64,000 bases of DNA from an uncultured Lachnospiraceae bacterium. GTDB lineage: Bacteria; Bacillota; Clostridia; Lachnospirales; Lachnospiraceae. The notes below the pieces were generated by a model. It was given only the letters and a program-made list of their open reading frames with translations. It had not been told where the DNA came from and did not search any database. Numbering within the stretch: position 1 is the stretch's first letter; the number at the start of each line of letters is the position of its first letter. The DNA lies in assembly GCA_947382625.1 (NCBI GenBank), contig CANDAG010000001.1:186001-250000 (forward strand), read 5' to 3'. Below are positions 1 through 64,000 of this stretch, one piece after another. Both the position numbers and the translations under genes were made by a program.

Positions 1-114
1 TTTGCCGTGGCCAGCAGCGCTATCAAGCATACCATTCGGGGGGACGCCAATATTACGGATGATGCGGCGGCGATCCGCAATCTGATGAATATGAATTATG
101 ATATTAAGAGATAG
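1..114 (+). CDS. C-terminal end of a PfkB-family sugar kinase, probably 2-dehydro-3-deoxygluconokinase (partial)
   Basis: The frame is open from the first base to a TAG at 112-114 and gives 37 residues containing FAVASSAIKHTIRGDAN. This resembles the extreme C-terminus of KDG kinases of the PfkB family, which phosphorylate 2-keto-3-deoxygluconate in hexuronate breakdown. The catalytic part lies outside the window, so the substrate is inferred from a short tail only. The gene ends seven bases before the palindromic repeat at 121, which may act as its terminator. Confidence 0.55.
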   Translation, partial: FAVASSAIKHTIRGDANITDDAAAIRNLMNMNYDIKR

Positions 115-120
115 CTTATG

Positions 121-193
121 CTATAGTAAACGACAAAATAATTTGTCGTTTACTATAGCCCCTCCGGGGGATGCACACGATTTTGCAAAGGTA
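121..193. repeat. MITE-like palindromic repeat, copy A
   Basis: Positions 121-158 form a near-perfect palindrome: 17-base arms beginning CTATAGTAAACGACAAA, with a 4-base loop. It is followed at 159-193 by a 35-base core containing CTCCGGGGGATGCACACG and ending in TTTGCAAAGGTA. The same palindrome (one base changed per arm) and the same core recur in reverse orientation at 6844-6915. Copy A abuts the toxin stop codon. A half-site of the palindrome recurs at 913-926, on the other side of the TA pair. It can serve as a hairpin terminator for both neighbours. No transposase is associated with it. Confidence 0.75.
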
Positions 194-526
194 TTATTTC
201 AGGGTATTTTCGTAATCTTGCATATCATGGTAAACACCAATGACATATACGTAAGTGCCAACAATCTTGTACAACATAAAATAGCTGTGTCGTTTTAAAT
301 GGATAGTCCTGTATTCCAGTGCCCGGAGATCTGGATCATCGCAAAACTTTAGATTACCAGCTACATAAGAAAGTCTGTCGATGGTTTCTTTCATATCCTG
401 CTCGACACTATAAGCCGCTTGGGTATTTTCCAGTTCATAAAAAATATAATCTAGAATCTTCTGGGTTTGAACTTCTGCATTAACTGTCAGTACGACTTCA
501 AAAATCGTATCTTTGTTCCAGTCCAT
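194..526 (-). CDS. RelE/ParE-type toxin of a TA pair
   Basis: 110 residues from the ATG at 526. The fold pattern fits the RelE/ParE plasmid-stabilisation family: helical N-terminus, then RALEYRTIHLKRHSYFMLYK and a final strand VYVIGVYHDMQDYEN, where family members carry the RNase or gyrase-binding surface. The start overlaps the 3' end of the upstream small gene by 29 bp, the usual antitoxin-toxin coupling. A longer in-frame start at 565 exists but lies deeper in the antitoxin gene and has no better ribosome site. RelE (mRNA interferase) versus ParE (gyrase poison) cannot be decided from sequence alone. Confidence 0.75.
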   Translation of the reverse strand: MDWNKDTIFEVVLTVNAEVQTQKILDYIFYELENTQAAYSVEQDMKETIDRLSYVAGNLKFCDDPDLRALEYRTIHLKRHSYFMLYKIVGTYVYVIGVYHDMQDYENTLK

Positions 527-758
527 CAAACACCTCTTCCGCTTTTCTGTACATGCCATTAGCAATTTCTGTTTCCGCGGTTTTTACATCATGCAGAAAA
601 TCCTTTTTTAACATAGGCTTAAGCACCCTGCCAACGGGTTCATCAGTAGATTCAGCTCCCCGTTGTTGGAAGAGCTTCTGAATTAAATCTTGTATTTTGA
701 TCAGATCAGCATCTGGTAATGTTTCCAGCATTGAGATTGTCTTTTCCAATGTACTCAT
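498..758 (-). CDS. antitoxin of the RelE/ParE-type pair
   Basis: 86 residues, preceded by a strong GAGGAGG site. The N-terminal half (STLEKTISMLETLPDADLIK) is helical and acidic. The C-terminal half is charged and fits a toxin-wrapping region. It resembles small antitoxins whose genes precede RelE-like toxins, but I do not see a clear MetJ/Arc or Phd DNA-binding signature. The call therefore rests on size, order and the 29-bp overlap with the toxin gene. Likely autoregulated together with the toxin, as in other TA operons (inference). Confidence 0.65.
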   Translation of the reverse strand: MSTLEKTISMLETLPDADLIKIQDLIQKLFQQRGAESTDEPVGRVLKPMLKKDFLHDVKTAETEIANGMYRKAEEVFDGLEQRYDF

Positions 759-873
759 TACAATCCTCCTCTCAAATGCATTTTACAGTGTATAATTTTG
801 TTTAATATCTTTCCATTAATTATAACAATTAATTTGGCAAATATAAACCCTTTGAAGCATTTTCCTATTTCTA

Positions 874-902
874 TTGGAAAAAAGGTAGAAATGCGTTATA
901 CT
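874..902 (+). promoter_or_regulatory. sigma-A promoter of malic enzyme
   Basis: TTGGAA at 874-879 and TATACT at 897-902, separated by 17 bp, 55 bp before the malic enzyme start. The block from TCTATT to TATACT is nearly repeated at 3502-3533 before the HipA-like locus. A repeat half-site follows the -10 at 913-926, inside the predicted 5' leader. Confidence 0.7.
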
Positions 903-912
903 AACCAAGAGT

Positions 913-926
913 TATAGTAAACGACA
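913..926 (+). repeat. half-site of the palindromic repeat
   Basis: TATAGTAAACGACA is an exact copy of the left arm of the palindrome at 121-158, in the same orientation. With copy A it brackets the 0.7-kb TA pair. It lies between promoter and start codon of malic enzyme. Confidence 0.6.
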
Positions 927-956
927 TTGAAAGAGGAAAAAGGCAATGGAAAGGAC

Positions 957-2141
957 ATGGTTATTAAAATGGATTATGCAAAAGAATCGCTGAAAATGCA
1001 CTATGACTTAAAAGGCAAGCTGGAGGTGGTATCCCGGGCAAAGGTGGATTCCAAGGAGGCCTTAAGCCTGGCCTATACGCCGGGGGTAGCAACTCCCTGT
1101 CTGGAGATCCAGAAGGATGTAAACAAGAGCTTTGAGCTGACGAGACGCTGGAATACGGTTGCGGTAGTGACTGACGGGACGGCTGTTCTCGGACTGGGAG
1201 ATATCGGTCCTGAGGCCGGGATGCCCGTTATGGAAGGAAAATGCGTGCTGTTTAAGGAATTTGGCGGCGTGGACGCCATTCCCCTTTGTGTGCGCAGCAA
1301 GGATGTGGATGAGATCGTAAATACGGTCCGGCTGCTGGCAGGAAGCTTTGGCGGGGTAAACCTTGAGGATATTTCCGCGCCCAGGTGCTTTGAGATCGAA
1401 CAGAAGCTGAAGGAATGTTGCGATATTCCCATTTTCCATGATGATCAGCACGGAACGGCGGTGATCACCTTAGCGGGTATCATTAACGCGTTGAAGCTTG
1501 TGGGAAAGAAGCTGGAGGATGTAAAGATCGTCACTTCAGGAGCCGGGGCGGCAGGAATTGCCATTATCCGTCTCTTGATGTCTATGGGGCTTCGCAATGT
1601 AGTCATGACTGACCGTAAGGGCGCTATCTATGAGGGGCGCGAGGGGCTGAACGCCATCAAAGAGGAGATGGCCCATATCACCAATTTTGCACATGAAAAA
1701 GGGACTCTGGCAGATGTGATCAAGGGGGCGGATATTTTTATCGGTGTGTCTGCACCGGGAACATTGACCGGAGAGATGGTAAAGACCATGGCCAAGGATC
1801 CCATTATCTTTGCCTGTGCCAACCCGGTTCCGGAAATCTTCCCTGATGAGGCGAAGGCGGCAGGAGCAGCGGTGGTGAGTACAGGGCGTTCCGATTATCC
1901 CAACCAGGTGAACAATGTGCTCTGCTTCCCCGGCATCTTCCGCGGGGCTCTGGACATCAGGGCATCGGATATCAATGATGAGATGAAGGTGGCGGCCGCC
2001 TACGCTATCGCCGGTCTGGTAAGTGATGAGGAGTTAAATGCCGACTATATCCTTCCTGCAGCCTTTGATCCCAGGGTAAAGGATGCTGTTGCTGCGGCTG
2101 TTGCAAAGGCAGGACGGGAGAGCGGAGTGGCAAGGATCTGA
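957..2141 (+). CDS. NAD(P)-dependent malic enzyme (short bacterial type)
   Basis: 394 residues. Catalyses oxidative decarboxylation of malate to pyruvate in the cytosol. Malic-enzyme landmarks are in order: SLAYTPGVATPCL near the N-terminus, VVTDGTAVLGLGDIGPEAG, the lysine region GVDAIPLCVRSKD, FHDDQHGTAV (metal-binding aspartates), a Rossmann motif VTSGAGAAGIAI, and FIGVSAPGTLTGEMV with ANPVPEIFPDEA. Length matches the ~390-residue clostridial form without a phosphotransacetylase extension. I chose ATG 957, behind GGAAAGG. ATG 969 is possible, and TTG 927 has no ribosome site. Cofactor preference cannot be read safely. It stands as a single gene behind its own promoter. Confidence 0.93.
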   Translation: MVIKMDYAKESLKMHYDLKGKLEVVSRAKVDSKEALSLAYTPGVATPCLEIQKDVNKSFELTRRWNTVAVVTDGTAVLGLGDIGPEAGMPVMEGKCVLFKEFGGVDAIPLCVRSKDVDEIVNTVRLLAGSFGGVNLEDISAPRCFEIEQKLKECCDIPIFHDDQHGTAVITLAGIINALKLVGKKLEDVKIVTSGAGAAGIAIIRLLMSMGLRNVVMTDRKGAIYEGREGLNAIKEEMAHITNFAHEKGTLADVIKGADIFIGVSAPGTLTGEMVKTMAKDPIIFACANPVPEIFPDEAKAAGAAVVSTGRSDYPNQVNNVLCFPGIFRGALDIRASDINDEMKVAAAYAIAGLVSDEELNADYILPAAFDPRVKDAVAAAVAKAGRESGVARI

Positions 2142-2275
2142 TGTAATAAGATGACACACAAGGTATGGCAGAGTCTGCGACAGGATCTGCTTCGGACAGC
2201 GCTCAGAAACTGCAGCGTTGCAAGTTTGACGCCCCGTTGCCTGCAGCGGGGTGTTATCTATAGGAGGAAAAGAAA

Positions 2276-3460
2276 ATGGAAGTGTTGGAAAGATTGCAGC
2301 ATGTGATGGATCAGGCTGTGGAAACCTGCGAGGTGGCAGGGGTGAATCTGCTTGTGCAAAAGGACGGGGGAGAGCTGTATTATGTCCAGGCGGGCATGGC
2401 GGATATTGAGAAGAACAGGCCCATGGAGCGGGATACGATTTTCCGCCTGTACTCCCAGACAAAGCCTGTAACTGCCGCTGCCGCCATGATCCTGATGGAG
2501 CGGGGAGAGATCGATCTTTGCCAGCCGGTGTCGGATTTTATCCCGGCCTTTGGATCTGTCAGGGTGCTTTCAGGAAATGTCCAGATTCCCTGTGAGATCC
2601 CGGTACGGATCTGCGATCTTTTGAAAATGACTTCCGGACTGATCTATCCGGAGGAAAACTCGGCAGCCGGTCAGATCGTGGGACAGGTGTTTCTGGAGGC
2701 TGTAGAAAGGCTCGGGACAGATCGGGAAATGACTACGCTGGAGCTGGCAAACCGTCTGGCGGCCTGCCCCCTGGCTTTTATGCCGGGAACCTCATGGCAT
2801 TACGGCACTTCTGCGGATGTGCTGGGGGCAGTGATCGAGACAGCCACTGGCATGCGGTTTGGAGAGTTTCTGCATAAGGAGATCTTTGAGCCCCTTGGCA
2901 TGCATGATACGGCGTTCTGGGTGCCGTCCGATAAGCAGCATCGTCTGGCAGCAGTCTATGAGACTGTGAAGGAGATGGACGGGAGCAGGAGCCTGAAACG
3001 TTTTGAAGGAAATCATCTGATCATCCGTAATTCTATGTGTCAAGATCCTGCCTATGAGGCGGGAGGCGCTGGCCTGGCTTCCACGCTGGATGACTATATG
3101 CGTTTTGCGCAGATGCTGCTGAGGGGAGGGGAGCTTGACGGGGTGCGTATCTTAAAACCCCGTACGGTCAGGTATTTCACAGGCGGAAAACTGCAGAAGT
3201 ATCAGCAGAAGGCCATGGAGAGCTGGCTTGGACTTGAGGGCTTCACCTATGCAAACCTGATGAGAGTTTGTGATAAACCCTCCCGTTCCAGTCTTCTGAC
3301 CCAGAAGGGAGAGTATGGCTGGGATGGCTGGCTGGGGGTATATTTTGCCAATTTTCCCAAAGAAAATATGACGATCCTGATGGGAACCCAAAAGAAGGAT
3401 TCGGGTACCTTCACCCTGACACGGAAGCTGCGGAATCTGGTTTTGGGAGAGCTTCAATAA
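2276..3460 (+). CDS. serine hydrolase, class C beta-lactamase / esterase family
   Basis: 394 residues with a strong AGGAGG site at about 2262. The family nucleophile motif SxxK is present as SQTK (Ser60, Lys63) in IFRLYSQTKPVTAAAAM, and the second motif is YGTS in SWHYGTSADVLGAVIE, taking the place of Tyr-x-Asn/Ser. GLASTLDDYMRFAQMLLRGG is typical of EstB/AmpC-like esterases. There is no signal peptide, so it is probably a cytoplasmic esterase or peptidase rather than a periplasmic beta-lactamase (inference). It follows malic enzyme by 134 bp with no clear terminator between. Natural substrate unknown. Confidence 0.85.
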   Translation: MEVLERLQHVMDQAVETCEVAGVNLLVQKDGGELYYVQAGMADIEKNRPMERDTIFRLYSQTKPVTAAAAMILMERGEIDLCQPVSDFIPAFGSVRVLSGNVQIPCEIPVRICDLLKMTSGLIYPEENSAAGQIVGQVFLEAVERLGTDREMTTLELANRLAACPLAFMPGTSWHYGTSADVLGAVIETATGMRFGEFLHKEIFEPLGMHDTAFWVPSDKQHRLAAVYETVKEMDGSRSLKRFEGNHLIIRNSMCQDPAYEAGGAGLASTLDDYMRFAQMLLRGGELDGVRILKPRTVRYFTGGKLQKYQQKAMESWLGLEGFTYANLMRVCDKPSRSSLLTQKGEYGWDGWLGVYFANFPKENMTILMGTQKKDSGTFTLTRKLRNLVLGELQ

Positions 3461-3505
3461 CTATGAGGCTACAGGCTGAATAGTTACCTTTTGCGATTCT
3501 TCTAT

Positions 3506-3533
3506 TTGAAAAAAGCGGGAAATGCATTATACT
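3506..3533 (+). promoter_or_regulatory. promoter before the HipA-like locus
   Basis: TTGAAA at 3506-3511 and TATACT at 3528-3533 with a 16-bp spacer. The spacer and flanks, including GAAATGC directly before the -10 region, match the malic enzyme promoter at 874-902 at most positions. Confidence 0.6.
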
Positions 3534-3565
3534 TATGGTAACAAATATGGGAAAGGCGCATGATC

Positions 3566-3814
3566 ATGGAAGCAAAGGAATTAAAGAAAAGCAGAGAGTT
3601 TCATAATATTAATGATGAATATAAAATAGACTTTCAGGTGCCAGAGATCTTAAAAAATCTTATGTTGGAGGCAGAAGAGGCAGATATCAGGAATGATGGA
3701 AGCTATGATAATCTGGCGGATACGATAGATGTGTACGCTAAAAATTCGTTTGCTGATGGATTTATTTCGGAGGCGCAATGGGATCATATCGTAATGCGGT
3801 ATCCGCAGGGGTGA
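3566..3814 (+). CDS. small acidic protein upstream of a HipA/CtkA-like kinase
   Basis: 82 residues (84 if the overlapping ATG at 3560 is used). No family recognised. It is acidic and helical (EILKNLMLEAEEADIRNDGSY), with no membrane segment and no obvious DNA-binding motif. It ends 10 bp before the kinase-like reading frame, so the two were probably co-transcribed. By position it may be the kinase's regulatory or antitoxin-like partner, but this is inference. Base use is AT-richer than the neighbouring metabolic genes. Confidence 0.6.
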   Translation: MEAKELKKSREFHNINDEYKIDFQVPEILKNLMLEAEEADIRNDGSYDNLADTIDVYAKNSFADGFISEAQWDHIVMRYPQG

Positions 3815-3824
3815 AAGGAGCGGA

Positions 3825-4791
3825 ATGATCAGGATTATTAATCTGGATGACTGCCCGCTTAGCATGAAGAATGGTACTTACGGAGGTGCAGCTGGCAATA
3901 AGGAAGGAATTTTATATGATGGCGAGTTCTGGCTTGTTAAATATCCCAGAAATATAAAGAGCTTACAAAGGACAGGGGAGGCGTCTTACTCAACATCGCC
4001 ATTGTCGGAATATATCGGAAGCAGGATTTTCAGTATTTTAGGATATGATGTGCATGAAACTTTTTTAGGAGAACGTAATGATAAATTGGTAGTTGCATGT
4101 AAAGATTTTGCCGTCCGGGATATATTACTGGAAATTCGAACGATTAAGAATTATGCCAATAAAGAGCTGGCAGAACTCCTGGAAGCATCCTTTTCAGAAA
4201 CAGGCAGCGCTCATCTTGTAAATATAGAAGAACTTTTGTTGCATTTGCAGCATAATTCTATTTTGAAGCAGGTGGAAGGAATTCAGGAACGATTTTGGGA
4301 GCAGGCAGTAATAGATATATATCAATAACAATGACCGGAATAATGGTAATTGGGGCGTTTTGAGGAATCTGGACGGTATTGATCGTATAGCGCCGGTTTT
4401 TGATAATGGAGGATGTCTTCAGACGAAAATTTCAGAAGAAAAAATCAGAGTTGTATTGGAAAACAGAGCTGACGCTGTCAAAAATGCATGGAATATACAA
4501 ACGGCATATGGAGCTGGCGGTCATGCTCTGTCGGCAAAGAAATTTTTGGACTTGTATGAGACATACCCGGGATTACAAAAAGCTCTATGTAAGGTGGTTC
4601 CCTTGATTAAGGAAAGAGAGCCGTTAATTCAGGATTTGATTTCTGATATTCCAGATAAACACAGACTTCAAAATGGAGATGTAATCGATGTGTGCAGTAA
4701 AGAGAGAAAGTGCTTGTATTTGTTGCAGATGCATTCCCGGTTAGAAAACCTGCTCGAACCGTATCATACAAAATCGCAAAAATTTCAATAA
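3825..4791 (+). pseudogene. HipA/CtkA-like serine/threonine kinase, frameshifted
   Basis: Two frames together make one HipA-like kinase. The first (3825-4328) has the N-lobe: GGAAGNKEGILYDGEFWLVK, then SEYIGSRIFSILGYDVHET. It stops just after WEQAVIDIYQ. The +1 frame picks up exactly there with the catalytic loop INNNDRNNGNWGVLRN and the metal-binding PVFDNG, then runs to 4791 (TAA 4789-4791). The break falls at an (AT)4 tract, 4315-4322. One more AT unit, or one base less, restores the full frame. As written, the kinase lacks its catalytic half and should be inactive. A strong ribosome site precedes ATG 3825. Either true decay, a slippage-switchable gene, or a sequencing error. Confidence 0.8.
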
Positions 4792-4810
4792 TTTCTCCGC
4801 AAAAAATCAC

Positions 4811-4840
4811 TTGACTTTTTCCGGAAATTTCAAGTAAAAT
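4811..4840 (+). promoter_or_regulatory. promoter of the MATE fusion pseudogene
   Basis: TTGACT at 4811-4816 and TAAAAT at 4835-4840, 18 bp apart. A short hairpin (AGCTGCC/GGCAGCT arms) follows in the leader at about 4857-4880, 160 bp before the start codon. Confidence 0.45.
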
Positions 4841-5041
4841 ACCAAAGGAATCAAGAGCTGCCGCGTTTTAAGGGCAGCTTATTGATTGAAATAAATAGAG
4901 ACACGGAAACGACACATGTGGTGCTTTAAGCACGTAAATCTGATTACGGGCGAAGTATTGCATGTGTTTTTTTGTGCGCCAAAATCAGCGGTCCTTCCAT
5001 ATATGACCGAAGGGCTGCGAGACTTGAAACAGGAGGAGATT

Positions 5042-6575
5042 ATGGAAACAAGCAATTACTTAGGAACAGAGAAGACAGGGAAGCTTCTCGCAAAATTTTG
5101 TATTCCCTGCATTGCGTCGCTGATCATCTCATGTCTTTACAACATTGTGGATCAGATTTTTGTGGGGAATGGCGTGGGGTATCTTGGAAACGCCGCAACC
5201 GGAGTTATTTTTCCGATCACAGTTATCGGGTGGGGACTGGCGTTGTTCTTTGGTGACGGAGCGGCGGCATATTTAAGCGTGGCTCTTGGCAGGAATGAGA
5301 CAAAGGATATCCATAGAGGAATCGGGAACAGTATTCTCTTTTCCTTTTTATCGGGTGTGGTGATCATTCTGATCAGCTATCTTTGGGGAGATAACCTGCT
5401 TAGGCTGATCGGTGCAACAGATGCAACGATCGCGCTGGCTCATGACTATGGCTTCATCATTTATATTATGATGCCTTTGGCTATGACCCAGAATACGCTG
5501 GCTTCCATTATCCGGGCAGACGGAAGTCCCCGCTATGCCATGGGAGCCATGATCGTAGGGGCGCTGATCAATATTGTGGGAGACCCTGTGGCTATCTTTG
5601 TGCTGGATATGGGGATCAAGGGCGCTGCCTATGCAACCATTCTGGGACAGTTTGTAAGCTTTCTGCTGTGTGCTTTTTTACCTGACAAGAAGCAAGACCT
5701 TCCGGCTGCATACAGGAAGCTTTGGAGTGGATCTCAGGCAGCTGAAACAGATCATGGCCCTCGGAACCTCAAGCCTTCTGACCCAGCTTTCTATTGTGGT
5801 CATTACGGTAGTGAACAATATCCTGCTGGTAAAATACGGGGCAGTCTCTGCTTATGGGGCGGATATTCCTCTGGCCGCTTTTGTTGTTATCATGAAGCTG
5901 TTCCAGATCGTACTTAATATTGCCATCGGTATCGCCGCAGGGGCACAGCCCATCGTAGGCTACAATTACGGTGCGCAGAAATTTGACAGGGTAAAGGAGC
6001 TTCTGAAAGCGGTTCTTAAATGGACAGCTATAGTGGGGATCCTGTGCATGTTTTTGTTTGAAGTATTCCCCGGGGTATTTATCAGAATGTTTGGTTCGGA
6101 CGGAGAGCTTTATCTGGAATTTGCGGTCCGTTGTCTGCGCATCTATCTGCTGCTGATTCTGTTTACCTGTGTGCAGAAGGTCTGCGCCATCTTTTTACAG
6201 TCCATAGGACGGGCACAGGCAGCGGCTCCTCTTGCCATCCTGCGCGACCTGCTTTTGATCCTGTTTTTGATCATTATGCCTGTATTTGCAGGCGTAACCG
6301 GTATCTTCTGGGCGGCTCCCATTGCGGATGTGATCGCCATGCTGATCACAGCGGTTGTGATGATGGGGCTCTGGAAAGAATTACAGAAGGCGGAAGCACA
6401 GCATACACAGTCTGCTTCAACGGGGCATATCCAGCCCTCAAGGCCGGGCGTTATTGTCACGATCTCCCGTGAGCATGGCTCTGCCGGCAAGCGCATCGGA
6501 CAAATGCTTGCAGAGATGATGCAGGTGCCCTGCTATTATAAGGAGGTAACCGCGCTGGCCGCCGAAGAAAGCGGG
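5042..6575 (+). pseudogene. MATE exporter fused to a cytidylate kinase-like domain, frameshifted and truncated
   Basis: Starts at ATG 5042 behind ACAGGAGGAG. Frame 1 gives the first MATE half (ETSNYLGTEKTGKLLAKF, then ADGSPRYAMGAMIVGALINI) as far as LLCAF. At a run of six T (about 5679-5684) the frame is lost; with five T it would continue as AFYLTRSKTFRLHTG in the next frame. The second half (YGADIPLAAFVVIMKLFQIV, GAQPIVGYNYGAQKFDRVKE) follows. After the last membrane helix a cytidylate kinase-like domain begins ([31 protein letters not shown]) and is cut off after about 40 residues, where the DNA switches to an ABC transporter tail. Known MATE-kinase fusions are full length, so this copy carries two lesions. 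Confidence 0.8.
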
Positions 6576-6576
6576 C

Positions 6577-6768
6577 ATGCACCTGATCATGCAGAATCGT
6601 ACCAGTATTGTAATCGCCCATCGCCTCTCCACGATCCGCGACGCAGATATCATTGTAGTCATGGATCAGGGAAGGATCGCAGAGAGCGGAGATCATGAGA
6701 CGCCGCTTTCTCAGAAAGGAAAGTATTATGAGCTGTACATGACACAGTATGCCGGAAAGGCAACCTGA
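6577..6768 (+). pseudogene. C-terminal tail of an ABC exporter ATPase (deletion remnant)
   Basis: The last ~60 codons of an MsbA/LmrA-type ABC exporter: [20 protein letters not shown] contains the switch (H-loop) histidine, then [15 protein letters not shown] and the end [14 protein letters not shown]. No Walker A, signature or membrane domain precedes it. Upstream sequence in this frame belongs to the MATE-kinase fusion. The junction lies within about 6569-6585, so a deletion has joined the two genes. The repeat copy B begins directly after its stop codon. Confidence 0.8.
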
Positions 6769-6771
6769 AAA

Positions 6772-6915
6772 TATAGTGAACGACAAAAATTTTTGTTTTT
6801 GGCGTTCACTGCGCCGATTTTGCGCTGCGCGAAGCGCAGCAATTACCTTTGCAAAATCGTGTGCATCCCCCGGAGGGACTATAGTCAACGACAAATTATT
6901 TTGTCGTTGACTATA
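6772..6915. repeat. MITE-like palindromic repeat, copy B
   Basis: About 144 bp with related ends. The left end TATAGTGAACGACAAAAA folds with a GGCGTTCACT arm. The right end, 6879-6915, is a palindrome with arms starting CTATAGTCAACGACAAA. Between them lie a GCGCTGCGCGAAGCGCAGC hairpin (6821-6839) and the core shared with copy A in reverse (6844-6877). It fills the whole gap between the ABC remnant and the convergent AGCS gene and ends 2 bp from that gene's stop, so it probably also terminates transcription. Confidence 0.8.
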
Positions 6916-6917
6916 AG

Positions 6918-8309
6918 TCATTTCTGCTTTTCATAATCCGCAAGCGCCTTCAGGGCATGCTTAGAGAGAGGGAAGAGTGCGATCATATTGAAGATGGTCA
7001 TCAGTCCGATCCCCACATCTCCTAAGTCCCATACAAAGGTATAAGCAGCCATTCCACCGATAAAGAGCATCACCAGGGCAAGGACTTTATATAAGGTCTG
7101 GGAAAGCCAGTTGTCGCCGAACAGATAGGCCACATTGCCCCTTGCATAAAATAAGATCCCTATAAAGGTGGAAAAGGCAAACAGCCACAGGATCACTGCG
7201 ATGAAGATCACGCCGAAGCTCCCCATATGGTGGTGCATGGCGGCCTGTAAAAGATCCATGCCTTCCAGTCCGGCGGTCATTCCCTCCGGGGTCAGCAGCA
7301 TGATCATAGCCGAGCAGCTGCAGATCACGATGGTGTCAATAAATACGCCGAAGGCCTGCAGAAGTCCTTCCTTTGCCGGATGGCTGATATCTGCGGCAGC
7401 GGCAGCGCAGGGGGCGGAGCCGGAGCCTGCCTCATTGGAAAACAGACCTCTTTTTGCACCGTTCATGATCACCGCCCCAAATCCGCCGGCAACCGCCTGT
7501 CTAAGGCCGAAGGCTTCCGCAAATATCCGCTGAAAAACGGAAGGGATTTGTCCCAAATTCTTTATGATAATAAACACGGTGATCAGAAAATAAAGACCGG
7601 CCATAATGGGAACGATGACGTCCAGCACCTTTACAGTGGCGTTTTTGCGCAGTACGATAATGGCTGCAAAAAGCACAAGCGCGCCGGTGGTATAAATGGG
7701 AGGGACCCGGAAGGCGTTCTCAAAGGCAGAGGATACGGAATTCCCGATGACCTGGCTGATACCGCACCAGCAGATCAGACCGGATAAGGCAAACAGTATG
7801 GCAATGACGGAACGCTTTCTTTTACTGTCCTTTTTTACAAAAAGCTGATGGATGTAGTAAGCAGGGCCGCCCCGGAAACCGCCGTAAAGGGGGTCCTTTT
7901 CTTTATAGATCTGAGCCAGTGTGGCCTCTGCAAATGCAGTGGAGGAGCCCAGCAGCGCGATGATCCACATCCAGAAGACCGCTCCTGCCCCGCCGGCAGA
8001 GATGGCGGCCACTACTCCCACCAGATTTCCCATACCCACTCTTGTGGCGGTGGAGATGATCAGGGCCTGGAGACCGGAGATGGAATTTCTGGAGGAAGAG
8101 GTTTTCTTTTCCACAGCGATCCGGAGCATTTCCGGAAAAAGCCGAAAGGGAAGAAACCTTGTCCGTATGGTAAAGTAGATCCCGGAGGGGATCAGGATGA
8201 GCACCAGCAAAGAAAGTCCTAAGGAACTGCCACCCGGAAGGGGGATCGTGATAATGTCTCCCCATAAAAGCTCATATACTGCATAAAAAATATTCTTTAA
8301 AAAATCCAT
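6918..8309 (-). CDS. sodium:alanine (AGCS) symporter
   Basis: 463 residues from ATG 8309, behind AAAGGAG; an upstream in-frame ATG at 8387 has no ribosome site. The family is clear from NPxG-type and AGCS signatures: GVGMGNLVGVVAAISAGGAG, ALLGSSTAFAEATLAQIYK, YGGFRGGPAYYIH, and GAKRGLFSNEAGSGSAP. About ten hydrophobic segments fit the usual inner-membrane fold. Family members import alanine, glycine or glutamine with sodium. It is divergent from a LysR regulator, which probably controls it (inference). Confidence 0.92.
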   Translation of the reverse strand: MDFLKNIFYAVYELLWGDIITIPLPGGSSLGLSLLVLILIPSGIYFTIRTRFLPFRLFPEMLRIAVEKKTSSSRNSISGLQALIISTATRVGMGNLVGVVAAISAGGAGAVFWMWIIALLGSSTAFAEATLAQIYKEKDPLYGGFRGGPAYYIHQLFVKKDSKRKRSVIAILFALSGLICWCGISQVIGNSVSSAFENAFRVPPIYTTGALVLFAAIIVLRKNATVKVLDVIVPIMAGLYFLITVFIIIKNLGQIPSVFQRIFAEAFGLRQAVAGGFGAVIMNGAKRGLFSNEAGSGSAPCAAAAADISHPAKEGLLQAFGVFIDTIVICSCSAMIMLLTPEGMTAGLEGMDLLQAAMHHHMGSFGVIFIAVILWLFAFSTFIGILFYARGNVAYLFGDNWLSQTLYKVLALVMLFIGGMAAYTFVWDLGDVGIGLMTIFNMIALFPLSKHALKALADYEKQK

Positions 8310-8334
8310 TGTATTTTTCTCCTTTATCTCTTTT

Positions 8335-8363
8335 AATATATAGTAGAAACTATAATCTGTAAA
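8335..8363 (-). promoter_or_regulatory. promoter of the AGCS symporter
   Basis: On the minus strand, TTTACA (8363-8358) and TATATT (8340-8335) with a 17-bp spacer. The spacer contains a small palindrome, TATAGT-AGAA-ACTATA (about 8340-8355), that could be part of a LysR-type operator serving both divergent genes. Confidence 0.55.
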
Positions 8364-8422
8364 ATTGATAATCATGATAAACAGCATCGAAAAAATAGAT
8401 CCTATAGTTACAGGAGCAGAGA

Positions 8423-9322
8423 ATGGACATTAAAAATCTGGTCACTTTTATTCACGTGGCCGAGCTGAACAGCTTTACAAAGGCGGCTCAGAAACTGGGA
8501 TATTCCCAGTCAACCATATCCTTTCAGATAAGGCAATTGGAAGCAGAGCTGGATTCCCAGCTGTTTGAGCGGGTCAACCATACCGTAGCCCTGACAGAAA
8601 CGGGGCGGAACGTTTTGCAGTATGCGCACCGGATCCTCAGGCTCACCCGGGAGCTGGAGGAGGATATCCATAAGAAAGAGGAGATCAGCGGGCATATCCG
8701 TCTGGCTATGGCGGATTCTCTGTGCGACTCCCTTCTGGATGAAAAATTTTCTGAATTCAGAAAAAATTATCCCGGCATTACCTTAAAGATCGTTGCTGCA
8801 GGAACGGAGGAAATGTTCCGTCTGATGAATCACAATGAAGCGGATGCGGTTTTGACCCTGGATCATCCCATCTATAACACAGAGTATGTGATCGTAAGGG
8901 AAGAAAAGGTGGGAGTTCATTTTGTGGCGGGAGCGGAGCATCCCCTGGCAGAGGCCGGGGAGATTTCCATCAGGGAGCTTATGGACTATCCGTTCCTTTT
9001 GACTGAGAAGGGTATGAGCTACCGCCGGCTGATGGACGAAAAGCTGGCAAAAATGTGCCTGGAGATCCGCCCGGTCCTGGAGATCGGGAGCGCCGGTCTG
9101 ATCTGCTCTCTCGTAGAGCAGGGGATCGGAATTTCTTTTTTGCCGGATTATGTTACGGAAAGAAAAGCATCTCAGGGAAAGATCGCGTATTTAAGGGTAA
9201 AGGATTTTGAAGTGAGTGTGTGGAAGCAGCTTTTTTATCATCGGGACAAGTGGCTATCACCTCAGCTGGAATCTGTGATACAATATTGCATCGATCGGGA
9301 ATTTACGCAAAACAGTCCATAG
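8423..9322 (+). CDS. LysR-family transcriptional regulator
   Basis: 299 residues. The N-terminal winged helix is typical: NLVTFIHVAELNSFTKAAQK, LGYSQSTISFQIRQLEAEL, LFERVNHTVALTETG. It is followed by a helical linker and a periplasmic-binding-like effector domain (IRLAMADSLCDSLLDEKF..., GLICSLVEQGIGISFLPDYV). Start ATG has CAGGAG upstream. Divergent from the AGCS symporter across a 113-bp gap, the classical arrangement for LysR control of a transporter. Effector unknown. Confidence 0.9.
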   Translation: MDIKNLVTFIHVAELNSFTKAAQKLGYSQSTISFQIRQLEAELDSQLFERVNHTVALTETGRNVLQYAHRILRLTRELEEDIHKKEEISGHIRLAMADSLCDSLLDEKFSEFRKNYPGITLKIVAAGTEEMFRLMNHNEADAVLTLDHPIYNTEYVIVREEKVGVHFVAGAEHPLAEAGEISIRELMDYPFLLTEKGMSYRRLMDEKLAKMCLEIRPVLEIGSAGLICSLVEQGIGISFLPDYVTERKASQGKIAYLRVKDFEVSVWKQLFYHRDKWLSPQLESVIQYCIDREFTQNSP

Positions 9323-9384
9323 TTGTGTCCCCTCCTGTTTTGTGGTAAATTGAAAAATAAAAATATACACAGGAAGTGAAGAGC

Positions 9385-9948
9385 ATGTCCAACACAACAA
9401 AGCTGGCGCTGGAGGCGTCTCTCAAAAATCTTTTGCTGCACAAGCCCATCGATAAGATCACCATAGCCGACCTGACCGCAGACTGCGGGATCAGCCGCAT
9501 GTCCTTTTATTATCATTTTAAGGATATCTACGATCTGGCGGAGTGGGTGTGCTTAGAGGACGGAAAACGGGCCCTGCAGGGCAAAAAGACCTACGATACC
9601 TGGCAGGAGGGGATGAGGCAGATCTTTGAGGCTGTCATGGAAAATAAGCCTTTTATACTCAACGTGTACCGGGGCGTGGGCAGGGCAAAGGTGGAGGATT
9701 ATCTGTATAAGCTGACCTTTGACCTTCTGGCAGGCGTGGTGGAGGAAAAGTGTGCCGGGAGCAGCCTCACCCAGGAAGATAAGGGGTTTATTGCGGAATT
9801 TTATAAATTCGGTTTTGTGGGGATCATGCTGGACTGGATCGACCGGGGAATGAAAAATGATTATGAGGAGATCGTCCGGAGGATGAGCATTACGCTCCAT
9901 GGGAATATCACCAATTCCATCCATAATTTCGCCCGGGAGAAGGAATAA
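9385..9948 (+). CDS. TetR-family regulator
   Basis: 187 residues from ATG 9385, 5-6 bases after AGGAAG; the GTG at 9376 overlaps that site and is unlikely. The helix-turn-helix is KITIADLTADCGISRMSFYY followed by HFKDIYDLAEWV, the TetR pattern. The C-terminal part (FVGIMLDWIDRGMKNDYEEIV) looks like the DhaS/YbiH-like TetR subgroup with an all-helical ligand domain. It stands alone, 62 bp after the LysR gene on the same strand. Target unknown; oleate hydratase 2.5 kb away is a candidate because such enzymes are often TetR-controlled (weak inference). Confidence 0.85.
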   Translation: MSNTTKLALEASLKNLLLHKPIDKITIADLTADCGISRMSFYYHFKDIYDLAEWVCLEDGKRALQGKKTYDTWQEGMRQIFEAVMENKPFILNVYRGVGRAKVEDYLYKLTFDLLAGVVEEKCAGSSLTQEDKGFIAEFYKFGFVGIMLDWIDRGMKNDYEEIVRRMSITLHGNITNSIHNFAREKE

Positions 9949-9973
9949 GGCCTGTCGGGGGATTTCAGGAAAT

Positions 9974-10807
9974 TTATTGCGGGGCACAAAAGGTTTTCCG
10001 GAACTGCCGGGGATTATATCCGGTATAATGCCTGAAAAAACGGGAAAAGGAACTGATATCATCAAAGCCTACCTGCTGCATCACATGGGATATGGGCAGG
10101 GAGGTATTTTCCAGCAGGGATTTGGCCCGCTCTACCCGAAGCTTTGTTAAGTAGTTTAAGGGCGGTACGCCCATGTGGGTCTTAAAGAGCCTGATAAAGT
10201 AATTGGGGTGGATATGCATAAGCTCCGCAAGCTCTGCCACCGTGATCTTCGAGGATAAATGACTGTTCATGTATTCGATCACCCGGAGGATATCTCCCTC
10301 GGGAGAAGAATGAAGGGGGGAGGCAGGAGTATAGCCTGCCTTTTGGGAAAGACGGATGTAAGTGCCGATCAGCTTTAAGATCGCCGCTTTTTCCTGCATT
10401 CTGGAGGCTAAGTCCATCTGCCTTGAGAGGGTAATGATCTCCCTGAACAGATCGTCTAAAGGCTCTTTTTCGGAAACAGTGACATAATAAGGGAGACCCA
10501 GGCTTTTGAGGGCCTGGTCGTCTCCTGTTTTTAATTCAAAATGCATCCAGTATTTTTCAATATAGTTGGTATTGATATGATAATAAGAATGCTTTGTGTG
10601 GGCAGGGATCAAAAAGAGCATTCCGGGAACTGCACGGAAGACTTCTCCTTCTATCACTAATTCGCACTCACCCCTTCGGATGTAATAGAGCTTGCTGAAA
10701 GGGCAGTTAATATGGTATTCTTTCCAGTTTTCGCCGCATCTGGTATAGCTGCCGTAATAGTAGTGGAGATAGAGATTGGAGAAAAAGTCCGCATTGGAGG
10801 TTCCCAT
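9974..10807 (-). CDS. AraC-family regulator
   Basis: 277 residues from ATG 10807, preceded by AAGGAAAC. The N-terminal part is a cupin sugar-sensing domain (LYYIRRGECELVIEGEVF, PGMLFLIPAHTKHSYY). The C-terminal part has two helix-turn-helix motifs (ITVAELAELMHIHPNYFIRL and ISHVMQQVGFDDISSFSRFF) and the family ending FRHYTGYNPRQFRK. It lies 57 bp downstream of the fucosidase on the same strand, probably in one transcript, and is its likely activator (inference). Confidence 0.9.
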   Translation of the reverse strand: MGTSNADFFSNLYLHYYYGSYTRCGENWKEYHINCPFSKLYYIRRGECELVIEGEVFRAVPGMLFLIPAHTKHSYYHINTNYIEKYWMHFELKTGDDQALKSLGLPYYVTVSEKEPLDDLFREIITLSRQMDLASRMQEKAAILKLIGTYIRLSQKAGYTPASPLHSSPEGDILRVIEYMNSHLSSKITVAELAELMHIHPNYFIRLFKTHMGVPPLNYLTKLRVERAKSLLENTSLPISHVMQQVGFDDISSFSRFFRHYTGYNPRQFRKTFCAPQ

Positions 10808-10864
10808 AGCTTTTGTTTCCTTTCTTATACAGTAAAGCGCCGCAAGGCGGTGCATGAAGGTTCA

Positions 10865-12172
10865 CTATAGAAGCTCAAGCTCCACCACAGTATCCCGCTC
10901 GTCATAAAGGCCGGCAACGCCCAGATCCGCATAGGCGTCATCCGGGTAATTTTCGCCGTTCCAGGGGCGGAAGAGGGGGAGCTCCGACCCGTCCTCCAGA
11001 AGGCGGGCTTTTTTTAGTTTGCCTTCCAGGCCCTCCAGACGGAAGCCGCCTACGCGTCTGTCATAAATGTGGGCGTAGAGCATCTTTCCATTCTGGGTAT
11101 ATCTTCCCCACTCCGGCTTGGGCTGAGAGCTCTTGCCGCAGCCATAGATGCTGTCGGAATTGACGCGCATCCACTCGCCAACTTCTTTGAGGATCCGGAT
11201 GCTGTCCTTAGGGATATCACCCTTGGCGTTAGGACCTACGTTGATCAGCATATTTCCGCCCTTGCTCACACATTCCACCAGCATGTGGATCACATTTTCC
11301 GTGGTCTTGTAATCCCAGGGCTTATTTTTAGCATAACCCCAGTTCTCATTTAATGTCAAACATAATTCCCAGGGAACATCTCTTCCAAGCACATCCGTTT
11401 CGCCCTCTGCCGGCATCATGCATTCCGGAGAGACAAAGTCGCCGGCATGGAGGTCGGGCTCTTCCTTCCGGGCGTCGCCGCCAAGCCGGTTGTCAATGAC
11501 GATATCGGGCTGGAGGGAACGCATCATTTCGATCAATTCCTCAGAATGCCAGGTTTCGCCGCTCATATGTTCAAACTGTGTGCCCTTAAGCCGTTCATTG
11601 TCATAGGAAAAATCAAACCACATAATATCGATCTGACCGTAATTGGTGAGAAGCTCTCTCACCTGATTGTGAAAATAAGCAATATAATTATCCCAGTTGT
11701 GCACCACATCCTTGTAGGCCTCATTATCCCTCATGGGATGCTGCCGGTCTCCATAGTGGGGAAAATCAGGGTGATGCCAGTCGATCACGGAGTAATAGAA
11801 TCCGATCCTTATCCCCTCTGCACGGAAGGCATCCACATATTCTTTTACCAGGTCTCTGCCGCATTTGGTGTTGGTACTCTTATAATCGGTGTAAGCGGAA
11901 TCGAACAGACAGAAACCGTCATGATGCTTGGTGGTCAGCACCGCGTATTTCATGCCGGCTTCCTTTGCCAGCTTCGCCCACTCCTTCGGATCATAGCGGA
12001 CCGGATTAAATTCCTCAAAATACTGCTGATACTCTTCCGTAGAAATTTTTTCATTACTTTTTACCCATTCTCCCCGGGCAGGAATGGCGTAGAGCCCCCA
12101 ATGGATGAACATACCGAACCTGGCTTTTCGGAACCATTCGGTGCGCTTTTCTCTTTCTTCGTAACGTCCCAT
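10865..12172 (-). CDS. alpha-L-fucosidase, GH29
   Basis: 435 residues, no signal peptide, so cytoplasmic. It releases L-fucose from glycans or oligosaccharides by a retaining mechanism. GH29 landmarks: RFGMFIHWGLYAIPARGEW, AKLAKEAGMKYAVLTTKHHD, GFCLFDS, GIRIGFYYSVIDWHHPDFP, and the nucleophile region IDIMWFDFSYD, with Asp187 as the expected nucleophile. The end carries a small beta domain (PEWGRYTQNGKMLYAHIYD). It forms an operon with the AraC gene downstream. Released fucose could feed the isomerase/kinase operon at 58-62 kb, but that link is inference. Confidence 0.93.
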   Translation of the reverse strand: MGRYEEREKRTEWFRKARFGMFIHWGLYAIPARGEWVKSNEKISTEEYQQYFEEFNPVRYDPKEWAKLAKEAGMKYAVLTTKHHDGFCLFDSAYTDYKSTNTKCGRDLVKEYVDAFRAEGIRIGFYYSVIDWHHPDFPHYGDRQHPMRDNEAYKDVVHNWDNYIAYFHNQVRELLTNYGQIDIMWFDFSYDNERLKGTQFEHMSGETWHSEELIEMMRSLQPDIVIDNRLGGDARKEEPDLHAGDFVSPECMMPAEGETDVLGRDVPWELCLTLNENWGYAKNKPWDYKTTENVIHMLVECVSKGGNMLINVGPNAKGDIPKDSIRILKEVGEWMRVNSDSIYGCGKSSQPKPEWGRYTQNGKMLYAHIYDRRVGGFRLEGLEGKLKKARLLEDGSELPLFRPWNGENYPDDAYADLGVAGLYDERDTVVELELL

Positions 12173-12334
12173 AATTTTGCCTTTCTGCGTATAGCCGCCG
12201 CTTGGATATCAGTTTCATTTTTATAATGAAAGTTTACCATGTATGGCGGAGAAAAGAGAGCGGAAATTGTAACGGAAAGTTGGCAGAAATTAACTTAATT
12301 CTGATTGGTTTGGCCTTCTTTTTGATCAAAACCT

Positions 12335-12363
12335 CCGGAATGATCAAAAACTTATCATTCCGG
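12335..12363. promoter_or_regulatory. perfect inverted repeat before oleate hydratase
   Basis: CCGGAATGAT (12335-12344) and ATCATTCCGG (12354-12363) are perfect 10-base arms around a 9-base loop. It lies 136 bp before the oleate hydratase start and 163 bp before the fucosidase start, in the 326-bp divergent gap. No gene ends here, so a terminator is unlikely. It fits a dimeric regulator site or a leader hairpin. Apart from this element I see no other gene in the gap. Confidence 0.6.
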
Positions 12364-12498
12364 CCATTTTGTAAGTGGAAACCTTTCTTTAAAAGTAATA
12401 GGATATGCTCATGACAGAGATGTGAAAGAAATTCACAGCAAAAATAACGGGTAAAGTGTATCACAGACAGCCCTTAAAAAAGAAAGGTGGAAATTATT

Positions 12499-14481
12499 AT
12501 GGCAAACAAAAAGAGTGTAGGATTTGGAGCAGCAGTATTGGCAGCAGGCGCAGGGGCAGCAGTCGTTGCGGCAAAGAATCACAAAAGAGCAGGAGCAGGT
12601 ACATCAGGTGCCGCTAAGAAAAAAGCGGAGACTGCAAAGCAGGACTACCGCAATACGGAGATCGGCAGGTATGAAAAAAACAGCAAGGGAATCTACTACA
12701 CAAACGGCAACTATGAGGCGTTTGCAAGACCCAGAAAGCCGGAAGGCGTGGATGAGAAAAATGCTTATCTGGTGGGCAGCGGACTTGCTTCCCTGGCGGC
12801 AGCGTGCTTTCTGGTGCGTGACGGACAGATGCCCGGTTCCCACATTCATATTTTAGAGGCCATGGATATTGCGGGAGGCGCCTGTGACGGCATCTATGAT
12901 GCCACCAGAGGCTATGTCATGAGAGGCGGACGGGAAATGGAAAACCATTTCGAGTGCCTGTGGGATCTGTTCCGCAGCATTCCTTCTCTGGAAACCCCGG
13001 GAGTATCGGTTCTGGATGAGTATTACTGGCTGAATAAGGAGGACCCTAATTACTCCTTATGCCGGGCCACAAAGGAGAGAGGAAAAGACGCCCATACAGA
13101 TGGAAAATTCAATTTAAGCCAAAAGGGCTGCATGGAGATCATGAAGCTGTTCATGACCAAAGACGAGGATCTCTATGACAAGACCATAGAGGATGTGTTT
13201 GATGAGGAGGTTTTTGATTCCACCTTCTGGCTATATTGGCGGACCATGTTTGCTTTTGAGAACTGGCACAGTGCTTTGGAAATGAAGCTGTATTTTCAGA
13301 GGTTCATCCATCATATCGCAGGACTTCCGGATTTCAGTGCGCTGAAATTTACCAAGTATAATCAGTATGAGTCATTGATCCTTCCCATGCAGAAATATCT
13401 GGAGGATGCAGGAGTTGACTTCCAGTTTAACACGGAAGTGACCAACGTAATATTTGACATAAAGGATGGCAAAAAGATTGCCCGGACCATCGAGTGCAGA
13501 GTAAAGGGCGTTGAAAAGGGCATTATGCTCACCGAAAACGATCTGGTGTTTGTGACCAACGGAAGCTGCACGGAAGGCACGGTATACGGGGATCAGAACC
13601 ATGCACCCAACGGGGACGCAGAGGTAAGGACCAGCGGCTGCTGGAGCTTGTGGAAAAATATTGCAAAACAGGATCCGTCCTTTGGACATCCCGAGAAGTT
13701 CTGTTCTGATGTGACAAAGACCAATTGGGAATCCGCAACCGTTACCACTCTGGATGATAAGATCCTTCCTTACATTACAGAAATCTGTAAGCGGGATCCC
13801 AAGTCCGGCAAGGTAGTTACCGGCGGCATCGTCAGCTGTCAGGATTCCAGCTGGCTGATGAGCTGGACCATCAACAGGCAGGGACAGTTTAAGGAGCAGG
13901 ATAAGGATAAGGTCTGCGTATGGGTGTACGGACTGTTTACGGATGTCCCTGGTGATTTTGTGAAAAAGCCCATGCGGGAATGTACCGGTAAGGAGATCAC
14001 CGAGGAATGGCTCTATCACCTTGGAGTCCCCACAGAGGAGATTCCGGAGCTGGCAGAACACAGCGCTGTCTGCGTTCCTACCATGATGCCTTATATCACG
14101 GCCTTCTTTATGCCCAGGACAAAGGGCGACCGCCCTGATGTGATCCCTGACGGCTGCGTGAATTTTGCATTCTTAGGACAGTTTGCCGACACCCCCAGAG
14201 ATACCGTATTTACCACAGAATATTCGGTGAGGACCGCTATGGAGGCTGTGTATGGTCTGCTGGGCGTGGACAGAGGCGTGCCGGAGGTTTGGGGAAGCGT
14301 TTACGATATCCGGGAGCTGCTTTCCAGCAGTGTGAAGCTTATGGACGGAAAATCTCCTCTTGAGATCGAACTGCCCGGCCCGCTCAATGCATTGAAAAAG
14401 CCTGTACTGCGTGTGGTGAAGGGAACAGTGGTAGAGAAGGTTCTGCGGGATCATGATGTGATCAAGGAAGGGATGATCTGA
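12499..14481 (+). CDS. ohyA: oleate hydratase
   Basis: 660 residues from ATG 12499, after AAAGGTGG; the GTG at 12487 sits inside that site. An FAD enzyme that adds water to the cis-9 double bond of oleate to give 10-hydroxystearate. Family marks: KNAYLVGSGLASLAAACFLV (dinucleotide fold), HILEAMDIAGGACDG, YVMRGGREMENHFECLWDLF, and NGSCTEGTVYGD. An N-terminal stretch of ~55 residues (GFGAAVLAAGAGAAVVAAKN, then lysine/alanine-rich) precedes the enzyme proper. It looks like a hydrophobic anchor with basic flank and may tether it to the membrane (inference). Single gene followed by a terminator. Confidence 0.93.
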   Translation: MANKKSVGFGAAVLAAGAGAAVVAAKNHKRAGAGTSGAAKKKAETAKQDYRNTEIGRYEKNSKGIYYTNGNYEAFARPRKPEGVDEKNAYLVGSGLASLAAACFLVRDGQMPGSHIHILEAMDIAGGACDGIYDATRGYVMRGGREMENHFECLWDLFRSIPSLETPGVSVLDEYYWLNKEDPNYSLCRATKERGKDAHTDGKFNLSQKGCMEIMKLFMTKDEDLYDKTIEDVFDEEVFDSTFWLYWRTMFAFENWHSALEMKLYFQRFIHHIAGLPDFSALKFTKYNQYESLILPMQKYLEDAGVDFQFNTEVTNVIFDIKDGKKIARTIECRVKGVEKGIMLTENDLVFVTNGSCTEGTVYGDQNHAPNGDAEVRTSGCWSLWKNIAKQDPSFGHPEKFCSDVTKTNWESATVTTLDDKILPYITEICKRDPKSGKVVTGGIVSCQDSSWLMSWTINRQGQFKEQDKDKVCVWVYGLFTDVPGDFVKKPMRECTGKEITEEWLYHLGVPTEEIPELAEHSAVCVPTMMPYITAFFMPRTKGDRPDVIPDGCVNFAFLGQFADTPRDTVFTTEYSVRTAMEAVYGLLGVDRGVPEVWGSVYDIRELLSSSVKLMDGKSPLEIELPGPLNALKKPVLRVVKGTVVEKVLRDHDVIKEGMI

Positions 14482-14531
14482 TCTGTATTTTGTAAATGAT
14501 TGTGTTTGAGAATCAGAGTGTTGCTGAAATT

Positions 14532-14562
14532 GGAGCGGTTCGTTTCGACGAACTGCTCCATT
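14532..14562 (+). terminator. terminator after oleate hydratase
   Basis: GGAGCGGTTCG...CGAACTGCTCC hairpin at 14532-14559 followed by ATTTT. It starts 50 bp after the oleate hydratase stop codon. Confidence 0.7.
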
Positions 14563-14616
14563 TTCGATAAATTTATCGAATGATTGATTGAATAACTGGG
14601 GAGACTATGTTATGCT
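14563..14616 (+). promoter_or_regulatory. palindrome and promoter of the second TA operon
   Basis: A perfect 18-bp palindrome TTCGATAAATTTATCGAA (14563-14580) sits directly before TTGAAT (14588-14593), 17 bp spacer, and TATGCT (14611-14616). TA operons are usually autorepressed, and this palindrome is placed as the antitoxin operator would be (inference). Confidence 0.55.
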
Positions 14617-14649
14617 CTTTTTACAAGTAGACCGAAAGGATGTGAGTAG

Positions 14650-14919
14650 ATGCCAACAATTGCACCTGTTTCAGATTTAAGAAATTATGGAAGCGTATTA
14701 GAAAAGGTAACTGCCGGTTCGCCCGTATATTTAACGCGAAATGGACGTGGAGCATATAGTATACGCGATATGAAGGATGAAGAGAATTTTCAGAAAGCAG
14801 AGGCTATGATTCAACTTCTGTGTGAACTAAATGCCGGTATCCGTTCAGCAGAGAAGGAAGGATGGATTTCGGAGGAGGATTTCCGCAGCCATTTCAAAGG
14901 TAGAGGGAAAGATAGATGA
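14650..14919 (+). CDS. Phd/YefM-type antitoxin
   Basis: 89 residues. The N-terminal pattern PTIAPVSDLRNYGSVLEKVT followed by GSPVYLTRNGRGAYSI is the Phd/YefM DNA-binding fold, close in layout to the RelB/YefM type that opens with an S-D-L-R-N motif. The charged C-terminus (ISEEDFRSHFKGRGKDR) would bind the toxin. It overlaps the toxin gene by ATGA at 14916. Probably binds its own promoter region. Confidence 0.88.
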   Translation: MPTIAPVSDLRNYGSVLEKVTAGSPVYLTRNGRGAYSIRDMKDEENFQKAEAMIQLLCELNAGIRSAEKEGWISEEDFRSHFKGRGKDR

Positions 14920-15236
14920 TGCTGTACAAAATTCGCTATACGCCGGAATCGATGCACGATATGGATGCAGTTTGGGAGGGTGTGTACGAAGCATCAAAAG
15001 AGTATGCGACTGCTGACAGGTATGTCAATGATTTCATGGACGAGATAGAAAAGAAAAAGAAATTTCCGTTTTCAGGAATACCTCTTTTGTACAGAGGGCT
15101 TTTTACAGGTTTTTATTCTATAAATTTTAAAAAATATAAAGCCTTTTATCGCGTGAACGACAACTATATAGAAGTTATCAGAATTATAATGGAAAAAAGG
15201 GATTACATGAAGATTCTGTTTGGTGAATCCGAATAA
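14916..15236 (+). CDS. RelE/ParE-family toxin
   Basis: 106 residues. Opens with YKIRYTPESMHDMDAVWEGV, a ParE/RelE start, and ends YIEVIRIIMEKRDYMKILFG, the family's last strand and helix; arginine and tyrosine in that segment are typical. Translationally coupled to the antitoxin by the ATGA overlap, and followed 39 bp later by a strong terminator, so the pair is a self-contained two-gene operon. Confidence 0.88.
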   Translation: MMLYKIRYTPESMHDMDAVWEGVYEASKEYATADRYVNDFMDEIEKKKKFPFSGIPLLYRGLFTGFYSINFKKYKAFYRVNDNYIEVIRIIMEKRDYMKILFGESE

Positions 15237-15274
15237 CTGAAGATGGAAGAACTTGCAAAAGCAAATTCCAGCAG

Positions 15275-15304
15275 AGAGTTGGCCGTTTGACCAACTCTTT
15301 TTTT
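15275..15304 (+). terminator. terminator of the second TA operon
   Basis: AGAGTTGG (15275-15282) pairs with CCAACTCT (15291-15298) around an 8-base loop, followed by a run of seven T (15298-15304). It lies between convergent genes. Confidence 0.9.
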
Positions 15305-15321
15305 ACCTTATAGGAAACTGC

Positions 15322-16545
15322 TTATTCATAGTTTGTAATTGCATCTATCACCTTATTGATACTTGTTTCCAAAACCTTCTCACCCCAGCCAAGATCCCAA
15401 TCATCTCCGGAGCCGGAATCCGATATTATATAGATTCCGGTTGCACGGCAAGAACGGAATTTTGCTGCTGCAAACAGACCTGCTCCCTCCATTTCAACAC
15501 AAAGCACGCCCTTTTCCTCATAATATTTTGCACTCCAACATGGCTGAACATACCCCGCATCGGTAGTCCGATGAAAGCCCCTGCGATATGTGATCCCTTT
15601 TGCATCCATTTCTTTGCAGAGTAAATCGGTGAGCTCCTTTGTCGTCCGGACAATCTCTTCCTTACAGCCGTATAAGCCTGCAACCGCTGTATCGTGAAAT
15701 GCTCCGTTAGTTATCACCACATCTCCGATAGATGTTCCCGGATATCCTCCCGCAAACCCCACATGAATAAGTTCTTTTGCTCCTGCGGCGATCAGATCCT
15801 CAGCCTGGGTTGCGATTCCAGGCGAACACATTTCCCCCTTTGCAAATCCGACCGAGTTGTCATGGTCCATAACATACACCTTGCCGCCCACATGATAGGT
15901 AAGCGTTCCTGCATTTTTTGCAAGCATCGTATCGTAGAGGCTGTCTGCAAGAAGGTATAATCTCTTTGGAAAAACCTTTCTCAATTCGTCTAAATCGATC
16001 CCCTGTAATTCCATTTCACGTCTCACAAGCTGAGAAGGAGCATTGTATTCATCAGGATTGAGTGGAAAATGATTCCGGCACATGATCCCATAAGCCAGCG
16101 CTTTATCATTATCGAGCGGATATTCCTCATATCTATTAATGATATACCCGCGATCGTGATAAAATTTCTCCGCAGGAAGCGAAGCTTCCAGCCATGCAGC
16201 GCCATGGCTCTTTATGATTTCAGCTTCAAGGAAATCCATAATAAGCGTACCGATCCCCTGCCCTTGAAACTGAGGCAAAATGAATACGCGTTTAATATGA
16301 TCCCCGTCCAACGTGCCTGTTCCAATCACATCCTGATTAAGAGAGACCACGAATACTTTTCCCGCCGAAATATCGTTCGCAATATTTTCTTTACTGTGAA
16401 GTTCCAAAAAGAACTTGACTGCCTCATCCGAATAATACTTTGGGTATATATCATTAATCGTCATATGAACCAATTCATAGATATCCGAAACCATGTCCAT
16501 GTCTGCCTGGATAACTGTAGGCTCATATACCTGTTCTTGTCCCAT
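15322..16545 (-). CDS. GNAT acetyltransferase fused to a nucleoside phosphorylase domain
   Basis: 407 residues from ATG 16545 behind CCGGAGAA (or 422 from ATG 16590 behind AAGGA). The first ~170 residues are a GNAT domain: VIGTGTLDGDHIKRVFILPQ then FQGQGIGTLIMDFLE, the acetyl-CoA binding loop, and FYHDRGYI. The rest is a PNP/UDP phosphorylase domain: FAKGEMCSPGIATQAEDLIA, LIHVGFAGGYPGTSIGDVVI, and VLCVEMEGAGLFAAA (Met-Glu of the ribose site). No stop or frame change separates the two domains. It may acetylate and cleave related nucleoside-like compounds, or detoxify a nucleoside antibiotic (inference). Follows two MATE exporter genes on the same strand. Confidence 0.85.
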   Translation of the reverse strand: MGQEQVYEPTVIQADMDMVSDIYELVHMTINDIYPKYYSDEAVKFFLELHSKENIANDISAGKVFVVSLNQDVIGTGTLDGDHIKRVFILPQFQGQGIGTLIMDFLEAEIIKSHGAAWLEASLPAEKFYHDRGYIINRYEEYPLDNDKALAYGIMCRNHFPLNPDEYNAPSQLVRREMELQGIDLDELRKVFPKRLYLLADSLYDTMLAKNAGTLTYHVGGKVYVMDHDNSVGFAKGEMCSPGIATQAEDLIAAGAKELIHVGFAGGYPGTSIGDVVITNGAFHDTAVAGLYGCKEEIVRTTKELTDLLCKEMDAKGITYRRGFHRTTDAGYVQPCWSAKYYEEKGVLCVEMEGAGLFAAAKFRSCRATGIYIISDSGSGDDWDLGWGEKVLETSINKVIDAITNYE

Positions 16546-16688
16546 ATCTGTTTCTCCGGTAAATCCTTGTTTAACATTATTTCCATGCATAACACGTTTT
16601 CCTTGCCTTCGTCCAAAGAAAAGAAGAATCTTCCAACCCCGTTGCTGACTTGTAGCCCATCAAGTCGTCTATCACTTGTTGTCCGTTG

Positions 16689-18023
16689 TCAGGTCAGCCC
16701 CGCCAGCTTGCGCCATTTTCCGCTTATATATCTTAAAATAAAGCAGGTGATCCGGCAGATCCAGTCCAGCACCATGGCAATCCATACGCCGATGGCTCCA
16801 TACCCCAGACAGGCGCCGATCAGATAACTGAACCCGATCCGGAAGATAAACATGGAGGCAATGGACACTACCATAGTGTAACGTACATCGTTGCAGGCCC
16901 TGAGCATATTGGGAAAGGTAAAGGCCATAGGCCAGAGCAGGCAGGCGCATCCGTTATGGATATAAACCAGTATCCGGGTCAGCTCTGTGGTTTCCGGCGC
17001 AAGACCGTACAGATCCAGAATCCAGTTTAAATTCAAAAAGAGGATCGAATTTACGATGATGGTAGGAATGTAGGTGATCAGCAGCAGCTTTTTGGTATAA
17101 AAGCGGATCTGCTTTTCATCTCCTGCTCCCACACACTGTCCGATCACTGTGATCATTGCAAGGTTAAGGGCGTTGCCGATGAGGCACCCTACACTGTCCA
17201 GATTATTGGCTACCCCGTTAGCAGCGATCTGCATGGTGCCAAAGCCGGAAATAATGCTGACCACCAGCACACGCCCCAGCTGAAAAATCCCGTTTTCTAT
17301 TCCGCTGGGGATCCCGATATAGAGAATTTTTTTTATCAATGTAAAATCCAGGTGAAAAGGTTCCTTAAGGAAGCAGATATCCAGGGAAGGATTCTTAAGG
17401 AGAAAATAAAGTACAATACCGCCCACGGCTCTGGAGATCAGGGAGGGGATCGCCACTCCGGCGGCACCCATGTGGAGTCCGAAAATGCAGACGGCATTTC
17501 CGGTTACATTGATTAGGTTGATCAGGATAGAAACCTTTAAAGTAATCTGGGAATTTCCCATGGACCGAAACAGTGCGGCGCAGGCGTTGTATACTGCCAG
17601 AAAGGGAAAAGAAAGCGCAGATATGGTCAGATAGATCAGCGCATTTTCCATAACATCCGCTTCAATGCTCCCGAAAAACAGGCGCAGCATAGGCTTCCTT
17701 ATAAGGATCACCGCGATTCCCAGCAGGGTCCCGGCAAAAATTACGGTATACAAAAGCTGCTTTGCAGACTTTCGCGCATCTTCCTTTCGCCTGGCTCCCA
17801 GACACTGGGAAGTCACAACAGCGCCTCCGGTAGCCAGTGCCGCCATAATATTGAACATAAGCATATTGATCATGTCCACCAGAGAAACGCCGGAAACAGC
17901 TGCCTCCCCAACGGAGGAGATCATCATGGTGTCCGCCATGCCCACCGTGATGGCCAGGGCCTGTTCAAAGATCAGAGGGATGATTAATTTTTTTAAATCT
18001 TTTCCGGAAAATAATGGTTCCAT
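16689..18023 (-). CDS. MATE-family efflux transporter
   Basis: 444 residues, about twelve hydrophobic segments. Exports cationic drugs or metabolites in exchange for sodium or protons. MATE marks: PLIFEQALAITVGMADTMMI, ALATGGAVVTSQCLGARRKE in the first half, ISALSFPFLAVYNACAALFR then SMGNSQ, and IANGVANNLDSVG-type sequence with ITVIGQCVGAG in the second half. It is 69 bp downstream of another MATE gene on the same strand. The substrate is not readable. Confidence 0.92.
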   Translation of the reverse strand: MEPLFSGKDLKKLIIPLIFEQALAITVGMADTMMISSVGEAAVSGVSLVDMINMLMFNIMAALATGGAVVTSQCLGARRKEDARKSAKQLLYTVIFAGTLLGIAVILIRKPMLRLFFGSIEADVMENALIYLTISALSFPFLAVYNACAALFRSMGNSQITLKVSILINLINVTGNAVCIFGLHMGAAGVAIPSLISRAVGGIVLYFLLKNPSLDICFLKEPFHLDFTLIKKILYIGIPSGIENGIFQLGRVLVVSIISGFGTMQIAANGVANNLDSVGCLIGNALNLAMITVIGQCVGAGDEKQIRFYTKKLLLITYIPTIIVNSILFLNLNWILDLYGLAPETTELTRILVYIHNGCACLLWPMAFTFPNMLRACNDVRYTMVVSIASMFIFRIGFSYLIGACLGYGAIGVWIAMVLDWICRITCFILRYISGKWRKLAGLT

Positions 18024-18092
18024 TTATACTCCTGTCTACTTGGTGCGTCCCTGTGTCAGGGCGAGAATCTGTCAGGCTTTGAAAGTTATCTT

Positions 18093-19508
18093 TTAGAGAT
18101 CTGTTTTGTTTGATTTTGGCTGATTGGACGAAGCCTGCGCGGCCGAAAGTCCCTGAAGCTCCTTTACGATCATGACCACGATCACCTGGGTAAGCGCGAA
18201 GGTGAGGCCGTCAGCCACTGGCTGAGCCAGTTGAAGCCCAAGTATTCCAAAGGCTCCTGGCAGGATCAGGATTGCGGGAATAAAGAACAGTCCCTGTTTA
18301 CTGATGGCAGTTAATGTGGCACGGAAGCTATAGCCGATGGATTGGGCCAGCATATTTCCGATGATGGAATAGGCCTGAAAAGGAAGAAGGCAGCACTGCA
18401 TTTTCAGCGCCAGAGAGCCGATACGGATCACCTCCGCATCCTCCTTCCGGAACATTCTCATGATAGGAGTGGATATGGCAAACATTACTACTGCCATAAC
18501 AAGCAAAAACGCCAGAGCCACCCGGCGGCAGAAGAAATAGGCCTCCAGCACCCGGTCATAGCGTTTCGCACCGAAGTTAAACCCGCATACAGGCTGGAAG
18601 CCCTGACCGAAACCGATCAGGGCAGAGTTGATAAACATCATAATCCTTGTGACAATGGACATGGCGGCTACTGCCGCATCCCCAAAACCGGAGGCCGCTA
18701 CATTAAGGAGCACGGAAGCCACACTGGCCAGTCCCTGCCGCCCCAGGGTAGGCATACCGGCAGAGAGGATTTCTTTGTAGATCCAGCCTTTGAAGGTAAA
18801 ATACCGGGGCAGAGGCTTCAGCACATTTTCCGAACGGATCACCAGCACCAGCAAAATCACAAAACTCACAAACTGACTGAAAATCGTAGCAATGGCGGCT
18901 CCGGAAATGCCCATATGAAAACCGAAGATCAAAATGGGATCCAGGATCACGTTCAAAATACCGCCGGTGGTGATGCCGATCATGGAAAGGGCGGCGTTTC
19001 CCTGAGAACGCAGGTGGTTGTTTAATACAAAGGAAACGGTCATATAGGGGGCCGCAATCAGTATGTACTGTCCGTAATCCTTTGCATAAGGCGCAATCGT
19101 TTCCGTAGCGCCTAACGCAAGTACCAGACTGTCAATATTGGCAATCCCCAGAACCGCCAGCAAAAGACCGAAGGTAAAGGCGGTATACACGGCTGTGGAG
19201 CAGGCCCTCTGGGCCTTTTCCTGCTCCTTGGCCCCAAGCATCCGGGACATGAAGTTTCCGCTTCCCATTCCCAGGGTGAAACCGATCGCCTGGATCATGG
19301 CCATCAGGGAGAAATTCACGCCCACCGCTCCGGAGGCGCTGGTACTCAGCTGGCTGACAAAAAAGGTGTCGGCCATATTGTAAATAGAAGTGATCAGCAT
19401 ACTGATGATGGTTGGCACTGCCAGTCTGGGAATCAGACGATTAATGGGAGTCTGGGTCATCATCCGGTATTTTTCTTCATAGCTCATCGCCTTGCTCATT
19501 GCTTTCAT
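18093..19508 (-). CDS. MATE-family efflux transporter
   Basis: 471 residues, twelve hydrophobic segments. Characteristic MATE sequence: PRLAVPTIISMLITSIYNMA with DTFFVSQLSTSASGAVGV, NFMSRMLGAKEQEKA, LRSQGNAALSMIGITTGG, and FQPVCGFNFGAKRYDRV in the second half. Different subgroup from its neighbour at 16689-18023, so not a recent duplicate. Preceded by the C45-like hydrolase with a 38-bp gap, and probably in one minus-strand transcript running from 20599 to 15322. Confidence 0.92.
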   Translation of the reverse strand: MKAMSKAMSYEEKYRMMTQTPINRLIPRLAVPTIISMLITSIYNMADTFFVSQLSTSASGAVGVNFSLMAMIQAIGFTLGMGSGNFMSRMLGAKEQEKAQRACSTAVYTAFTFGLLLAVLGIANIDSLVLALGATETIAPYAKDYGQYILIAAPYMTVSFVLNNHLRSQGNAALSMIGITTGGILNVILDPILIFGFHMGISGAAIATIFSQFVSFVILLVLVIRSENVLKPLPRYFTFKGWIYKEILSAGMPTLGRQGLASVASVLLNVAASGFGDAAVAAMSIVTRIMMFINSALIGFGQGFQPVCGFNFGAKRYDRVLEAYFFCRRVALAFLLVMAVVMFAISTPIMRMFRKEDAEVIRIGSLALKMQCCLLPFQAYSIIGNMLAQSIGYSFRATLTAISKQGLFFIPAILILPGAFGILGLQLAQPVADGLTFALTQVIVVMIVKELQGLSAAQASSNQPKSNKTDL

Positions 19509-19546
19509 TTGGTGTTTTCTCCGTTTCGCTTAAGTTATAGTCAGAA

Positions 19547-20599
19547 TCAAATAAATTTAAAACGTAAATCCTCCGTGAATTTCCCTCGGCCCGGATTTTT
19601 TTCGCATCGATAAATTCTCCTGTGTTTCGGATCATAAATCACAGACCACACCGTGTCTTTTCCAGTGCTGCGGTCATATTGACAGAGAAATCCGTATTCC
19701 CCGGAGAGCAGTCCCCGTGCAAAGGAGAGACCGGGGACAGAGGCCTTATCCGTGAGGGCAGATTGCAGAGTCTCATAGCGTATTTGGGCAAACCAGTCAT
19801 CGATTTCTGAGAGATTGCCTGATTTTGTTTTCATCTGCGAAAGATCAGACTTTGCCGTGTCAGGTAGATTATACGGCTCCATTTGCGGAAGATGAAAACG
19901 GTTTGTGGCGCATACAAAGCCTGTGCAGGATATTTCCGTCCGCTCCGCACAGCATTCGACCACGGCGATTTTCCCGCCGGAATCTGCCAGTGTCAGAGTC
20001 TGAGCCGATCCAATGGGAAGCTTTTCGATGCAGGAGATGGCTTCCGGTACGGTTCTGCACTTTTCCAGAAGATACCGCAGCAAAAGTCCTGCATTGAAAC
20101 CGGGCTTTCGGACAACGGGAAATACGGACGTGAGTCCGATGGCAAGTCCGTACTCATTGATACCGTCCTCAATTTCAACAAAGGCAGTGGTATTTCCGGT
20201 AAAGGCATAGGCACCGTCGGAAAGACGGTAGATCACATTCATATTCAGTTTTTCCAGATCGGTGAGAAAATCACTGTTGCGCCCCAATAAGATGGTATTG
20301 TCATCGGTGACTGCAAAGCAGGAACAGCAGCAGGCGGGAGGAATGGCGTACATGCTCAGCAAAACAGCCTGAAGAATGCCTGTATCACAGTGCTGGGCGT
20401 CTGCAAGCCCCCGGATTTCCTCCAGGATTTCCGGATAATATTTCTGATAAACGGGAAGGCAGGAACGTGAATAATCCATCCTTTCCGGAGTGATTTCAAA
20501 CGGAATATTTTCCAGAATCATATTTTGGTGCCGAAACAGCAGACTGCCCCAACGAAAGCCAGCTTCATAGTGCGTCCCTTTATAGTGTACATGATACAT
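19547..20599 (-). CDS. C45-type Ntn hydrolase (acyl-CoA:6-APA acyltransferase-like)
   Basis: 350 residues. N-terminal part MYHVHYKGTHYEAGFRWGSL is the usual opening of the C45 family, whose precursors cut themselves to expose an N-terminal cysteine. A cysteine-rich stretch PPACCCSCFAVTDDNTILLG then GRNSDF places the nucleophile at the last cysteine (SC/FAV), followed by Arg and Asp of the active site. LTLADSGGKIAVVECC matches the family core. It could hydrolyse an amide or beta-lactam-like bond. Position before two MATE exporters suggests a detoxification operon (inference). Confidence 0.85.
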   Translation of the reverse strand: MYHVHYKGTHYEAGFRWGSLLFRHQNMILENIPFEITPERMDYSRSCLPVYQKYYPEILEEIRGLADAQHCDTGILQAVLLSMYAIPPACCCSCFAVTDDNTILLGRNSDFLTDLEKLNMNVIYRLSDGAYAFTGNTTAFVEIEDGINEYGLAIGLTSVFPVVRKPGFNAGLLLRYLLEKCRTVPEAISCIEKLPIGSAQTLTLADSGGKIAVVECCAERTEISCTGFVCATNRFHLPQMEPYNLPDTAKSDLSQMKTKSGNLSEIDDWFAQIRYETLQSALTDKASVPGLSFARGLLSGEYGFLCQYDRSTGKDTVWSVIYDPKHRRIYRCEKNPGRGKFTEDLRFKFI

Positions 20600-20633
20600 T
20601 TTTATGCTCCTTATGCAATAGTTTAATTGTTAT

Positions 20634-20663
20634 GGTAACCATCCGGTCGATCCGGAAATTACC
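20634..20663. other. imperfect inverted repeat before the C45 hydrolase
   Basis: GGTAA-cca-TCCGG, 5-base loop, CCGGA-aa-TTACC. It sits 35 bp before the C45 start and about 60 bp after the phospholipase-like gene's end. It could be that gene's terminator (no T run follows on the minus strand) or an operator. Confidence 0.35.
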
Positions 20664-20721
20664 TTTCATAAGGAGCCGCCGGCAGCTCACAGATAAAGAG
20701 TAGCGGAATAAAAAATTTATG

Positions 20722-21432
20722 TCAATAGCTGTAAAAATTATCTGTTGTCGTTTTTTTTAACCATTGAAATATTGTCTCTGCAATACTGTTTACAGTAAAT
20801 TCTATAAAAGTATTCAGATCATTTGCTGACAGGTAATGATATTTCGATATATCTACCATATCAACATTATATTGTGCATTTAGCAGGTGGTTTCGCTGCC
20901 GTTCCACATCCTCCTTATTGATCAATAAGCCGTTGGTAGTCCCATCCACATCCATTGCAAGAGCTTCTGAAAGGAACTTCCGGATGGTTTTGGTATGCTC
21001 ACTGTTTTGATAAAGCCATAAATCAATACCCCTGGCCTCCGGATAATATACCTTTCTGAACTCGTCCACATTCATTGGCGGAATATATTTACTCTGAAGT
21101 CTTCTCCAGATCTTTATGTCATTCCAATAATCTGTCAGGCAGTGAACGCATATCCCAATACCATAGTCTCCGTAAGGATGTTCCTGCCCGGCAATACTTT
21201 CACAGAAGCAGCAGATATTTTTTTCCCACAGCGGATAATCCTGGGTATCACTCCATGGGCCGCAGCCTTCAAACATATGTGATCTTATTTTCATATTAAT
21301 ATTGTAATCCGGATTCATATGTACGGAATCAGGCGCTACAGAGCCAAGAATAAATTCTGCAGTATTTACTATCTGTGGAATCCGCTCTGACAGCCTGTAT
21401 GCAATCTCCATATGGATCATCTGAAAAGCCAT
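20722..21432 (-). CDS. zinc-dependent phospholipase C-like protein
   Basis: 236 residues behind AAGGAGGA. It resembles the bacterial zinc phospholipase C fold: HMEIAYRLSERIPQIV and LGSVAPDSVHMNP at the N-terminus, SHMFEGCG, then HPYGDYGIGICVHCLTDYW, which supplies the His-x-x-x-Asp type metal ligands. No signal peptide, unlike secreted clostridial alpha-toxins, so it is probably an intracellular member of uncharacterised role. AT-richer than its neighbours. Its promoter is the cassette at 21451-21486. Confidence 0.7.
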   Translation of the reverse strand: MAFQMIHMEIAYRLSERIPQIVNTAEFILGSVAPDSVHMNPDYNINMKIRSHMFEGCGPWSDTQDYPLWEKNICCFCESIAGQEHPYGDYGIGICVHCLTDYWNDIKIWRRLQSKYIPPMNVDEFRKVYYPEARGIDLWLYQNSEHTKTIRKFLSEALAMDVDGTTNGLLINKEDVERQRNHLLNAQYNVDMVDISKYHYLSANDLNTFIEFTVNSIAETIFQWLKKTTTDNFYSY

Positions 21433-21450
21433 AGATTTTATTCCTCCTTA

Positions 21451-21486
21451 CGACCTACGCGTGCATCAGCACGCTTCATTATATCA
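21451..21486 (-). promoter_or_regulatory. dispersed promoter-hairpin cassette, copy 1
   Basis: Read on the minus strand: TGATATAAT (extended -10), then GAA, the hairpin GCGTGC-TGAT-GCACGC, then GTAGGTCG, directly followed by the AAGGAGG site of the phospholipase-like gene. A transcript starting about 7 bases after the -10 would carry the stem at its very 5' end. The same 36-bp block occurs at 50734-50769 with one stem pair changed from G-C to A-T on both sides. A short frame MKRADARVGRKEE also lies across it and stops 8 bases before the gene start. Confidence 0.7.
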
Positions 21487-21513
21487 TGTGTAGACTAAAA
21501 AATCATCGGGAAT

Positions 21514-22308
21514 TCATGAACCGCATGATTTATAATTTTTTACCCCATACTGCCACAGGCAAGAGCAGATCAGCAAAAACACCGCAATTCCAAAGGGGCT
21601 AAATGCCAGGTAAATACTGCCTTTTTTCCCCAGCAGAAACTGTAAGGGGTAATATTGGATCAGTGTGTAGGGAATTATATAAGTGCAGAATCTCAAGATT
21701 CCTTTCCCGTAAATATCTATGGGATACTTGCCGTGGGTCTTTGCCCCGTAGGTCAGCACATTCATCAGGGAAGTATCTTCAATGGAAAAGAAGCACATGC
21801 TTGCCTCCAGAATGAACAGCCCGATAAATAATAAGGTGCCCCCTGTAATCATGGCGGCCATCGTCCAGACCTTCGCAGCACTCCATGTGATCTGACTGTG
21901 CCTGATCCCCAGCACCAGCGTAATGACAGCGGTCAGTAAAGGCCCTGTCCTTCCCACTTCAAACCTGCTTCCCATGACCTGAAGGATCAGACTGCAGGGC
22001 CTGAGCATCATCCGGTCAAATTCCCCTTTTCTCACTATTCCCGAAAACACCTTGAACCCGTTGCCAAACAGTTCCGCAAAGGTAAAGGACATCTGGATCA
22101 CGGAAAAGCACAGCAGTACCTCCCCATAGGTATATCCCTTAATCTGTGTCAGATCAGAGAATAAAAAGCGGATTCCGATCAGCTCACAGAATGCGATGAT
22201 AAACCGTCCAATAATCATCAACAGAAAGGATAGCTTGTACTGCATGATGCTCTTCGTACATACAGATGCGTATTTCATATACAATTTTAAATTTTTCCTG
22301 ATTTTCAT
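21514..22308 (-). CDS. ABC-2 type exporter permease
   Basis: 264 residues from ATG 22308, five bases after GGAGG; two earlier in-frame ATGs at 22320 and 22311 are less well placed. Six hydrophobic segments. Pattern FSGIVRKGEFDRMMLRPCSL and the AKTHGKYPIDIYGKGILRFC stretch are typical of the paired ABC-2 permeases found beside NatA-like ATPases. Last gene of a three-gene operon with a second permease and an ATPase. Cargo unknown. Confidence 0.85.
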   Translation of the reverse strand: MKIRKNLKLYMKYASVCTKSIMQYKLSFLLMIIGRFIIAFCELIGIRFLFSDLTQIKGYTYGEVLLCFSVIQMSFTFAELFGNGFKVFSGIVRKGEFDRMMLRPCSLILQVMGSRFEVGRTGPLLTAVITLVLGIRHSQITWSAAKVWTMAAMITGGTLLFIGLFILEASMCFFSIEDTSLMNVLTYGAKTHGKYPIDIYGKGILRFCTYIIPYTLIQYYPLQFLLGKKGSIYLAFSPFGIAVFLLICSCLWQYGVKNYKSCGS

Positions 22309-22338
22309 CATAACCTCCATGCCGGATCCGGCTCTGTG

Positions 22339-23145
22339 TCAGCCTCCCTGCAATGCCACTCTTTTTTCCGCCTTTTTCCACAGGGCAATTCCCAGAAGCA
22401 TTAATACCGCCAGCCAGAAAATCTGCTTTAAGATACACAGATATACGTCCCCGCCCATCAAATCACCACTGTAGATCCGGAATGGAACATTTTGCATATA
22501 GGCAAAGGGGGACAGCTCCAGCAAAAACAAATATTTTTTTGGAAAAAAGGGCAGCGGGATCACATTTCCTGAGAGGAAATCCACTGCTCCTGTCAGTACC
22601 ATCCTCCACCCCTGAGGAGAAATCGTAAAAAAGCACAGCATATAGACGATCATACAAAAGGTAACAGTGATCCCAAGAGCCAGAAATACCGTCAAAAGAA
22701 ACAGCAAAAAGGAAACGCCGCTTACCGGAAGAGTCATTCTATAGGCCTTCGGCATCAAAAGAAAGGCACAGAATAACACAGGCACACACCTCATGAAAGC
22801 TTCGGCGATTCTTGCCCCAACTGTTCTTGAAAACCACATGGAATAGATGGACAGAGGACGGCACAGTTCATATGCAATACCGCCGTCTGTTATCATTGCA
22901 AACAGATCATTGTCCGCCGCCCAGGTATTGAAAAGAACCAGCAGCCCTTCCTTCAGCCATATGTATGTCACAATGGATGAATAGTCCATAGGCATTTTAC
23001 CGCCGGATGCCTCCGCGATTGCCCGGTAGGCCAGACACTCCATCAGACCCCAGATCAGCTGCGTGGTCAAAGCTGTGACTGTTGCCATACGATACTGCAT
23101 TCCGGTGGCAAACCGGAGCTTGAAAAAGCAAATATATTTTTTCAT
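22339..23145 (-). CDS. ABC-2 type exporter permease
   Basis: 268 residues behind AGGAGGAGG. Six hydrophobic segments; AMITDGGIAYELCRPLSIYS (cytoplasmic elbow) and DFLSGNVIPLPFFP are typical of this permease type. It is 9 bp downstream of the ATPase gene and 30 bp upstream of the second permease. The two permeases probably form a heterodimer with the ATPase. Confidence 0.87.
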   Translation of the reverse strand: MKKYICFFKLRFATGMQYRMATVTALTTQLIWGLMECLAYRAIAEASGGKMPMDYSSIVTYIWLKEGLLVLFNTWAADNDLFAMITDGGIAYELCRPLSIYSMWFSRTVGARIAEAFMRCVPVLFCAFLLMPKAYRMTLPVSGVSFLLFLLTVFLALGITVTFCMIVYMLCFFTISPQGWRMVLTGAVDFLSGNVIPLPFFPKKYLFLLELSPFAYMQNVPFRIYSGDLMGGDVYLCILKQIFWLAVLMLLGIALWKKAEKRVALQGG

Positions 23146-23154
23146 GGCCTCCTC

Positions 23155-23979
23155 CTACACAATATTTAATTTGGCATAGAGGCCGGCTATGATATGGTCG
23201 ATGTCCGTTTCCTGGCTCTGGCCCTCTGATCCCACCGATTCTGATGTGAGTCGCAGATCCTCCAGGGTTCCGTCCATCAGCTTCTGCCCCCTGCCAATCA
23301 AAATCACGCGTCTGGCAATCGCCTCAATATCCTGCATATCATGGGTTGTCAGAATGACCGTGGTCCTGTGTTCTTCATTCATCTTTTTGATAAAGCCCCG
23401 AACTGCAATCTTGGACACCGCATCCAGTCCGATGGTGGGCTCGTCCAGAAACAGCAGCCTGGGATCGTGCAGGAGCGATGCCGCAATTTCACAGCGCATG
23501 CGCTGTCCCAGGGATAACTGCCTTGTAGGGGTTTTTAACAATTCCTCCAGGTGCAGCAGCTGTGTCAGTTCTTCCAGTTTATTGCGGTATGCCGGTACAG
23601 ATATAGAATAAACTGCCTGCAAAAGCTCAAAGGAATCTATCACCGGGATGTCCCACCATAGCTGGGAGCGCTGCCCGAAAACAACTCCGATCTGCCTGAC
23701 ATACTCCTTCCTGTCCCTCCAGGGCACCTGACCGTTTACCACACAGCTGCCGCTATCCGGCGTCAGGATTCCGCTTAAAATTTTGATGGTGGTGCTTTTG
23801 CCTGCCCCATTTGGGCCAATATAGCCCACCATTTCACCCTCATTTATGGTAAAGCTGATGTGATCGATGGCATTGACAATGTCATACTCCCTGTTGAAAA
23901 GAGATTTGACAGCATTGCCGAATCCCGGCTCACGCCTGGCAACCCGGTAGCGTTTACAGATATCCTGAAATTCTATCAA
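23155..23979 (-). CDS. ABC transporter ATPase (NatA-like)
   Basis: 274 residues, starting at a TTG (23979) eight bases after GGAGG; no ATG or GTG in that frame is near. Walker A GPNGAGKST, Q-loop FGQRSQLWW, signature LSLGQRMR, Walker B LLFLDEPTIGLD and switch histidine in TTHDMQD are all present. The C-terminus has a ~40-residue extension (LTSESVGSEGQSQETDIDHI). First gene of the exporter operon. Confidence 0.92.
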   Translation of the reverse strand: MIEFQDICKRYRVARREPGFGNAVKSLFNREYDIVNAIDHISFTINEGEMVGYIGPNGAGKSTTIKILSGILTPDSGSCVVNGQVPWRDRKEYVRQIGVVFGQRSQLWWDIPVIDSFELLQAVYSISVPAYRNKLEELTQLLHLEELLKTPTRQLSLGQRMRCEIAASLLHDPRLLFLDEPTIGLDAVSKIAVRGFIKKMNEEHRTTVILTTHDMQDIEAIARRVILIGRGQKLMDGTLEDLRLTSESVGSEGQSQETDIDHIIAGLYAKLNIV

Positions 23980-24106
23980 AATAAATCCCTCCTTTTCCGC
24001 AGAAAAAGACCAGGCCTCCGGATGCCTTATCCATACTGCGGGGATATTTTCTGGTATTGATCAGCTGATAAAAAAATTATAGCAGAAAACAAAAAAAGAA
24101 GTAGAC

Positions 24107-24202
24107 TTGTAATTGATTTTGTGGTAAAGTATATAATTAGTATCGCCCAAAAACAGAACGGGATGAAAAACCGGAAGCATCTGCCGAAGCTTCCGGTTTT
24201 TT
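24107..24202 (+). ncRNA. promoter plus terminator: possible short leader or small RNA
   Basis: Within the 422-bp gap between the ABC operon and the GH43-like gene. TTGTAA (24107-24112) and TATATAAT (24130-24137, 17-19 bp apart) are followed about 30 bp later by a very stable hairpin, AAAACCGGAAGC/GCTTCCGGTTTT (24167-24200), with T6. Transcription from this promoter would stop after about 60 nt. This suggests a small RNA or an attenuator. No known riboswitch class was recognised in the short leader. Confidence 0.45.
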
Positions 24203-24401
24203 CGCTCTTATTTTCCTGTCCAGGTATCGCATCTATGGCATCTGAAATTTACCGCTTGGCAATGTGGCAAAGTTCATGATACCGCAGTCTCAGAAGCGTT
24301 ACACCCACTATTTTTTGATAGCCTTTGGGGAAGGATTCCGCTATAATGAAATTGCTGACAAGTTAAAGAAAAAGAAAACATTGGATGAAAGGGAAAAGTA
24401 T

Positions 24402-25304
24402 ATGAGCATATTAAAAAACGGAACCCTATGGAAAGACACAAACGGAGATCCCATCCATGCCCATGGCGGCTATATTATTTTTCATGAGGGGTATTATTAC
24501 TGGTATGGAGAGGACAGGCGGGAAGACTTTTATGTAAGCTGCTACCGCTCAGAGAATCTGGTGGACTGGGAATTTCGCCGTCATGTCCTCACGACCCGGT
24601 CAGCTACAGAAGGCTATCGTGTCAGGACGAATATACAGCTTAGAAATGTTGACGGAGGAAAGGTCAATTTAGAGCGACCCAAGGTACTCTATAATAAAAA
24701 AATAAAGAAATTTGTAATGTGGGTACACTTTGAAAACGGGAAGGATTATCTTGACGCGGCGGTGGGGATTGCCACCTGCGACAGTCCGGACGGGGATTTT
24801 GTGTATCACGGACATTTTAATCCCTATGGGTATATGTCCCGGGATTGTACACTGTTTCAGGATGATGACGGGACCGCATACTTTATCTCTGCATCACGGG
24901 ATAATGCAGATTTACATGTTTACCGTCTGACGGATGATTATATGAATGTAGATACGCTGGTGCACAGACTCTGGCAGGGAGAGTACCGGGAAGCACCCGC
25001 TGTAGTAAAGATAAAAGAAAAATATTATATGCTTTCCTCTTTTTGTACCGGCTGGGCGCCCAACCAAGGCAAATATGCCGTGGCAGACTCTATGGAAGGA
25101 AGGTGGAGCACGCTGACAGAGATTGGTGACGAGACCACTTACCGCAGTCAGCCGGCGTTTATCCTTCAAAAGGACGGCCGCGTCCTGTATTATGGGGACA
25201 GATGGGATGGAGAGGATTATTTTAACTCAAGCTATGTGATCTATCCGCTGACGGAAAAAGACGGAAAGCTTACCATGGAGTATGCGGATGAGATAGAAAT
25301 CTGA
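24402..25304 (+). CDS. GH43-like five-bladed propeller glycosidase
   Basis: 300 residues from ATG 24402 behind AAAGGGA; a longer frame from 24264 has no ribosome site. The opening WKDTNGDPIHAHGGYIIFHE and GYYYWYGEDRRED match GH43 enzymes of the exo-beta-1,3-galactanase type. Further marks: NLVDWEFRRHVL, VNLERPKVLYN, SRDCTLFQDDDGTAYFISAS, and the general-acid region EYREAPAVVKIKEKYYML. No signal peptide, no carbohydrate-binding module. A galactosidase on short arabinogalactan fragments is plausible. Exact specificity uncertain. Confidence 0.8.
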   Translation: MSILKNGTLWKDTNGDPIHAHGGYIIFHEGYYYWYGEDRREDFYVSCYRSENLVDWEFRRHVLTTRSATEGYRVRTNIQLRNVDGGKVNLERPKVLYNKKIKKFVMWVHFENGKDYLDAAVGIATCDSPDGDFVYHGHFNPYGYMSRDCTLFQDDDGTAYFISASRDNADLHVYRLTDDYMNVDTLVHRLWQGEYREAPAVVKIKEKYYMLSSFCTGWAPNQGKYAVADSMEGRWSTLTEIGDETTYRSQPAFILQKDGRVLYYGDRWDGEDYFNSSYVIYPLTEKDGKLTMEYADEIEI

Positions 25305-25367
25305 TTTTCGCAAGGGGGCAGAGGATGAAAATCAGGTGCTTATTGATCTATAAGGAGAAGCTTTTAT

Positions 25368-25811
25368 ATGGTTTATATAAAGAAAGTGGAGAAAGATACA
25401 ATAAAAAAATGTGCAGGAATCTATAGAAATGCATATCGTGAAGAACCATGGAATGAGGAATATGATGTTGATGATGTAGAGGACTATATTACCCATTTTT
25501 TGGACTCTGAAACTAAATGTGCCTTTGCATTTGTATTAGGAGAGAGCATTATCGGAGTGGCTATGGGCTTGCTTGTTCCTGTTATTGGGTCATGCTATTT
25601 TAGAATGGAAGATATATGTATAGAACCTGCATATCAAGCAAGAGGCTATGGAAGACAATTCATTGAGTTAATGGAAAATAACCTTAAAATGAAAGGATGT
25701 GACTCCATACTTTTGGGAACTCAGAGAGGATTTCCGGCACATAAATTCTATTTAAGAAATGATTTTAAAGAGATAGATTCTGTTTTATTATATCGGGAAA
25801 TAAAAAGGTGA
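25368..25811 (+). CDS. GNAT-family N-acetyltransferase
   Basis: 147 residues behind AAGGAG. The acetyl-CoA motif is DICIEPAYQARGYGRQFIEL (Q/RxxGxG/A), followed by CDSILLGTQRGFPAHKFYLR and the closing strand DSVLLYREIKR. Substrate unknown. The DNA is AT-rich compared with the GH43 gene before it, and the next genes share this composition, which suggests an acquired or decaying stretch from here to about 28 kb. Confidence 0.85.
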   Translation: MVYIKKVEKDTIKKCAGIYRNAYREEPWNEEYDVDDVEDYITHFLDSETKCAFAFVLGESIIGVAMGLLVPVIGSCYFRMEDICIEPAYQARGYGRQFIELMENNLKMKGCDSILLGTQRGFPAHKFYLRNDFKEIDSVLLYREIKR

Positions 25812-25860
25812 TATATTTTTACTTGCGATAAAGAGAACACTGTTTTGAAAGGGGCAGAGG

Positions 25861-26256
25861 ATGAAAAAGAAAATAAACCAACTATTAAATATTATCATGG
25901 GCTCCTTTTTAGGAGTGTTCATTGGCTCAGGATTATATAAATACTGGCATTTCCGTCAACATCCGGACTTATATGCCATGCAATCTGCTCCCTGGTATAC
26001 CGGCATTTGGATAAATGGACTGTTTATGCTGGTGCTGTTGGCAGCTTGTATGACAGGAAAAGTCATTCTCATGGAGAAGGTGGGGATTAGGAAAAAAGCA
26101 GCATTAATTTTTGGAATTATGTTTCTGACTTTAACCTTTATTGGGGGATGTTATGTACTTGATAATCATGGGCAGGTTAATGCAGGATATGCAGTAGTCC
26201 CGGGGGTTTGGGCTATGATATGCTTTGCATATTACCGAAGTGGGAAGCATGACTGA
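25861..26256 (+). CDS. small membrane protein, unknown function
   Basis: 131 residues behind AAAGGGGCAGAGG. Four hydrophobic segments: IIMGSFLGVFIGSGLYKYW, GIWINGLFMLVLLAACMTG, AALIFGIMFLTLTFIGGCYV and AVVPGVWAMICFAYY. No family recognised. It follows the GNAT gene by 49 bp and is followed by a gene remnant. Confidence 0.7.
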   Translation: MKKKINQLLNIIMGSFLGVFIGSGLYKYWHFRQHPDLYAMQSAPWYTGIWINGLFMLVLLAACMTGKVILMEKVGIRKKAALIFGIMFLTLTFIGGCYVLDNHGQVNAGYAVVPGVWAMICFAYYRSGKHD

Positions 26257-26282
26257 TTCCAACAAAATAAATATCCAGGGTT

Positions 26283-26487
26283 GCCACGACTTTGGGAGCA
26301 GATCTTTATCTGACCGGAATCAATCCTGATGATGCTTCTGTTCACAAGGCAAAACCATGTCCATTGTGCGCAAGAATGATTATACAGGCAGGTATCAGAA
26401 ATGTAGTTCTCAGGCAGGGAGATGGGATGGGATAGGATAGATAACTATATTATTTTGCCTGCTGATGAACTCAAGTGGTGTTTATAG
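26283..26487 (+). pseudogene. remnant of a dCMP/cytidine deaminase-like gene
   Basis: The frame from 26283 reads ATTLGADLYLTGINPDDASV followed by KAKPCPLCARMIIQAG, the PCxxC zinc-ligand motif of the deaminase fold, then IRNVVLRQGDG and a TAG at 26433. A +1 shift continues DRIDNYIILPADELKWCL to a stop at 26485-26487. The N-terminal half with the His-Ala-Glu motif and any start codon are missing. It fills most of the 311-bp gap after the membrane protein gene. dCMP versus other deaminase cannot be told. Confidence 0.65.
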
Positions 26488-26567
26488 AGAGTCACAGGGA
26501 ATCTGCCTGATTAGGATTCCTCTGGGTTTACTGTATGATTGGTATTAATCAGATAAATATTTTTGCC

Positions 26568-26792
26568 TTACATATTTTTTACCGCTTCTTCAAATTCCTG
26601 TTCTGTTTCCAGAAAATGATATGGTTCATATTCCCCATAGGCAGATGGACGGCTAATTGTTACCAACTGAATGGTATCATATCCTACTGCATTTAGCAGT
26701 TTTTTCTTGAAATTTGCCAGATGCTGCCCATGCTCTGTTTGCAAAGCATAGCATCCTGTATCATTGAATTTCTTCGCTATCAGATAACACAT
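26568..26792 (-). CDS. small conserved-type protein (DUF6718-like)
   Basis: 74 residues from ATG 26792, nine bases after AAGGAGG. Sequence [20 protein letters not shown] and [20 protein letters not shown] with [17 protein letters not shown] associate this pattern with a small uncharacterised Firmicutes family (DUF6718), from memory. No membrane segment or DNA-binding motif. Function unknown. Confidence 0.65.
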
Positions 26793-26822
26793 GCCAAAGT
26801 GCCTCCTTAAATTTGTTTTCAT

Positions 26823-27168
26823 TTTTTATGTTACCATGTTCGTATTCTTGGCGCAAATAAAATCCGATTTGGTCTTTATATTTTCGTTTGTACACATATT
26901 TATGCAGCCAATTATTAAGTTGACGGTCATAGTAAGTATTGTATTGGATTTCTATTGGATAGTGATAATTGCTTAACTGGATTCATAATTATCACAAAGA
27001 GAACGGAAACCCAAAAGATCATTAAGTACTTTCGCTGCCTGATGAATCGGCTCTGAGTCTGGCACTTTATTATTGTCATTAGATAACAGTTATTTGTTAG
27101 TTCTCTGTGTCAGTTAGATTATCCTGTCTGTACTTCAGCAATAAAGAGGAAAAATTTTCAACTTTGTT
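26823..27168. other. 346-bp AT-rich gap with gene debris, nothing intact
   Basis: On the minus strand two open stretches look protein-like but lack starts: one ending at 26973 (LSNDNNKVPDSEPIHQAAKV) and one across about 26970-26780 ([20 protein letters not shown]). I recognise neither and cannot call a gene. With the deaminase remnant nearby, the area looks like decayed accessory DNA. Confidence 0.35.
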
Positions 27169-27648
27169 TTAATTCGCAATATCAATCCCTTTTTTGTGTT
27201 GCATATGTATGCCTATATGACCGATACCCAAAATAAATACTGCTATCAACATACATACAACTTTTCCATATATTCCTAAAATAAAAAATATAATAACCGG
27301 CAGAGTTGCCCCGGCAAGGGGTATACCTGAAAAGCTGCTGTAAAAGTCTGATAATGTGCGTTCGCTCCGAAAATAGCGTACCCACCATATTTTGTACATT
27401 ATCATTAAAATGAATGCTGCAATCAGCCATAAAGACCAAAGCGTCCATTTATGTATATTAAAATCGGTAAACACCAATGCACAGCAGCAGGTCAATATTT
27501 CTCCCAATCTTTCAAAGACCTGCAGGATTTTATTTTCATTTTCAGCTGTATATCCTTGCGGCATTCTTTTTGACCACATGATATTGGGAATAAATAACAT
27601 CATCAAAAAAAGTAGTCCTATATATGAAAATCCCCAATTTCCAAACAT
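27169..27648 (-). CDS. membrane protein, unknown function
   Basis: 159 residues from ATG 27648, eight bases after GGAGG; an in-frame upstream ATG at 27684 has no site. Four to five hydrophobic segments: FSYIGLLFLMMLFIPNIMWS, CCCALVFTDF, LWLIAAFILMIMYKIWWV, LPVIIFFILGIYGKVVCMLI. No family recognised with certainty. A short RMPQGYT segment follows the first helix. AT-rich. No partner gene nearby. Confidence 0.65.
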   Translation of the reverse strand: MFGNWGFSYIGLLFLMMLFIPNIMWSKRMPQGYTAENENKILQVFERLGEILTCCCALVFTDFNIHKWTLWSLWLIAAFILMIMYKIWWVRYFRSERTLSDFYSSFSGIPLAGATLPVIIFFILGIYGKVVCMLIAVFILGIGHIGIHMQHKKGIDIAN

Positions 27649-27976
27649 ACTATCATCCTCCGCCCCCAATTTTTGCTTCCTCACACTATTGAAAATAGCT
27701 CTCGTTTATCAGCAATTCTGATGTAAGGCCTTCATTCATTTCATCATATCATGGATCCGGGAGCATGGAAATGAACTTTTTTGTCACCTTGACAGCAAAA
27801 CTTTCATTGGAATAGTATTTGGTATCCATTGTGATCTGCTTTTTATGCTCCGCAGACTTAAACAGTTTAAATTTTAGGCGGAGCAGAAAGGGAATCTGAA
27901 CTTTTTTGTGTCCAGAGCGCACAAAGGATTTTACATATGAGGATGGCCTCGGACAGCCGGGACCTTCAAAAAGGAT

Positions 27977-28005
27977 TTGACAAAAATTGTATTCGTGTGT
28001 ACAAT
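27977..28005 (+). promoter_or_regulatory. promoter of the amt-P-II gene
   Basis: Perfect TTGACA at 27977-27982 and TACAAT at 28000-28005, 17 bp apart. The predicted start near 28012 gives a ~240-nt leader holding both hairpins described next. The rest of the gap upstream (27685-27976) shows no gene I can support. Confidence 0.8.
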
Positions 28006-28021
28006 ACAAACCGTAAAAGAC

Positions 28022-28067
28022 AAGGGCGTCGAAAGAGTGAGAAACTCGGGAAGACGCCCTTTCTTTT
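28022..28067 (+). terminator. leader hairpin 1 (attenuator candidate) before amt-P-II
   Basis: AAGGGCGTC (28022-28030) pairs with GACGCCCTT (28053-28061), followed by TTCTTTT. It starts about 10 nt after the predicted transcription start, so it cannot end an upstream gene's transcript alone. The 22-base loop can itself form a small GAGT/ACTC stem. Confidence 0.65.
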
Positions 28068-28130
28068 ATAAAGAAATTTATCTGCGCAGAATATAAAGCG
28101 ATAGTTTAAAACAAAAAGGGTGATAAAGGC

Positions 28131-28174
28131 AAAGGCGTCTTTGGTGCGGTTAGCACAAAAGACGTCTTTTTCTT
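28131..28174 (+). terminator. leader hairpin 2 (attenuator candidate) before amt-P-II
   Basis: AAAGGCGTCTTT (28131-28142) pairs with AAGACGTCTTT (28159-28169) with an inner GTGC/GCAC helix, followed by TTCTTTA. It ends about 80 nt before the GTG start. It shares the GCGTC-type stem sequence with hairpin 1, so a factor could act on both. Confidence 0.6.
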
Positions 28175-28250
28175 TACAGCAAGGAAATTCCGGCAAGGAC
28201 TGATGCCAAATGGCATAAGCTTTTGTCGGAAGGTGAGGAGGATGATCTAA

Positions 28251-30002
28251 GTGGCAATTGAAGAAGTTACAACGATTGTGCAAGAAGCAGTTACAAGTGA
28301 GGTGTTCGGCGTCTGGTTCCTGATCGGAGCGGCGCTGGTGTTCTTTATGCAGGCAGGGTTTGCCATGGTGGAGACGGGCTTCACCAGAGCCAAAAACGCC
28401 GGCAATATCATCATGAAAAATCTCATGGATTTTTGTATCGGTACGGTAGTGTTTGTTGCATTGGGCTTTAGTCTGATGATGGCGGAGGATTATGCCTTTG
28501 GTTTTATCGGGATCCCGAATCTGAAGATTTTTACGGATTTCGCAGGGTTTATTGAGAGGAATGCATCCAGCTTTGTGTTCAACCTGGTGTTCTGCGCAAC
28601 TGCGGCAACCATTGTTTCCGGCTCCATGGCAGAGCGGACAAAATTCATTTCCTACTGTATTTATTCTGCAGTGATCTCGCTGTTTGTCTATCCGGTGGAG
28701 GCAGGATGGGTGTGGAACTCCCAGGGCTGGCTGGCACAGCTTGGGTTCCATGATTTTGCAGGCTCGGCGGCGATCCACTCCGTGGGAGGTATGACTGCGC
28801 TGATCGGAGCGATCATGGTGGGCCCCCGTCTTGGCAAGTATGTAAAAGATCAAAAGGGAACGGTAAAGAAGGTCAACGCGATTCCGGGACATTCCATTAC
28901 CCTTGGCGCGCTGGGGTGCTTTATCCTCTGGTTTGGCTGGTACGGATTTAACGGTGCGGCAGCCTGGAGCGGCGCAAGCCTTGCATCCATCTTTTTGACA
29001 ACCACCATTGCACCGGCAGTCGCTACCTGTGTCACCATGATCTATACCTGGGTGAAAAACGGGAAACCGGACGTTTCCATGTGTCTGAATGCCTCTCTGG
29101 CCGGACTGGTAGGTATCACTGCGGGCTGTGATGCACTGGATGCATTTGGATCTATTGTGGTAGGCGTGGTATCCGGGATTCTTGTAGTAGTGGTAGTGGA
29201 ATTCCTGGATTTAAAGCTTCATATTGACGATCCGGTAGGCGCTGTAGGCGTACATATGGCAAACGGTATCTGGGGAACACTGGCAGTAGGGCTTCTGGCA
29301 GATCCCGCGGCCCCCGCAGGCTTAGAAGGACTTCTTTACACGGGAAATCCAAAGCTTCTCGGGATACAGGCAATGGGAATCGCTGCCATACTTGTGTGGA
29401 CAGGAGTTCTTATGACCATTGTATTTGCGGTGATCAAAAAGACCATCGGGCTTCGGGTTTCCGGGGAAGAGGAAGTGAAAGGACTTGACAGCACGGAGCA
29501 TGGCCTGCCCAGCGCTTATGCAGATTTTGTTCCTGCAGTGGAGAGTCTGGATTACGGCTTTGAGGATGCTGTGGCAGTGACGGGCGATACTCCTGTTGCA
29601 GAGGCAGTTCCTGTGAAAAAGGTGCCTTCTTTTGAGGAAGGGACGCCGAAATTTACCAAGATTGAGATCGTCTGCAAGGAGGCAAGATTTGAAACCTTAA
29701 AGGCAGCGCTCATGAACATCGGGATTACCGGTATGACGGTTTCTCATGTGCTTGGCTGTGGCATTCAGAAGGGTAAGCCGGAGTTTTACCGTGGCGTTCA
29801 GGTAGAGGCAAACCTTCTGCCTAAGATCCAGATCGACATCGTGGTCAGCAAGGTTCCGGTTCAGCATGTGATCGAAACGGCAAAGAGAGTTCTTTATACG
29901 GGTCACATCGGCGATGGCAAGATCTTTGTGTATGATGTGGAAAATGTAGTGAAGATCCGCACAGGCGAGGAAGGCTATGACGCCCTGCAGGATGTGGAAT
30001 AG
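28251..30002 (+). CDS. amt: ammonium channel fused to a P-II signalling domain
   Basis: 583 residues from a GTG behind AGGTGAGGAGG. Residues 1-410 are an Amt channel with eleven hydrophobic segments: TGFTRAKNAGNIIMKNLMDF, IHSVGGMTALIGAIMVGPRL, LGCFILWFGWYGFNGAAAWS, DDPVGAVGVHMANGIWGTLA hold the ammonium-site and pore histidines. After a ~55-residue acidic linker, residues from about 468 form a P-II (GlnB/GlnK) domain: FTKIEIVCKEARFETLKAAL, T-loop KGKPEFYRGVQVEANLLPKI, ATP site GHIGDGKIFVYDVENVVKIR and TGEEGYDAL. The P-II part normally works as a separate plug, so the fusion gives a channel with its own regulator. Likely controlled by the two-hairpin leader. Confidence 0.94.
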   Translation: MAIEEVTTIVQEAVTSEVFGVWFLIGAALVFFMQAGFAMVETGFTRAKNAGNIIMKNLMDFCIGTVVFVALGFSLMMAEDYAFGFIGIPNLKIFTDFAGFIERNASSFVFNLVFCATAATIVSGSMAERTKFISYCIYSAVISLFVYPVEAGWVWNSQGWLAQLGFHDFAGSAAIHSVGGMTALIGAIMVGPRLGKYVKDQKGTVKKVNAIPGHSITLGALGCFILWFGWYGFNGAAAWSGASLASIFLTTTIAPAVATCVTMIYTWVKNGKPDVSMCLNASLAGLVGITAGCDALDAFGSIVVGVVSGILVVVVVEFLDLKLHIDDPVGAVGVHMANGIWGTLAVGLLADPAAPAGLEGLLYTGNPKLLGIQAMGIAAILVWTGVLMTIVFAVIKKTIGLRVSGEEEVKGLDSTEHGLPSAYADFVPAVESLDYGFEDAVAVTGDTPVAEAVPVKKVPSFEEGTPKFTKIEIVCKEARFETLKAALMNIGITGMTVSHVLGCGIQKGKPEFYRGVQVEANLLPKIQIDIVVSKVPVQHVIETAKRVLYTGHIGDGKIFVYDVENVVKIRTGEEGYDALQDVE

Positions 30003-30023
30003 AAGTATAAAGTAATGAAAGGC

Positions 30024-30058
30024 TTCCAGCCCGCCGCCGATTCAGCGGTGGGCTGGAA
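30024..30058 (+). terminator. hairpin after amt-P-II
   Basis: TTCCAGCCCGCCGC and its near complement GCGGTGGGCTGGAA make a strong stem with a short loop, 22 bp after the stop codon. Only ATTTG follows, so it may be a weak terminator or a transcript-protecting hairpin. Confidence 0.55.
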
Positions 30059-30116
30059 ATTTGTCGTTGCAGATTGCCGGACAGATCAATGAACATTGAA
30101 AGGAGTATAGTAGAAG

Positions 30117-31595
30117 ATGGATTTACATGAGGAATGCGGCGTATTCGGCGTGATTTCGCCGCAGACTGCCATGATGGCAGATATTACCTATTACGGTTTG
30201 TATGCTCTGCAGCATCGGGGCCAGGAAAGCTGCGGGATCGTGATCAATGATGACGGCGTGTTTTCTTCTTATAAAGATATGGGGCTGGTAAGCGAGGTTT
30301 TTACCCCGGATATCCTTTCCGGACTGCCTCAGGGAAATATGGCGGTGGGACATGTGCGTTACGGCACCACGGGAGGTACCAACCGCAGAAATTGTCAGCC
30401 CATTGAGGTTAATCATCAGAAGGGGAAGATGGCCCTTGCCCACAACGGAAATCTGAGCAATGCGGCACAGCTTCGGGATCAGTTAGAGCTGTCCGGCGCT
30501 ATTTTTCACACCACAAGCGATACGGAGATCATCGCTTATATCGTGACCAGGGAACGGCTGAAGACCCCTTCCATAGAGGATGCTTTAAGCTCTGCCATGT
30601 ACACCTTAGACGGCGCTTACTCCCTTGTGCTGATGTCATCCCAGAAGCTGATCTGTGCCAGAGATCCTTATGGATTCCGTCCTCTTTGCTATGGAAAAAA
30701 ACCTGACGGGATGTATGTTGCGGCTTCCGAAAGCTGCGCCCTGAAGGCCATAGGCGCTGAGTTTGTGCGTGACTTAGAGCCGGGAGAGATCCTGGTGTTT
30801 GGGCCGGAGGGCATCATCTCCCGCAGGGAGCACTGCGGCAGAAAAGGGAAAAAGCTCTGTATTTTTGAATATATTTACTTTGCACGTCCGGATTCCGTGA
30901 TTGACGGAGTGTCTGTCCACGGAGCAAGACTGCAGGCCGGAAGGATCCTTGCCAGGAAGCACCCGGCAGAGGCGGATATCGTGGTGGGAGTGCCGGACTC
31001 GGGACTGGACGCCGCCTTAGGCTTTTCCATGGAATCCGGGATTCCTTACGGTATAGGTCTGATCAAGAACAAGTATATCGGCAGAACCTTTATCTCTCCC
31101 GGACAGAGCACTCGGCTGGATCAGGTGAGGATCAAATTAAGCGCCGTTGAAGAGAGTGTAAAGGACAAAAGAGTGGTTCTGATCGACGATTCCATCGTGC
31201 GTGGAACTACCAGCAGGCGCATTGTAAAACTTCTTCGGGAAGCCGGAGCAAAGCAGATCCACATGCGCATCTCCTCGCCACCGTTTCTGCACCCCTGTTA
31301 TTATGGCACGGACATTGATTCCGAGAAGCATTTGATCGCCTGTCATCACAGTGTAATGGAAACCGCAAAGATCATTGGTGCAGATTCTCTTGGCTATCTG
31401 CCGGTATCGGAGCTTGGGGCGCTAGTCGGGGAAAAGGAAAAAAGCAGGCAGGGGGCGGCCGCCAGCACCGGTAAAATGTGCAGCGGCTACTGCAGCGCCT
31501 GCTTTGACGGAGATTATCCTACTGCCATTCCTGACGATACGCGGAAGGATCGGTTTGAACAGAAGCTTGGCAAAAGGGGCAAAGTCCTGGGCTGA
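30117..31595 (+). CDS. purF: amidophosphoribosyltransferase
   Basis: 492 residues. First step of purine synthesis: PRPP plus glutamine to phosphoribosylamine. The glutaminase nucleophile is Cys7 in HEECGVFGVI, behind a six-residue leader that must be removed. Other marks: LQHRGQESCGIVI, GHVRYGTTGG, NGNLSNA, and the PRPP loop VVLIDDSIVRGTTS. Cysteines in CSGYCSACFDGDYP near the C-terminus fit the iron-sulfur type found in Bacillus. Single gene behind amt, no other pur genes near. Confidence 0.95.
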   Translation: MDLHEECGVFGVISPQTAMMADITYYGLYALQHRGQESCGIVINDDGVFSSYKDMGLVSEVFTPDILSGLPQGNMAVGHVRYGTTGGTNRRNCQPIEVNHQKGKMALAHNGNLSNAAQLRDQLELSGAIFHTTSDTEIIAYIVTRERLKTPSIEDALSSAMYTLDGAYSLVLMSSQKLICARDPYGFRPLCYGKKPDGMYVAASESCALKAIGAEFVRDLEPGEILVFGPEGIISRREHCGRKGKKLCIFEYIYFARPDSVIDGVSVHGARLQAGRILARKHPAEADIVVGVPDSGLDAALGFSMESGIPYGIGLIKNKYIGRTFISPGQSTRLDQVRIKLSAVEESVKDKRVVLIDDSIVRGTTSRRIVKLLREAGAKQIHMRISSPPFLHPCYYGTDIDSEKHLIACHHSVMETAKIIGADSLGYLPVSELGALVGEKEKSRQGAAASTGKMCSGYCSACFDGDYPTAIPDDTRKDRFEQKLGKRGKVLG

Positions 31596-31738
31596 ACTGA
31601 TAGTTTTCCCTATGGGTCAGGCCGTGACCTGGTGGACGTTTTAATTCTTCTGTATTATAATAAAATCATGTGACAACAAATGGTTATTACAGAGGGGGAT
31701 TGTTGGGACATAAACGAAAAATGACAGGAGGGTTACAG

Positions 31739-34288
31739 ATGAACAGGATCAGGATTGAATCACCTGAGGTGCAGGGCTTTGAGACAGAGCACATAGAGGC
31801 AGTGCGGAAATTGTCTCCGGAGTGTATGGTGCTTCTTGAAAATGACGGTACGCTTCCCCTTAAGGGGACAGGAAAGCTGGCGCTTTATGGAAGCGGCGCC
31901 CGCAGGACCATCAAGGGAGGCACAGGCTCCGGGGATGTGAATGTGCGCCATTTTGTGACAGTGGAGGAGGGGCTTAAGAATGCCGGGTTTGAGATCACTA
32001 CCGGCAGTTGGCTGGATGGCTACGATCAGGTAGTGGAAGAGGCCAGAAAGGCATTTTTTGCAGCGATCCGGAAAGAGGGGGAGGCCGCAGGAGTGACGGG
32101 AAGCCGTCTTGCCATGTTTGCCATGGGAAAGACCTGTCCGGAGCCGGAGTATACCCTGGCCCTTGAAGGGGAAGGAGATACGGCGGTTTATGTGCTTGCC
32201 CGTAATTCAGGAGAGGGGGCAGACAGAGCGCCTGTAGCAGGAGATATTAATCTGACAGAAACAGAGATACGGGACATTCTTGCCCTGAATGAGAAGTATG
32301 AGAAATTTGTACTGGTATTAAATGTAGGCGGGATGATCGACTTAAAGCCGGTGGAGGCAGTAAAAACCATCCTTCTTTTGGGACAGCTTGGTTCTGCCAC
32401 AGGGGATGCGCTGGCGGATGTGCTTCTGGGCAGGGCAAACCCTTCCGGGAAGCTGACTATGACCTGGGCACCCATCGGAGATTATGCATCTACAGAGGGC
32501 TTTGGGGATCCCAACGATACCTATTATAAGGAAGGGATTTATGTGGGATACCGGTATTTTGATACCATCGGCTACCAGCCCACCTATCCCTTTGGCTATG
32601 GTATGAGCTACACCACATTTACCGTAGAGCCTAAGGAAATGACGGCGGATGCTTCCCGGATCAGTGTTACCGCATCGGTTACCAATACCGGCTCTGTGGC
32701 CGGAAAGGAAGTGGTACAGGTCTATTATTCCGCTCCGGCAGGAAAGCTGGATAAGCCCTACCAGGAGTTGGCGGGATACGCCAAGACAGGGGAGCTTGCA
32801 CCGGGAGAAAGTCAGGATGTGACGGTGACCTTTGAAACAGAATCCATGGCCTCCTATTGTACGGAATGCGCTTCTTATGTGATGGAAGCAGGCGTTTATT
32901 ATATCCGCGTGGGAAACAGCTCCCGGAATACTCATATTGCAGGGGCGGTGGTATTGGATGAGACCAGGGCCGTTGAAAAAGACAGAAATATCTGCGGGAG
33001 CAGCGGCTTTGAGGATTTAAAGCCCCAGGGCAACCCGATTACCTATGAGGGCGAAGCAGAAGAAAAGGCCGGGGCAAGAGTAACAGAGATCAGGGCGGCG
33101 GATCTTGCAGTAAAGGAGATTGCTTATCAGGAGATCCCGGAGGAAATCCCTGCAGGCCCTGCGGTGCAGTGGGAGGAAGTAATAAGGGGCGTTAAGACAG
33201 TGGATGAGTTCGTGGCAGGCCTTACGGACGAACAGCTTGCTTATCTGTGTATCGGCGCTTACAAGGATTCCGAGGATCTGATGGAGGTGATCGGAAATGC
33301 GGCCTCTACGGTAGCGGGAGCGGCGGGAGAGACCACCCATCGCCTTGAGGATATGGGAGTACCGGCGCTGGTAATGGCAGACGGTCCGGCGGGTATTCGT
33401 TTAGCCCCTACCTATAAGGTGGTAGACGGACAGGCTAAGGCGGTTTCTGCCTCTCTGGGTGGAGATTTCATGGCATTGTTTACGCCGGAAGAGCTTAAGG
33501 CAATGGCAGAGGCGGCGCCTAAGCCCGGTGAGGAAGAGCTGGCGGCTCCTGTGAATTACCAGTATTGTACGGCAATCCCTATCGGTACCGGCATCGCTCA
33601 GTCCTGGAACCATGAGCTTGCAGGACAGTGCGGCGATCTGGTAGGAGAAGAGATGGAGATGTTCGGAACCCATCTGTGGCTGGCACCGGCAATGAATATT
33701 TATCGATCTCCTTTGTGCGGACGTAATTTTGAGTATTTTTCCGAGGATCCTCATCTCTCCGGATGTGTGGCCGCAGATATTACAAACGGTGTGCAGGCCC
33801 ATGAGGGATGCGCCACCACCATCAAGCATTATGCCTGCAACAATCAGGAGACCAACCGCTACTTCTCCAACAGCAATGTGGGAGAGCGGGCGCTCAGGGA
33901 GATCTATCTGAAGGGCTTTGAGATCTGCGTGAAAAAGTCCCAGCCTCATTTCCTTATGACCTCCTACAATCTCATCAACGGCGAGCACGCCTGCAGCACC
34001 AGGGATATCCAGACAGGTACCCTGCGTGATGAGTGGGGATTTGAAGGGGTGGTCATGACCGACTGGCTGGTAACCGGCGGTATGGGGCCGAAAGGCGAGA
34101 AGTGGCCATGCGCATCCTGTGCAGGCAACATAAAGGCAGGAAACGATATCACCATGCCGGGGATTCCCTCCGACAAGGCAGATATCATGAAGGCTTTAAG
34201 CGACGCTTCCCATCCCTATGCCCTGACCAGAGCAGAGCTCCAGCTTTCGGCTAAGAGAGTGCTTAAGATGATCCTGAAGCTGGCATAA
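31739..34288 (+). CDS. GH3 beta-glucosidase with swapped domain order
   Basis: 849 residues from ATG 31739, six bases after AGGAGGG; an earlier in-frame start at 31670 lacks a site. The order is unusual: the GH3 C-terminal (alpha/beta) domain comes first (residues ~20-300: LLENDGTLPLKGTGKLALYG, PSGKLTMTWA, YPFGYGMSYTTF), then a fibronectin-III-like domain (~305-400), then the TIM-barrel domain (~560-849) with ADGPAGIRLAP, GRNFEYFSEDPHLSG, IKHYACNNQETNR and the nucleophile in GVVMTDW (Asp775). No signal peptide. Related reversed enzymes are known from rumen Firmicutes. Acts on beta-glucosides, exact substrate open. Confidence 0.9.
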   Translation: MNRIRIESPEVQGFETEHIEAVRKLSPECMVLLENDGTLPLKGTGKLALYGSGARRTIKGGTGSGDVNVRHFVTVEEGLKNAGFEITTGSWLDGYDQVVEEARKAFFAAIRKEGEAAGVTGSRLAMFAMGKTCPEPEYTLALEGEGDTAVYVLARNSGEGADRAPVAGDINLTETEIRDILALNEKYEKFVLVLNVGGMIDLKPVEAVKTILLLGQLGSATGDALADVLLGRANPSGKLTMTWAPIGDYASTEGFGDPNDTYYKEGIYVGYRYFDTIGYQPTYPFGYGMSYTTFTVEPKEMTADASRISVTASVTNTGSVAGKEVVQVYYSAPAGKLDKPYQELAGYAKTGELAPGESQDVTVTFETESMASYCTECASYVMEAGVYYIRVGNSSRNTHIAGAVVLDETRAVEKDRNICGSSGFEDLKPQGNPITYEGEAEEKAGARVTEIRAADLAVKEIAYQEIPEEIPAGPAVQWEEVIRGVKTVDEFVAGLTDEQLAYLCIGAYKDSEDLMEVIGNAASTVAGAAGETTHRLEDMGVPALVMADGPAGIRLAPTYKVVDGQAKAVSASLGGDFMALFTPEELKAMAEAAPKPGEEELAAPVNYQYCTAIPIGTGIAQSWNHELAGQCGDLVGEEMEMFGTHLWLAPAMNIYRSPLCGRNFEYFSEDPHLSGCVAADITNGVQAHEGCATTIKHYACNNQETNRYFSNSNVGERALREIYLKGFEICVKKSQPHFLMTSYNLINGEHACSTRDIQTGTLRDEWGFEGVVMTDWLVTGGMGPKGEKWPCASCAGNIKAGNDITMPGIPSDKADIMKALSDASHPYALTRAELQLSAKRVLKMILKLA

Positions 34289-34291
34289 AAT

Positions 34292-34363
34292 CAAACGCCG
34301 CCCCGCTTCGCAAGATGGCTTATTGATCAAACACTGACACGCTTCGCGAGTCAGCTTATTGAT
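34292..34363. repeat. two tandem 36-bp hairpin repeats
   Basis: Units 34292-34327 and 34328-34363 each run from CAAAC to CTTATTGAT around CCGCTTCGCAAGATGG or ACGCTTCGCGAGTCAG. In unit 2 CTGACACGC pairs with GCGAGTCAG. A third copy lies at 56668-56703 after the queuosine transporter gene. All lie just past stop codons. Confidence 0.7.
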
Positions 34364-34364
34364 G

Positions 34365-34400
34365 AAAAACGGAACCTTCCGGGAGGAGGGTTCCGTTTTT
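34365..34400. terminator. bidirectional terminator between GH3 and ktrA
   Basis: AAAAACGGAACC and GGTTCCGTTTTT form a 12-bp stem with A and T runs on the two sides, between convergent genes. Confidence 0.9.
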
Positions 34401-34411
34401 GGAATACGCTG

Positions 34412-35089
34412 CTATTTTTCAGAGATATAAGCGTCTGCAATTCTTTTCAGGGTATTGTTCTTTCCAAGGAGAACGAAAACGTCTTCCTTTTGTGTGGGGT
34501 CATCCGCCGGCGGATTGATGCAGAGGGCGCCGCCCCGCTTGATGGCGATCACGTTTACGCCGTACTTTTTCCGGAGATTCAATTCCTTGAGAGTTTTTCC
34601 TACCCAGCTTCCCAGTACGCCCACATCGGCCATGGAGTAATCCGAGGTCAGCTCCGTGGTGTCAAGGAGATTGTTGAAGGCCAGATTGTTGGCCAGATGG
34701 ACGCCCATTTCCTTTTCCGGATAGACGATCTCATCCACGCCCAGCTTGGTCAGGATCTTTCCCTGCATATCGTCATAAGCCTTGGCAATGATCTGTCGGA
34801 TCCCCTGTTCCTTTGCCCAGATGGCTGCCAGCACGGAGGCATCCAGGCTGTGTCCGATGGAAATGACGGCTCCGTCAAAATTTCTGCCCCCTAATTCCAT
34901 CAGGGCATCCTCATTTGTGACATCCACGCACATGGCCAGGGTCACATATTCGGCGATCTGGTTGATCCGCCTCTCGTTGTGGTCAATGGCAAGCACTCTG
35001 CAGCCGTTTGCTTCCAACTGCTTTGCCACACTGCTGCCGAACCGGCCGAGACCGATCACAATATATTCCTTTTGATTACGCTTTCCCAT
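34412..35089 (-). CDS. ktrA: Ktr/Trk potassium uptake regulatory subunit
   Basis: 225 residues from ATG 35089 behind AAAGGAAA; the frame runs open further upstream, but that part belongs to the neighbouring gene's strand region. RCK-N domain: YIVIGLGRFGSSVAKQLEAN (nucleotide-binding GxGxxG) and VLAIDHNERRINQIAEYVTL; RCK-C domain from about residue 140 (MADVGVLGSWVGKTLKELNL). Forms the cytoplasmic gating ring on KtrB. Lies 26 bp downstream of ktrB in the same operon. The ktr rather than trk label rests on the single RCK pair. Confidence 0.9.
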   Translation of the reverse strand: MGKRNQKEYIVIGLGRFGSSVAKQLEANGCRVLAIDHNERRINQIAEYVTLAMCVDVTNEDALMELGGRNFDGAVISIGHSLDASVLAAIWAKEQGIRQIIAKAYDDMQGKILTKLGVDEIVYPEKEMGVHLANNLAFNNLLDTTELTSDYSMADVGVLGSWVGKTLKELNLRKKYGVNVIAIKRGGALCINPPADDPTQKEDVFVLLGKNNTLKRIADAYISEK

Positions 35090-35115
35090 AATGATTTTTC
35101 CTTTCTTTAAAACAA

Positions 35116-36465
35116 TCAGCCGATAATAACCTTTCCTTCCGCGCAGGAAATATTTTCGGCGGGAGTGCGGCTGTTGAATGCCAGCGCCAGAGTGATAGGG
35201 CCGATCCTTCCCAGATACATGGCCAGGGCTACCAGAAGCTTTCCGGCAGGAAGCAGGGCTCCTGTAAGTCCCCTTGAGAGACCTACCGTGGCGATGGCGG
35301 AGGTCATTTCGTACAGGGTATCCAGAAAATCGCTTTGCTGGACGGCAAGCAGAGCGGCCGTTAACAGAAACAGTGCGGAAAAGCTGAAGGTTACAATAGC
35401 CACGCATCTGCGGATGGTTTCATCGGCAATCTTTCTGTGCATGACAATGACATTTTTCTTTCCTTTGATATTGGCAAGCATGGATGCAAATAAAAGGACG
35501 GTGGTTACGGTCTTGACGCCGCCTGCGGTGCCTGCCGGGGAGCCGCCGATAAACATGAGAGCCAGATAGATCAGGCAGGAGGCCGGGCGGAAGGATTCCT
35601 GGGGAATGGTGGCAAAGCCGGCAGTACGCAGCGTAACAGACTGAAAAACCGCCGCCATCAGCTTACAGGGCCAGTCCATAGGGCCCAGAGTGTTGGGATT
35701 ATCATATTCAAAAAGCAGTGTCAGTACAGCGCCAATGAGGATCAGGGATAAGGTGGCCAGCAGGACGATCCTTGCGTGAAGGTTTAATTTGCGGGGAGCT
35801 GAATGGTTCTTTCTTACACGGGAGGAAGCAAATCCGGCAACTTCCCAGTAGACCGGAAAGCCCAGGCCGCTTACGATGATCAGAAAAACAGTAGTGATAT
35901 TCATAATGGGATTATGGACGTAGCTGCACAGGCTGTTGCCGCCAAGAAGATCGATCCCGGCGTTGCAGAAGGCGGATACCGCGTGAAAAATGCCGTACCA
36001 GATGCCGATCGCTCCATATTCCGGAATAAAAACAAGAAAATAACCGATAGCCCCCAGGCCTTCCAGACAAAGGGTTACCTTCAGGATCTGGCGGGTCAGT
36101 CTCACCAGTCCGGAGAGTGTGTCCAGGTTGTAGGCGCTTTGGATCAGCATACGGTCAGAGAGGGTGATCCTGCGCCGGAACAGGATCAGGACGATGGTGG
36201 TGAAGGTTACGATCCCCAGTCCGCCAAACTGGATCAGGAGCAGAATGACTGCCTGTCCAAAAGGAGAAAAGGTCTGCCCGATGTTCACGGTGGACAGTCC
36301 GGTAACACACACACTGGAGGTGGCCACAAACAGGGCGTCAAGAAAATCTACCCTCTGTCCCTGCCGGGCGCTGACCGGAAGCGAAAGGGCAAGAGCGCCC
36401 ATAAACGCCCCTAAAAGAAAACCGAGCATAATGATCCTTGTAGTGGTAAGTCTGTGTCTTTTCAT
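35116..36465 (-). CDS. ktrB: Ktr/Trk potassium uptake membrane subunit
   Basis: 449 residues. Four P-loop repeats of the TrkH/KtrB family: DALFVATSSVCVTGLSTVNI, AVSAFCNAGIDLLGGNS, FQSVTLRTAGFATIPQESF, and YEMTSAIATVGLSRGLTG; each holds a filter glycine. Also MFIGGSPAGTAGGVKTVT. About eight long helices. Imports potassium, probably coupled to sodium as in other Ktr systems. First gene of ktrBA with its own strong promoter at 36504-36532. Confidence 0.93.
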   Translation of the reverse strand: MKRHRLTTTRIIMLGFLLGAFMGALALSLPVSARQGQRVDFLDALFVATSSVCVTGLSTVNIGQTFSPFGQAVILLLIQFGGLGIVTFTTIVLILFRRRITLSDRMLIQSAYNLDTLSGLVRLTRQILKVTLCLEGLGAIGYFLVFIPEYGAIGIWYGIFHAVSAFCNAGIDLLGGNSLCSYVHNPIMNITTVFLIIVSGLGFPVYWEVAGFASSRVRKNHSAPRKLNLHARIVLLATLSLILIGAVLTLLFEYDNPNTLGPMDWPCKLMAAVFQSVTLRTAGFATIPQESFRPASCLIYLALMFIGGSPAGTAGGVKTVTTVLLFASMLANIKGKKNVIVMHRKIADETIRRCVAIVTFSFSALFLLTAALLAVQQSDFLDTLYEMTSAIATVGLSRGLTGALLPAGKLLVALAMYLGRIGPITLALAFNSRTPAENISCAEGKVIIG

Positions 36466-36503
36466 GCCTGTGCCTGCCTCTGGGTAAAAATATCGCTTTC
36501 TGA

Positions 36504-36532
36504 ATTATACAATGATTTGGGGAGCATGACAA
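36504..36532 (-). promoter_or_regulatory. promoter of ktrBA
   Basis: On the minus strand TTGTCA (36532-36527) and TATAAT (36509-36504) with exactly 17 bp between, 39 bp before the ktrB start codon. Confidence 0.8.
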
Positions 36533-36645
36533 TAGTAATAGTGCGCTTCAGTGCTGCCGGTAACAAATGAATTGGGGCAAAACCATCGCAAAACCCGTGA
36601 AAATGTGATAGGGTATTTTTATCAGTAGTACCAGGAGGAACGGAC

Positions 36646-37338
36646 ATGAAGCAGATATTGATGATCGAGGATGACAGCGCGATTGTGTATGGACTCTCGG
36701 AGCTTTTCAGGGAGGAGGGTTTTTTGACGGTAACGGCAAAAACCCTGGAGGAGGCCCGCAGGGCAGAACCCGGCAGTGTCAGTCTGATCCTTTTGGATCT
36801 GGGGCTTCCGGATGGAGAAGGGTGGGAGTTTCTTACAGAGCTTCTGGCGCGAAAAGACGCGGCGGTTATGCCTCCGGTGATCATCTTGACGGCAAGGGAG
36901 GATGAAGGGGACATTATTAAGGGACTGGATATGGGGGCGGACGATTATGTGACCAAGCCCTTCAGGACGGGAGTTCTCATGTCCCGTATCCGGGCGGTGC
37001 TGCGGCGCAGGGAACGCCCGCTGCAGGCTAAGGAGACGCTTATCTGCGGAAATATCCTTCTGGATAAACACAGGACAACCGTTACTGCCGCCGGGGAGAA
37101 CGTGATCCTCACTGCCGGGGAGTTCCGCCTGCTTGCTTATCTTATGGAAAATAAAAACAGAACGCTGACACGGAATTTGCTGCTGGCACATTTGTGGGAC
37201 AGTGAAGGAGATTATGTCAATGACAATACCCTGACAGTGACCATAAAGCGTCTTCGGGAAAAGCTTGGAGAAAATTCCCGGCAGATGCTGAAAACAGTGC
37301 GGGGGATCGGCTATCAGATGGAGGATTTAAATGACTGA
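36646..37338 (+). CDS. OmpR-family response regulator
   Basis: 230 residues behind AGGAGG. Receiver domain with Asp9-Asp10, phospho-acceptor Asp51 in LILLDLGLPDGEGW, Thr in VIILTARED and Lys in YVTKPF. C-terminal winged helix (LTAGEFRLLAYLMENKNRTL, NTLTVTIKRLREKLG, VRGIGYQME). Its 3' end overlaps the kinase start by 8 bp. Likely target: the promoter at 38512-38546 of the ABC transporter downstream. The whole four-gene set resembles peptide-sensing Bce/Vex-type modules. Confidence 0.93.
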   Translation: MKQILMIEDDSAIVYGLSELFREEGFLTVTAKTLEEARRAEPGSVSLILLDLGLPDGEGWEFLTELLARKDAAVMPPVIILTAREDEGDIIKGLDMGADDYVTKPFRTGVLMSRIRAVLRRRERPLQAKETLICGNILLDKHRTTVTAAGENVILTAGEFRLLAYLMENKNRTLTRNLLLAHLWDSEGDYVNDNTLTVTIKRLREKLGENSRQMLKTVRGIGYQMEDLND

Positions 37339-38512
37339 AAGGAAACCGGAGATTTTGTTGCTGACCGGAATTTTTGCCGTCAGCTTTTTATTCTGCAGCA
37401 TTGTATTTTATGGGAACTATCGGCATAACGAGAAGATATTTTATGACAAAATGGCTGTGATCGCCGCCTCTTTTCCCGGAGAAGAACATAGGCTCATGAG
37501 AGTGCTGAAGGAGGAGACAGGCTGTGATCCGGCAGCAGGCGAAGCGATCCTGCGCCGCTATGGATACGAGGGGCGTCTGCCCGTAAAGGGACAGAATCTG
37601 AGGTTCGGGGCAGGGGGGCTTTTGTTTGCCGGTATCTGCACAGCCGCTTTCCTTTTTTATCTGCGCAGAGAAAATCAGAGATCACGGGAGCGGATCGATC
37701 ATCTGACGGAATATTTAAGGCAGGTGGAGGAAGGCGAATACTGGCTTTCCCTGGAAAAGGGGCAGGACAGCTTCTCGAATCTGGAGGATGAGATCTACAA
37801 AACGGTGCTGGCCCTGCGGGAGAGCCGGGAAAGCCTGCGCCGGGAAAAGCAGCATCTGGCGGATGATCTGGCGGATATTTCCCATCAGTTCAAGACGCCT
37901 CTTACTGCGCTTTCCGTGCTCGGGGAGCTTTTGGAGCGGCATCTTTTTGGGACAGAGGATGCCGCCCTGGTTAGCAGGATGGAGGGACAGATCCGGCGGC
38001 TGACGGAGCTGACCGCCGCTCTGCTTACTCTTTCTAAGGCGGATGCGGGGGTACTGACCTTTGAAAAGCGGCAGGTGCCGGTAAGTGAGCTGATCGGGTG
38101 CAGCCTGGAAGCCGTGGAACCACTTTTGGAGGAAAGAAAACAGCAGGCGGAGTGTGCCGGGGAGGATTTTCTTCTGTGCTGTGACCTGGGCTGGACAAGG
38201 GAGGCTCTTGGAAATCTTATAAAAAATGCTTCCGATCATGGACCAAAACAGTCAACGATCAGCATACGGGCGTGGGACAATCCGGTATTTTCAGGGATTG
38301 TCGTGGAGGATTCCGGGCCCGGATTTTCGGCAAAGGATCTGGGACATTTATTTGACCGTTTCTATCGGGGAGAGAATGCGGCAGAGGACAGCACAGGGAT
38401 AGGCCTTTGTCTGGCAAAGTCTCTGATCGAAGGGCAGGGCGGAGAGATCCGGGCGGAGAACCGGAAAGAGAAAGGGGCGCGGTTTATCATCAAATTTTAT
38501 AAACATGTCTGA
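37331..38512 (+). CDS. sensor histidine kinase
   Basis: 393 residues. Two membrane helices (LLTGIFAVSFLFCSIVFYGN and GGLLFAGICTAAFLFYLRRE) enclose about 70 extracellular residues, a small sensor. The H-box is DISHQFKTPLTAL, and N-, G1- and G2-box sequences follow (LIKNASDHG, VEDSGPGFSAKDLGHLFDRF, STGIGLCLAKSLIEGQGG). The partner is the regulator just upstream. The small sensor suggests the stimulus is sensed with the neighbouring transporter, as in Bce systems (inference). Confidence 0.92.
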   Translation: MTERKPEILLLTGIFAVSFLFCSIVFYGNYRHNEKIFYDKMAVIAASFPGEEHRLMRVLKEETGCDPAAGEAILRRYGYEGRLPVKGQNLRFGAGGLLFAGICTAAFLFYLRRENQRSRERIDHLTEYLRQVEEGEYWLSLEKGQDSFSNLEDEIYKTVLALRESRESLRREKQHLADDLADISHQFKTPLTALSVLGELLERHLFGTEDAALVSRMEGQIRRLTELTAALLTLSKADAGVLTFEKRQVPVSELIGCSLEAVEPLLEERKQQAECAGEDFLLCCDLGWTREALGNLIKNASDHGPKQSTISIRAWDNPVFSGIVVEDSGPGFSAKDLGHLFDRFYRGENAAEDSTGIGLCLAKSLIEGQGGEIRAENRKEKGARFIIKFYKHV

Positions 38513-38546
38513 ATGTCACCGGAATGTCATGTTGGGCTGTTATACT
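38512..38546 (+). promoter_or_regulatory. direct-repeat regulator box and promoter of the ABC transporter
   Basis: AATGTCA occurs at 38512-38518 and again at 38523-38529, exactly 11 bp apart, the spacing of OmpR/PhoB-type half-sites on one DNA face. TATACT follows at 38541-38546. The -35 position (about 38518-38523) is a poor match and lies inside the repeats, which fits an activator-dependent promoter. Confidence 0.65.
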
Positions 38547-38607
38547 GCGCAGATGAAGAATGCGGCAGTCAGGCGCATCAGGACTGTAATGAGAAAGGGG
38601 CACAGGC

Positions 38608-39306
38608 ATGGAATTATTGAAATGTGAGAAATTATCTAAGATTTATGGCAGCGGACAGACCAGGGTCACGGCTCTTAAGGAGGTGGATCTTTCGGTAAAA
38701 AAAGGAGAATTTGTAGCGATCATAGGAGCCTCCGGGTCCGGAAAATCCACACTGCTCCATATGCTGGGCGGGGTAGATCGGCCAAGCGGAGGCAAAATAT
38801 GGATCGAGGGGACGGATATCTCCACTCTGAATGAGAAACAGCTATCCATTTTCCGGCGGCGCAAGGTAGGGCTTGTCTATCAGTTTTATAATCTGATCCC
38901 TTCTATCGATATCAGGCAGAACATTCTCCTGCCTATGCTTCTGGATGCACAGAAGCCGGACGAAAAAAGATTTGAGGAGCTGGTGGAGGTACTGGGACTG
39001 AAGGAGAGGCTCGATCATTTGCCCAGCCAGCTCTCCGGCGGGCAGCAGCAGAGGGCGGCCATTGCAAGGGCGCTGATCTACCGGCCGGCGATCCTGCTGG
39101 CCGATGAGCCCACCGGAAATCTGGACAGGAAGAATTCCGAGGAGATCTTAGGGCTCCTTAAGCTTTCCAACAAAAAGTATAAGCAGACCATTCTTCTGAT
39201 CACCCACGATGAAAGGATCGCACTGGAGGCGGACAGGATCATAGCCATTGAGGATGGAGAAATTCTCTCCGACAGGGAGAACCTCCCGAGGGAGGTGAAG
39301 AGATGA
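38608..39306 (+). CDS. ABC transporter ATPase, MacB/LolD/BceA type
   Basis: 232 residues behind GAAAGGGG. Walker A GASGSGKST, Q-loop YQFYNLIP, signature LSGGQQQRAAIARAL, Walker B ILLADEPTGNLD and switch His in LLITHDER. The QFYNLIPSIDIRQN sequence is typical of the MacB/LolD/BceA group. Its stop overlaps the permease start (ATGA, 39303-39306). Confidence 0.94.
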   Translation: MELLKCEKLSKIYGSGQTRVTALKEVDLSVKKGEFVAIIGASGSGKSTLLHMLGGVDRPSGGKIWIEGTDISTLNEKQLSIFRRRKVGLVYQFYNLIPSIDIRQNILLPMLLDAQKPDEKRFEELVEVLGLKERLDHLPSQLSGGQQQRAAIARALIYRPAILLADEPTGNLDRKNSEEILGLLKLSNKKYKQTILLITHDERIALEADRIIAIEDGEILSDRENLPREVKR

Positions 39307-41984
39307 AGACCTTATTTTGGTACACCTTAAATACCATCCGTCAAAATAAGCGGACATCCCTTTCCATTATGGTATCCGTGCTTTTGGCATCTACCCTGCT
39401 CTGCGCCATGTGTACCTACGGCTATACGGAGATAAAATGGCGGGTGGAGATTGAGGAATATGAAAGCGGCCAGTGGCATGGAGAACTTGGAGGCGAGATC
39501 CCGGCGGCAGAGCTTGGGATCGTGGACGATAATCTTTATGTGGATGCGACCATGGTCAAGGGTCCCTTTTCCTGCTTAAGGCTGCCGGAGGGGAGCAGGC
39601 TTCCCTATCTGTTTCTTCGGGATGCAGATGAAAATTACTGGAAATACATGGGTGAGCGAAATTCCATCCTGGAGGGGCATGTACCCCAAAAGCCCGGAGA
39701 GATCGTGGTATCCAAGTCTTTTTTTGAATATCACCCGCAATATCATCTGGGAGATACCATAAGCCTTCCGACAGGAGAAAGACGTCTGGGGGAGGAACGT
39801 CTGGAGGAGCTGACGACCCGGCAGGAGGGCGAGGACTTTTTTCAGACCGGTGAGCAGACGGTAACCCTGGTAGGAAAAATGGATGCTGCCACCAGTACCA
39901 CGGTACCCGGCTATTACGCCATGGGCTATATGGACAGAGCGGCTCTTGAGGGGCAGGATGAGCTGGTGGTTTATGTAAAGCTGAAGGACATCCGCAAGAC
40001 TTATGAGGTTATGCCGCAGATCGCAGACGCGATGGGGATCGCTAAGGATGAGTACGGAAAGTATATCAATCATTTTGCATATCATACCATGCTTCTTACC
40101 TTAAATTTTGTGTTTCCGCCGGATACCGCCTTTTCACTGCAGAATATGGGACAGGCGCTGGTCTATGGGGGCATACTTCTCCTGGTGATGGGAGCCTTTG
40201 TAATGATCATATGCGGGGCGTTCCAGGTATCTGCCGGGGCACGGATGAAGCAGCTTGGGATGTTCCGGTCAGTGGGGGCAACTCCCGGTCAGATTGTCGC
40301 ATCTATTTTGATGGAAGGGGTGATCTTGTCAGTCCTTCCCATTTTGTTAAGCCTTGGACTTGGATATGGCTTTACGGTGGCAATCCTTAAGATTTACACG
40401 GAAATTGTGGGGGAAGCACTGTATTTTCCCATTACAGTGCGGTTTTCGCCTTTGATCGCCCTGCTTTCCGGGGGGCTTTCCTTTCTGACGGCGCTGGCGT
40501 CCGCATTTTGGCCTGCTCTTAAGATTTCCCGGCTTTCACCCTTAGAGGCCATACGCATGCAGGAGGGAGAGGGCAGAAGGGCAAAAAAGAGGGGCAAAAG
40601 AAAAAGGGCAAAGAAAGGTTCAGGCCTTATGGGCAGATTTTCAGGTTATGAGGGAGAACTGGCCAGGGCTTCCCACCAGGCCAACAGAAGAGGATTCCGT
40701 GCAGGCGTTTTGTCACTGGCCTTTTGCCTGATGCTGGTGCTGGGATTTTTTGCATCCATATGTCTCAATGACTTTATAACGGAAAGAAACAGGAACGCGG
40801 AAGAATTTAATATTTTTGGCAGGCTTGATATGGCGGCGGAAGCGGACAGGGAGCTGCTTAAGGATCTGCAGTCGGTTCCGGGAGAGGAAAAAAGCATCTA
40901 TTTTAGTGTGGCAAGGCTGGCTTACTGGGCGTCACCGGAGGAAGAAACGGAAATTTTCCGGCAGCAGGGAGGCTTTGGGGGCCTTGACTTAAACAAGTGG
41001 GCTCTTGTGGAAAGAGATGGCAGGTACAGGATCCGGGTTTATCTTTACGGGCTTTGTGAGGAGCTTTTTGATGACTATTGCCGGGAATGTGGGGAGGACC
41101 CTGCAGGATTTTATGATGAGGAAAATATTAAGGCCGTGGCGTGGAGCGCAGCGCCTGTGTATCCGGATGTGGTGAACCATGCTGAAAAATCCGCACAGTC
41201 CTACTCCCATCTGAAGCTCTCTAAAGGGGAAGAGCTGATGATAGAGGAAAAAACAGAGGATTCCATGAACACCGACCTTGTATTTCCCATAGAGGTGGGC
41301 GCCGTGGCAGAGGCTGGCCCTGAGATCGGGGATATCAGAAACAATTATACGATCAACCTTTATCTGCCTCTTTCGGTGTATTATTCTATTATTGAGGATT
41401 TCTCGATAGAAAAGACAGGAAACTATTCTGTCCATGTGAAGGTGAAGACTTTGCCTGAGAATGATATTATGGTGACGGACAGATTAACAGAGCTGTGCGA
41501 AGGGGCAATGACCAGAGAGGATTTCTATCTGATCAGTGCGGCAAAGGAGGAAGAAGAGAACGCGGCAGGAGAACGGGCGATGGAGACAGTGGTGAACTGT
41601 ATCGGTATTTTGCTTGGCCTGATCGGCGTATCTAACACCCTTTCCGCAGTTTCCCACACCATGATGAGACGCCGCAGAGAATTCGCCATGCTCCGCTCGG
41701 TGGGAATGGATCCGGAAGGGATCGGGAGGCTTCTTTTTCTGGAGGGGATCCGGATCGCCGTGACGCCGGTGCTGATCGCAGTTCCGGCGATCGTCCTGAT
41801 GCTGCAGCTTTTGATGGGAGTGGTGGATGTTTCCTGGAGGGAATTTCTGCCCTGTCTGCCCTGGGCAAAGATGGCCATAAGCGTTGCTGCGGTCATGACG
41901 GCTGTGGCAGTGTCCTACCGGATCTCATCGGGGAAGATCAGGAAGGACACGATCATTGAGGCGGTGAGAGAAGAGAATGTGTGA
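39303..41984 (+). CDS. FtsX-type ABC permease
   Basis: 893 residues. N-terminal helix (RTSLSIMVSVLLASTLLCAM), a ~220-residue outside domain, three helices of a first FtsX domain (GGILLLVMGAFVMIICGAFQ ... ALASAFWPALKISRLSPLEA), then a very basic linker (RRAKKRGKRKRAKKGSG), a helix (RAGVLSLAFCLMLVLGFFAS), a second ~230-residue outside domain, and a final FtsX domain (FAMLRSVGMDPEGIGRLLFL). The layout fits MacB/Vex-like mechanotransmitters or antimicrobial-peptide transporters rather than bulk exporters. Works with the ATPase and the two-component pair upstream. Confidence 0.92.
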   Translation: MKTLFWYTLNTIRQNKRTSLSIMVSVLLASTLLCAMCTYGYTEIKWRVEIEEYESGQWHGELGGEIPAAELGIVDDNLYVDATMVKGPFSCLRLPEGSRLPYLFLRDADENYWKYMGERNSILEGHVPQKPGEIVVSKSFFEYHPQYHLGDTISLPTGERRLGEERLEELTTRQEGEDFFQTGEQTVTLVGKMDAATSTTVPGYYAMGYMDRAALEGQDELVVYVKLKDIRKTYEVMPQIADAMGIAKDEYGKYINHFAYHTMLLTLNFVFPPDTAFSLQNMGQALVYGGILLLVMGAFVMIICGAFQVSAGARMKQLGMFRSVGATPGQIVASILMEGVILSVLPILLSLGLGYGFTVAILKIYTEIVGEALYFPITVRFSPLIALLSGGLSFLTALASAFWPALKISRLSPLEAIRMQEGEGRRAKKRGKRKRAKKGSGLMGRFSGYEGELARASHQANRRGFRAGVLSLAFCLMLVLGFFASICLNDFITERNRNAEEFNIFGRLDMAAEADRELLKDLQSVPGEEKSIYFSVARLAYWASPEEETEIFRQQGGFGGLDLNKWALVERDGRYRIRVYLYGLCEELFDDYCRECGEDPAGFYDEENIKAVAWSAAPVYPDVVNHAEKSAQSYSHLKLSKGEELMIEEKTEDSMNTDLVFPIEVGAVAEAGPEIGDIRNNYTINLYLPLSVYYSIIEDFSIEKTGNYSVHVKVKTLPENDIMVTDRLTELCEGAMTREDFYLISAAKEEEENAAGERAMETVVNCIGILLGLIGVSNTLSAVSHTMMRRRREFAMLRSVGMDPEGIGRLLFLEGIRIAVTPVLIAVPAIVLMLQLLMGVVDVSWREFLPCLPWAKMAISVAAVMTAVAVSYRISSGKIRKDTIIEAVREENV

Positions 41985-42088
41985 ATGACTGTAGTGAGCA
42001 GAAGCGGACAAAAGACGCACTGAAAATGACAGGAAAAGAGGCAGGAGAGGAGGCATAATGGTTTCAGAGAGGAAGGAGGGAGCAGACC

Positions 42089-42985
42089 TTGGAGTGGCTT
42101 AAAAGTATACGGAAGGCAATTTCCTGTTTAGAGGAGCATCTGCTGGATGTGGACGGGGAGTATGATGTTTTCCGGGAGGTAGGGATTTCGCCTTTATACC
42201 TGCAAAAGGGATTTACGATCATCACCGGGTATACAATGGCAGAGTATGTAAGAAACAGGCGGCTTTATCTGGCAGCATTGGATATCATTGCGGACAGGGA
42301 GAAGGTGATCGATCTTGCGTTTAAGTACGGGTATGATACGCCGGAGAGCTTTTCCAAAGCCTTTGTCAGGTTTCATGGACTTTCACCTGTGCAGCTGAGA
42401 AAGGCCCCCTTCAGGATGCATGTGTTCCTGCCTCTGAAGATCAATATTACAGTACAAGGAGGGAATGAGATGGATTTTATTGTGGAGAAAGAAAAGGACT
42501 TTCAGGTGATCGGATTTGAGAGAGAGTTTTCTGTGGAAAACAGCTATACGGAAATCCCGAAGTTCTGGGATGAGTATTTGGAGAAGTATTGTCTCAAAGG
42601 AGGCAGGAAACCGGAAGGGGCTTTGGAGGAAGCGGTCTTTAATTATCATGTGGGAATGTTCGGGGTCTGTATTGATGACCTGGGAGAGTGCGGCAGGTTC
42701 CGCTATCTGATCGCCGGAAGGTATACAGGAGGTACGATCCCGGAAGGGATGAGTGTGTATGAGCTTCCTGAGATGGAATGGGCGAAGTTTCCCTGCAAGG
42801 GTCCTATGCCCGGCGCACTGCAGGCGGTCAACACAAGGATTTTTAAGGAATGGCTTCCGGGAAATCCGGATTATGAGACAGCCATGTGGTGTAATATCGA
42901 GTGGTATGGTGACGGGGATACCCAGTCGGCAGAGTATGAGAGCGCGATCTGGATCCCGGTGAAGAAAAGGCCGGAGGAAGAATAG
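42089..42985 (+). CDS. AraC-type regulator with GyrI-like effector domain
   Basis: 298 residues starting at TTG 42089, eight bases after GGAAGGAGGG; no in-frame ATG is near. Residues 1-110 hold the AraC double helix-turn-helix (VFREVGISPLYLQKGFTIIT, KVIDLAFKYGYDTPESFSKA, FVRFHGLSPVQLRK). Residues ~130-298 form a GyrI-like/BmrR-type small-molecule binding domain (MDFIVEKEKDFQVIGFEREF ... WCNIEWYGDGD). Such proteins often respond to drugs or lipophilic cations, so a link to the transporter upstream is possible (inference). Confidence 0.88.
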   Translation: MEWLKSIRKAISCLEEHLLDVDGEYDVFREVGISPLYLQKGFTIITGYTMAEYVRNRRLYLAALDIIADREKVIDLAFKYGYDTPESFSKAFVRFHGLSPVQLRKAPFRMHVFLPLKINITVQGGNEMDFIVEKEKDFQVIGFEREFSVENSYTEIPKFWDEYLEKYCLKGGRKPEGALEEAVFNYHVGMFGVCIDDLGECGRFRYLIAGRYTGGTIPEGMSVYELPEMEWAKFPCKGPMPGALQAVNTRIFKEWLPGNPDYETAMWCNIEWYGDGDTQSAEYESAIWIPVKKRPEEE

Positions 42986-42998
42986 TTTTAAGGAGATA

Positions 42999-43073
42999 TT
43001 GTGCAGAGCCCCCGGGCACTATATAATAAAATCAGTAAATATGCGCATGTTGACTTCTTTAGTCAATATGCGC
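42999..43073 (+). promoter_or_regulatory. promoter with 5' stem-loop before the oxidoreductase
   Basis: TTGTGC (42999-43004), 17 bp, TATAAT (43022-43027). A 12-bp stem, GCGCATGTTGAC (43043-43054) with GTCAATATGCGC (43062-43073), lies about 10 nt after the predicted start and 22 bp before the gene's ATG. A 5'-end hairpin like this may protect the mRNA or act as an operator. Confidence 0.65.
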
Positions 43074-43095
43074 GTTGGAAGGGAATCAGATCAAT

Positions 43096-44091
43096 ATGGG
43101 AAGTTTTAGATTTGCGGTCATGGGGGCAGGGAATATCTCCCATAAATTTTGCGACGCGGCAGGCAGGCTGAAAGACTGTCAGGTGGCGGCTGTTGCCAGT
43201 AAGTCCATGGAAAGGGCCAGGGCTTTTGCAGATCAACATCAGATAAACGCTGCCTATGACAGCTACGAAGAAATGCTGAAAAAGGAAAACCCGGATTGTG
43301 TTTACATTGGAGTGGTGACAGGGGCTCATTATGAGCTGACGATGCTGTGTCTTGATCATAATGTGCCGGTTTTGTGCGAGAAGGCCATGTTTATGGACAG
43401 CACACAGGCAAGGGAGGTTTTTGCGCAGGCGAAAAGGCAGCAGGTATTTGTGATGGAGGCTATGTGGAGCCGTTTTCTCCCCGCCGTGAAAAGGGTAAAG
43501 CAGTGGGTGGAGGAGGGACGGATCGGAACAGTCAGATACTGTGACACCGCCATAGGGTTCCTTGCTCCGCCGGAGAAGACAAACCGCTATCACAATAAGG
43601 CATTAGGCGGCGGTGCGTCATATGATATTACGGTTTATGCCTATGAACTGACCACCTATATGCTGGGTACGGAAATCCTTAAAACGCAGGAGGCTGTGAT
43701 ATGGGAGGACACCGGCGTCGATCTGACAGAGCATGTTACCCTTCATTATCCAAATGCGATTGCATCCCTTACCACTTCCTTTGCCGCCCCTTTGGAGGAA
43801 AAAATGATCCTTTATGGAGAGAAAGGAAAGATCATCCTGCCTACGCCTCATTATGCCTCCGAAGCTTTTTTGTATGATGAAAACAGGCAGCTGACAGAGC
43901 ATTTCAGGGATGAGGTGACGGAAAACGGGTTTGTGTATCAGGCTCTGGAGGTGATGGAGTGTATCCACAGCGGGAAGCTGGAGAGCAGTGTGGTGCCCTG
44001 GGCGTGTACCCTTTCCTGCGCGGAGCTGTTTGACAGGATTCTTGCAACGAAAATGGAGACTTATGGGGAGGCTGCTAAAGAAGGCAAATAG
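43096..44091 (+). CDS. Gfo/Idh/MocA-family oxidoreductase
   Basis: 331 residues from ATG 43096 (a TTG at 43075 lacks a site). NAD(P)-binding FRFAVMGAGNISHKFCDAAG, then VYIGVVTGAHYELTMLCLDH and VPVLCEKAMFMDS, where EK(A) holds the catalytic lysine of the family, and the C-terminal sheet domain (FLAPPEKTNRYHNKALGGGA, SYDITVYAYE). Likely a sugar or inositol dehydrogenase; the substrate cannot be read. Single gene. Confidence 0.9.
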   Translation: MGSFRFAVMGAGNISHKFCDAAGRLKDCQVAAVASKSMERARAFADQHQINAAYDSYEEMLKKENPDCVYIGVVTGAHYELTMLCLDHNVPVLCEKAMFMDSTQAREVFAQAKRQQVFVMEAMWSRFLPAVKRVKQWVEEGRIGTVRYCDTAIGFLAPPEKTNRYHNKALGGGASYDITVYAYELTTYMLGTEILKTQEAVIWEDTGVDLTEHVTLHYPNAIASLTTSFAAPLEEKMILYGEKGKIILPTPHYASEAFLYDENRQLTEHFRDEVTENGFVYQALEVMECIHSGKLESSVVPWACTLSCAELFDRILATKMETYGEAAKEGK

Positions 44092-44161
44092 ATGCTGGTT
44101 GGAGTAACAACTGAGTAACTTGAAATAGTGATGAGAAAATTTGGATTTTTTGGGGAAGATG

Positions 44162-44190
44162 TTGACTTTTTATCTCTATTTGCATATACT
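44162..44190 (+). promoter_or_regulatory. promoter of the NYN-domain locus
   Basis: TTGACT (44162-44167) and TATACT (44185-44190) with a 17-bp spacer. Downstream, GGTTTTTCGAAACTGG (about 44206-44221) is an imperfect palindrome in the leader. Confidence 0.7.
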
Positions 44191-44288
44191 GAAATTCAGA
44201 AATTGGTTTTTCGAAACTGGTTTCTAATAGATATCAAACGGGCTTGTGTGTTTTATACATGCAAGCCTTTAGATTTATGGAGGTGTAT

Positions 44289-44890
44289 ATGTTAAGAGGA
44301 ATGGTCTTTATTGATCACATGAATTTTGATATTGCGTTACAAAAATATTATAAAGGCCTTAACAAGCCAACGATAAAATTGGATTATAATAAGTTATTTA
44401 AAAATGTTTGTACTCAGATCGCAAATATAGTTTTTTGAAAGGATTTATATTCGTTCCTAAGCCAGATGATTTTTTGATGAAAGATAGAAATCTTGAAAAT
44501 TATTATAATTGGGTTACAGGAATGAAAAATGCTCCATATACAGATGTAATAGAGGGAAGGTATGTTGCACGACCGGTTAGTGAAAGTATCCCTATGGAGA
44601 TAAACAAGAAAGAGACATATTATAAAGTAGAAAAGGGAACAGATATAAATTTAGCTGTTCATGCTATAAGTAAAGCATTTTATAATTCATATGATATAGC
44701 ATTCTTTTTGAGCGCAGATACAGATTACATAAAAGTGTATGAAATCTTAAAGGGCATAGGAAAAATAACAGTGGTAGTTGGGGTTAAAGGTCAAAATGTA
44801 AATAGTATAAGACCAATAGTAGATAATACAATAATTTTGGAGGAAGATTTTTTTGATAAATGCAAAAGAGAAATTGCAGTCAAACACTAA
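44289..44890 (+). pseudogene. NYN-domain (PIN-like RNase) gene, frameshifted
   Basis: ATG 44289 follows GGAGGTGTAT. The first frame begins MLRGMVFIDHMNFDIALQKY, a NYN nuclease start in which the usual GEN is HMN, and ends NIVF at TGA 44436. The second frame resumes at once as FLKGFIFVPKPDDFLM and carries the rest: YVEKGTDINLAVHAIS-type sequence (KVEKGTDINLAVHAISKAFY), FFLSADTDYIKVYE with the second acidic pair, and VVGVKGQNVNS. The break is at a run of six T (44431-44436); seven would restore one protein of ~200 residues. Strongly AT-rich and foreign to its surroundings. NYN proteins are often RNA-cutting defence or regulation factors. Confidence 0.75.
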
Positions 44891-44907
44891 AATGAGGGAA
44901 GCAGATC

Positions 44908-45471
44908 ATGAATATCTATGAAAAATGTCCGGTATTGGAAAGTGATAATTTTATCCTCAGATTGACACAGAAGGAAGACTGTGATGATCTGCTGGAGGTT
45001 TACAGCGACAAAAATGCACTGCCGTTTTTTAACAGCGACAATTGCCATGGGGATAATTTTTATTATGCAACCAGGCAGAGAATGGAGGAAGCGCTTTCCT
45101 TTTGGGACATGTCCTACCAAAATGGCTGGTTTGCAAGAATGTCCATTATAGATAAGAAAAGAGCAAAGGCGATCGGCACGATCGAGGTGTGTTACCGGGC
45201 TTCGGAGGACGCCTTTAACGGTATGGGAATCCTCCGTGTGGATGTGAGGAGCGATTACGAAAAAGAAGCAGTCCTGTGGGAGATCTTTTCTCTCATCCTT
45301 ACTCCTATGTACGAGATGGTCGGGTGCAGGGAGGTACTCACCAAAGTGCCGATCTATGCGGTGGAAAGGATGAAGGCGGCGGAGAAAGCGGGCTTTCAGA
45401 AATCAGAGCATTTACTGATCGGCGGACAGGATGGATATGCCTACAATGGTTATTGGACAGTGAAACAGTAA
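44908..45471 (+). CDS. GNAT-family N-acetyltransferase (RimJ/RimL type)
   Basis: 187 residues. Begins with the RimJ-like pattern LESDNFILRLTQKEDCDDLL, then MSIIDKKRAKAIGTIEVCYR and a C-terminal VERMKAAEKAGFQKSE with YNGYWTVKQ. The central acetyl-CoA loop is less canonical (ILRVDVRSDYEKEAVLWEIF), so activity is assumed rather than shown. It starts 17 bp after the NYN remnant, but base use is that of the main chromosome. Confidence 0.8.
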   Translation: MNIYEKCPVLESDNFILRLTQKEDCDDLLEVYSDKNALPFFNSDNCHGDNFYYATRQRMEEALSFWDMSYQNGWFARMSIIDKKRAKAIGTIEVCYRASEDAFNGMGILRVDVRSDYEKEAVLWEIFSLILTPMYEMVGCREVLTKVPIYAVERMKAAEKAGFQKSEHLLIGGQDGYAYNGYWTVKQ

Positions 45472-45585
45472 CGGGAGCCGTCTGTCAGGCCGGATGTTAA
45501 AACTCTTTGCGCAGGTTCCAAAGATGTTTGGTTGCTTTGCAAATACCAATGCGCCTATAATATCCGTAAAAGGAGGCAATGATCC

Positions 45586-46017
45586 ATGGAACTTGGGAAA
45601 AATATCCATACCTTAAGAAAAGAAAAAGGCTTTTCGCAGGAAGCGCTGGCAGAAAAAGTGAAGGTGACACGACAGACGATCTCCAATTGGGAGCTGGAGC
45701 AAACGCAGCCGAATCCTGAGCAGCTGATGCTTCTGTCTGACGCATTGGAGAAAAGCATAGATGAATTAGTGGGCAATGCCACTGTACACAGTTCAAAGGA
45801 AGATTCCGCCTGTACCAAACTGATAGAAAAAATCTATATCAGCTTTATCCTGCTTTGCGGTACCATTGCAGGAATATGGTCCTTTTCGGCCAATCGATTC
45901 CGCTACAGTGAGATCCTGGGGATCATAGTGGCAGGAATGCTGACAGGCTTCTGTCTGGCGGCCCTGTATATCAATACTTTGAAATACCTGAAAAACAACG
46001 GGAAAGGCAATCCATGA
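45586..46017 (+). CDS. XRE-type regulator with membrane segment
   Basis: 143 residues behind GGAGG. Residues 1-65 are a Cro/C1 helix-turn-helix (IHTLRKEKGFSQEALAEKVK, VTRQTISNWELEQTQPNPEQ). Residues ~82-135 hold two hydrophobic helices (IYISFILLCGTIAGIWSF and ILGIIVAGMLTGFCLAALYI). A DNA-binding domain on a membrane anchor suggests sensing at the membrane. It overlaps the next gene by ATGA, so they are translated together. Confidence 0.88.
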   Translation: MELGKNIHTLRKEKGFSQEALAEKVKVTRQTISNWELEQTQPNPEQLMLLSDALEKSIDELVGNATVHSSKEDSACTKLIEKIYISFILLCGTIAGIWSFSANRFRYSEILGIIVAGMLTGFCLAALYINTLKYLKNNGKGNP

Positions 46018-46469
46018 AATATTTAAAATATTTAAGTGTGATCCTGGGCATTTTCGGCCTGGAGTGGAAACTGAAAAACCACATAGAAGAAACCGGAGTG
46101 GAGGGAGAAACCCGCAGAAAGTGCGGCGGCTTCCTGCTCATAAGAAAGCACCATAACAGGGGTGCCTTCTTAAATGCCGGACAGCGCAAAAGGCGGTTGG
46201 TAATGCTGATATCCGTCCTTCTGACGGCAGTACTGACGGCGGTGTTTATCCTGACCTTGGGCAGTGCCGGAAAGGGGCTTCTCAAGTGGGGGCTGACTCT
46301 TCTTCTGGGAGGCGCTTACAGCAATACCTATGACCGGCTGGTGAGGAAATATGTGGTAGACTATGTGAGCTTTAACGTTCCCGGCCGCTTAAATAAGGTG
46401 ATATTTAATGTGGGGGATTTCTGCATTATGATAGGGGCACTGCTTTGTGTGATGGGATATGAGGGGTAA
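46014..46469 (+). CDS. signal peptidase II (LspA)-like membrane protein
   Basis: 151 residues with four hydrophobic segments. The two LspA active-site blocks are visible: LGGAYSNTYDRLVRKYVVDY (N-x-x-D-R-x7-V-V-D) and FNVGDFCIMIGALLCVMGYE (F-N-x-x-D). KKHHNRGAFL-like sequence (RKHHNRGAFLNAG) corresponds to the N-x-G-A-F/S loop. It therefore looks catalytically complete. Family enzymes cut the lipoprotein signal peptide. Coupling to an XRE-membrane regulator and the absence of a second housekeeping gene nearby suggest a specialised paralogue (inference). Confidence 0.85.
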   Translation: MKYLKYLSVILGIFGLEWKLKNHIEETGVEGETRRKCGGFLLIRKHHNRGAFLNAGQRKRRLVMLISVLLTAVLTAVFILTLGSAGKGLLKWGLTLLLGGAYSNTYDRLVRKYVVDYVSFNVPGRLNKVIFNVGDFCIMIGALLCVMGYEG

Positions 46470-46517
46470 GAACAGAATCCTGTAAACATATAAAAGAGAT
46501 ATTTTATGATTGAAAAG

Positions 46518-46562
46518 AGGCTGTGGGAATGGAACAAAAAATAACATTCCCGCAGCCTTTTA
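46518..46562. terminator. terminator between the LspA-like gene and the hemerythrin gene
   Basis: AGGCTGTGGGAATG pairs with CATTCCCGCAGCCT (one mismatch) around a 13-base A-rich loop, with a T run after and an AAAA run before. It can serve both convergent transcripts. Confidence 0.85.
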
Positions 46563-46609
46563 TCCTTCAGCCTGTTATCCTTTGGGGTGGGGATGACCGG
46601 TAATATGTA

Positions 46610-47494
46610 TTACTGCCGTATACAAAAAGCAAAGTAACCGTTTCCGCCTGTGCCAAACAGCAGGCTGTAAGGCGGATAGCCGTCCTGAAAGGTGCGCAGG
46701 ATCTGGTCGAAGGTGAGTACATTGGTACCCTTAAGCGTAGGGGTTTCATCAAAAATGAAATGGCAGCCGATCCAGTCCATAAACTTTTCGGAGAGCATCT
46801 GTGTGGCATACTGCACTGTTTTATCCACCACCTTGATCTGTTTGCCGATGATCTCGCTGAGGGCATAGAGGATCAGCTTCTGCTCATAGATCATGAATAT
46901 CTGTACGGTTTTTCCGCCCTCAAGGCTATAGGTCAGGCGAAAGCAAAGGGCATTGCCGGAGGAAAAATCCTCTCCGCTGTAGCGTTTGCTGATAAGCTCG
47001 GCCTTTACCCGGTACAGGCATTGCATAGCAGGCAGGATGGCTTTTACCAGAGAGTCGATCTCATTTTCTGCGGGCTGATGCACCCATTTGTAAGGTATCC
47101 TTCCGGTGATCGCCCGGTCCTCTACCATAATATGACTGTTGAGCCAGCCTACGCAGATGCCCAGAAAATGCTGGACAGAGCCTTCTGAATAATTTTGCTC
47201 CTCTAACTCCTTTTCGAGAGCGGGAAGCGTGTTCTGGCGCATATTGTCATGAAGGCCCTTGTGCACCTCATATCCGCTGTAGTTGATAGAGCGCATATAG
47301 GCTTCCTCTTCAGCGAAATGCTTTAAGGCATAGCTTTTAAAGAATTTGATCCCTTCCTGACAGGCGTGCTGGCGTTTCGATTCATCCGTATTCAGGTTTA
47401 AAAGCTTACCGACGATCGAAAAAAGACGCTGATGCGCACTGTCAATGAAATCTACACCGATATTTAGTCGAGTATCCCATTTTAATTCATTCAA
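46610..47494 (-). CDS. bacteriohemerythrin fused to a CheX-like domain
   Basis: 294 residues. Residues 1-135 are a hemerythrin domain with all expected iron ligands: DFIDSAHQRLF, LKHFAEEEAYM (His and Glu), YEVHKGLHDNM and NSHIMVED. This type binds oxygen or senses it. Residues ~150-294 (FRLTYSLEGGKTVQIFMIYE ... TVQYATQMLSEKFMDWIGCH) look like a CheX/CheC-type fold, known from chemotaxis phosphatases. Hence a likely oxygen or redox signalling protein in an anaerobe. The CheX assignment is weaker than the hemerythrin one. Confidence 0.8.
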   Translation of the reverse strand: MNELKWDTRLNIGVDFIDSAHQRLFSIVGKLLNLNTDESKRQHACQEGIKFFKSYALKHFAEEEAYMRSINYSGYEVHKGLHDNMRQNTLPALEKELEEQNYSEGSVQHFLGICVGWLNSHIMVEDRAITGRIPYKWVHQPAENEIDSLVKAILPAMQCLYRVKAELISKRYSGEDFSSGNALCFRLTYSLEGGKTVQIFMIYEQKLILYALSEIIGKQIKVVDKTVQYATQMLSEKFMDWIGCHFIFDETPTLKGTNVLTFDQILRTFQDGYPPYSLLFGTGGNGYFAFCIRQ

Positions 47495-47631
47495 TGTTCC
47501 GGTTTCCTTTCTGAATCGTTATTTTTTTGGCAGATCATTGGGGCAAGAGCAAAAAAGGATTGCCCTGAGAAATAATGTAGCACATCTTTTCTTATTTCAC
47601 AACCATCATGCGGAATATTTCAGGCAAGGTC

Positions 47632-47685
47632 TTGACAAATCCTTCTGTATGGTATATTGTATTAATAACATAGTACAGTAATACA
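47632..47685 (+). promoter_or_regulatory. promoter and operator of the GntR-ABC operon
   Basis: TTGACA (47632-47637), 17 bp, TATTGT (47655-47660). TGTATTA (47658-47664) and TAATACA (47679-47685) form an inverted repeat overlapping the -10, as in operators of YtrA-type GntR repressors. The gene therefore probably represses itself and its operon. Confidence 0.75.
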
Positions 47686-47701
47686 AAGAAAGGAAGAAGA
47701 A

Positions 47702-48079
47702 ATGGCATGGAATTTAGATTCTGACCGTCCCATCTATGCGCAGATCCTGGAGGTGATACAGCTCAGGATCATAGCAGGGCAGTATCCGCCGGGGGAGAAG
47801 ATACCCAGTGTGCGGGAGCTGGCGGCTGAAGCCGGAGTAAACCCCAACACCATGCAGAAGGCCTTATCGGAGTTGGAGAGAGAGGGCCTTGTGATGGCGC
47901 AGAGAACAAGCGGAAGGATAGTGACGGAGGATATGGAAATGATCAGGACAACCCGCAATCAGCTGGCCCGGGAGCAGGTACAGATGTTTGTTGACAAAAT
48001 GGAAAGGCTGGGCTTTAATAAAAAAGAAATCGTTGCCCTGCTGGAGCAAATGGAGGAAGGAGAACAGTTGCAGAGATGA
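47702..48079 (+). CDS. GntR-family regulator, YtrA type
   Basis: 125 residues. The winged helix is typical: PIYAQILEVIQLRIIAGQYP, PGEKIPSVRELAAEAGVNPN, TMQKALSELEREGLV. It has only a short ~45-residue helical tail instead of a full effector domain, the YtrA feature. It overlaps the ATPase gene by ATGA and probably represses the ABC operon until cell-envelope stress occurs (inference from family). Confidence 0.92.
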   Translation: MAWNLDSDRPIYAQILEVIQLRIIAGQYPPGEKIPSVRELAAEAGVNPNTMQKALSELEREGLVMAQRTSGRIVTEDMEMIRTTRNQLAREQVQMFVDKMERLGFNKKEIVALLEQMEEGEQLQR

Positions 48080-48777
48080 GTGAACTTGTAGAAGTAAATA
48101 ATCTTACTAAGTTTTACGATAAGAAAAAGCTGGCGCTGGATCATATGAATCTTACCATACCCCGGGGAAGGATCATAGGACTGCTCGGCCCTAACGGAAG
48201 CGGCAAGACCACGCTGATCAAGCTGATCAACGGTCTGCTCGTGCCTACGGAGGGGGAGATCCTGATCAATGGAAAAAGACCCGGGCCCGAGAGTAAGGGA
48301 TGTATTTCTTACCTGCCGGAGAGAACTTATTTTCAAAACAGTATGAAGGTCAGCGAGCTGATCAGCTTTTTTGCTGATTTTTATCAGGATTTCAGGCCGG
48401 AGCGGGCCAGGCAGATGCTCGCCAATTTGAGGATCAGCGAGGATGCCCGGCTGAAAACTCTTTCCAAGGGGACCAAGGAAAAGGTGCAGCTGATCATGGT
48501 CATGAGCAGGGAGGCGCAGCTTTATATTTTGGATGAGCCTATTGCCGGTGTGGATCCGGCGGCCAGGGATTATATTTTAAGGACCATCATTTCCAATTAC
48601 AGTGAGAGATCCTCGGTCCTTATTTCCACCCATCTGATCACGGATATCGAGCAGGTTTTAGATGAGGTGGTCTTTATCCGGGACGGAAGGGTGCTGCTGC
48701 AGGATAGCGTGGAGCATATCCGGGAGAGCAGGGGAAAATCAGTAGATGCATTTTTCAGGGAGGTGTTCGCATGTTAG
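48076..48777 (+). CDS. ABC transporter ATPase
   Basis: 233 residues. Walker A GPNGSGKTT in GLLGPNGSGKTTLIKLINGL, then a signature-region LSKGTKEKVQLIMVMSREAQ (LSKGT in place of LSGGQ, as in the YtrB/EcsA-like group), Walker B LYILDEPIAGVD and switch His in LISTHLITD. Overlaps the regulator by 4 bp and the permease by 7 bp. Confidence 0.92.
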   Translation: MSELVEVNNLTKFYDKKKLALDHMNLTIPRGRIIGLLGPNGSGKTTLIKLINGLLVPTEGEILINGKRPGPESKGCISYLPERTYFQNSMKVSELISFFADFYQDFRPERARQMLANLRISEDARLKTLSKGTKEKVQLIMVMSREAQLYILDEPIAGVDPAARDYILRTIISNYSERSSVLISTHLITDIEQVLDEVVFIRDGRVLLQDSVEHIRESRGKSVDAFFREVFAC

Positions 48778-49604
48778 GGAAATTGCTTAAACACGAGTGG
48801 AGAGCGGTCTGGAAGGTGCCGACGCTTTTGCTTGGGATATTGATGCTGATCGGCCTGATCGCAGGACTGACCTTCTCAATGCCCATCTGGGACAGTGACT
48901 GGGTAGGGCTTCCTATGTCAGGTGTGATGCTGATCATGACGTTTTTCTTTGCCTTAAGCGGCATGAATATAGGTATTACTATTTATCTGGGAGTGCGGTA
49001 TTACAAGAGTATGTTTACAGATGAAGGGTATCTGACCCACACACTTCCGGTCTCCGCCAGGGAAATTTTATTGAGTAAGGTGATTACCATGAGCGCATGG
49101 AATTTAATTGCAGTGGTTGGGATTGTGGTCAGCCTGATGCTGTTTGGCGGAATGGGATTGCTTTCTTTAAGGTCTGCTCTTGGCGATTTTTCCAGAGAGG
49201 TGTTCCGGGCACTGGCAGAATTACCGGGGCTTTTGAGGGAGCCGGAAATGCGCGGATTTCAGAGCTTCTGTGCCAGTATGATATTGATGATGCTGTTATC
49301 CTGTTTCAGCGGAACCATGATGCTGATCGGAGCCATTACCCTTGGTCAGATGGTGCGCAAGCACAGGATATTAGGGGCGATCGGCGCTTACTTCGGGATC
49401 AATGCGGTGGTACAGACGATCAACACAGTGGTTTTGATGCCGCTGATGTTTGGCACCATGAACAGCTATCGCTGGGATATGGAGTCACCGTTTCCTATAT
49501 TTACTACATTTTATACGGCCATGTCGCTGGTGTTTGTTGCGGTGGCCATCGGCTTGTATTTCCTGTGTGAGTATCTGATCAAAAGGCAGCTGGAGCTGGA
49601 GTAA
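48771..49604 (+). CDS. ABC-2 permease of the GntR operon
   Basis: 277 residues, six hydrophobic segments: LLLGILMLIGLIAGLTFSMP, GVMLIMTFFFALSGMNIGIT, NLIAVVGIVVSLMLFGGMGL, SMILMMLLSCFSGTMMLIGA, GAYFGINAVVQTINTVVLMP, TAMSLVFVAVAIGLYFLCEY. GYLTHTLPVSAREILLSKVI is the cytoplasmic loop typical of this permease type. Partner of the ATPase. Cargo unknown. Confidence 0.88.
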   Translation: MLGKLLKHEWRAVWKVPTLLLGILMLIGLIAGLTFSMPIWDSDWVGLPMSGVMLIMTFFFALSGMNIGITIYLGVRYYKSMFTDEGYLTHTLPVSAREILLSKVITMSAWNLIAVVGIVVSLMLFGGMGLLSLRSALGDFSREVFRALAELPGLLREPEMRGFQSFCASMILMMLLSCFSGTMMLIGAITLGQMVRKHRILGAIGAYFGINAVVQTINTVVLMPLMFGTMNSYRWDMESPFPIFTTFYTAMSLVFVAVAIGLYFLCEYLIKRQLELE

Positions 49605-49626
49605 ATAATTTATGGCGTTAATCAAA

Positions 49627-49683
49627 AACTCCCTTTCGGGGTGGCAGGAAGTAAAACCTGTTCCCGGAAGGGAGTTGTTTTTT
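49627..49683. terminator. terminator between the ABC operon and carbamate kinase
   Basis: AACTCCCTTTCGGG pairs with CCCGGAAGGGAGTT (one bulge) around a 28-base loop, followed by GTTTTTT. Lies between convergent genes and touches the arcC stop. Confidence 0.85.
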
Positions 49684-50617
49684 ATGCGGTGATAACGGTT
49701 CCGGCCTTTCCCTTCAGGGCATCGGCAACGGATTCTAATGAGGTGATCAGTACGCTTCCCTCCGGATGGACGGAAAGATAGGTGATCGCCGCTTCTATTT
49801 TGGGAAGCATAGTCCCTTCCCCGAATTCACCCTCTGCAGCCATTTTTTTCGCTTCACTTAAGGTGAGGGCAGAAATGGCTCTCTGGTCTTCCTTTCCAAA
49901 GCTCTGATATACATTGGGGACAGAGGTCAGGATAATAAGCTGGCCGGCATTTAAGTCGGCAGCCAGTTTTCCGGCAATGGCATCCTTTTCGATTACGGCT
50001 GAAGCACCCTTTAAGGCGTGCTGCTGTTCAATGACGGGAATTCCGCCGCCGCCGCAGGCGATCACGATCTGCCCCGCCTCTGCCAGAGTGCGGATGGCTT
50101 CCAACTCCACGATTTCAATAGGCTTGGGAGCAGCGATAATGCGGCGGAAGCCCTTGCCGGGTTCCTCCTGTACATAATTGCCCTTCTTTATTTCTATTTC
50201 AGCATCATCTGCGGACATATGACGGCCGATCAGCTTGGTAGGTTCATAAAATGCCTCATCGTAAGGGTCTACAGTCACCTGGGTTAAAATGGTGGAGACA
50301 GTCTTGCTGATCCCCCGGCTTAAGAGTTCTGCCTTCAGGGAATTCTGGATATCATAGCCTACATACCCCTGGCTCATGGCGCTGCACACGCACATGGGAG
50401 CAGGGGTGTAATCAAGGTAAATACGACGCAGCTCTGTCATGGCCTTGTGTATCATGCTGATCTGGGGGCCATTGCTGTGGGTGATGGTGAGCTGACAGCC
50501 TGCCTCCACCAGATCCGCAAGGGCTCTGGCAGTTACCTTGACGGCGCTGCGCTGTTCCGTGGTGGTGTGGCCTAATGCGTTATGTCCTAATGAAACTACT
50601 GTTTTTTTCATAGTCAT
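49682..50617 (-). CDS. arcC: carbamate kinase
   Basis: 311 residues from ATG 50617, seven bases after AGGA. Transfers phosphate from carbamoyl phosphate to ADP, giving ATP, in arginine, agmatine or purine-derived pathways. Marks: VVSLGHNALGHTTTEQRSAV (the usual GGNA is GHNA here), THSNGPQISMI (substrate loop), RRIIAAPKPIEIVELEAI, IACGGGGIPVI, VIEKDAIAGKLAA and LTSVPNVYQSFG. The usual glycine of GGNA is replaced by His, which is uncommon. No arcA or arcB nearby, so the carbamoyl phosphate source is unknown. Confidence 0.92.
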   Translation of the reverse strand: MTMKKTVVSLGHNALGHTTTEQRSAVKVTARALADLVEAGCQLTITHSNGPQISMIHKAMTELRRIYLDYTPAPMCVCSAMSQGYVGYDIQNSLKAELLSRGISKTVSTILTQVTVDPYDEAFYEPTKLIGRHMSADDAEIEIKKGNYVQEEPGKGFRRIIAAPKPIEIVELEAIRTLAEAGQIVIACGGGGIPVIEQQHALKGASAVIEKDAIAGKLAADLNAGQLIILTSVPNVYQSFGKEDQRAISALTLSEAKKMAAEGEFGEGTMLPKIEAAITYLSVHPEGSVLITSLESVADALKGKAGTVITA

Positions 50618-50637
50618 GTCTTAATCCTTTTGATGGT

Positions 50638-50745
50638 TTAATCTTCTTTTATTGGCGGTTGCTGATAGAGCTTTCTGTTGATTTCCTTTTTGATGATTTC
50701 GATTTCAGCTTCGGCGGCTTCCTGCCCTCCACGCGACCTACGCAT
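50638..50745 (-). CDS. possible 35-residue peptide gene
   Basis: An ATG at 50745, inside the promoter-hairpin cassette, opens a frame whose last 28 residues (QEAAEAEIEIIKKEINRKLY then QQPPIKED) look like a real helical peptide. A different frame over the same DNA from ATG 50762 gives a Lys/Ser-rich 37-mer (MKHADACVGRVEGRKPP...) ending at 50649. GGAGGG at 50723-50728 on the minus strand has no start codon at the right distance. Either a small gene, a decayed gene end, or an arcC leader. It ends 20 bp before arcC. Confidence 0.3.
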   Translation of the reverse strand: MRRSRGGQEAAEAEIEIIKKEINRKLYQQPPIKED

Positions 50746-50769
50746 GCATCAGCATGCTTCATTATACCA
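50734..50769 (-). promoter_or_regulatory. dispersed promoter-hairpin cassette, copy 2
   Basis: On the minus strand: TGGTATAAT (extended -10), GAA, hairpin GCATGC-TGAT-GCATGC, then GTAGGTCG. It matches copy 1 at 21451-21486 except for the base after TG and for the stem pair, where G-C has become A-T on both arms. It lies 117 bp before arcC and probably drives it. Confidence 0.7.
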
Positions 50770-50814
50770 CAATCAACCGGCAATAGCCATAGAATTCTTG
50801 AGTCGTGTTTTGAG

Positions 50815-50843
50815 TTGTCCGTCTTTGGAGGAACTGTTATAAT
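50815..50843 (+). promoter_or_regulatory. promoter of the acyltransferase-GH31 operon
   Basis: TTGTCC (50815-50820), 17 bp, TATAAT (50838-50843), 29 bp before the ATG at 50872. It is back to back with the cassette that faces arcC. Confidence 0.75.
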
Positions 50844-50871
50844 GAAAAATAAAAAGACAAAGGAATGAAAA

Positions 50872-51678
50872 ATGAGAGAGCTGTGCAGGGCAATTGAAAT
50901 GCCGGAGGAAGTGACAGAGTGCGTGGTGGAGATTGAGGCCGGGATAAGGAATGAGGCGGCCGAAAAGGCTATGGAGAAGCTGTTCATACCTGAAACCTGG
51001 ATGGAGGGACTGGCAGAATTGAAAAGGTGTCTGGGGGAGGATGAAAGAGGATTTAAGATGCTTGCTGGTATGCTGTATTGCTGCCGGAAGACCTGGAGAT
51101 TTTATGAAGAACATGGGATTTCGGGGCAGATTTTTGTGGAGACCATGAAATGTTTCAGCAGGTTTGTAAGGGAGCATAAAGAGAGCTATGGGGTCTATGG
51201 CTTTGACCGGGAGTGGTGGACGGTAAGGCAGCTCTCGGGCAGACTTTTCAGGATCGGGGAACTGGAATATGAGATGAGAACGGAAGGCGGAAAGGCTGTT
51301 ATTGACCTTCATATCCCTTCCGATGCAAGGCTCGAACGGGAGAGGGTGGTTTTATCGATCCGGCAGGGACAGGCGTTTCTGGAAGAAAAATTCCCGGAGT
51401 ATGGAGGCGCCAAAATGCAGTGCCATTCATGGCTGCTTTCTCCCACACTGAAGAAGGTGCTTCTGCCCGGTTCCAATATTTTGGCGTTTCAGGAATTATT
51501 TGATATCGAAATCCTGGGGGAGGATAAAGAAGGGGAATATAAGGTGTGGGTGTTTAAGCGGCCGGATCTTTTGCTGACAGATTTGCCGGAAGACACTTCG
51601 CTTCAAAGAAGGCTGAAAGGCTTTCTGCTCTCCGGAGGAGAAGTGTTGGAGGCCAGAGGGTATTTGAAGAATATTTGA
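50872..51678 (+). CDS. acyltransferase-domain protein (NAT_N / GNAT_C type)
   Basis: 268 residues behind AAAGGA. An N-terminal helical part (ETWMEGLAELKRCLGEDERG, FKMLAGMLYCCRKTWRFYEE) precedes a GNAT-like C-terminal half (WWTVRQLSGRLFRIGELEYE, IDLHIPSDARLERERVVLSI, QCHSWLLSPTLKKVLLPGSN, IFQELFDIEI-like). This two-part layout is that of an uncharacterised Firmicutes acyltransferase family. The C(H)SWLL motif is its strongest landmark. It is 18 bp before the GH31 gene in one operon, so it may act on the same sugar (inference). Confidence 0.75.
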   Translation: MRELCRAIEMPEEVTECVVEIEAGIRNEAAEKAMEKLFIPETWMEGLAELKRCLGEDERGFKMLAGMLYCCRKTWRFYEEHGISGQIFVETMKCFSRFVREHKESYGVYGFDREWWTVRQLSGRLFRIGELEYEMRTEGGKAVIDLHIPSDARLERERVVLSIRQGQAFLEEKFPEYGGAKMQCHSWLLSPTLKKVLLPGSNILAFQELFDIEILGEDKEGEYKVWVFKRPDLLLTDLPEDTSLQRRLKGFLLSGGEVLEARGYLKNI

Positions 51679-51696
51679 AAAAATAGAGGAAAGTAT

Positions 51697-53220
51697 ATGA
51701 ATACAATAAAATTTAATTTTCTGGAAAAGGAATTCTGGTATGGCGGAGCGGTGTATACCGGCTATTTACAGCCTATAGGAGAAAGTGACTGCAGAGAAAT
51801 GGACTTTCGGGAGAATCCTACAGCCAATCAGTTGATGCCATTGTTTGTATCTACAAAAGGAAGATACCTGTGGAGTGAAGAGGGATTCAGGATACAGTTT
51901 GCTGATGGGATGATTCGGGCGGAAGGGATGACGGATATCCTGCTGGGAGAAGGCTATGAGAATCTGCGGGGCGCCTATCTGGCAGCTATGGAGCGGCACT
52001 TCCCGTTTCATGAAATTAAACTGTCCAGAAGGTTTTTTGAGGCACCGGTGTATAATACCTGGATTGAGCTTACATTTTATCAGGCACAGGAGAAAGTTTT
52101 GGAGTATGCCGGAGGAATTTTGGAGCACGGGCTTCCGGCAGGTATTCTCATGATTGACGATGGCTGGTCGCCCTACTACGGCAAATGGGAATTCCGCAGG
52201 GACAATTTTCCCGATGCAAAAAAAATGATCGAACAGCTTCATGAGATGGGATTCCAGGTGATGCTGTGGATTTGTCCGTTTATAACGCCGGATACGGTGG
52301 AATACAGGGAGACCAGAGGGAAAAAGCTGTTGATTGAGACACCGGAGGGAAAGGCGAGGATCACAGAGTGGTGGAACGGACATTCTGCGGCGCTGGATCT
52401 GACAAATCCGGCAGCGCTGGAGTGGCTGAAGGAAAAGCTTGAAGCGCTTCGGGACATTGGGGTAGACGGATTTAAGTTTGATGCGGGAGATCCTTATTAC
52501 TATTTCGAAGAGGATCACATGTACAGGAAGGTCAGCATGAATGAAATGTCCCGTCTTTGGGCTGAGTTTGCAGAGCAGTATGAGTACAATGAAATGCGTG
52601 CCAGCTTTAAGGCAGGCGGATATTCGCTTATGCAGAGACTTTGTGACAAACATCACAGCTGGACTGAAAATGGTGTGGGAGGACTTATGCCGGGAATCCT
52701 GCTGCAGGGCCTGACAGGACATCCTTTTGGAAGTCCGGATATGATCGGGGGCGGAGAATATTTAAGCTTTTGGGAAAACTATGAAAAGAACTTCCAGCAG
52801 GAGCTTTTTGTGCGTTACTGTGAGGTGGCAGCACTGACACCGGTTATGCAGTTTTCCGCAGCGCCGTGGAGACTGCTTGATGAAGAACATTATCAGAAAG
52901 TTATAAGAGCGATGGAAGTCAGAAAAAAATATCTCCCGCAAATATTGGAAGCAGTGGAAACAGCCTGTAAAACGGGGGAACCTATTGTGCGTCATATGGA
53001 ATATGTATTCCCCGGTGAGGGCATGGAGACGGTTATGGATCAGTTCATGATCGGAGAAAATCTTCTTGCTGCACCTGTGGACAGGCAGGGGATTACCAGA
53101 AGAAAGGTAAGGGTTCCCGGAGGAAGATGGAGAGTGGGAGATGAGGTTCTGGAAAGCATCGGAGAGATATTTGAAATAGAACAGACAGATGGGCCATTGG
53201 TTCTGGAAAGGGTTCAGTAA
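51697..53220 (+). CDS. GH31-family alpha-glycosidase
   Basis: 507 residues, shorter than most GH31 enzymes because the N-terminal beta domain is reduced. The catalytic barrel is clear: PVYNTWIELTFYQAQEKVLE, AGILMIDDGWSPYYGKWEF, MGFQVMLWICPFITPD, and the nucleophile in GVDGFKFDAGDPYYY, then AALTPVMQFSAAPWRLLDEE. The KFDAGD signature, in place of the glucosidase type with D-M-N-E, is found in GH31 groups acting on galactosides or other sugars, so calling it an alpha-glucosidase would be unsafe. No signal peptide. Confidence 0.88.
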   Translation: MNTIKFNFLEKEFWYGGAVYTGYLQPIGESDCREMDFRENPTANQLMPLFVSTKGRYLWSEEGFRIQFADGMIRAEGMTDILLGEGYENLRGAYLAAMERHFPFHEIKLSRRFFEAPVYNTWIELTFYQAQEKVLEYAGGILEHGLPAGILMIDDGWSPYYGKWEFRRDNFPDAKKMIEQLHEMGFQVMLWICPFITPDTVEYRETRGKKLLIETPEGKARITEWWNGHSAALDLTNPAALEWLKEKLEALRDIGVDGFKFDAGDPYYYFEEDHMYRKVSMNEMSRLWAEFAEQYEYNEMRASFKAGGYSLMQRLCDKHHSWTENGVGGLMPGILLQGLTGHPFGSPDMIGGGEYLSFWENYEKNFQQELFVRYCEVAALTPVMQFSAAPWRLLDEEHYQKVIRAMEVRKKYLPQILEAVETACKTGEPIVRHMEYVFPGEGMETVMDQFMIGENLLAAPVDRQGITRRKVRVPGGRWRVGDEVLESIGEIFEIEQTDGPLVLERVQ

Positions 53221-53260
53221 GGTAAAGGAACACAAAAAACTTGTCCTTTTTATATAAACA

Positions 53261-53333
53261 GCAGCAGTTTTTGATTGGTGCAGGGGATACTGTACATGGC
53301 TTCCCGTGGACTGTCAAGACTGCTGCTCTTTTT
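53261..53333 (+). terminator. terminator after GH31
   Basis: AGCAGCAGT near 53262 pairs with ACTGCTGCT near 53323 across a long loop, followed by CTTTTT. The remaining gap to metN (53334-53520) holds no gene. I looked for an S-box or other riboswitch and saw none. Confidence 0.6.
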
Positions 53334-53520
53334 AAGTTTAACCTGGGAAGGGAAATTCCTGCATTGCACGGAATAAGGCTTTATGTTAAGATAGTAAGGG
53401 CTTGAGAAAGGTATGCTTTAACATGTGACATAATAATACCGGAAACAGACGGTAAGAACGTGTGGATTCGGCTTGGGGTTTTGCAAAATGATACAGGAAG
53501 AAATGAGGTCAGAGGAACGG

Positions 53521-54534
53521 ATGGAGACGGTCATTCAGATTCAGAATGTAACGAAAACCTTTGTGGGGAAGGATAACCGGGTGGAGGCCCTTAAGGGGAT
53601 CAACCTGGAAATACATAAAGGGGAGATTTACGGCATCATCGGTATGAGCGGCGCCGGGAAATCAACCCTGGTAAGGTGCCTTAACTTTTTGGAGAGGCCG
53701 ACATCGGGTACGGTCCTGATCGAGGGGAAGGATCTCTCGACCATGAGCGACGGGGAGCTGCGCAGTACCCGGACCCAGATCGCGATGATCTTTCAGCATT
53801 TTAATCTGCTGATGCAGAGAACGGTCATTGATAATATATGCTTTCCTTTAGAGATCACCAAGGTGCCAAGGAAGGATGCCCTTGCAAGGGCAAGAGAGCT
53901 GCTTGAGATAGTGGGACTTTCGGAGAAGGAGCTGGCCTATCCGGCCCAGCTTTCCGGCGGCCAGAAGCAGAGGGTGGCCATCGCCAGGGCCCTTGCCACA
54001 AATCCCAAGATCCTGCTTTGCGACGAGGCCACCAGCGCCCTTGATCCCAAGACCACCAGAGCAATTCTGGGGCTTCTGAAAGAAATCAACGAAAAGTACG
54101 GGATCACTATTGTGATCATTACCCACGAGATGGCGGTGGTGCAGGAGATCTGTTCCCACGTGGCCATCATAGATGAGGGTGTGCTTGCGGAAACCGGTAC
54201 GGTGACCGAGGTGTTCCAGAGACCGAAATCCAGGGCCGCCAAGAAGCTGGTGTTCCAGGGGGAAGGCGAACAGCATCTGGAAATGAAAGGAAAGCGGTGC
54301 ATCCGCATCGTCTTTACCAGTAACTCCTCTTTTGAACCGGTGATCGCAAATATGGTACTGACCTGTAAGATGCCGGTGAATATCCTGCTGGCGGACACCC
54401 GGGATATCGGCGGCGTGGCCCACGGGCAGATGATCCTTCAGCTGCCGGAGGATCACAAGACGGCAGAGAGCATGATAGAGTATCTGAAAACAAGAAAACT
54501 GGAAGTGGAGGAGCTTGATAATTATGTGGGATAG
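53521..54534 (+). CDS. metN: methionine-type ABC importer ATPase
   Basis: 337 residues from ATG 53521 after GAGGAACGG; upstream in-frame ATGs at 53488 and 53503 are possible. Walker A GMSGAGKST, signature LSGGQKQRVAIARAL, Walker B ILLCDEATSALDP, switch His in IITHEMAV. The C-terminal ~75 residues (RIVFTSNSSFEPVIANMVLT, VNILLADTRDIGGVAHGQMI) are the NIL domain that senses methionine in MetN. Overlaps metI. No metQ binding-protein gene follows. Confidence 0.93.
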   Translation: METVIQIQNVTKTFVGKDNRVEALKGINLEIHKGEIYGIIGMSGAGKSTLVRCLNFLERPTSGTVLIEGKDLSTMSDGELRSTRTQIAMIFQHFNLLMQRTVIDNICFPLEITKVPRKDALARARELLEIVGLSEKELAYPAQLSGGQKQRVAIARALATNPKILLCDEATSALDPKTTRAILGLLKEINEKYGITIVIITHEMAVVQEICSHVAIIDEGVLAETGTVTEVFQRPKSRAAKKLVFQGEGEQHLEMKGKRCIRIVFTSNSSFEPVIANMVLTCKMPVNILLADTRDIGGVAHGQMILQLPEDHKTAESMIEYLKTRKLEVEELDNYVG

Positions 54535-55189
54535 TCAAACGATAATGATGATAGTGGAAGGGACGGGAGTGACCCTTTATATGACCCTGGTTTCTACCCT
54601 GATCGCCTATTTGCTGGGGCTTCCCATAGGCATTTTGCTGGTAGTGACAGCGCCGGGAGGCTTAAAGCCGGTAAAGCTCCTTTATAAAATATTGGATGTG
54701 GTGGTAAATATTGTCAGGAGTATTCCGTTCCTGATCTTACTTATGCTGATCATTCCTTTTACACGGTTTATTGTAGGGAAGAGCTACGGGGCTACGGCAA
54801 CTATCGTTCCGCTGGCTCTGGCGGCGGCGCCTTTTGTGGCAAGACTGGTGGAGTCCTCCCTGTTGGAGGTGGATCATGGGGTCATTGAGGCCGCCCAGAG
54901 TATGGGAGCAGGTCTTGGGACAATTATCTGGAAGGTGCTTCTGGCGGAGGCCAGAGTTTCTCTGATCGTAGGGGGTACCATTTCTCTCGGGACGATTTTG
55001 GGCTATTCGGCCATGGCCGGAGTGGTAGGCGGCGGCGGCCTGGGCGACATTGCCATCCGGTACGGATATTATCGTTATCAGGGTGATATCATGATCGTGA
55101 CGGTAATATTGCTGGTGGTATTGGTGCAGGTCCTTCAGATGATCGGCACAAGGCTTTCCAAAAAGCTGGACAGAAGGATCACAGGCTAA
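54524..55189 (+). CDS. metI: methionine-type ABC importer permease
   Basis: 221 residues from ATG 54524, overlapping metN by 11 bp. Five hydrophobic segments. GTGVTLYMTLVSTLIAYLLG, VNIVRSIPFLILLMLIIPFT and the ATPase-coupling loop ESSLLEVDHGVIEAAQSMGA are close to the MetI pattern. Followed 20 bp later by queC in the same direction, with no terminator between, so metNI and the queuosine genes may be one transcript. Confidence 0.92.
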   Translation: MWDSQTIMMIVEGTGVTLYMTLVSTLIAYLLGLPIGILLVVTAPGGLKPVKLLYKILDVVVNIVRSIPFLILLMLIIPFTRFIVGKSYGATATIVPLALAAAPFVARLVESSLLEVDHGVIEAAQSMGAGLGTIIWKVLLAEARVSLIVGGTISLGTILGYSAMAGVVGGGGLGDIAIRYGYYRYQGDIMIVTVILLVVLVQVLQMIGTRLSKKLDRRITG

Positions 55190-55209
55190 AGCAGGAAGAG
55201 GGGAGAATT

Positions 55210-55896
55210 ATGAAAGCACTGGTTTTATCAAGCGGGGGCATTGATTCTACTACATGCCTTGGGCTTGCGGTGGATAAGTACGGGAAGGAGAATGTGATGA
55301 GCCTTTCCGTATTTTATGGACAAAAGCACGTAAAAGAGCTTGCGGCGGCGAAGAAGATCGCCGCCTTTTATCAGGTAGAGCACAGGGAACTGGATATGGG
55401 AGTGATCTTTGCAGATTCCGACTGTACCCTGCTTCAGGGGCGGGGGGAGGTTCCTCAGGGAGATTATGCAAGCCAGCAGCAGGAGGCGAAGGGAGAGCCG
55501 GTGTCCACTTATGTTCCATTCCGGAACGGACTTTTCCTGGCAGCAGCAGCGTCCGTTGCTCTGGCAAGGGGCTGTGAGGAAATTTACTATGGCGCCCATG
55601 CCGATGACAGCGCAGGTAATGCTTATCCGGATACCTCTGAAGCATTCAATGAGGCGATGGGACAGGCAATCCATGAGGGGAGCGGCAAAGCGCTGAAGGT
55701 GGTGGCTCCTTTTATAAGAAGCCGCAAATCCCAGGTGGTTGAGACGGGGCTTAAGCTTCACGCGCCCTATGCGCTGACCTGGTCCTGCTATGAGGGCGGC
55801 GAAAAGCCCTGCGGAAGGTGCGCCACATGCATCGACAGAAAGAAGGCTTTTGCAATAAACGGCGTGGAAGATCCGGCGGAGTACACGCAGGAATAG
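55210..55896 (+). CDS. queC: 7-cyano-7-deazaguanine synthase
   Basis: 228 residues behind AGGAAGAGGGG. Converts carboxy-deazaguanine to preQ0 with ATP and ammonia. PP-loop SSGGIDSTTCLG, then SVFYGQKHVKELAAAKKIA, YVPFRNGLFLAAAASVAL, GAHADDSAGNAYPD and the zinc cysteines in CYEGGEKPCGRCATCIDRK. Complete. queD and queE are not in the window, although their product is the substrate. Confidence 0.95.
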   Translation: MKALVLSSGGIDSTTCLGLAVDKYGKENVMSLSVFYGQKHVKELAAAKKIAAFYQVEHRELDMGVIFADSDCTLLQGRGEVPQGDYASQQQEAKGEPVSTYVPFRNGLFLAAAASVALARGCEEIYYGAHADDSAGNAYPDTSEAFNEAMGQAIHEGSGKALKVVAPFIRSRKSQVVETGLKLHAPYALTWSCYEGGEKPCGRCATCIDRKKAFAINGVEDPAEYTQE

Positions 55897-55941
55897 AAGA
55901 ATAAAAGAAGAATAGAAGAATAGAAGAAGGATAAAAGAAGG
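55891..55941 (+). repeat. purine-rich imperfect repeats (AATAGAAG / ATAAAAGAAG)
   Basis: A stretch of short A/G-rich units just after queC: GAATAGAAGAATAAAAGAAG, then the same words repeated. No hairpin. It overlaps the last codon and lies 43 bp before the transporter gene. Confidence 0.55.
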
Positions 55942-55983
55942 AACGAGGGAGGAGGACTGTCGATAGAAGGCAGGTTATGAAAA

Positions 55984-56670
55984 ATGACTAATTCAATTTT
56001 ATTTGTGGGATCTATTGTATTTTATTTATGTGCGGTGATCGCGGCCTATAAGTGGTTTGGAAAGACAGGGCTTTATGTTTTCACAGCCATTTCGGCAATC
56101 CTGGCCAATATACAGGTCTGCAAAAATGTGGACATGTTCGGGCTTTCTACCACTGCCGGAAATGTATTGTATGCGGCAAGCTTTCTGGTGACAGACATCC
56201 TGTCCGAAAAATACGGAAAAAAGGCCGCCAAAAAGGCGGTTTATGTGGGGATTTTCACAACGGTGATATTTTTAGTGGGAATGCAGGGGATGCTCTCCCT
56301 TACCCCCAACAGCAGTGATATCATGGATCCGGCCATGCAGCAGCTCTTCGGGCTGGTACCTCGGGTTGCCATAGCCAGTATTGTAGGTTATATGTGTTCC
56401 CAGACCATTGATGTAACACTGTATCATTTTATATGGAAAAAGACCGGTGATAATGAAAAGTGGCTCTGGACAAGGAACTGCGGGTCAACCCTTACCTCCC
56501 AGGCAGTGGATACGGTGGTCTTTACCTTTATTGCCTTCTGGGGGATTTATGAGACAGGAGTTTTTGTGAGTATTCTGCTCACCACTTATCTGTTCAAGGC
56601 TATCGTAGCCTTCTGCGACACTCCTTTTGTCTACCTGGCAAGGAAGCTTAAGGTGAAGGAAGAAAACTAA
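55984..56670 (+). CDS. queuosine precursor transporter (YhhQ/QPTR family)
   Basis: 228 residues, six hydrophobic segments. Family marks: FLVTDILSEKYGKKAAKKAV and SQTIDVTLYHFIWKKTGDNE, WLWTRNCGSTLTSQAVDTVV with FTFIAFWG, and a final TTYLFKAIVAFCDTPFVYLA. Members import preQ0 or preQ1. The gene lies between queC and queF, which supports the role. Salvage plus partial synthesis would explain the missing queD and queE here. Confidence 0.92.
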   Translation: MTNSILFVGSIVFYLCAVIAAYKWFGKTGLYVFTAISAILANIQVCKNVDMFGLSTTAGNVLYAASFLVTDILSEKYGKKAAKKAVYVGIFTTVIFLVGMQGMLSLTPNSSDIMDPAMQQLFGLVPRVAIASIVGYMCSQTIDVTLYHFIWKKTGDNEKWLWTRNCGSTLTSQAVDTVVFTFIAFWGIYETGVFVSILLTTYLFKAIVAFCDTPFVYLARKLKVKEEN

Positions 56671-56703
56671 ACGCTGCCACGCTTCGCGAGTCAGCTTATT
56701 TAT
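56668..56703. repeat. third copy of the 36-bp hairpin repeat
   Basis: TAAACGCTGCCACGCTTCGC followed by GAGTCAGCTTATTTAT, matching units 34292-34363 at most positions. It starts at the stop codon of the transporter gene and ends 18 bp before queF. Confidence 0.65.
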
Positions 56704-56721
56704 TAAGGAAGGGGAATCAAA

Positions 56722-57192
56722 ATGGATCAGCTAAAAGCACTTGGAAAGAAAACAGAATATAAGATGGATTACGCTCCGGAGGTTTTGGAATGGGTGGAAA
56801 ATAAGCATAAGGAGAATGACTACTTTATTAAGTTCAATTGTCCGGAGTTTACCTCTCTTTGTCCTATTACCGGTCAGCCGGATTTTGCCACGATATACAT
56901 TTCCTATGTTCCGGCAGAGAAGATGGTGGAGAGTAAATCCTTAAAGCTTTATCTTTTTTCCTACAGAAATCATGGGGATTTTCATGAGGATTGCTGCAAT
57001 AAGATCATGAAGGATCTGATCAGGCTTTTAGATCCGAAATATATCGAGGTTTGGGGCAAGTTTTTGCCCAGGGGCGGTCTTTCCATCGATCCCTACTGCA
57101 ATTATGGCAAAAAGGGAACCAGGTGGGAGGAGGTTGCCTTTAACCGCCTTGCCAATCATGATCTTTATCCGGAGAAGGTGGATAATCGGTAA
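56722..57192 (+). CDS. queF: NADPH-dependent preQ0 reductase
   Basis: 156 residues, the short single-domain (YkvM) type. Reduces the nitrile of preQ0 to preQ1. Cys47 in [15 protein letters not shown] forms the thioimide; Asp54 follows. [20 protein letters not shown] is the NADPH and substrate block, and [12 protein letters not shown] closes the fold. Follows queC and the transporter. Confidence 0.95.
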
Positions 57193-57265
57193 TAGTCATC
57201 ACAGTATCCTTCGGGGCGTTTCCGCCCGGCGTATCAGTCAGTATTTCAGATCAACAAGTTAATTC

Positions 57266-57307
57266 GGCTCAGATTTCTGTTGCACGGTACAGAGTCTGAG
57301 CCTTTAT
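57266..57307 (+). terminator. terminator after queF
   Basis: GGCTCAGA (57266-57273) pairs with TCTGAGCC (57295-57302), followed by TTTAT. It is 73 bp after the queF stop. The rest of the 303-bp gap holds the LacI promoter described next. Confidence 0.75.
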
Positions 57308-57358
57308 ATTGTGCATTGTTCACAAATTATTTGCGGAAAAAATAGCAATAATTTTAAA

Positions 57359-57406
57359 TTGACAGTCAGAGTGAACAGTGTTACTATAAAGTTAACACGT
57401 GTAAAC
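57359..57406 (+). promoter_or_regulatory. promoter and LacI-type operator of the sugar operon
   Basis: TTGACA (57359-57364), 17 bp, TACTAT (57382-57387). Immediately downstream GTTAACACGTGTAAAC (57391-57406) is a nearly perfect 16-bp palindrome with the central CG of LacI-family sites. Its place at the transcription start suits repression by the LacI protein encoded next. Confidence 0.75.
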
Positions 57407-57495
57407 AGAACATATACTCTAATGAATAGCGTTTGGGGCGTTACAAAGCAAAAAGGCAATTTCTAATGTTGTTGACTACAGAAAGTGAGCAATGA

Positions 57496-58590
57496 ATGGA
57501 AAAGATCACACGGATGACTTTGGAGGGGATTGCCGCAGAGATCGGTATTTCCAGAACTACCATCTACAAGGTGCTGAAGGACAAGGGAAATGTCAGCGAG
57601 AAGACCAGGGATACGGTGATGGCGGCGCTGGAGAAATATCATTATGTGCAGAACAAAAATGCCAGGAATCTTGCCCTGAATAAGAGGTACCCTATTGGCT
57701 ATGTGGGATTTCGCTCCAGAAGCTCCAATTACTTTTCTCCCAAAATCCGGGAGGGCTCCCAGCGGGCGATCAGGGAATTCGGAGATGATGGCCTGGAGGT
57801 GCTTTTTGCAGAATTTGATGTGGAAAAGCCCCGTCAGCAGATCGATGAGGTGGATCGCCTTTTGAAACAGGGAGTGAGAAGCTTTGTACTGGCTTTTTCC
57901 GATGAAGGGGTAGTGGAGGAGATCCTGGGGAAATTGCGGGAAGAGAATTGTCTTGTGGTACTCCTTAGCCGGGATTGGGGAAACGACGGTGGGGATTATT
58001 ATGTGGGCGTGGACTATTACCGCAGCGGCCGGCTGGCAGCAGAGCTGTTGGGCAAAATGCTGCCGGAGAGATCCGATTCTGCCGGGCGGCTTCAAAGCAG
58101 GAAGATCTATATTCCGGTGACGAAGGAATATGACAGCAACCGGGACATCCATGCGAGACTGAAGGGATTTCTGGATAAGCTGGAGGAATTTCCGGCCTGT
58201 CAGGTTCTTCCCATCCGGCATGGGCTGGTGGAGGAGGAACAGATTTATCAGGAGGTCATTTCCCATATTAAAAAGGAACCGGAGCTGGCGGGCATTTTTG
58301 ACCTGACCTATCGTCTTGATGTGACGGCCAGAGCACTCAGGGACTGCGGCAGGACCGGGATCAGGCTGGTAGGCTTCGATCTGTTTCGGGAGATTGAAAA
58401 GGATATTGCGGATTCTGTGATCGATGCGGTGGTGTATCAGGATCTGAGCAATCAGGCATATCTTGGGATCAGGCTTCTGTTTGAGGAGATGTGCTACGGG
58501 ATCACCCATGAGAAAAAGAAATTTTACTCCAAGCCGGAGATCGTCACATCAGAAAATCTCTGTTACTTTGGCGGGAGTGAGCTGGAATGA
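57496..58590 (+). CDS. LacI-family regulator
   Basis: 364 residues. Helix-turn-helix and hinge: MTLEGIAAEIGISRTTIYKV and LKDKGNVSEKTRDTVMAALE; the hinge NARNLALNK follows. Periplasmic-binding-like sugar domain (YPIGYVGFRSRSSNYFSPKI, FDLTYRLDVTARALRD, RLVGFDLFREIEKDIADSVI). Translationally close to the kinase gene, which starts 26 bp later. Likely local repressor of the operon, acting at 57391-57406. Confidence 0.92.
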   Translation: MEKITRMTLEGIAAEIGISRTTIYKVLKDKGNVSEKTRDTVMAALEKYHYVQNKNARNLALNKRYPIGYVGFRSRSSNYFSPKIREGSQRAIREFGDDGLEVLFAEFDVEKPRQQIDEVDRLLKQGVRSFVLAFSDEGVVEEILGKLREENCLVVLLSRDWGNDGGDYYVGVDYYRSGRLAAELLGKMLPERSDSAGRLQSRKIYIPVTKEYDSNRDIHARLKGFLDKLEEFPACQVLPIRHGLVEEEQIYQEVISHIKKEPELAGIFDLTYRLDVTARALRDCGRTGIRLVGFDLFREIEKDIADSVIDAVVYQDLSNQAYLGIRLLFEEMCYGITHEKKKFYSKPEIVTSENLCYFGGSELE

Positions 58591-58616
58591 CAGCAAAGAG
58601 AGAAAGGAGGATTATC

Positions 58617-60086
58617 ATGCTTTATATAGGTGTTGATTTAGGTACCAGTGCAGTGAAGCTGCTGCTGATGGACGGGGAGGGAAAGATCAGGAAGATCGTG
58701 TCCAGAGAATATCCGATCTTTTTTCCGAATCCGGGATGGTCGGAACAGAATCCGGAGGACTGGTTTACCCAGACCATGGAGGGGATCAGGGAACTGACGG
58801 CGGAGATCGATAAGGAACAGGTGGCCGGTATCAGCTTCGGCGGACAGATGCACGGGCTTGTAATTCTGGATGAAAAGGATCAGGTGATCCGGCCGGCGCT
58901 TTTGTGGAATGACGGCAGGACCTTTGAGGAATGCGATTATCTTAATCAGGTGATCGGAAAGGAAAAGCTTTCCGAGTATACGGCGAATATTTCCTTTACG
59001 GGATTTACCGCGCCCAAGATTTTGTGGGTAAAAAACAAGGAGCCGGAGAATTTTGCACGGATCGCAAAGATCATGTTGCCCAAGGATTATATTGCCTATA
59101 AGCTGACCGGCGTGCACTGCACGGATTTTTCGGATGCTTCGGGGATGCTGCTCCTTGATGTCAAAAACCGTCGCTGGTCACAGGAGATGTGCGAGATCTG
59201 CGGTATCCGTCAGGAAATGCTGCCTGAGCTTTTTGAAAGCTATGAATGTGTGGGAACTCTGACAGAGGAAATTGCCGGAGAGCTTGGACTTTCCCCGTCC
59301 GTTAAGGTGGCGGCAGGAGCCGGGGACAATGCGGCGGCAGCTGTGGGAACCGGAACGGTAGGCGAGGGAATGTGCAATATTTCTCTTGGTACCAGCGGAA
59401 CGATTTTTATTTCCTCCCAAAAATTCGGAGTGGATAAGTATAACGCCCTTCATGCCTTCGCCCATGCGGACGGTCATTATCATCTGATGGGCTGCATGCT
59501 CAGCGCGGCATCCTGTAATAAATGGTGGATGGAGGATATTGTGGGGACCGGTGATTATGCCCGGGAGCAGGAAGGGATCCAAAGATTGGGCGAAAACCAT
59601 GTATTTTTCCTTCCCTATTTGATGGGAGAGCGTTCTCCTCATAACAATCCCAATGCAAGGGGAACCTTTATCGGTATGACTATGGATACCACCAGGGCGG
59701 ATATGACCCAGGCGGTGCTTGAGGGGGTTGCTTTTGCACTGCGTGATTCCCTGGAGGTGGCGAAGTCCTTAGGGATCCGGCTTGAAAGAACCAAGATCTG
59801 CGGCGGCGGGGCAAAGAGCCCTCTCTGGAAAAGGATGATCGCCAATATCCTGAATCTGAAGGTGGATGTGATCGAGAGTGAGGAAGGGCCTGCCTTAGGA
59901 GGCGCTATGCTGGCCGCAGTAGCCTGCGGGGAATATGAAAATGTGGAGGCTGCTGCCGCTAAGATCGTAAAGATTGTGGATACGCTGGAGCCCGAGCCTG
60001 AATTGGTAGAAAAATATGAGGCCAGATATCAGCAGTTTAAGGAGATCTATCCGGCCTGCAAGCCCTTATTTGAAATTTTAAAATAA
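58617..60086 (+). CDS. FGGY-family carbohydrate kinase (xylulokinase-like)
   Basis: 489 residues from ATG 58617 behind AAAGGAGG; an upstream in-frame start at 58587 is less likely. ATP and sugar motifs: YIGVDLGTSAVKLLLMDGEG, ISFGGQMHGLVILD, PALLWNDGRTFEECD, DASGMLLLDVKNRRWSQE, AAGAGDNAAAAVGTGTVGEG, YLMGERSPHNNPNARGTF and GGGAKSPLWKRMIANIL. The MHGLV and WNDGRT blocks are xylulokinase-like. The ketose substrate would be made by the isomerase two genes downstream; xylulose, fuculose or ribulose are all possible. Confidence 0.92.
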   Translation: MLYIGVDLGTSAVKLLLMDGEGKIRKIVSREYPIFFPNPGWSEQNPEDWFTQTMEGIRELTAEIDKEQVAGISFGGQMHGLVILDEKDQVIRPALLWNDGRTFEECDYLNQVIGKEKLSEYTANISFTGFTAPKILWVKNKEPENFARIAKIMLPKDYIAYKLTGVHCTDFSDASGMLLLDVKNRRWSQEMCEICGIRQEMLPELFESYECVGTLTEEIAGELGLSPSVKVAAGAGDNAAAAVGTGTVGEGMCNISLGTSGTIFISSQKFGVDKYNALHAFAHADGHYHLMGCMLSAASCNKWWMEDIVGTGDYAREQEGIQRLGENHVFFLPYLMGERSPHNNPNARGTFIGMTMDTTRADMTQAVLEGVAFALRDSLEVAKSLGIRLERTKICGGGAKSPLWKRMIANILNLKVDVIESEEGPALGGAMLAAVACGEYENVEAAAAKIVKIVDTLEPEPELVEKYEARYQQFKEIYPACKPLFEILK

Positions 60087-60127
60087 GTATCACGCATTGT
60101 CAAAGAGCAGTGCAGAAAGAGGTGGAA

Positions 60128-60751
60128 ATGGAGATTTACAAAGTAACGGATGAACGCTTTAAGGCCTACGGCAAGGTGATCAGAGATATTGACTTTTCCG
60201 ATATGGTCAGGGTTTTGAAGGAAGAAACCCCTGTGCCGGAGGATGTGGCTTATGTGCCCGGCCTTAAAGCCCTTGAGTCTCTTCCGGTGATGAAGGAGCT
60301 GACACAGAAGATATATGGAGAGATGCCGATCCAGATTGGGTATTGCAACGGCCACAACTCTCTTCTCAATGCACTGGAGTATCACAGAAGCTCCGAGGTC
60401 AATGTGGCTGCCACCGACGCCATTTTGCTGGTGGGGAAGGAACAGGATATCACAGAGGATTTTACCTATGATACCGCACTGGTGGAAGCATTTTTGCTTC
60501 CGGAGGGAATGGCGGTGGAAATGTACGCCACAACTCTCCACTATGCGCCCTGCGGCGTAGACGGCGCAGGATTCCAGGTGGCGATCATTCTTCCTGAGGG
60601 TACCAACCTGGATCTGGAGGAAGGCCATCAGGGCGGAGAGGACGGTCATTTGACTGCTAAGAATAAATGGCTCTTAGGACATCCGGAAGGCGGACTGCCG
60701 GAGGGAAGCCCTATGGGACTGGTGGGCAAGAACCTTTGCGTCACAGAGTAA
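60128..60751 (+). CDS. DUF4867-type cupin-like protein
   Basis: 207 residues from ATG 60128 behind GAAAGAGGTGG. Marks: DERFKAYGKVIRDIDFSDMV, QIGYCNGHNSLLNALEYHRS, SEVNVAATDAILLVGKEQDI, and ATTLHYAPCGVDGAGFQVAI. The His/Glu pattern (GHN...EYHRSSE, LHYAP) suggests a metal-binding cupin as in sugar-processing or ureidoglycolate-lyase-like enzymes. No activity is established for this family that I can name. Between a sugar kinase and an isomerase, so a sugar epimerase or mutarotase role is plausible. Confidence 0.8.
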   Translation: MEIYKVTDERFKAYGKVIRDIDFSDMVRVLKEETPVPEDVAYVPGLKALESLPVMKELTQKIYGEMPIQIGYCNGHNSLLNALEYHRSSEVNVAATDAILLVGKEQDITEDFTYDTALVEAFLLPEGMAVEMYATTLHYAPCGVDGAGFQVAIILPEGTNLDLEEGHQGGEDGHLTAKNKWLLGHPEGGLPEGSPMGLVGKNLCVTE

Positions 60752-60815
60752 GAAGACTGCAGGTGTACTTTTACAGCAAACAATAAGGACATATATTATA
60801 AGGAGGAAATTAAAA

Positions 60816-62300
60816 ATGAACAATTTACCCAAGGTAAAGATCGGAATTGTGGCGGTAAGCCGCGACTGCTTCCCGGAGACCCTTTCCGTAAACAGAAGAA
60901 AGGCTCTGGTGGAGGCTTACAGGGCAAAGTACGGTGAGGAGGATATCTATGAATGTCCTGTCTGCATCGTAGAGAGCGAGATCCATATGGTTCAGGCTCT
61001 TGAGGATGTGAAGAAGGCAGGATGTAACGCTCTTTGCGTGTACCTCGGAAACTTCGGGCCGGAAATCTCCGAGACCCTTCTGGCAAAGCACTTTGACGGG
61101 CCCTCCATGTTTGTGGCAGCGGCAGAGGAAACCCAGAATGATCTGGTAGGAGGCCGCGGGGATGCTTACTGCGGTATGCTGAATGCAAGCTACAACTTAA
61201 AGCTCCGCAATATTAAGGCATACATTCCTGAATATCCTGTAGGAACTGCCGCAGAGTGTGCGGACATGATCCGTGAGTTTGTTCCCATAGCAAGAGCGAT
61301 CGTGGGACTTAAGAGCCTTAAGATCATCAGCTTCGGCCCCAGACCCTTAAATTTCCTTGCCTGCAATGCGCCCATCAAGCAGCTTTACAATCTGGGAGTT
61401 GAGATTGAAGAGAACTCTGAGCTGGATCTGTTTGAGGCCTTCAATAAGCATGAAGGAGATGAGAGGATCCCGGCAAAGGTAAAGGAGATGGAGGAAGAGC
61501 TTGGGGAGGGCAATCAGAAGCCTGAAATTTTAAGCAAGCTGGCGCAGTATGAGCTGACCCTTCTTGACTGGATCGAAGCCCATAAGGGGTACCGTGAGTA
61601 TGTTGCCATTGCCGGAAAATGCTGGCCTGCTTTCCAGACCCAGTTTGGCTTTGTTCCCTGCTATGTAAACAGCCGTCTGACCGGCATGGGAATCCCGGTT
61701 TCCTGCGAGGTGGATATTTACGGATGCTTAAGTGAGTTTATCGGAACGGCAGTGAGCGATGATGTGGTTACACTGCTTGATATCAACAATTCCGTTCCCG
61801 AGGATATGTTTGAGGAGTCCATCAAGGGTAAGTTTGATTACACCCACAAGGACACCTTTATGGGATTCCACTGCGGAAATACCTGTTCCAGAAAGCTGGC
61901 CTTCTGCAGCATGAAGAACCAGATGATCATGGCAAGGTCTCTTCCTGTGGAGGTGACCAACGGCACTTTAGAGGGAGATATCCTTCCCGGCGACATTACC
62001 TTCTACCGTCTGCAGTCCACTGCTGACAATAAGCTTAGGGGCTATATCGCTCAGGGCGAGCTATTGCCTGTGGCAACGAAATCCTTTGGCGGCATCGGCG
62101 TATTTGCCATTCCCGAGATGGGAAGATTTTACCGTCATGTGCTGATCGAGGGAAATTATCCTCATCACGGTGCAGTTGCCTTTGGCCATTACGGAAAGGC
62201 TCTCTTTGAGGTATTTAAGTATATCGGAGTGGAGCTTGAAGAGATCGGTTTCAACCAGCCGAAGGGAATGCTTTATAAGTCTGAGAATCCTTTTGCATAA
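60816..62300 (+). CDS. L-fucose/L-arabinose isomerase family protein
   Basis: 494 residues behind AAGGAGG. Family pattern: KIGIVAVSRDCFPETLSVNR, AGCNALCVYLGNFGPEISET (aldose isomerase layer), PRPLNFLACNAPIKQLYNLG, and C-terminal MGFHCGNTCSRKLAF, LEGDILPGDITFYRLQST, IEGNYPHHGAVAFGHYGKAL. The Glu/Asp/His metal set of FucI and AraA is spread through these blocks (EVDIYG, LLDINN, FHCGN, NYPHHGA). The exact aldose is not clear; with the FGGY kinase it would turn an aldose into a ketose phosphate. Confidence 0.88.
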   Translation: MNNLPKVKIGIVAVSRDCFPETLSVNRRKALVEAYRAKYGEEDIYECPVCIVESEIHMVQALEDVKKAGCNALCVYLGNFGPEISETLLAKHFDGPSMFVAAAEETQNDLVGGRGDAYCGMLNASYNLKLRNIKAYIPEYPVGTAAECADMIREFVPIARAIVGLKSLKIISFGPRPLNFLACNAPIKQLYNLGVEIEENSELDLFEAFNKHEGDERIPAKVKEMEEELGEGNQKPEILSKLAQYELTLLDWIEAHKGYREYVAIAGKCWPAFQTQFGFVPCYVNSRLTGMGIPVSCEVDIYGCLSEFIGTAVSDDVVTLLDINNSVPEDMFEESIKGKFDYTHKDTFMGFHCGNTCSRKLAFCSMKNQMIMARSLPVEVTNGTLEGDILPGDITFYRLQSTADNKLRGYIAQGELLPVATKSFGGIGVFAIPEMGRFYRHVLIEGNYPHHGAVAFGHYGKALFEVFKYIGVELEEIGFNQPKGMLYKSENPFA

Positions 62301-62351
62301 GGGAGCCTGATAAAAACGTCCTGTTAAGGACAAAAAAATACATTGCAAAAT

Positions 62352-62402
62352 AAAGTCCATGTGATTATACTACTTTTTTGTGGTTTGTCGCATGGACTTT
62401 TT
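62352..62402 (+). terminator. terminator of the sugar operon
   Basis: AAAGTCCATG (62352-62361) pairs with CATGGACTTT (62391-62400), with inner pairing beyond it, then T5. It lies 51 bp after the isomerase stop and before the MATE gene. Confidence 0.85.
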
Positions 62403-62475
62403 CTGTGCGGTGTTATTTGAAGGTATTATTTGAATCGGTAAGCGAAGTGTTTGCTGGGAAAGGAGTTCATTTAAG

Positions 62476-63837
62476 ATGGCAAAGGATTCTACAAAGGACA
62501 TGACAGTTGGTTCTCCCATGAAGCTGATCCTGGGATTTTCAGTTCCGCTGCTTTTCGGCGCCCTTTTTCAGCAGTTTTACAGTGTGGTGGATACGGTGAT
62601 CGTTGGGCGGTTTCTGGGCGTAAACGCACTGGCGGGAGTGGGGGCTACAGGGTCTTTAAACTTCATGATCATGGGCTTTTGCATGGGAGTGTGCAGCGGT
62701 TTTGCAATCCCGGTGGCGCATAAATTCGGGGCAAAGGATTATTCCGGCATGCGGCAGGTGGTGGCCAACAGCGTGTGGCTGTCATTGTTTTTTTCCATAG
62801 TTATGACTACAGCAGTGACAGTTTTGTGCAGAAATATCCTTACATGGATGAAAACCCCGGAGGATATTTTTGATTATGCATATTCTTACATATTTATTAT
62901 CTTTTTGGGGATACCGGCTACTTACCTTTATAATATTTTAAGCGGAGTGATCCGGTCCATGGGGGACAGCAAAACGCCGGTGTTTTTCTTAACCCTGGCT
63001 TCCGGCTTAAATATCGGGCTGGACATTTTGTTTATTGTGGTGTTTGAAATGGGGGTTGCCGGTGCGGCAGCAGCAACGGTGATCTCACAGCTGATTTCCG
63101 GTCTTTTGTGTCTGGCTTATATGATCAAAAAATTTGAGATCCTGCATATTACAAAGGAAGAATGGAGGATGAATCCGGGACATATGGGGCAGCTCTGCAG
63201 CATGGGGCTTCCTATGGGGCTGCAGTATTCCATCACAGCTATCGGCTCGGTGATCCTGCAGACCTCCGTGAATACCCTGGGCGCTCTTGCAGTGGCTTCT
63301 GTTACGGCGGCAGGCCGGGTGAATATGTTCTTTTCCTGCCCCTTTGAGGCAATGGGCTCTACCATGGCAACCTACGGCGGACAGAATGTAGGAGCCAAAA
63401 AGCTGGATCGGCTGGGGAAAGGGCTTAAGTCCTGCGCTTTGCTGGGAGCAGGCTATGCTGTGCTGGCCTTTGTGGTCATGTATTTCTTTGGGGACAATCT
63501 GGCAGCCTTGTTTGTGGACTCCGGCGAAAAGCAGATACTGGCCAATGCAAAGCTGTTTCTGACTATCAACAGCGCTGCCTATGTGGCCTTGGCTATGGTG
63601 AATATTTTCCGTCTTATGATACAGGGAATGGGATTCAGCACCTTTGCAATCCTTGCCGGCGTGTTTGAGATGGTGGCAAGGTCATTGGTGGGTCTTGTAT
63701 TGGTTCCGAAGCTGGGGTTTCTGGGAGTGTGCTTTTCCAACCCGTTGGCCTGGGTGTCCGCAACGGCGTTTTTGATCCCGGCTTACCGGCATGTGAGGAG
63801 GAAGCTGGATAAGATGATGAACGGGGCTGAGATTTGA
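62476..63837 (+). CDS. MATE-family efflux transporter
   Basis: 453 residues behind AAAGGAG, twelve hydrophobic segments. Marks: PLLFGALFQQFYSVVDTVIV, GRFLGVNALAGVGATGSLNF, FAIPVAHKFGAKDYSGMRQ, GVIRSMGDSKTPVFFLTLAS and AYGGQNVGAKKLDRLGKGLK-like sequence. A third subgroup, different from those at 16.7-19.5 kb. Fourth MATE locus in the window counting the pseudogene. Confidence 0.93.
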   Translation: MAKDSTKDMTVGSPMKLILGFSVPLLFGALFQQFYSVVDTVIVGRFLGVNALAGVGATGSLNFMIMGFCMGVCSGFAIPVAHKFGAKDYSGMRQVVANSVWLSLFFSIVMTTAVTVLCRNILTWMKTPEDIFDYAYSYIFIIFLGIPATYLYNILSGVIRSMGDSKTPVFFLTLASGLNIGLDILFIVVFEMGVAGAAAATVISQLISGLLCLAYMIKKFEILHITKEEWRMNPGHMGQLCSMGLPMGLQYSITAIGSVILQTSVNTLGALAVASVTAAGRVNMFFSCPFEAMGSTMATYGGQNVGAKKLDRLGKGLKSCALLGAGYAVLAFVVMYFFGDNLAALFVDSGEKQILANAKLFLTINSAAYVALAMVNIFRLMIQGMGFSTFAILAGVFEMVARSLVGLVLVPKLGFLGVCFSNPLAWVSATAFLIPAYRHVRRKLDKMMNGAEI

Positions 63838-63893
63838 AGTTTTGATAAGTAATCTGCGCTGATAAAATATAATCGGTAAGGAGAAGGAAAACA

Positions 63894-64000
63894 ATGATAC
63901 GGCACGCAACCTTAGAGGATGCTTCCAGAATAGCGGAAATATTGATCTTTACGAAAAGAGTAAATTACAGGCGGATCTTCCAGGATGACGCTGTATCCTT
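63894..64000 (+). CDS. GNAT-family N-acetyltransferase (partial, N-terminus)
   Basis: ATG 63894 follows AAGGAGAAGG. The first 35 residues, MIRHATLEDASRIAEILIFT then KRVNYRRIFQDDAVS, match the opening of a GNAT protein. The acetyl-CoA motif lies beyond the window edge. Confidence 0.8.
   Translation, partial: MIRHATLEDASRIAEILIFTKRVNYRRIFQDDAVS

Follow-up and report, generated by a model that had tools for sequence, protein, structure and literature searches.

Two short, closely matching blocks of hairpin-forming DNA lie on the minus strand of the window (the whole 64,000-nucleotide stretch of uncultured Lachnospiraceae DNA analysed here), each adjoining an extended -10 box and each upstream of a different gene. 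The question that they raise is whether promoter and hairpin form one dispersed cassette, as the original prediction had it, or whether the hairpin is a separate sequence that has come to lie behind a promoter. The blocks read TATAATGAAGCGTGCTGATGCACGCGTAGGTCG at 21451-21483 (preceded by TGA) and TATAATGAAGCATGCTGATGCATGCGTAGGTCG at 50734-50766 (preceded by TGG). A search with the block pattern, allowing up to 3 mismatches, gave two matches in the window; over 100 shuffles the mean number of matches was 0.00, so that none is expected by chance. Each block forms a stem of 6 bp with a TGAT loop and the stems differ at the third pair only, where G-C is replaced by A-T; the predicted compensatory change is thus real. 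A repeat finder (minimum length 30, seed 14) did not list the block in the window because the exact stretches common to both copies are shorter than its seed. The features are given in Table 1.

Table 1. Window copies of the element, adjoining boxes and downstream genes
Feature	Position	Strand	Remark
Truncated element, copy 1	21451..21477	-	GAA, H1 and GTAGGTCG; H2 absent
H1 arms of copy 1	21469-21474 and 21459-21464	-	TGAT loop at 21465-21468
Extended -10 box TGATATAAT adjoining copy 1	21478..21486	-	
Gene downstream of copy 1, 236 aa	20722..21432	-	No Pfam or NCBIfam match
Truncated element, copy 2	50734..50760	-	GAA, H1 and GTAGGTCG; H2 absent
H1 arms of copy 2	50752-50757 and 50742-50747	-	TGAT loop at 50748-50751
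Extended -10 box TGGTATAAT adjoining copy 2	50761..50769	-	
Carbamate kinase-like gene (arcC) downstream of copy 2	49682..50617	-	

The description of the gene downstream of copy 1 as phospholipase-like finds no support in these searches. The gene downstream of copy 2 is carbamate kinase-like: it matches PF00696 and its best NCBIfam model is arcC, with a score below the curated cut-off. In copy 1, GTCGTAAGGA runs directly into the ribosome-binding region TAAGGAGGAATAAA of its gene. The blocks were also said to contain an MKxADAxVGR reading frame that could give false N-termini. The frames MKRADARVGR and MKHADACVGR exist, but a stop precedes either window gene and no false N-terminus arises there. 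Elsewhere in the window, a 38-nt direct repeat occurs as two adjacent copies (34293-34330 and 34329-34366) with a third 22 kb away (56669-56706).

A two-hairpin element and its pairing

The window block is the H1 half of a larger element with two hairpins. A complete unit consists of H1 (GAAGCnnnCTGATGnnnGC), a linker resembling GYAGGTC and a second, larger hairpin, H2, of the form GTC...GAC, often followed by a second AT-rich box. Units occur singly or in tandem. The core of the element is about 40-70 nt and repeats in arrays are spaced by 56-79 bp (79 bp at several loci of the window's own genome, 56 bp upwards elsewhere). The original prediction was therefore right about the hairpin that it described, but took as the whole unit a block from which H2 is missing. 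We infer that both window copies are decayed and have lost H2.

In the assembly to which the window belongs (113 contigs, about 88% complete), H1 was found at 10 places with a long pattern (up to 3 mismatches) and at 29 places with a shorter one (up to 2 mismatches), and H2 at 24 places (up to 3 mismatches). A reversed control pattern gave zero matches in the same assembly. The search for further copies suggested at the outset thus succeeds, here and in scattered relatives, and the genome copies bear out a dispersed, hairpin-forming sequence next to extended -10 boxes. The GTAG or GCAG before H2 is imposed by the H1 search pattern; copies in this genome found through H2 also have other feet, such as TTGG, TGGG or ACAG.

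In five composite arrays (L008, L014, L027, L028 and L033) the first H2 is followed by another (GGTCGTAAGG...) that has no H1 of its own, at a distance of about 122 bp where two are in register, which suggests that H2 can be added alone. A GC-rich stretch (GGGCGAAGCCCGYGAGCGAGGAAA...) lies upstream of the element at L015 of this genome and is shared with the flank of an element upstream of arcC in G019 (L143, about 1575-1750).

Across 37 distinct H1 sequences, five of the six pairs are variable and for the most part remain paired. Each of the two middle pairs is standard in 33 of the 37, and both are broken (TC/TC) in the form GCTCGC/GCTCGC, which is common in one multi-genome lineage (G037, G038, G039, G043 and G044). 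Of 34 distinct sequences in the 23-24-nt class of H2, 33 have a standard pair 8 (A-T 13, G-C 10, C-G 9, T-A 1; broken 1), where shuffling gives 14.8, and only 20 have a standard pair 5. Pairing is high in the 33-nt and 44-nt classes of H2 and hardly above that of shuffles, because these stems vary little. These figures are to be read knowing that the search patterns fix some letters of H1 and close H2 with GTC/GAC. The T-G pairs in H2 speak for one strand over the other. Pairing is kept in H2 and, in most lineages, in H1. The compensatory change in the window is thus part of a general pattern of pairing. The hairpins are kept, and pairing does not tell RNA from DNA as the working form. In quasipalindromes, template switching can also restore stems.

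The -10 box, its direction and the flanks

We counted the start of an array as boxed where TATAAT lies within 4 nt of GAAGC. Among 112 array starts, 39 have a forward box, 26 a reverse box and 47 neither; at control positions the rates are 0.35-0.38% (forward) and 0.86-0.94% (reverse), the positions near the elements giving 0.38% and 0.94%. The direction of the box predicts which neighbouring gene is read. For intergenic arrays with a forward box, the right-hand gene is on the plus strand in 33 of 36 (Fisher p = 6e-5). For reverse-box arrays, the left-hand gene is on the minus strand in 22 of the 24 that have a called gene, out of 25 (Fisher p = 1e-4). Where there is neither box, the right-hand gene is on the plus strand in 23 of 36 and the left-hand gene on the minus strand in 17 of 35. 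Neighbouring genes in these comparisons are crude ORF calls of at least 80 aa. In 5 of the 25 reverse-box rows (L038, one of L107, L097, L112 and L136) GAC stands just before the box, and these may follow a unit missed by the pattern rather than being first units. Chance matches (L059, L096, L110, L114 and L122) were left out of all such counts, as were L134, L138 and L151 from the flank test onwards and L118 from the box, direction and control counts.

Scores for a -35 signal peak at the proper distance upstream of the distal box. In the forward class the score is 3.02 at the proper distance from it (n=41) and 2.22-2.90 at other shifts. The reverse class shows a weak peak (2.96, n=26; other shifts 2.27-2.88). 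The inner copy of the forward class scores 2.14 (n=21), with other shifts reaching 2.76.

Two genes allow the site to be compared with and without the element, the promoters being matched by pattern and by eye rather than by formal alignment. In G036 an element lies directly behind the promoter TATAAT of aroC. The aroC query matched in 36 of 37 genomes of the genus, and 30 loci were fetched. Eighteen of these (G036 included) share ACAATAG, a -35-like TTGnnn and TATAAT, TATACT or TAAAAT at 44 or 45 nt; the other 17 with this block carry no element there. The remaining 12 fetched loci have no recognisable promoter block. Similarly, an arcC-like gene of G019 has a full unit upstream, directly behind TGGTATAAT, and 18 of 19 fetched relatives have an element-free TGnTATACT. 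Because relatives keep the box element-free at aroC and arcC, and because it faces either way, TATAAT appears to belong to the target and not, as originally predicted, to the cassette. By analogy with these two genes, the box adjoining copy 1 in the window would also be promoter and target. For this copy six relatives were displayed and the alignment ends near the gene start; neither window copy has a second box or a comparable empty site.

An element-free counterpart of L064 in the genus of G037 was considered and rejected, the upstream homology being to another dispersed repeat. A repeat of about 170 bp, with the ends TATAATAAT...ATTATTATA, is present at L064 and L236-L241 (G037 and G039) and also ends at TATA-like boxes; at L064 and L239 the hairpin element lies directly at its end. 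At two further loci (L066, about 880-1010, and L099, about 1715-1850) the element stands between CCTTAGGAC and GTCCACTTAAG, which look like the two arms of a conserved leader. There was no Rfam match in this region at the gathering score.

Transcription is expected to start about 7 nt after TATAAT. In the window copies GAAGC abuts TATAAT, which places the expected start of the transcript within the first arm of H1. Where AAG separates the two, as in some other copies, the whole stem could be transcribed. A 5' stem that stabilises mRNA is not supported: in the window copies the expected start falls inside the stem, copies occur in coding sequence and others lie in reverse orientation behind promoters.

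The two flanks of an array are more alike than shuffled flanks are. For the 68 arrays in genomes that have three or more, the best-run score is 6.34, against 5.67 +/- 0.14 in 300 within-genome shuffles, none of which was as high. The score is at least 9 in 24 of all 106 arrays (for example ATTATATCAC and TATGATATAAT). The duplication has no fixed length, with little or none in many arrays; when flanks were compared at fixed offsets, the signal of a target duplication was diffuse, at offsets 12-13. As a partial H1 comes after some right-hand boxes, truncated tandem units explain part of the flank signal, and such boxes may be the start of a further, truncated unit. With moderate confidence, we read the recurrence of the box at the other end as a putative target duplication of about 10 bp.

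Distribution and copies inside proteins

The distribution of the element across Lachnospiraceae is patchy. A strict pattern finds it in 6 of the 397 family genomes sampled, the window's own among them, and within the genus 6 of 37 genomes match with up to 2 mismatches (own included, some by chance). BLAST also finds diverged copies in other genomes of the genus, such as G006 and G028. One exact-pattern scan of the GTDB species genomes returned 97 stretches, of which 80 were listed with titles; those titled are mostly Lachnospiraceae or unnamed Clostridia, and a few matches, such as those in Sphingomonas and three Bipolaricaulota, were set aside as chance. One of the named carriers, Eubacterium sp. 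MSJ-21, is not a MAG. Carriage by plasmids or phages was considered and rejected. The sole plasmid match is 25 bp in Azospirillum, taken as chance; there was no exact-pattern match in IMG/VR viral contigs and no BLAST match in phage records. A search of one library of open-access literature with limited terms found no description of this element.

For 8 of the 142 units tested, an ORF runs through the unit and extends 60 codons or more beyond it in both directions. One (L010) was discarded as its ORF is antisense past the gene end, and L145 was added separately, giving eight accepted cases. All eight predicted proteins are of the AAA-ATPase_like/PDDEXK_9 family (PF09820/PF08011) and all read the same frame of the element's minus strand (...DLR..QRAS or close variants). 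Four long ORFs match both domains (L029, 587 aa; L243, 595 aa; L046, 590 aa; L089, 584 aa), as does L105 (471 aa), in which the first domain is shorter. L088 (468 aa) matches the first domain only, and L271 (193 aa) and L145 (229 aa) the second only. There are three insertion sites: after RYD (four cases), at SIF-S/LNNL (three) and at GPYD/EIFYY (one). At the RYD site, which presumably holds the catalytic aspartate, 14 displayed homologues (not necessarily orthologues) lack the insert. The in-frame copies lie at sites resembling TAYGATATnATG, which suggests that the element may prefer a sequence rather than promoter activity as such.

A different effect on coding sequence is seen at aroC of G036 (L152), where the frame of the element runs into the gene: a partial second unit (TATAATGAAGCACGCTGATG) supplies an in-frame ATG 15 codons upstream of the likely start. 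This ATG is a probable false N-terminus for gene callers, and spurious starts of the MKxADAxVGR type are thus possible, as originally proposed.

A probable mobile repeat and its rivals

Taken together, these data make it probable that the element is a small, non-autonomous, palindromic mobile repeat of two hairpins that settles behind -10 boxes and favours targets resembling TGRTATAAT. We read it in this way because it is dispersed and patchy, -10 sites free of it exist, its pairing is kept in most lineages, its -10-like target is often repeated at the other end, and it occurs in arrays and in frame. Sites without it are found in relatives at aroC, at arcC and in PDDEXK_9 genes. A transposase acting in trans would cut TGRTATAAT-like DNA with a stagger of about 10 bp; the staggered cut would regenerate the -10 box, so that the host promoter would survive, and the element would end up in a 5' leader or, at other sites, encode a peptide in frame. 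More tentatively, the -10 box itself might be the target, perhaps through single-stranded DNA exposed in the open promoter complex. The element would then duplicate the -10, leaving the host gene its promoter in either orientation, and proteins of a nuclease-like family would tolerate it in frame, as a peptide module next to their predicted active site. We regard this fuller version as possible but doubtful.

In its working the element is like a MITE or a REP-type repeat and, where it lies in proteins, like the Rickettsia palindromic elements (RPEs), although we do not claim membership of any of these groups. REPs and REPINs are described as small GTAG-tagged palindromes that form arrays, are patchy and occasionally lie in ORFs (PMC3733652). 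The element here is also a small palindrome, in patchy arrays and sometimes in ORFs; the same paper places REPs mainly downstream of genes, whereas this element often lies between the -10 and the start codon, and it has no consistent association with Y1. Correia elements and other MITEs, according to the review PMC10969869, are short repeats that do not move on their own, lie upstream of genes, influence promoters and carry promoter sequences of their own. The present element is likewise small, non-autonomous and upstream of genes, but its -10 would be that of the target. It also differs from MITEs in that no terminal inverted repeats are apparent by eye; its ends (GAAGC... and ...GAC) are not inverted repeats. 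RPEs, according to that review, are short palindromic repeats of about 150 bp in Rickettsia, found in frame inside protein-coding genes and elsewhere (PMC10969869). The element resembles them in its predicted in-frame copies (eight ORFs of one protein family), and differs in its core length, its host family, its two hairpins and its -10-like target.

The resemblance to REPs raises the alternative that the element is a REP/REPIN-type repeat which a RAYT, a Y1 transposase like those of IS200/IS605, moves by way of single-stranded DNA. H2 has GYAG at its foot, similar to the GTAG tag of REPs (PMC3733652), a non-standard pair recurs in H2 (pair 5), and Y1 genes are present in 8 of 12 carriers. The Y1 transposase (PF01797) is absent from the other four carriers tested (G034, 94% complete; G036, 59% complete; G037; G042), and G037 has the most places of the nine carriers searched. 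As Y1 presence is inconsistent across carriers, we rejected it as the partner. In addition, copies with other feet, such as TTGG, TGGG or ACAG, occur in the window's own genome, and duplications are seen in the flanks; insertion of the IS200/IS605 type is not expected to leave such duplications. We consider this alternative unlikely.

Less likely still is the cassette originally proposed, an intrinsic TGnTATAAT promoter copied together with an mRNA-stabilising 5' hairpin. TATAAT adjoins GAAGC in many copies and the stems covary. At L141 and L157 (G034, contigs 15 and 66), moreover, two H1-only copies share 60 bp upstream and have different sequences downstream. This looks as though promoter and H1 had been copied as one piece, and in one case at least it speaks for a mobile promoter cassette. 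Set against this are the element-free -10 boxes at aroC and arcC, the reversed box that in several genomes predicts the other neighbouring gene, the copies inside genes and the expected start within the stem where TATAAT abuts GAAGC. A regulatory structured leader RNA, spread vertically and by duplication, is the least probable reading: two covarying hairpins and T-G pairs that favour one strand of H2 would suit it, but the element is patchy in the family, lies in both orientations and inside ORFs, and has no Rfam match in the window (at the gathering score) or at 18 carrier loci, where the four matches fall elsewhere.

The preferred reading, a mobile repeat that settles behind the -10 box, explains the false starts of the MKxADAxVGR type. 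It would describe an element that occupies DNA under tight constraint and leaves it functional, both behind the -10, of which it tends to leave a second copy, and in frame in proteins, and it would let one test whether transposition can home on promoter DNA. The scattered copies would provide natural experiments on how insertion into a leader changes expression in gut Lachnospiraceae.
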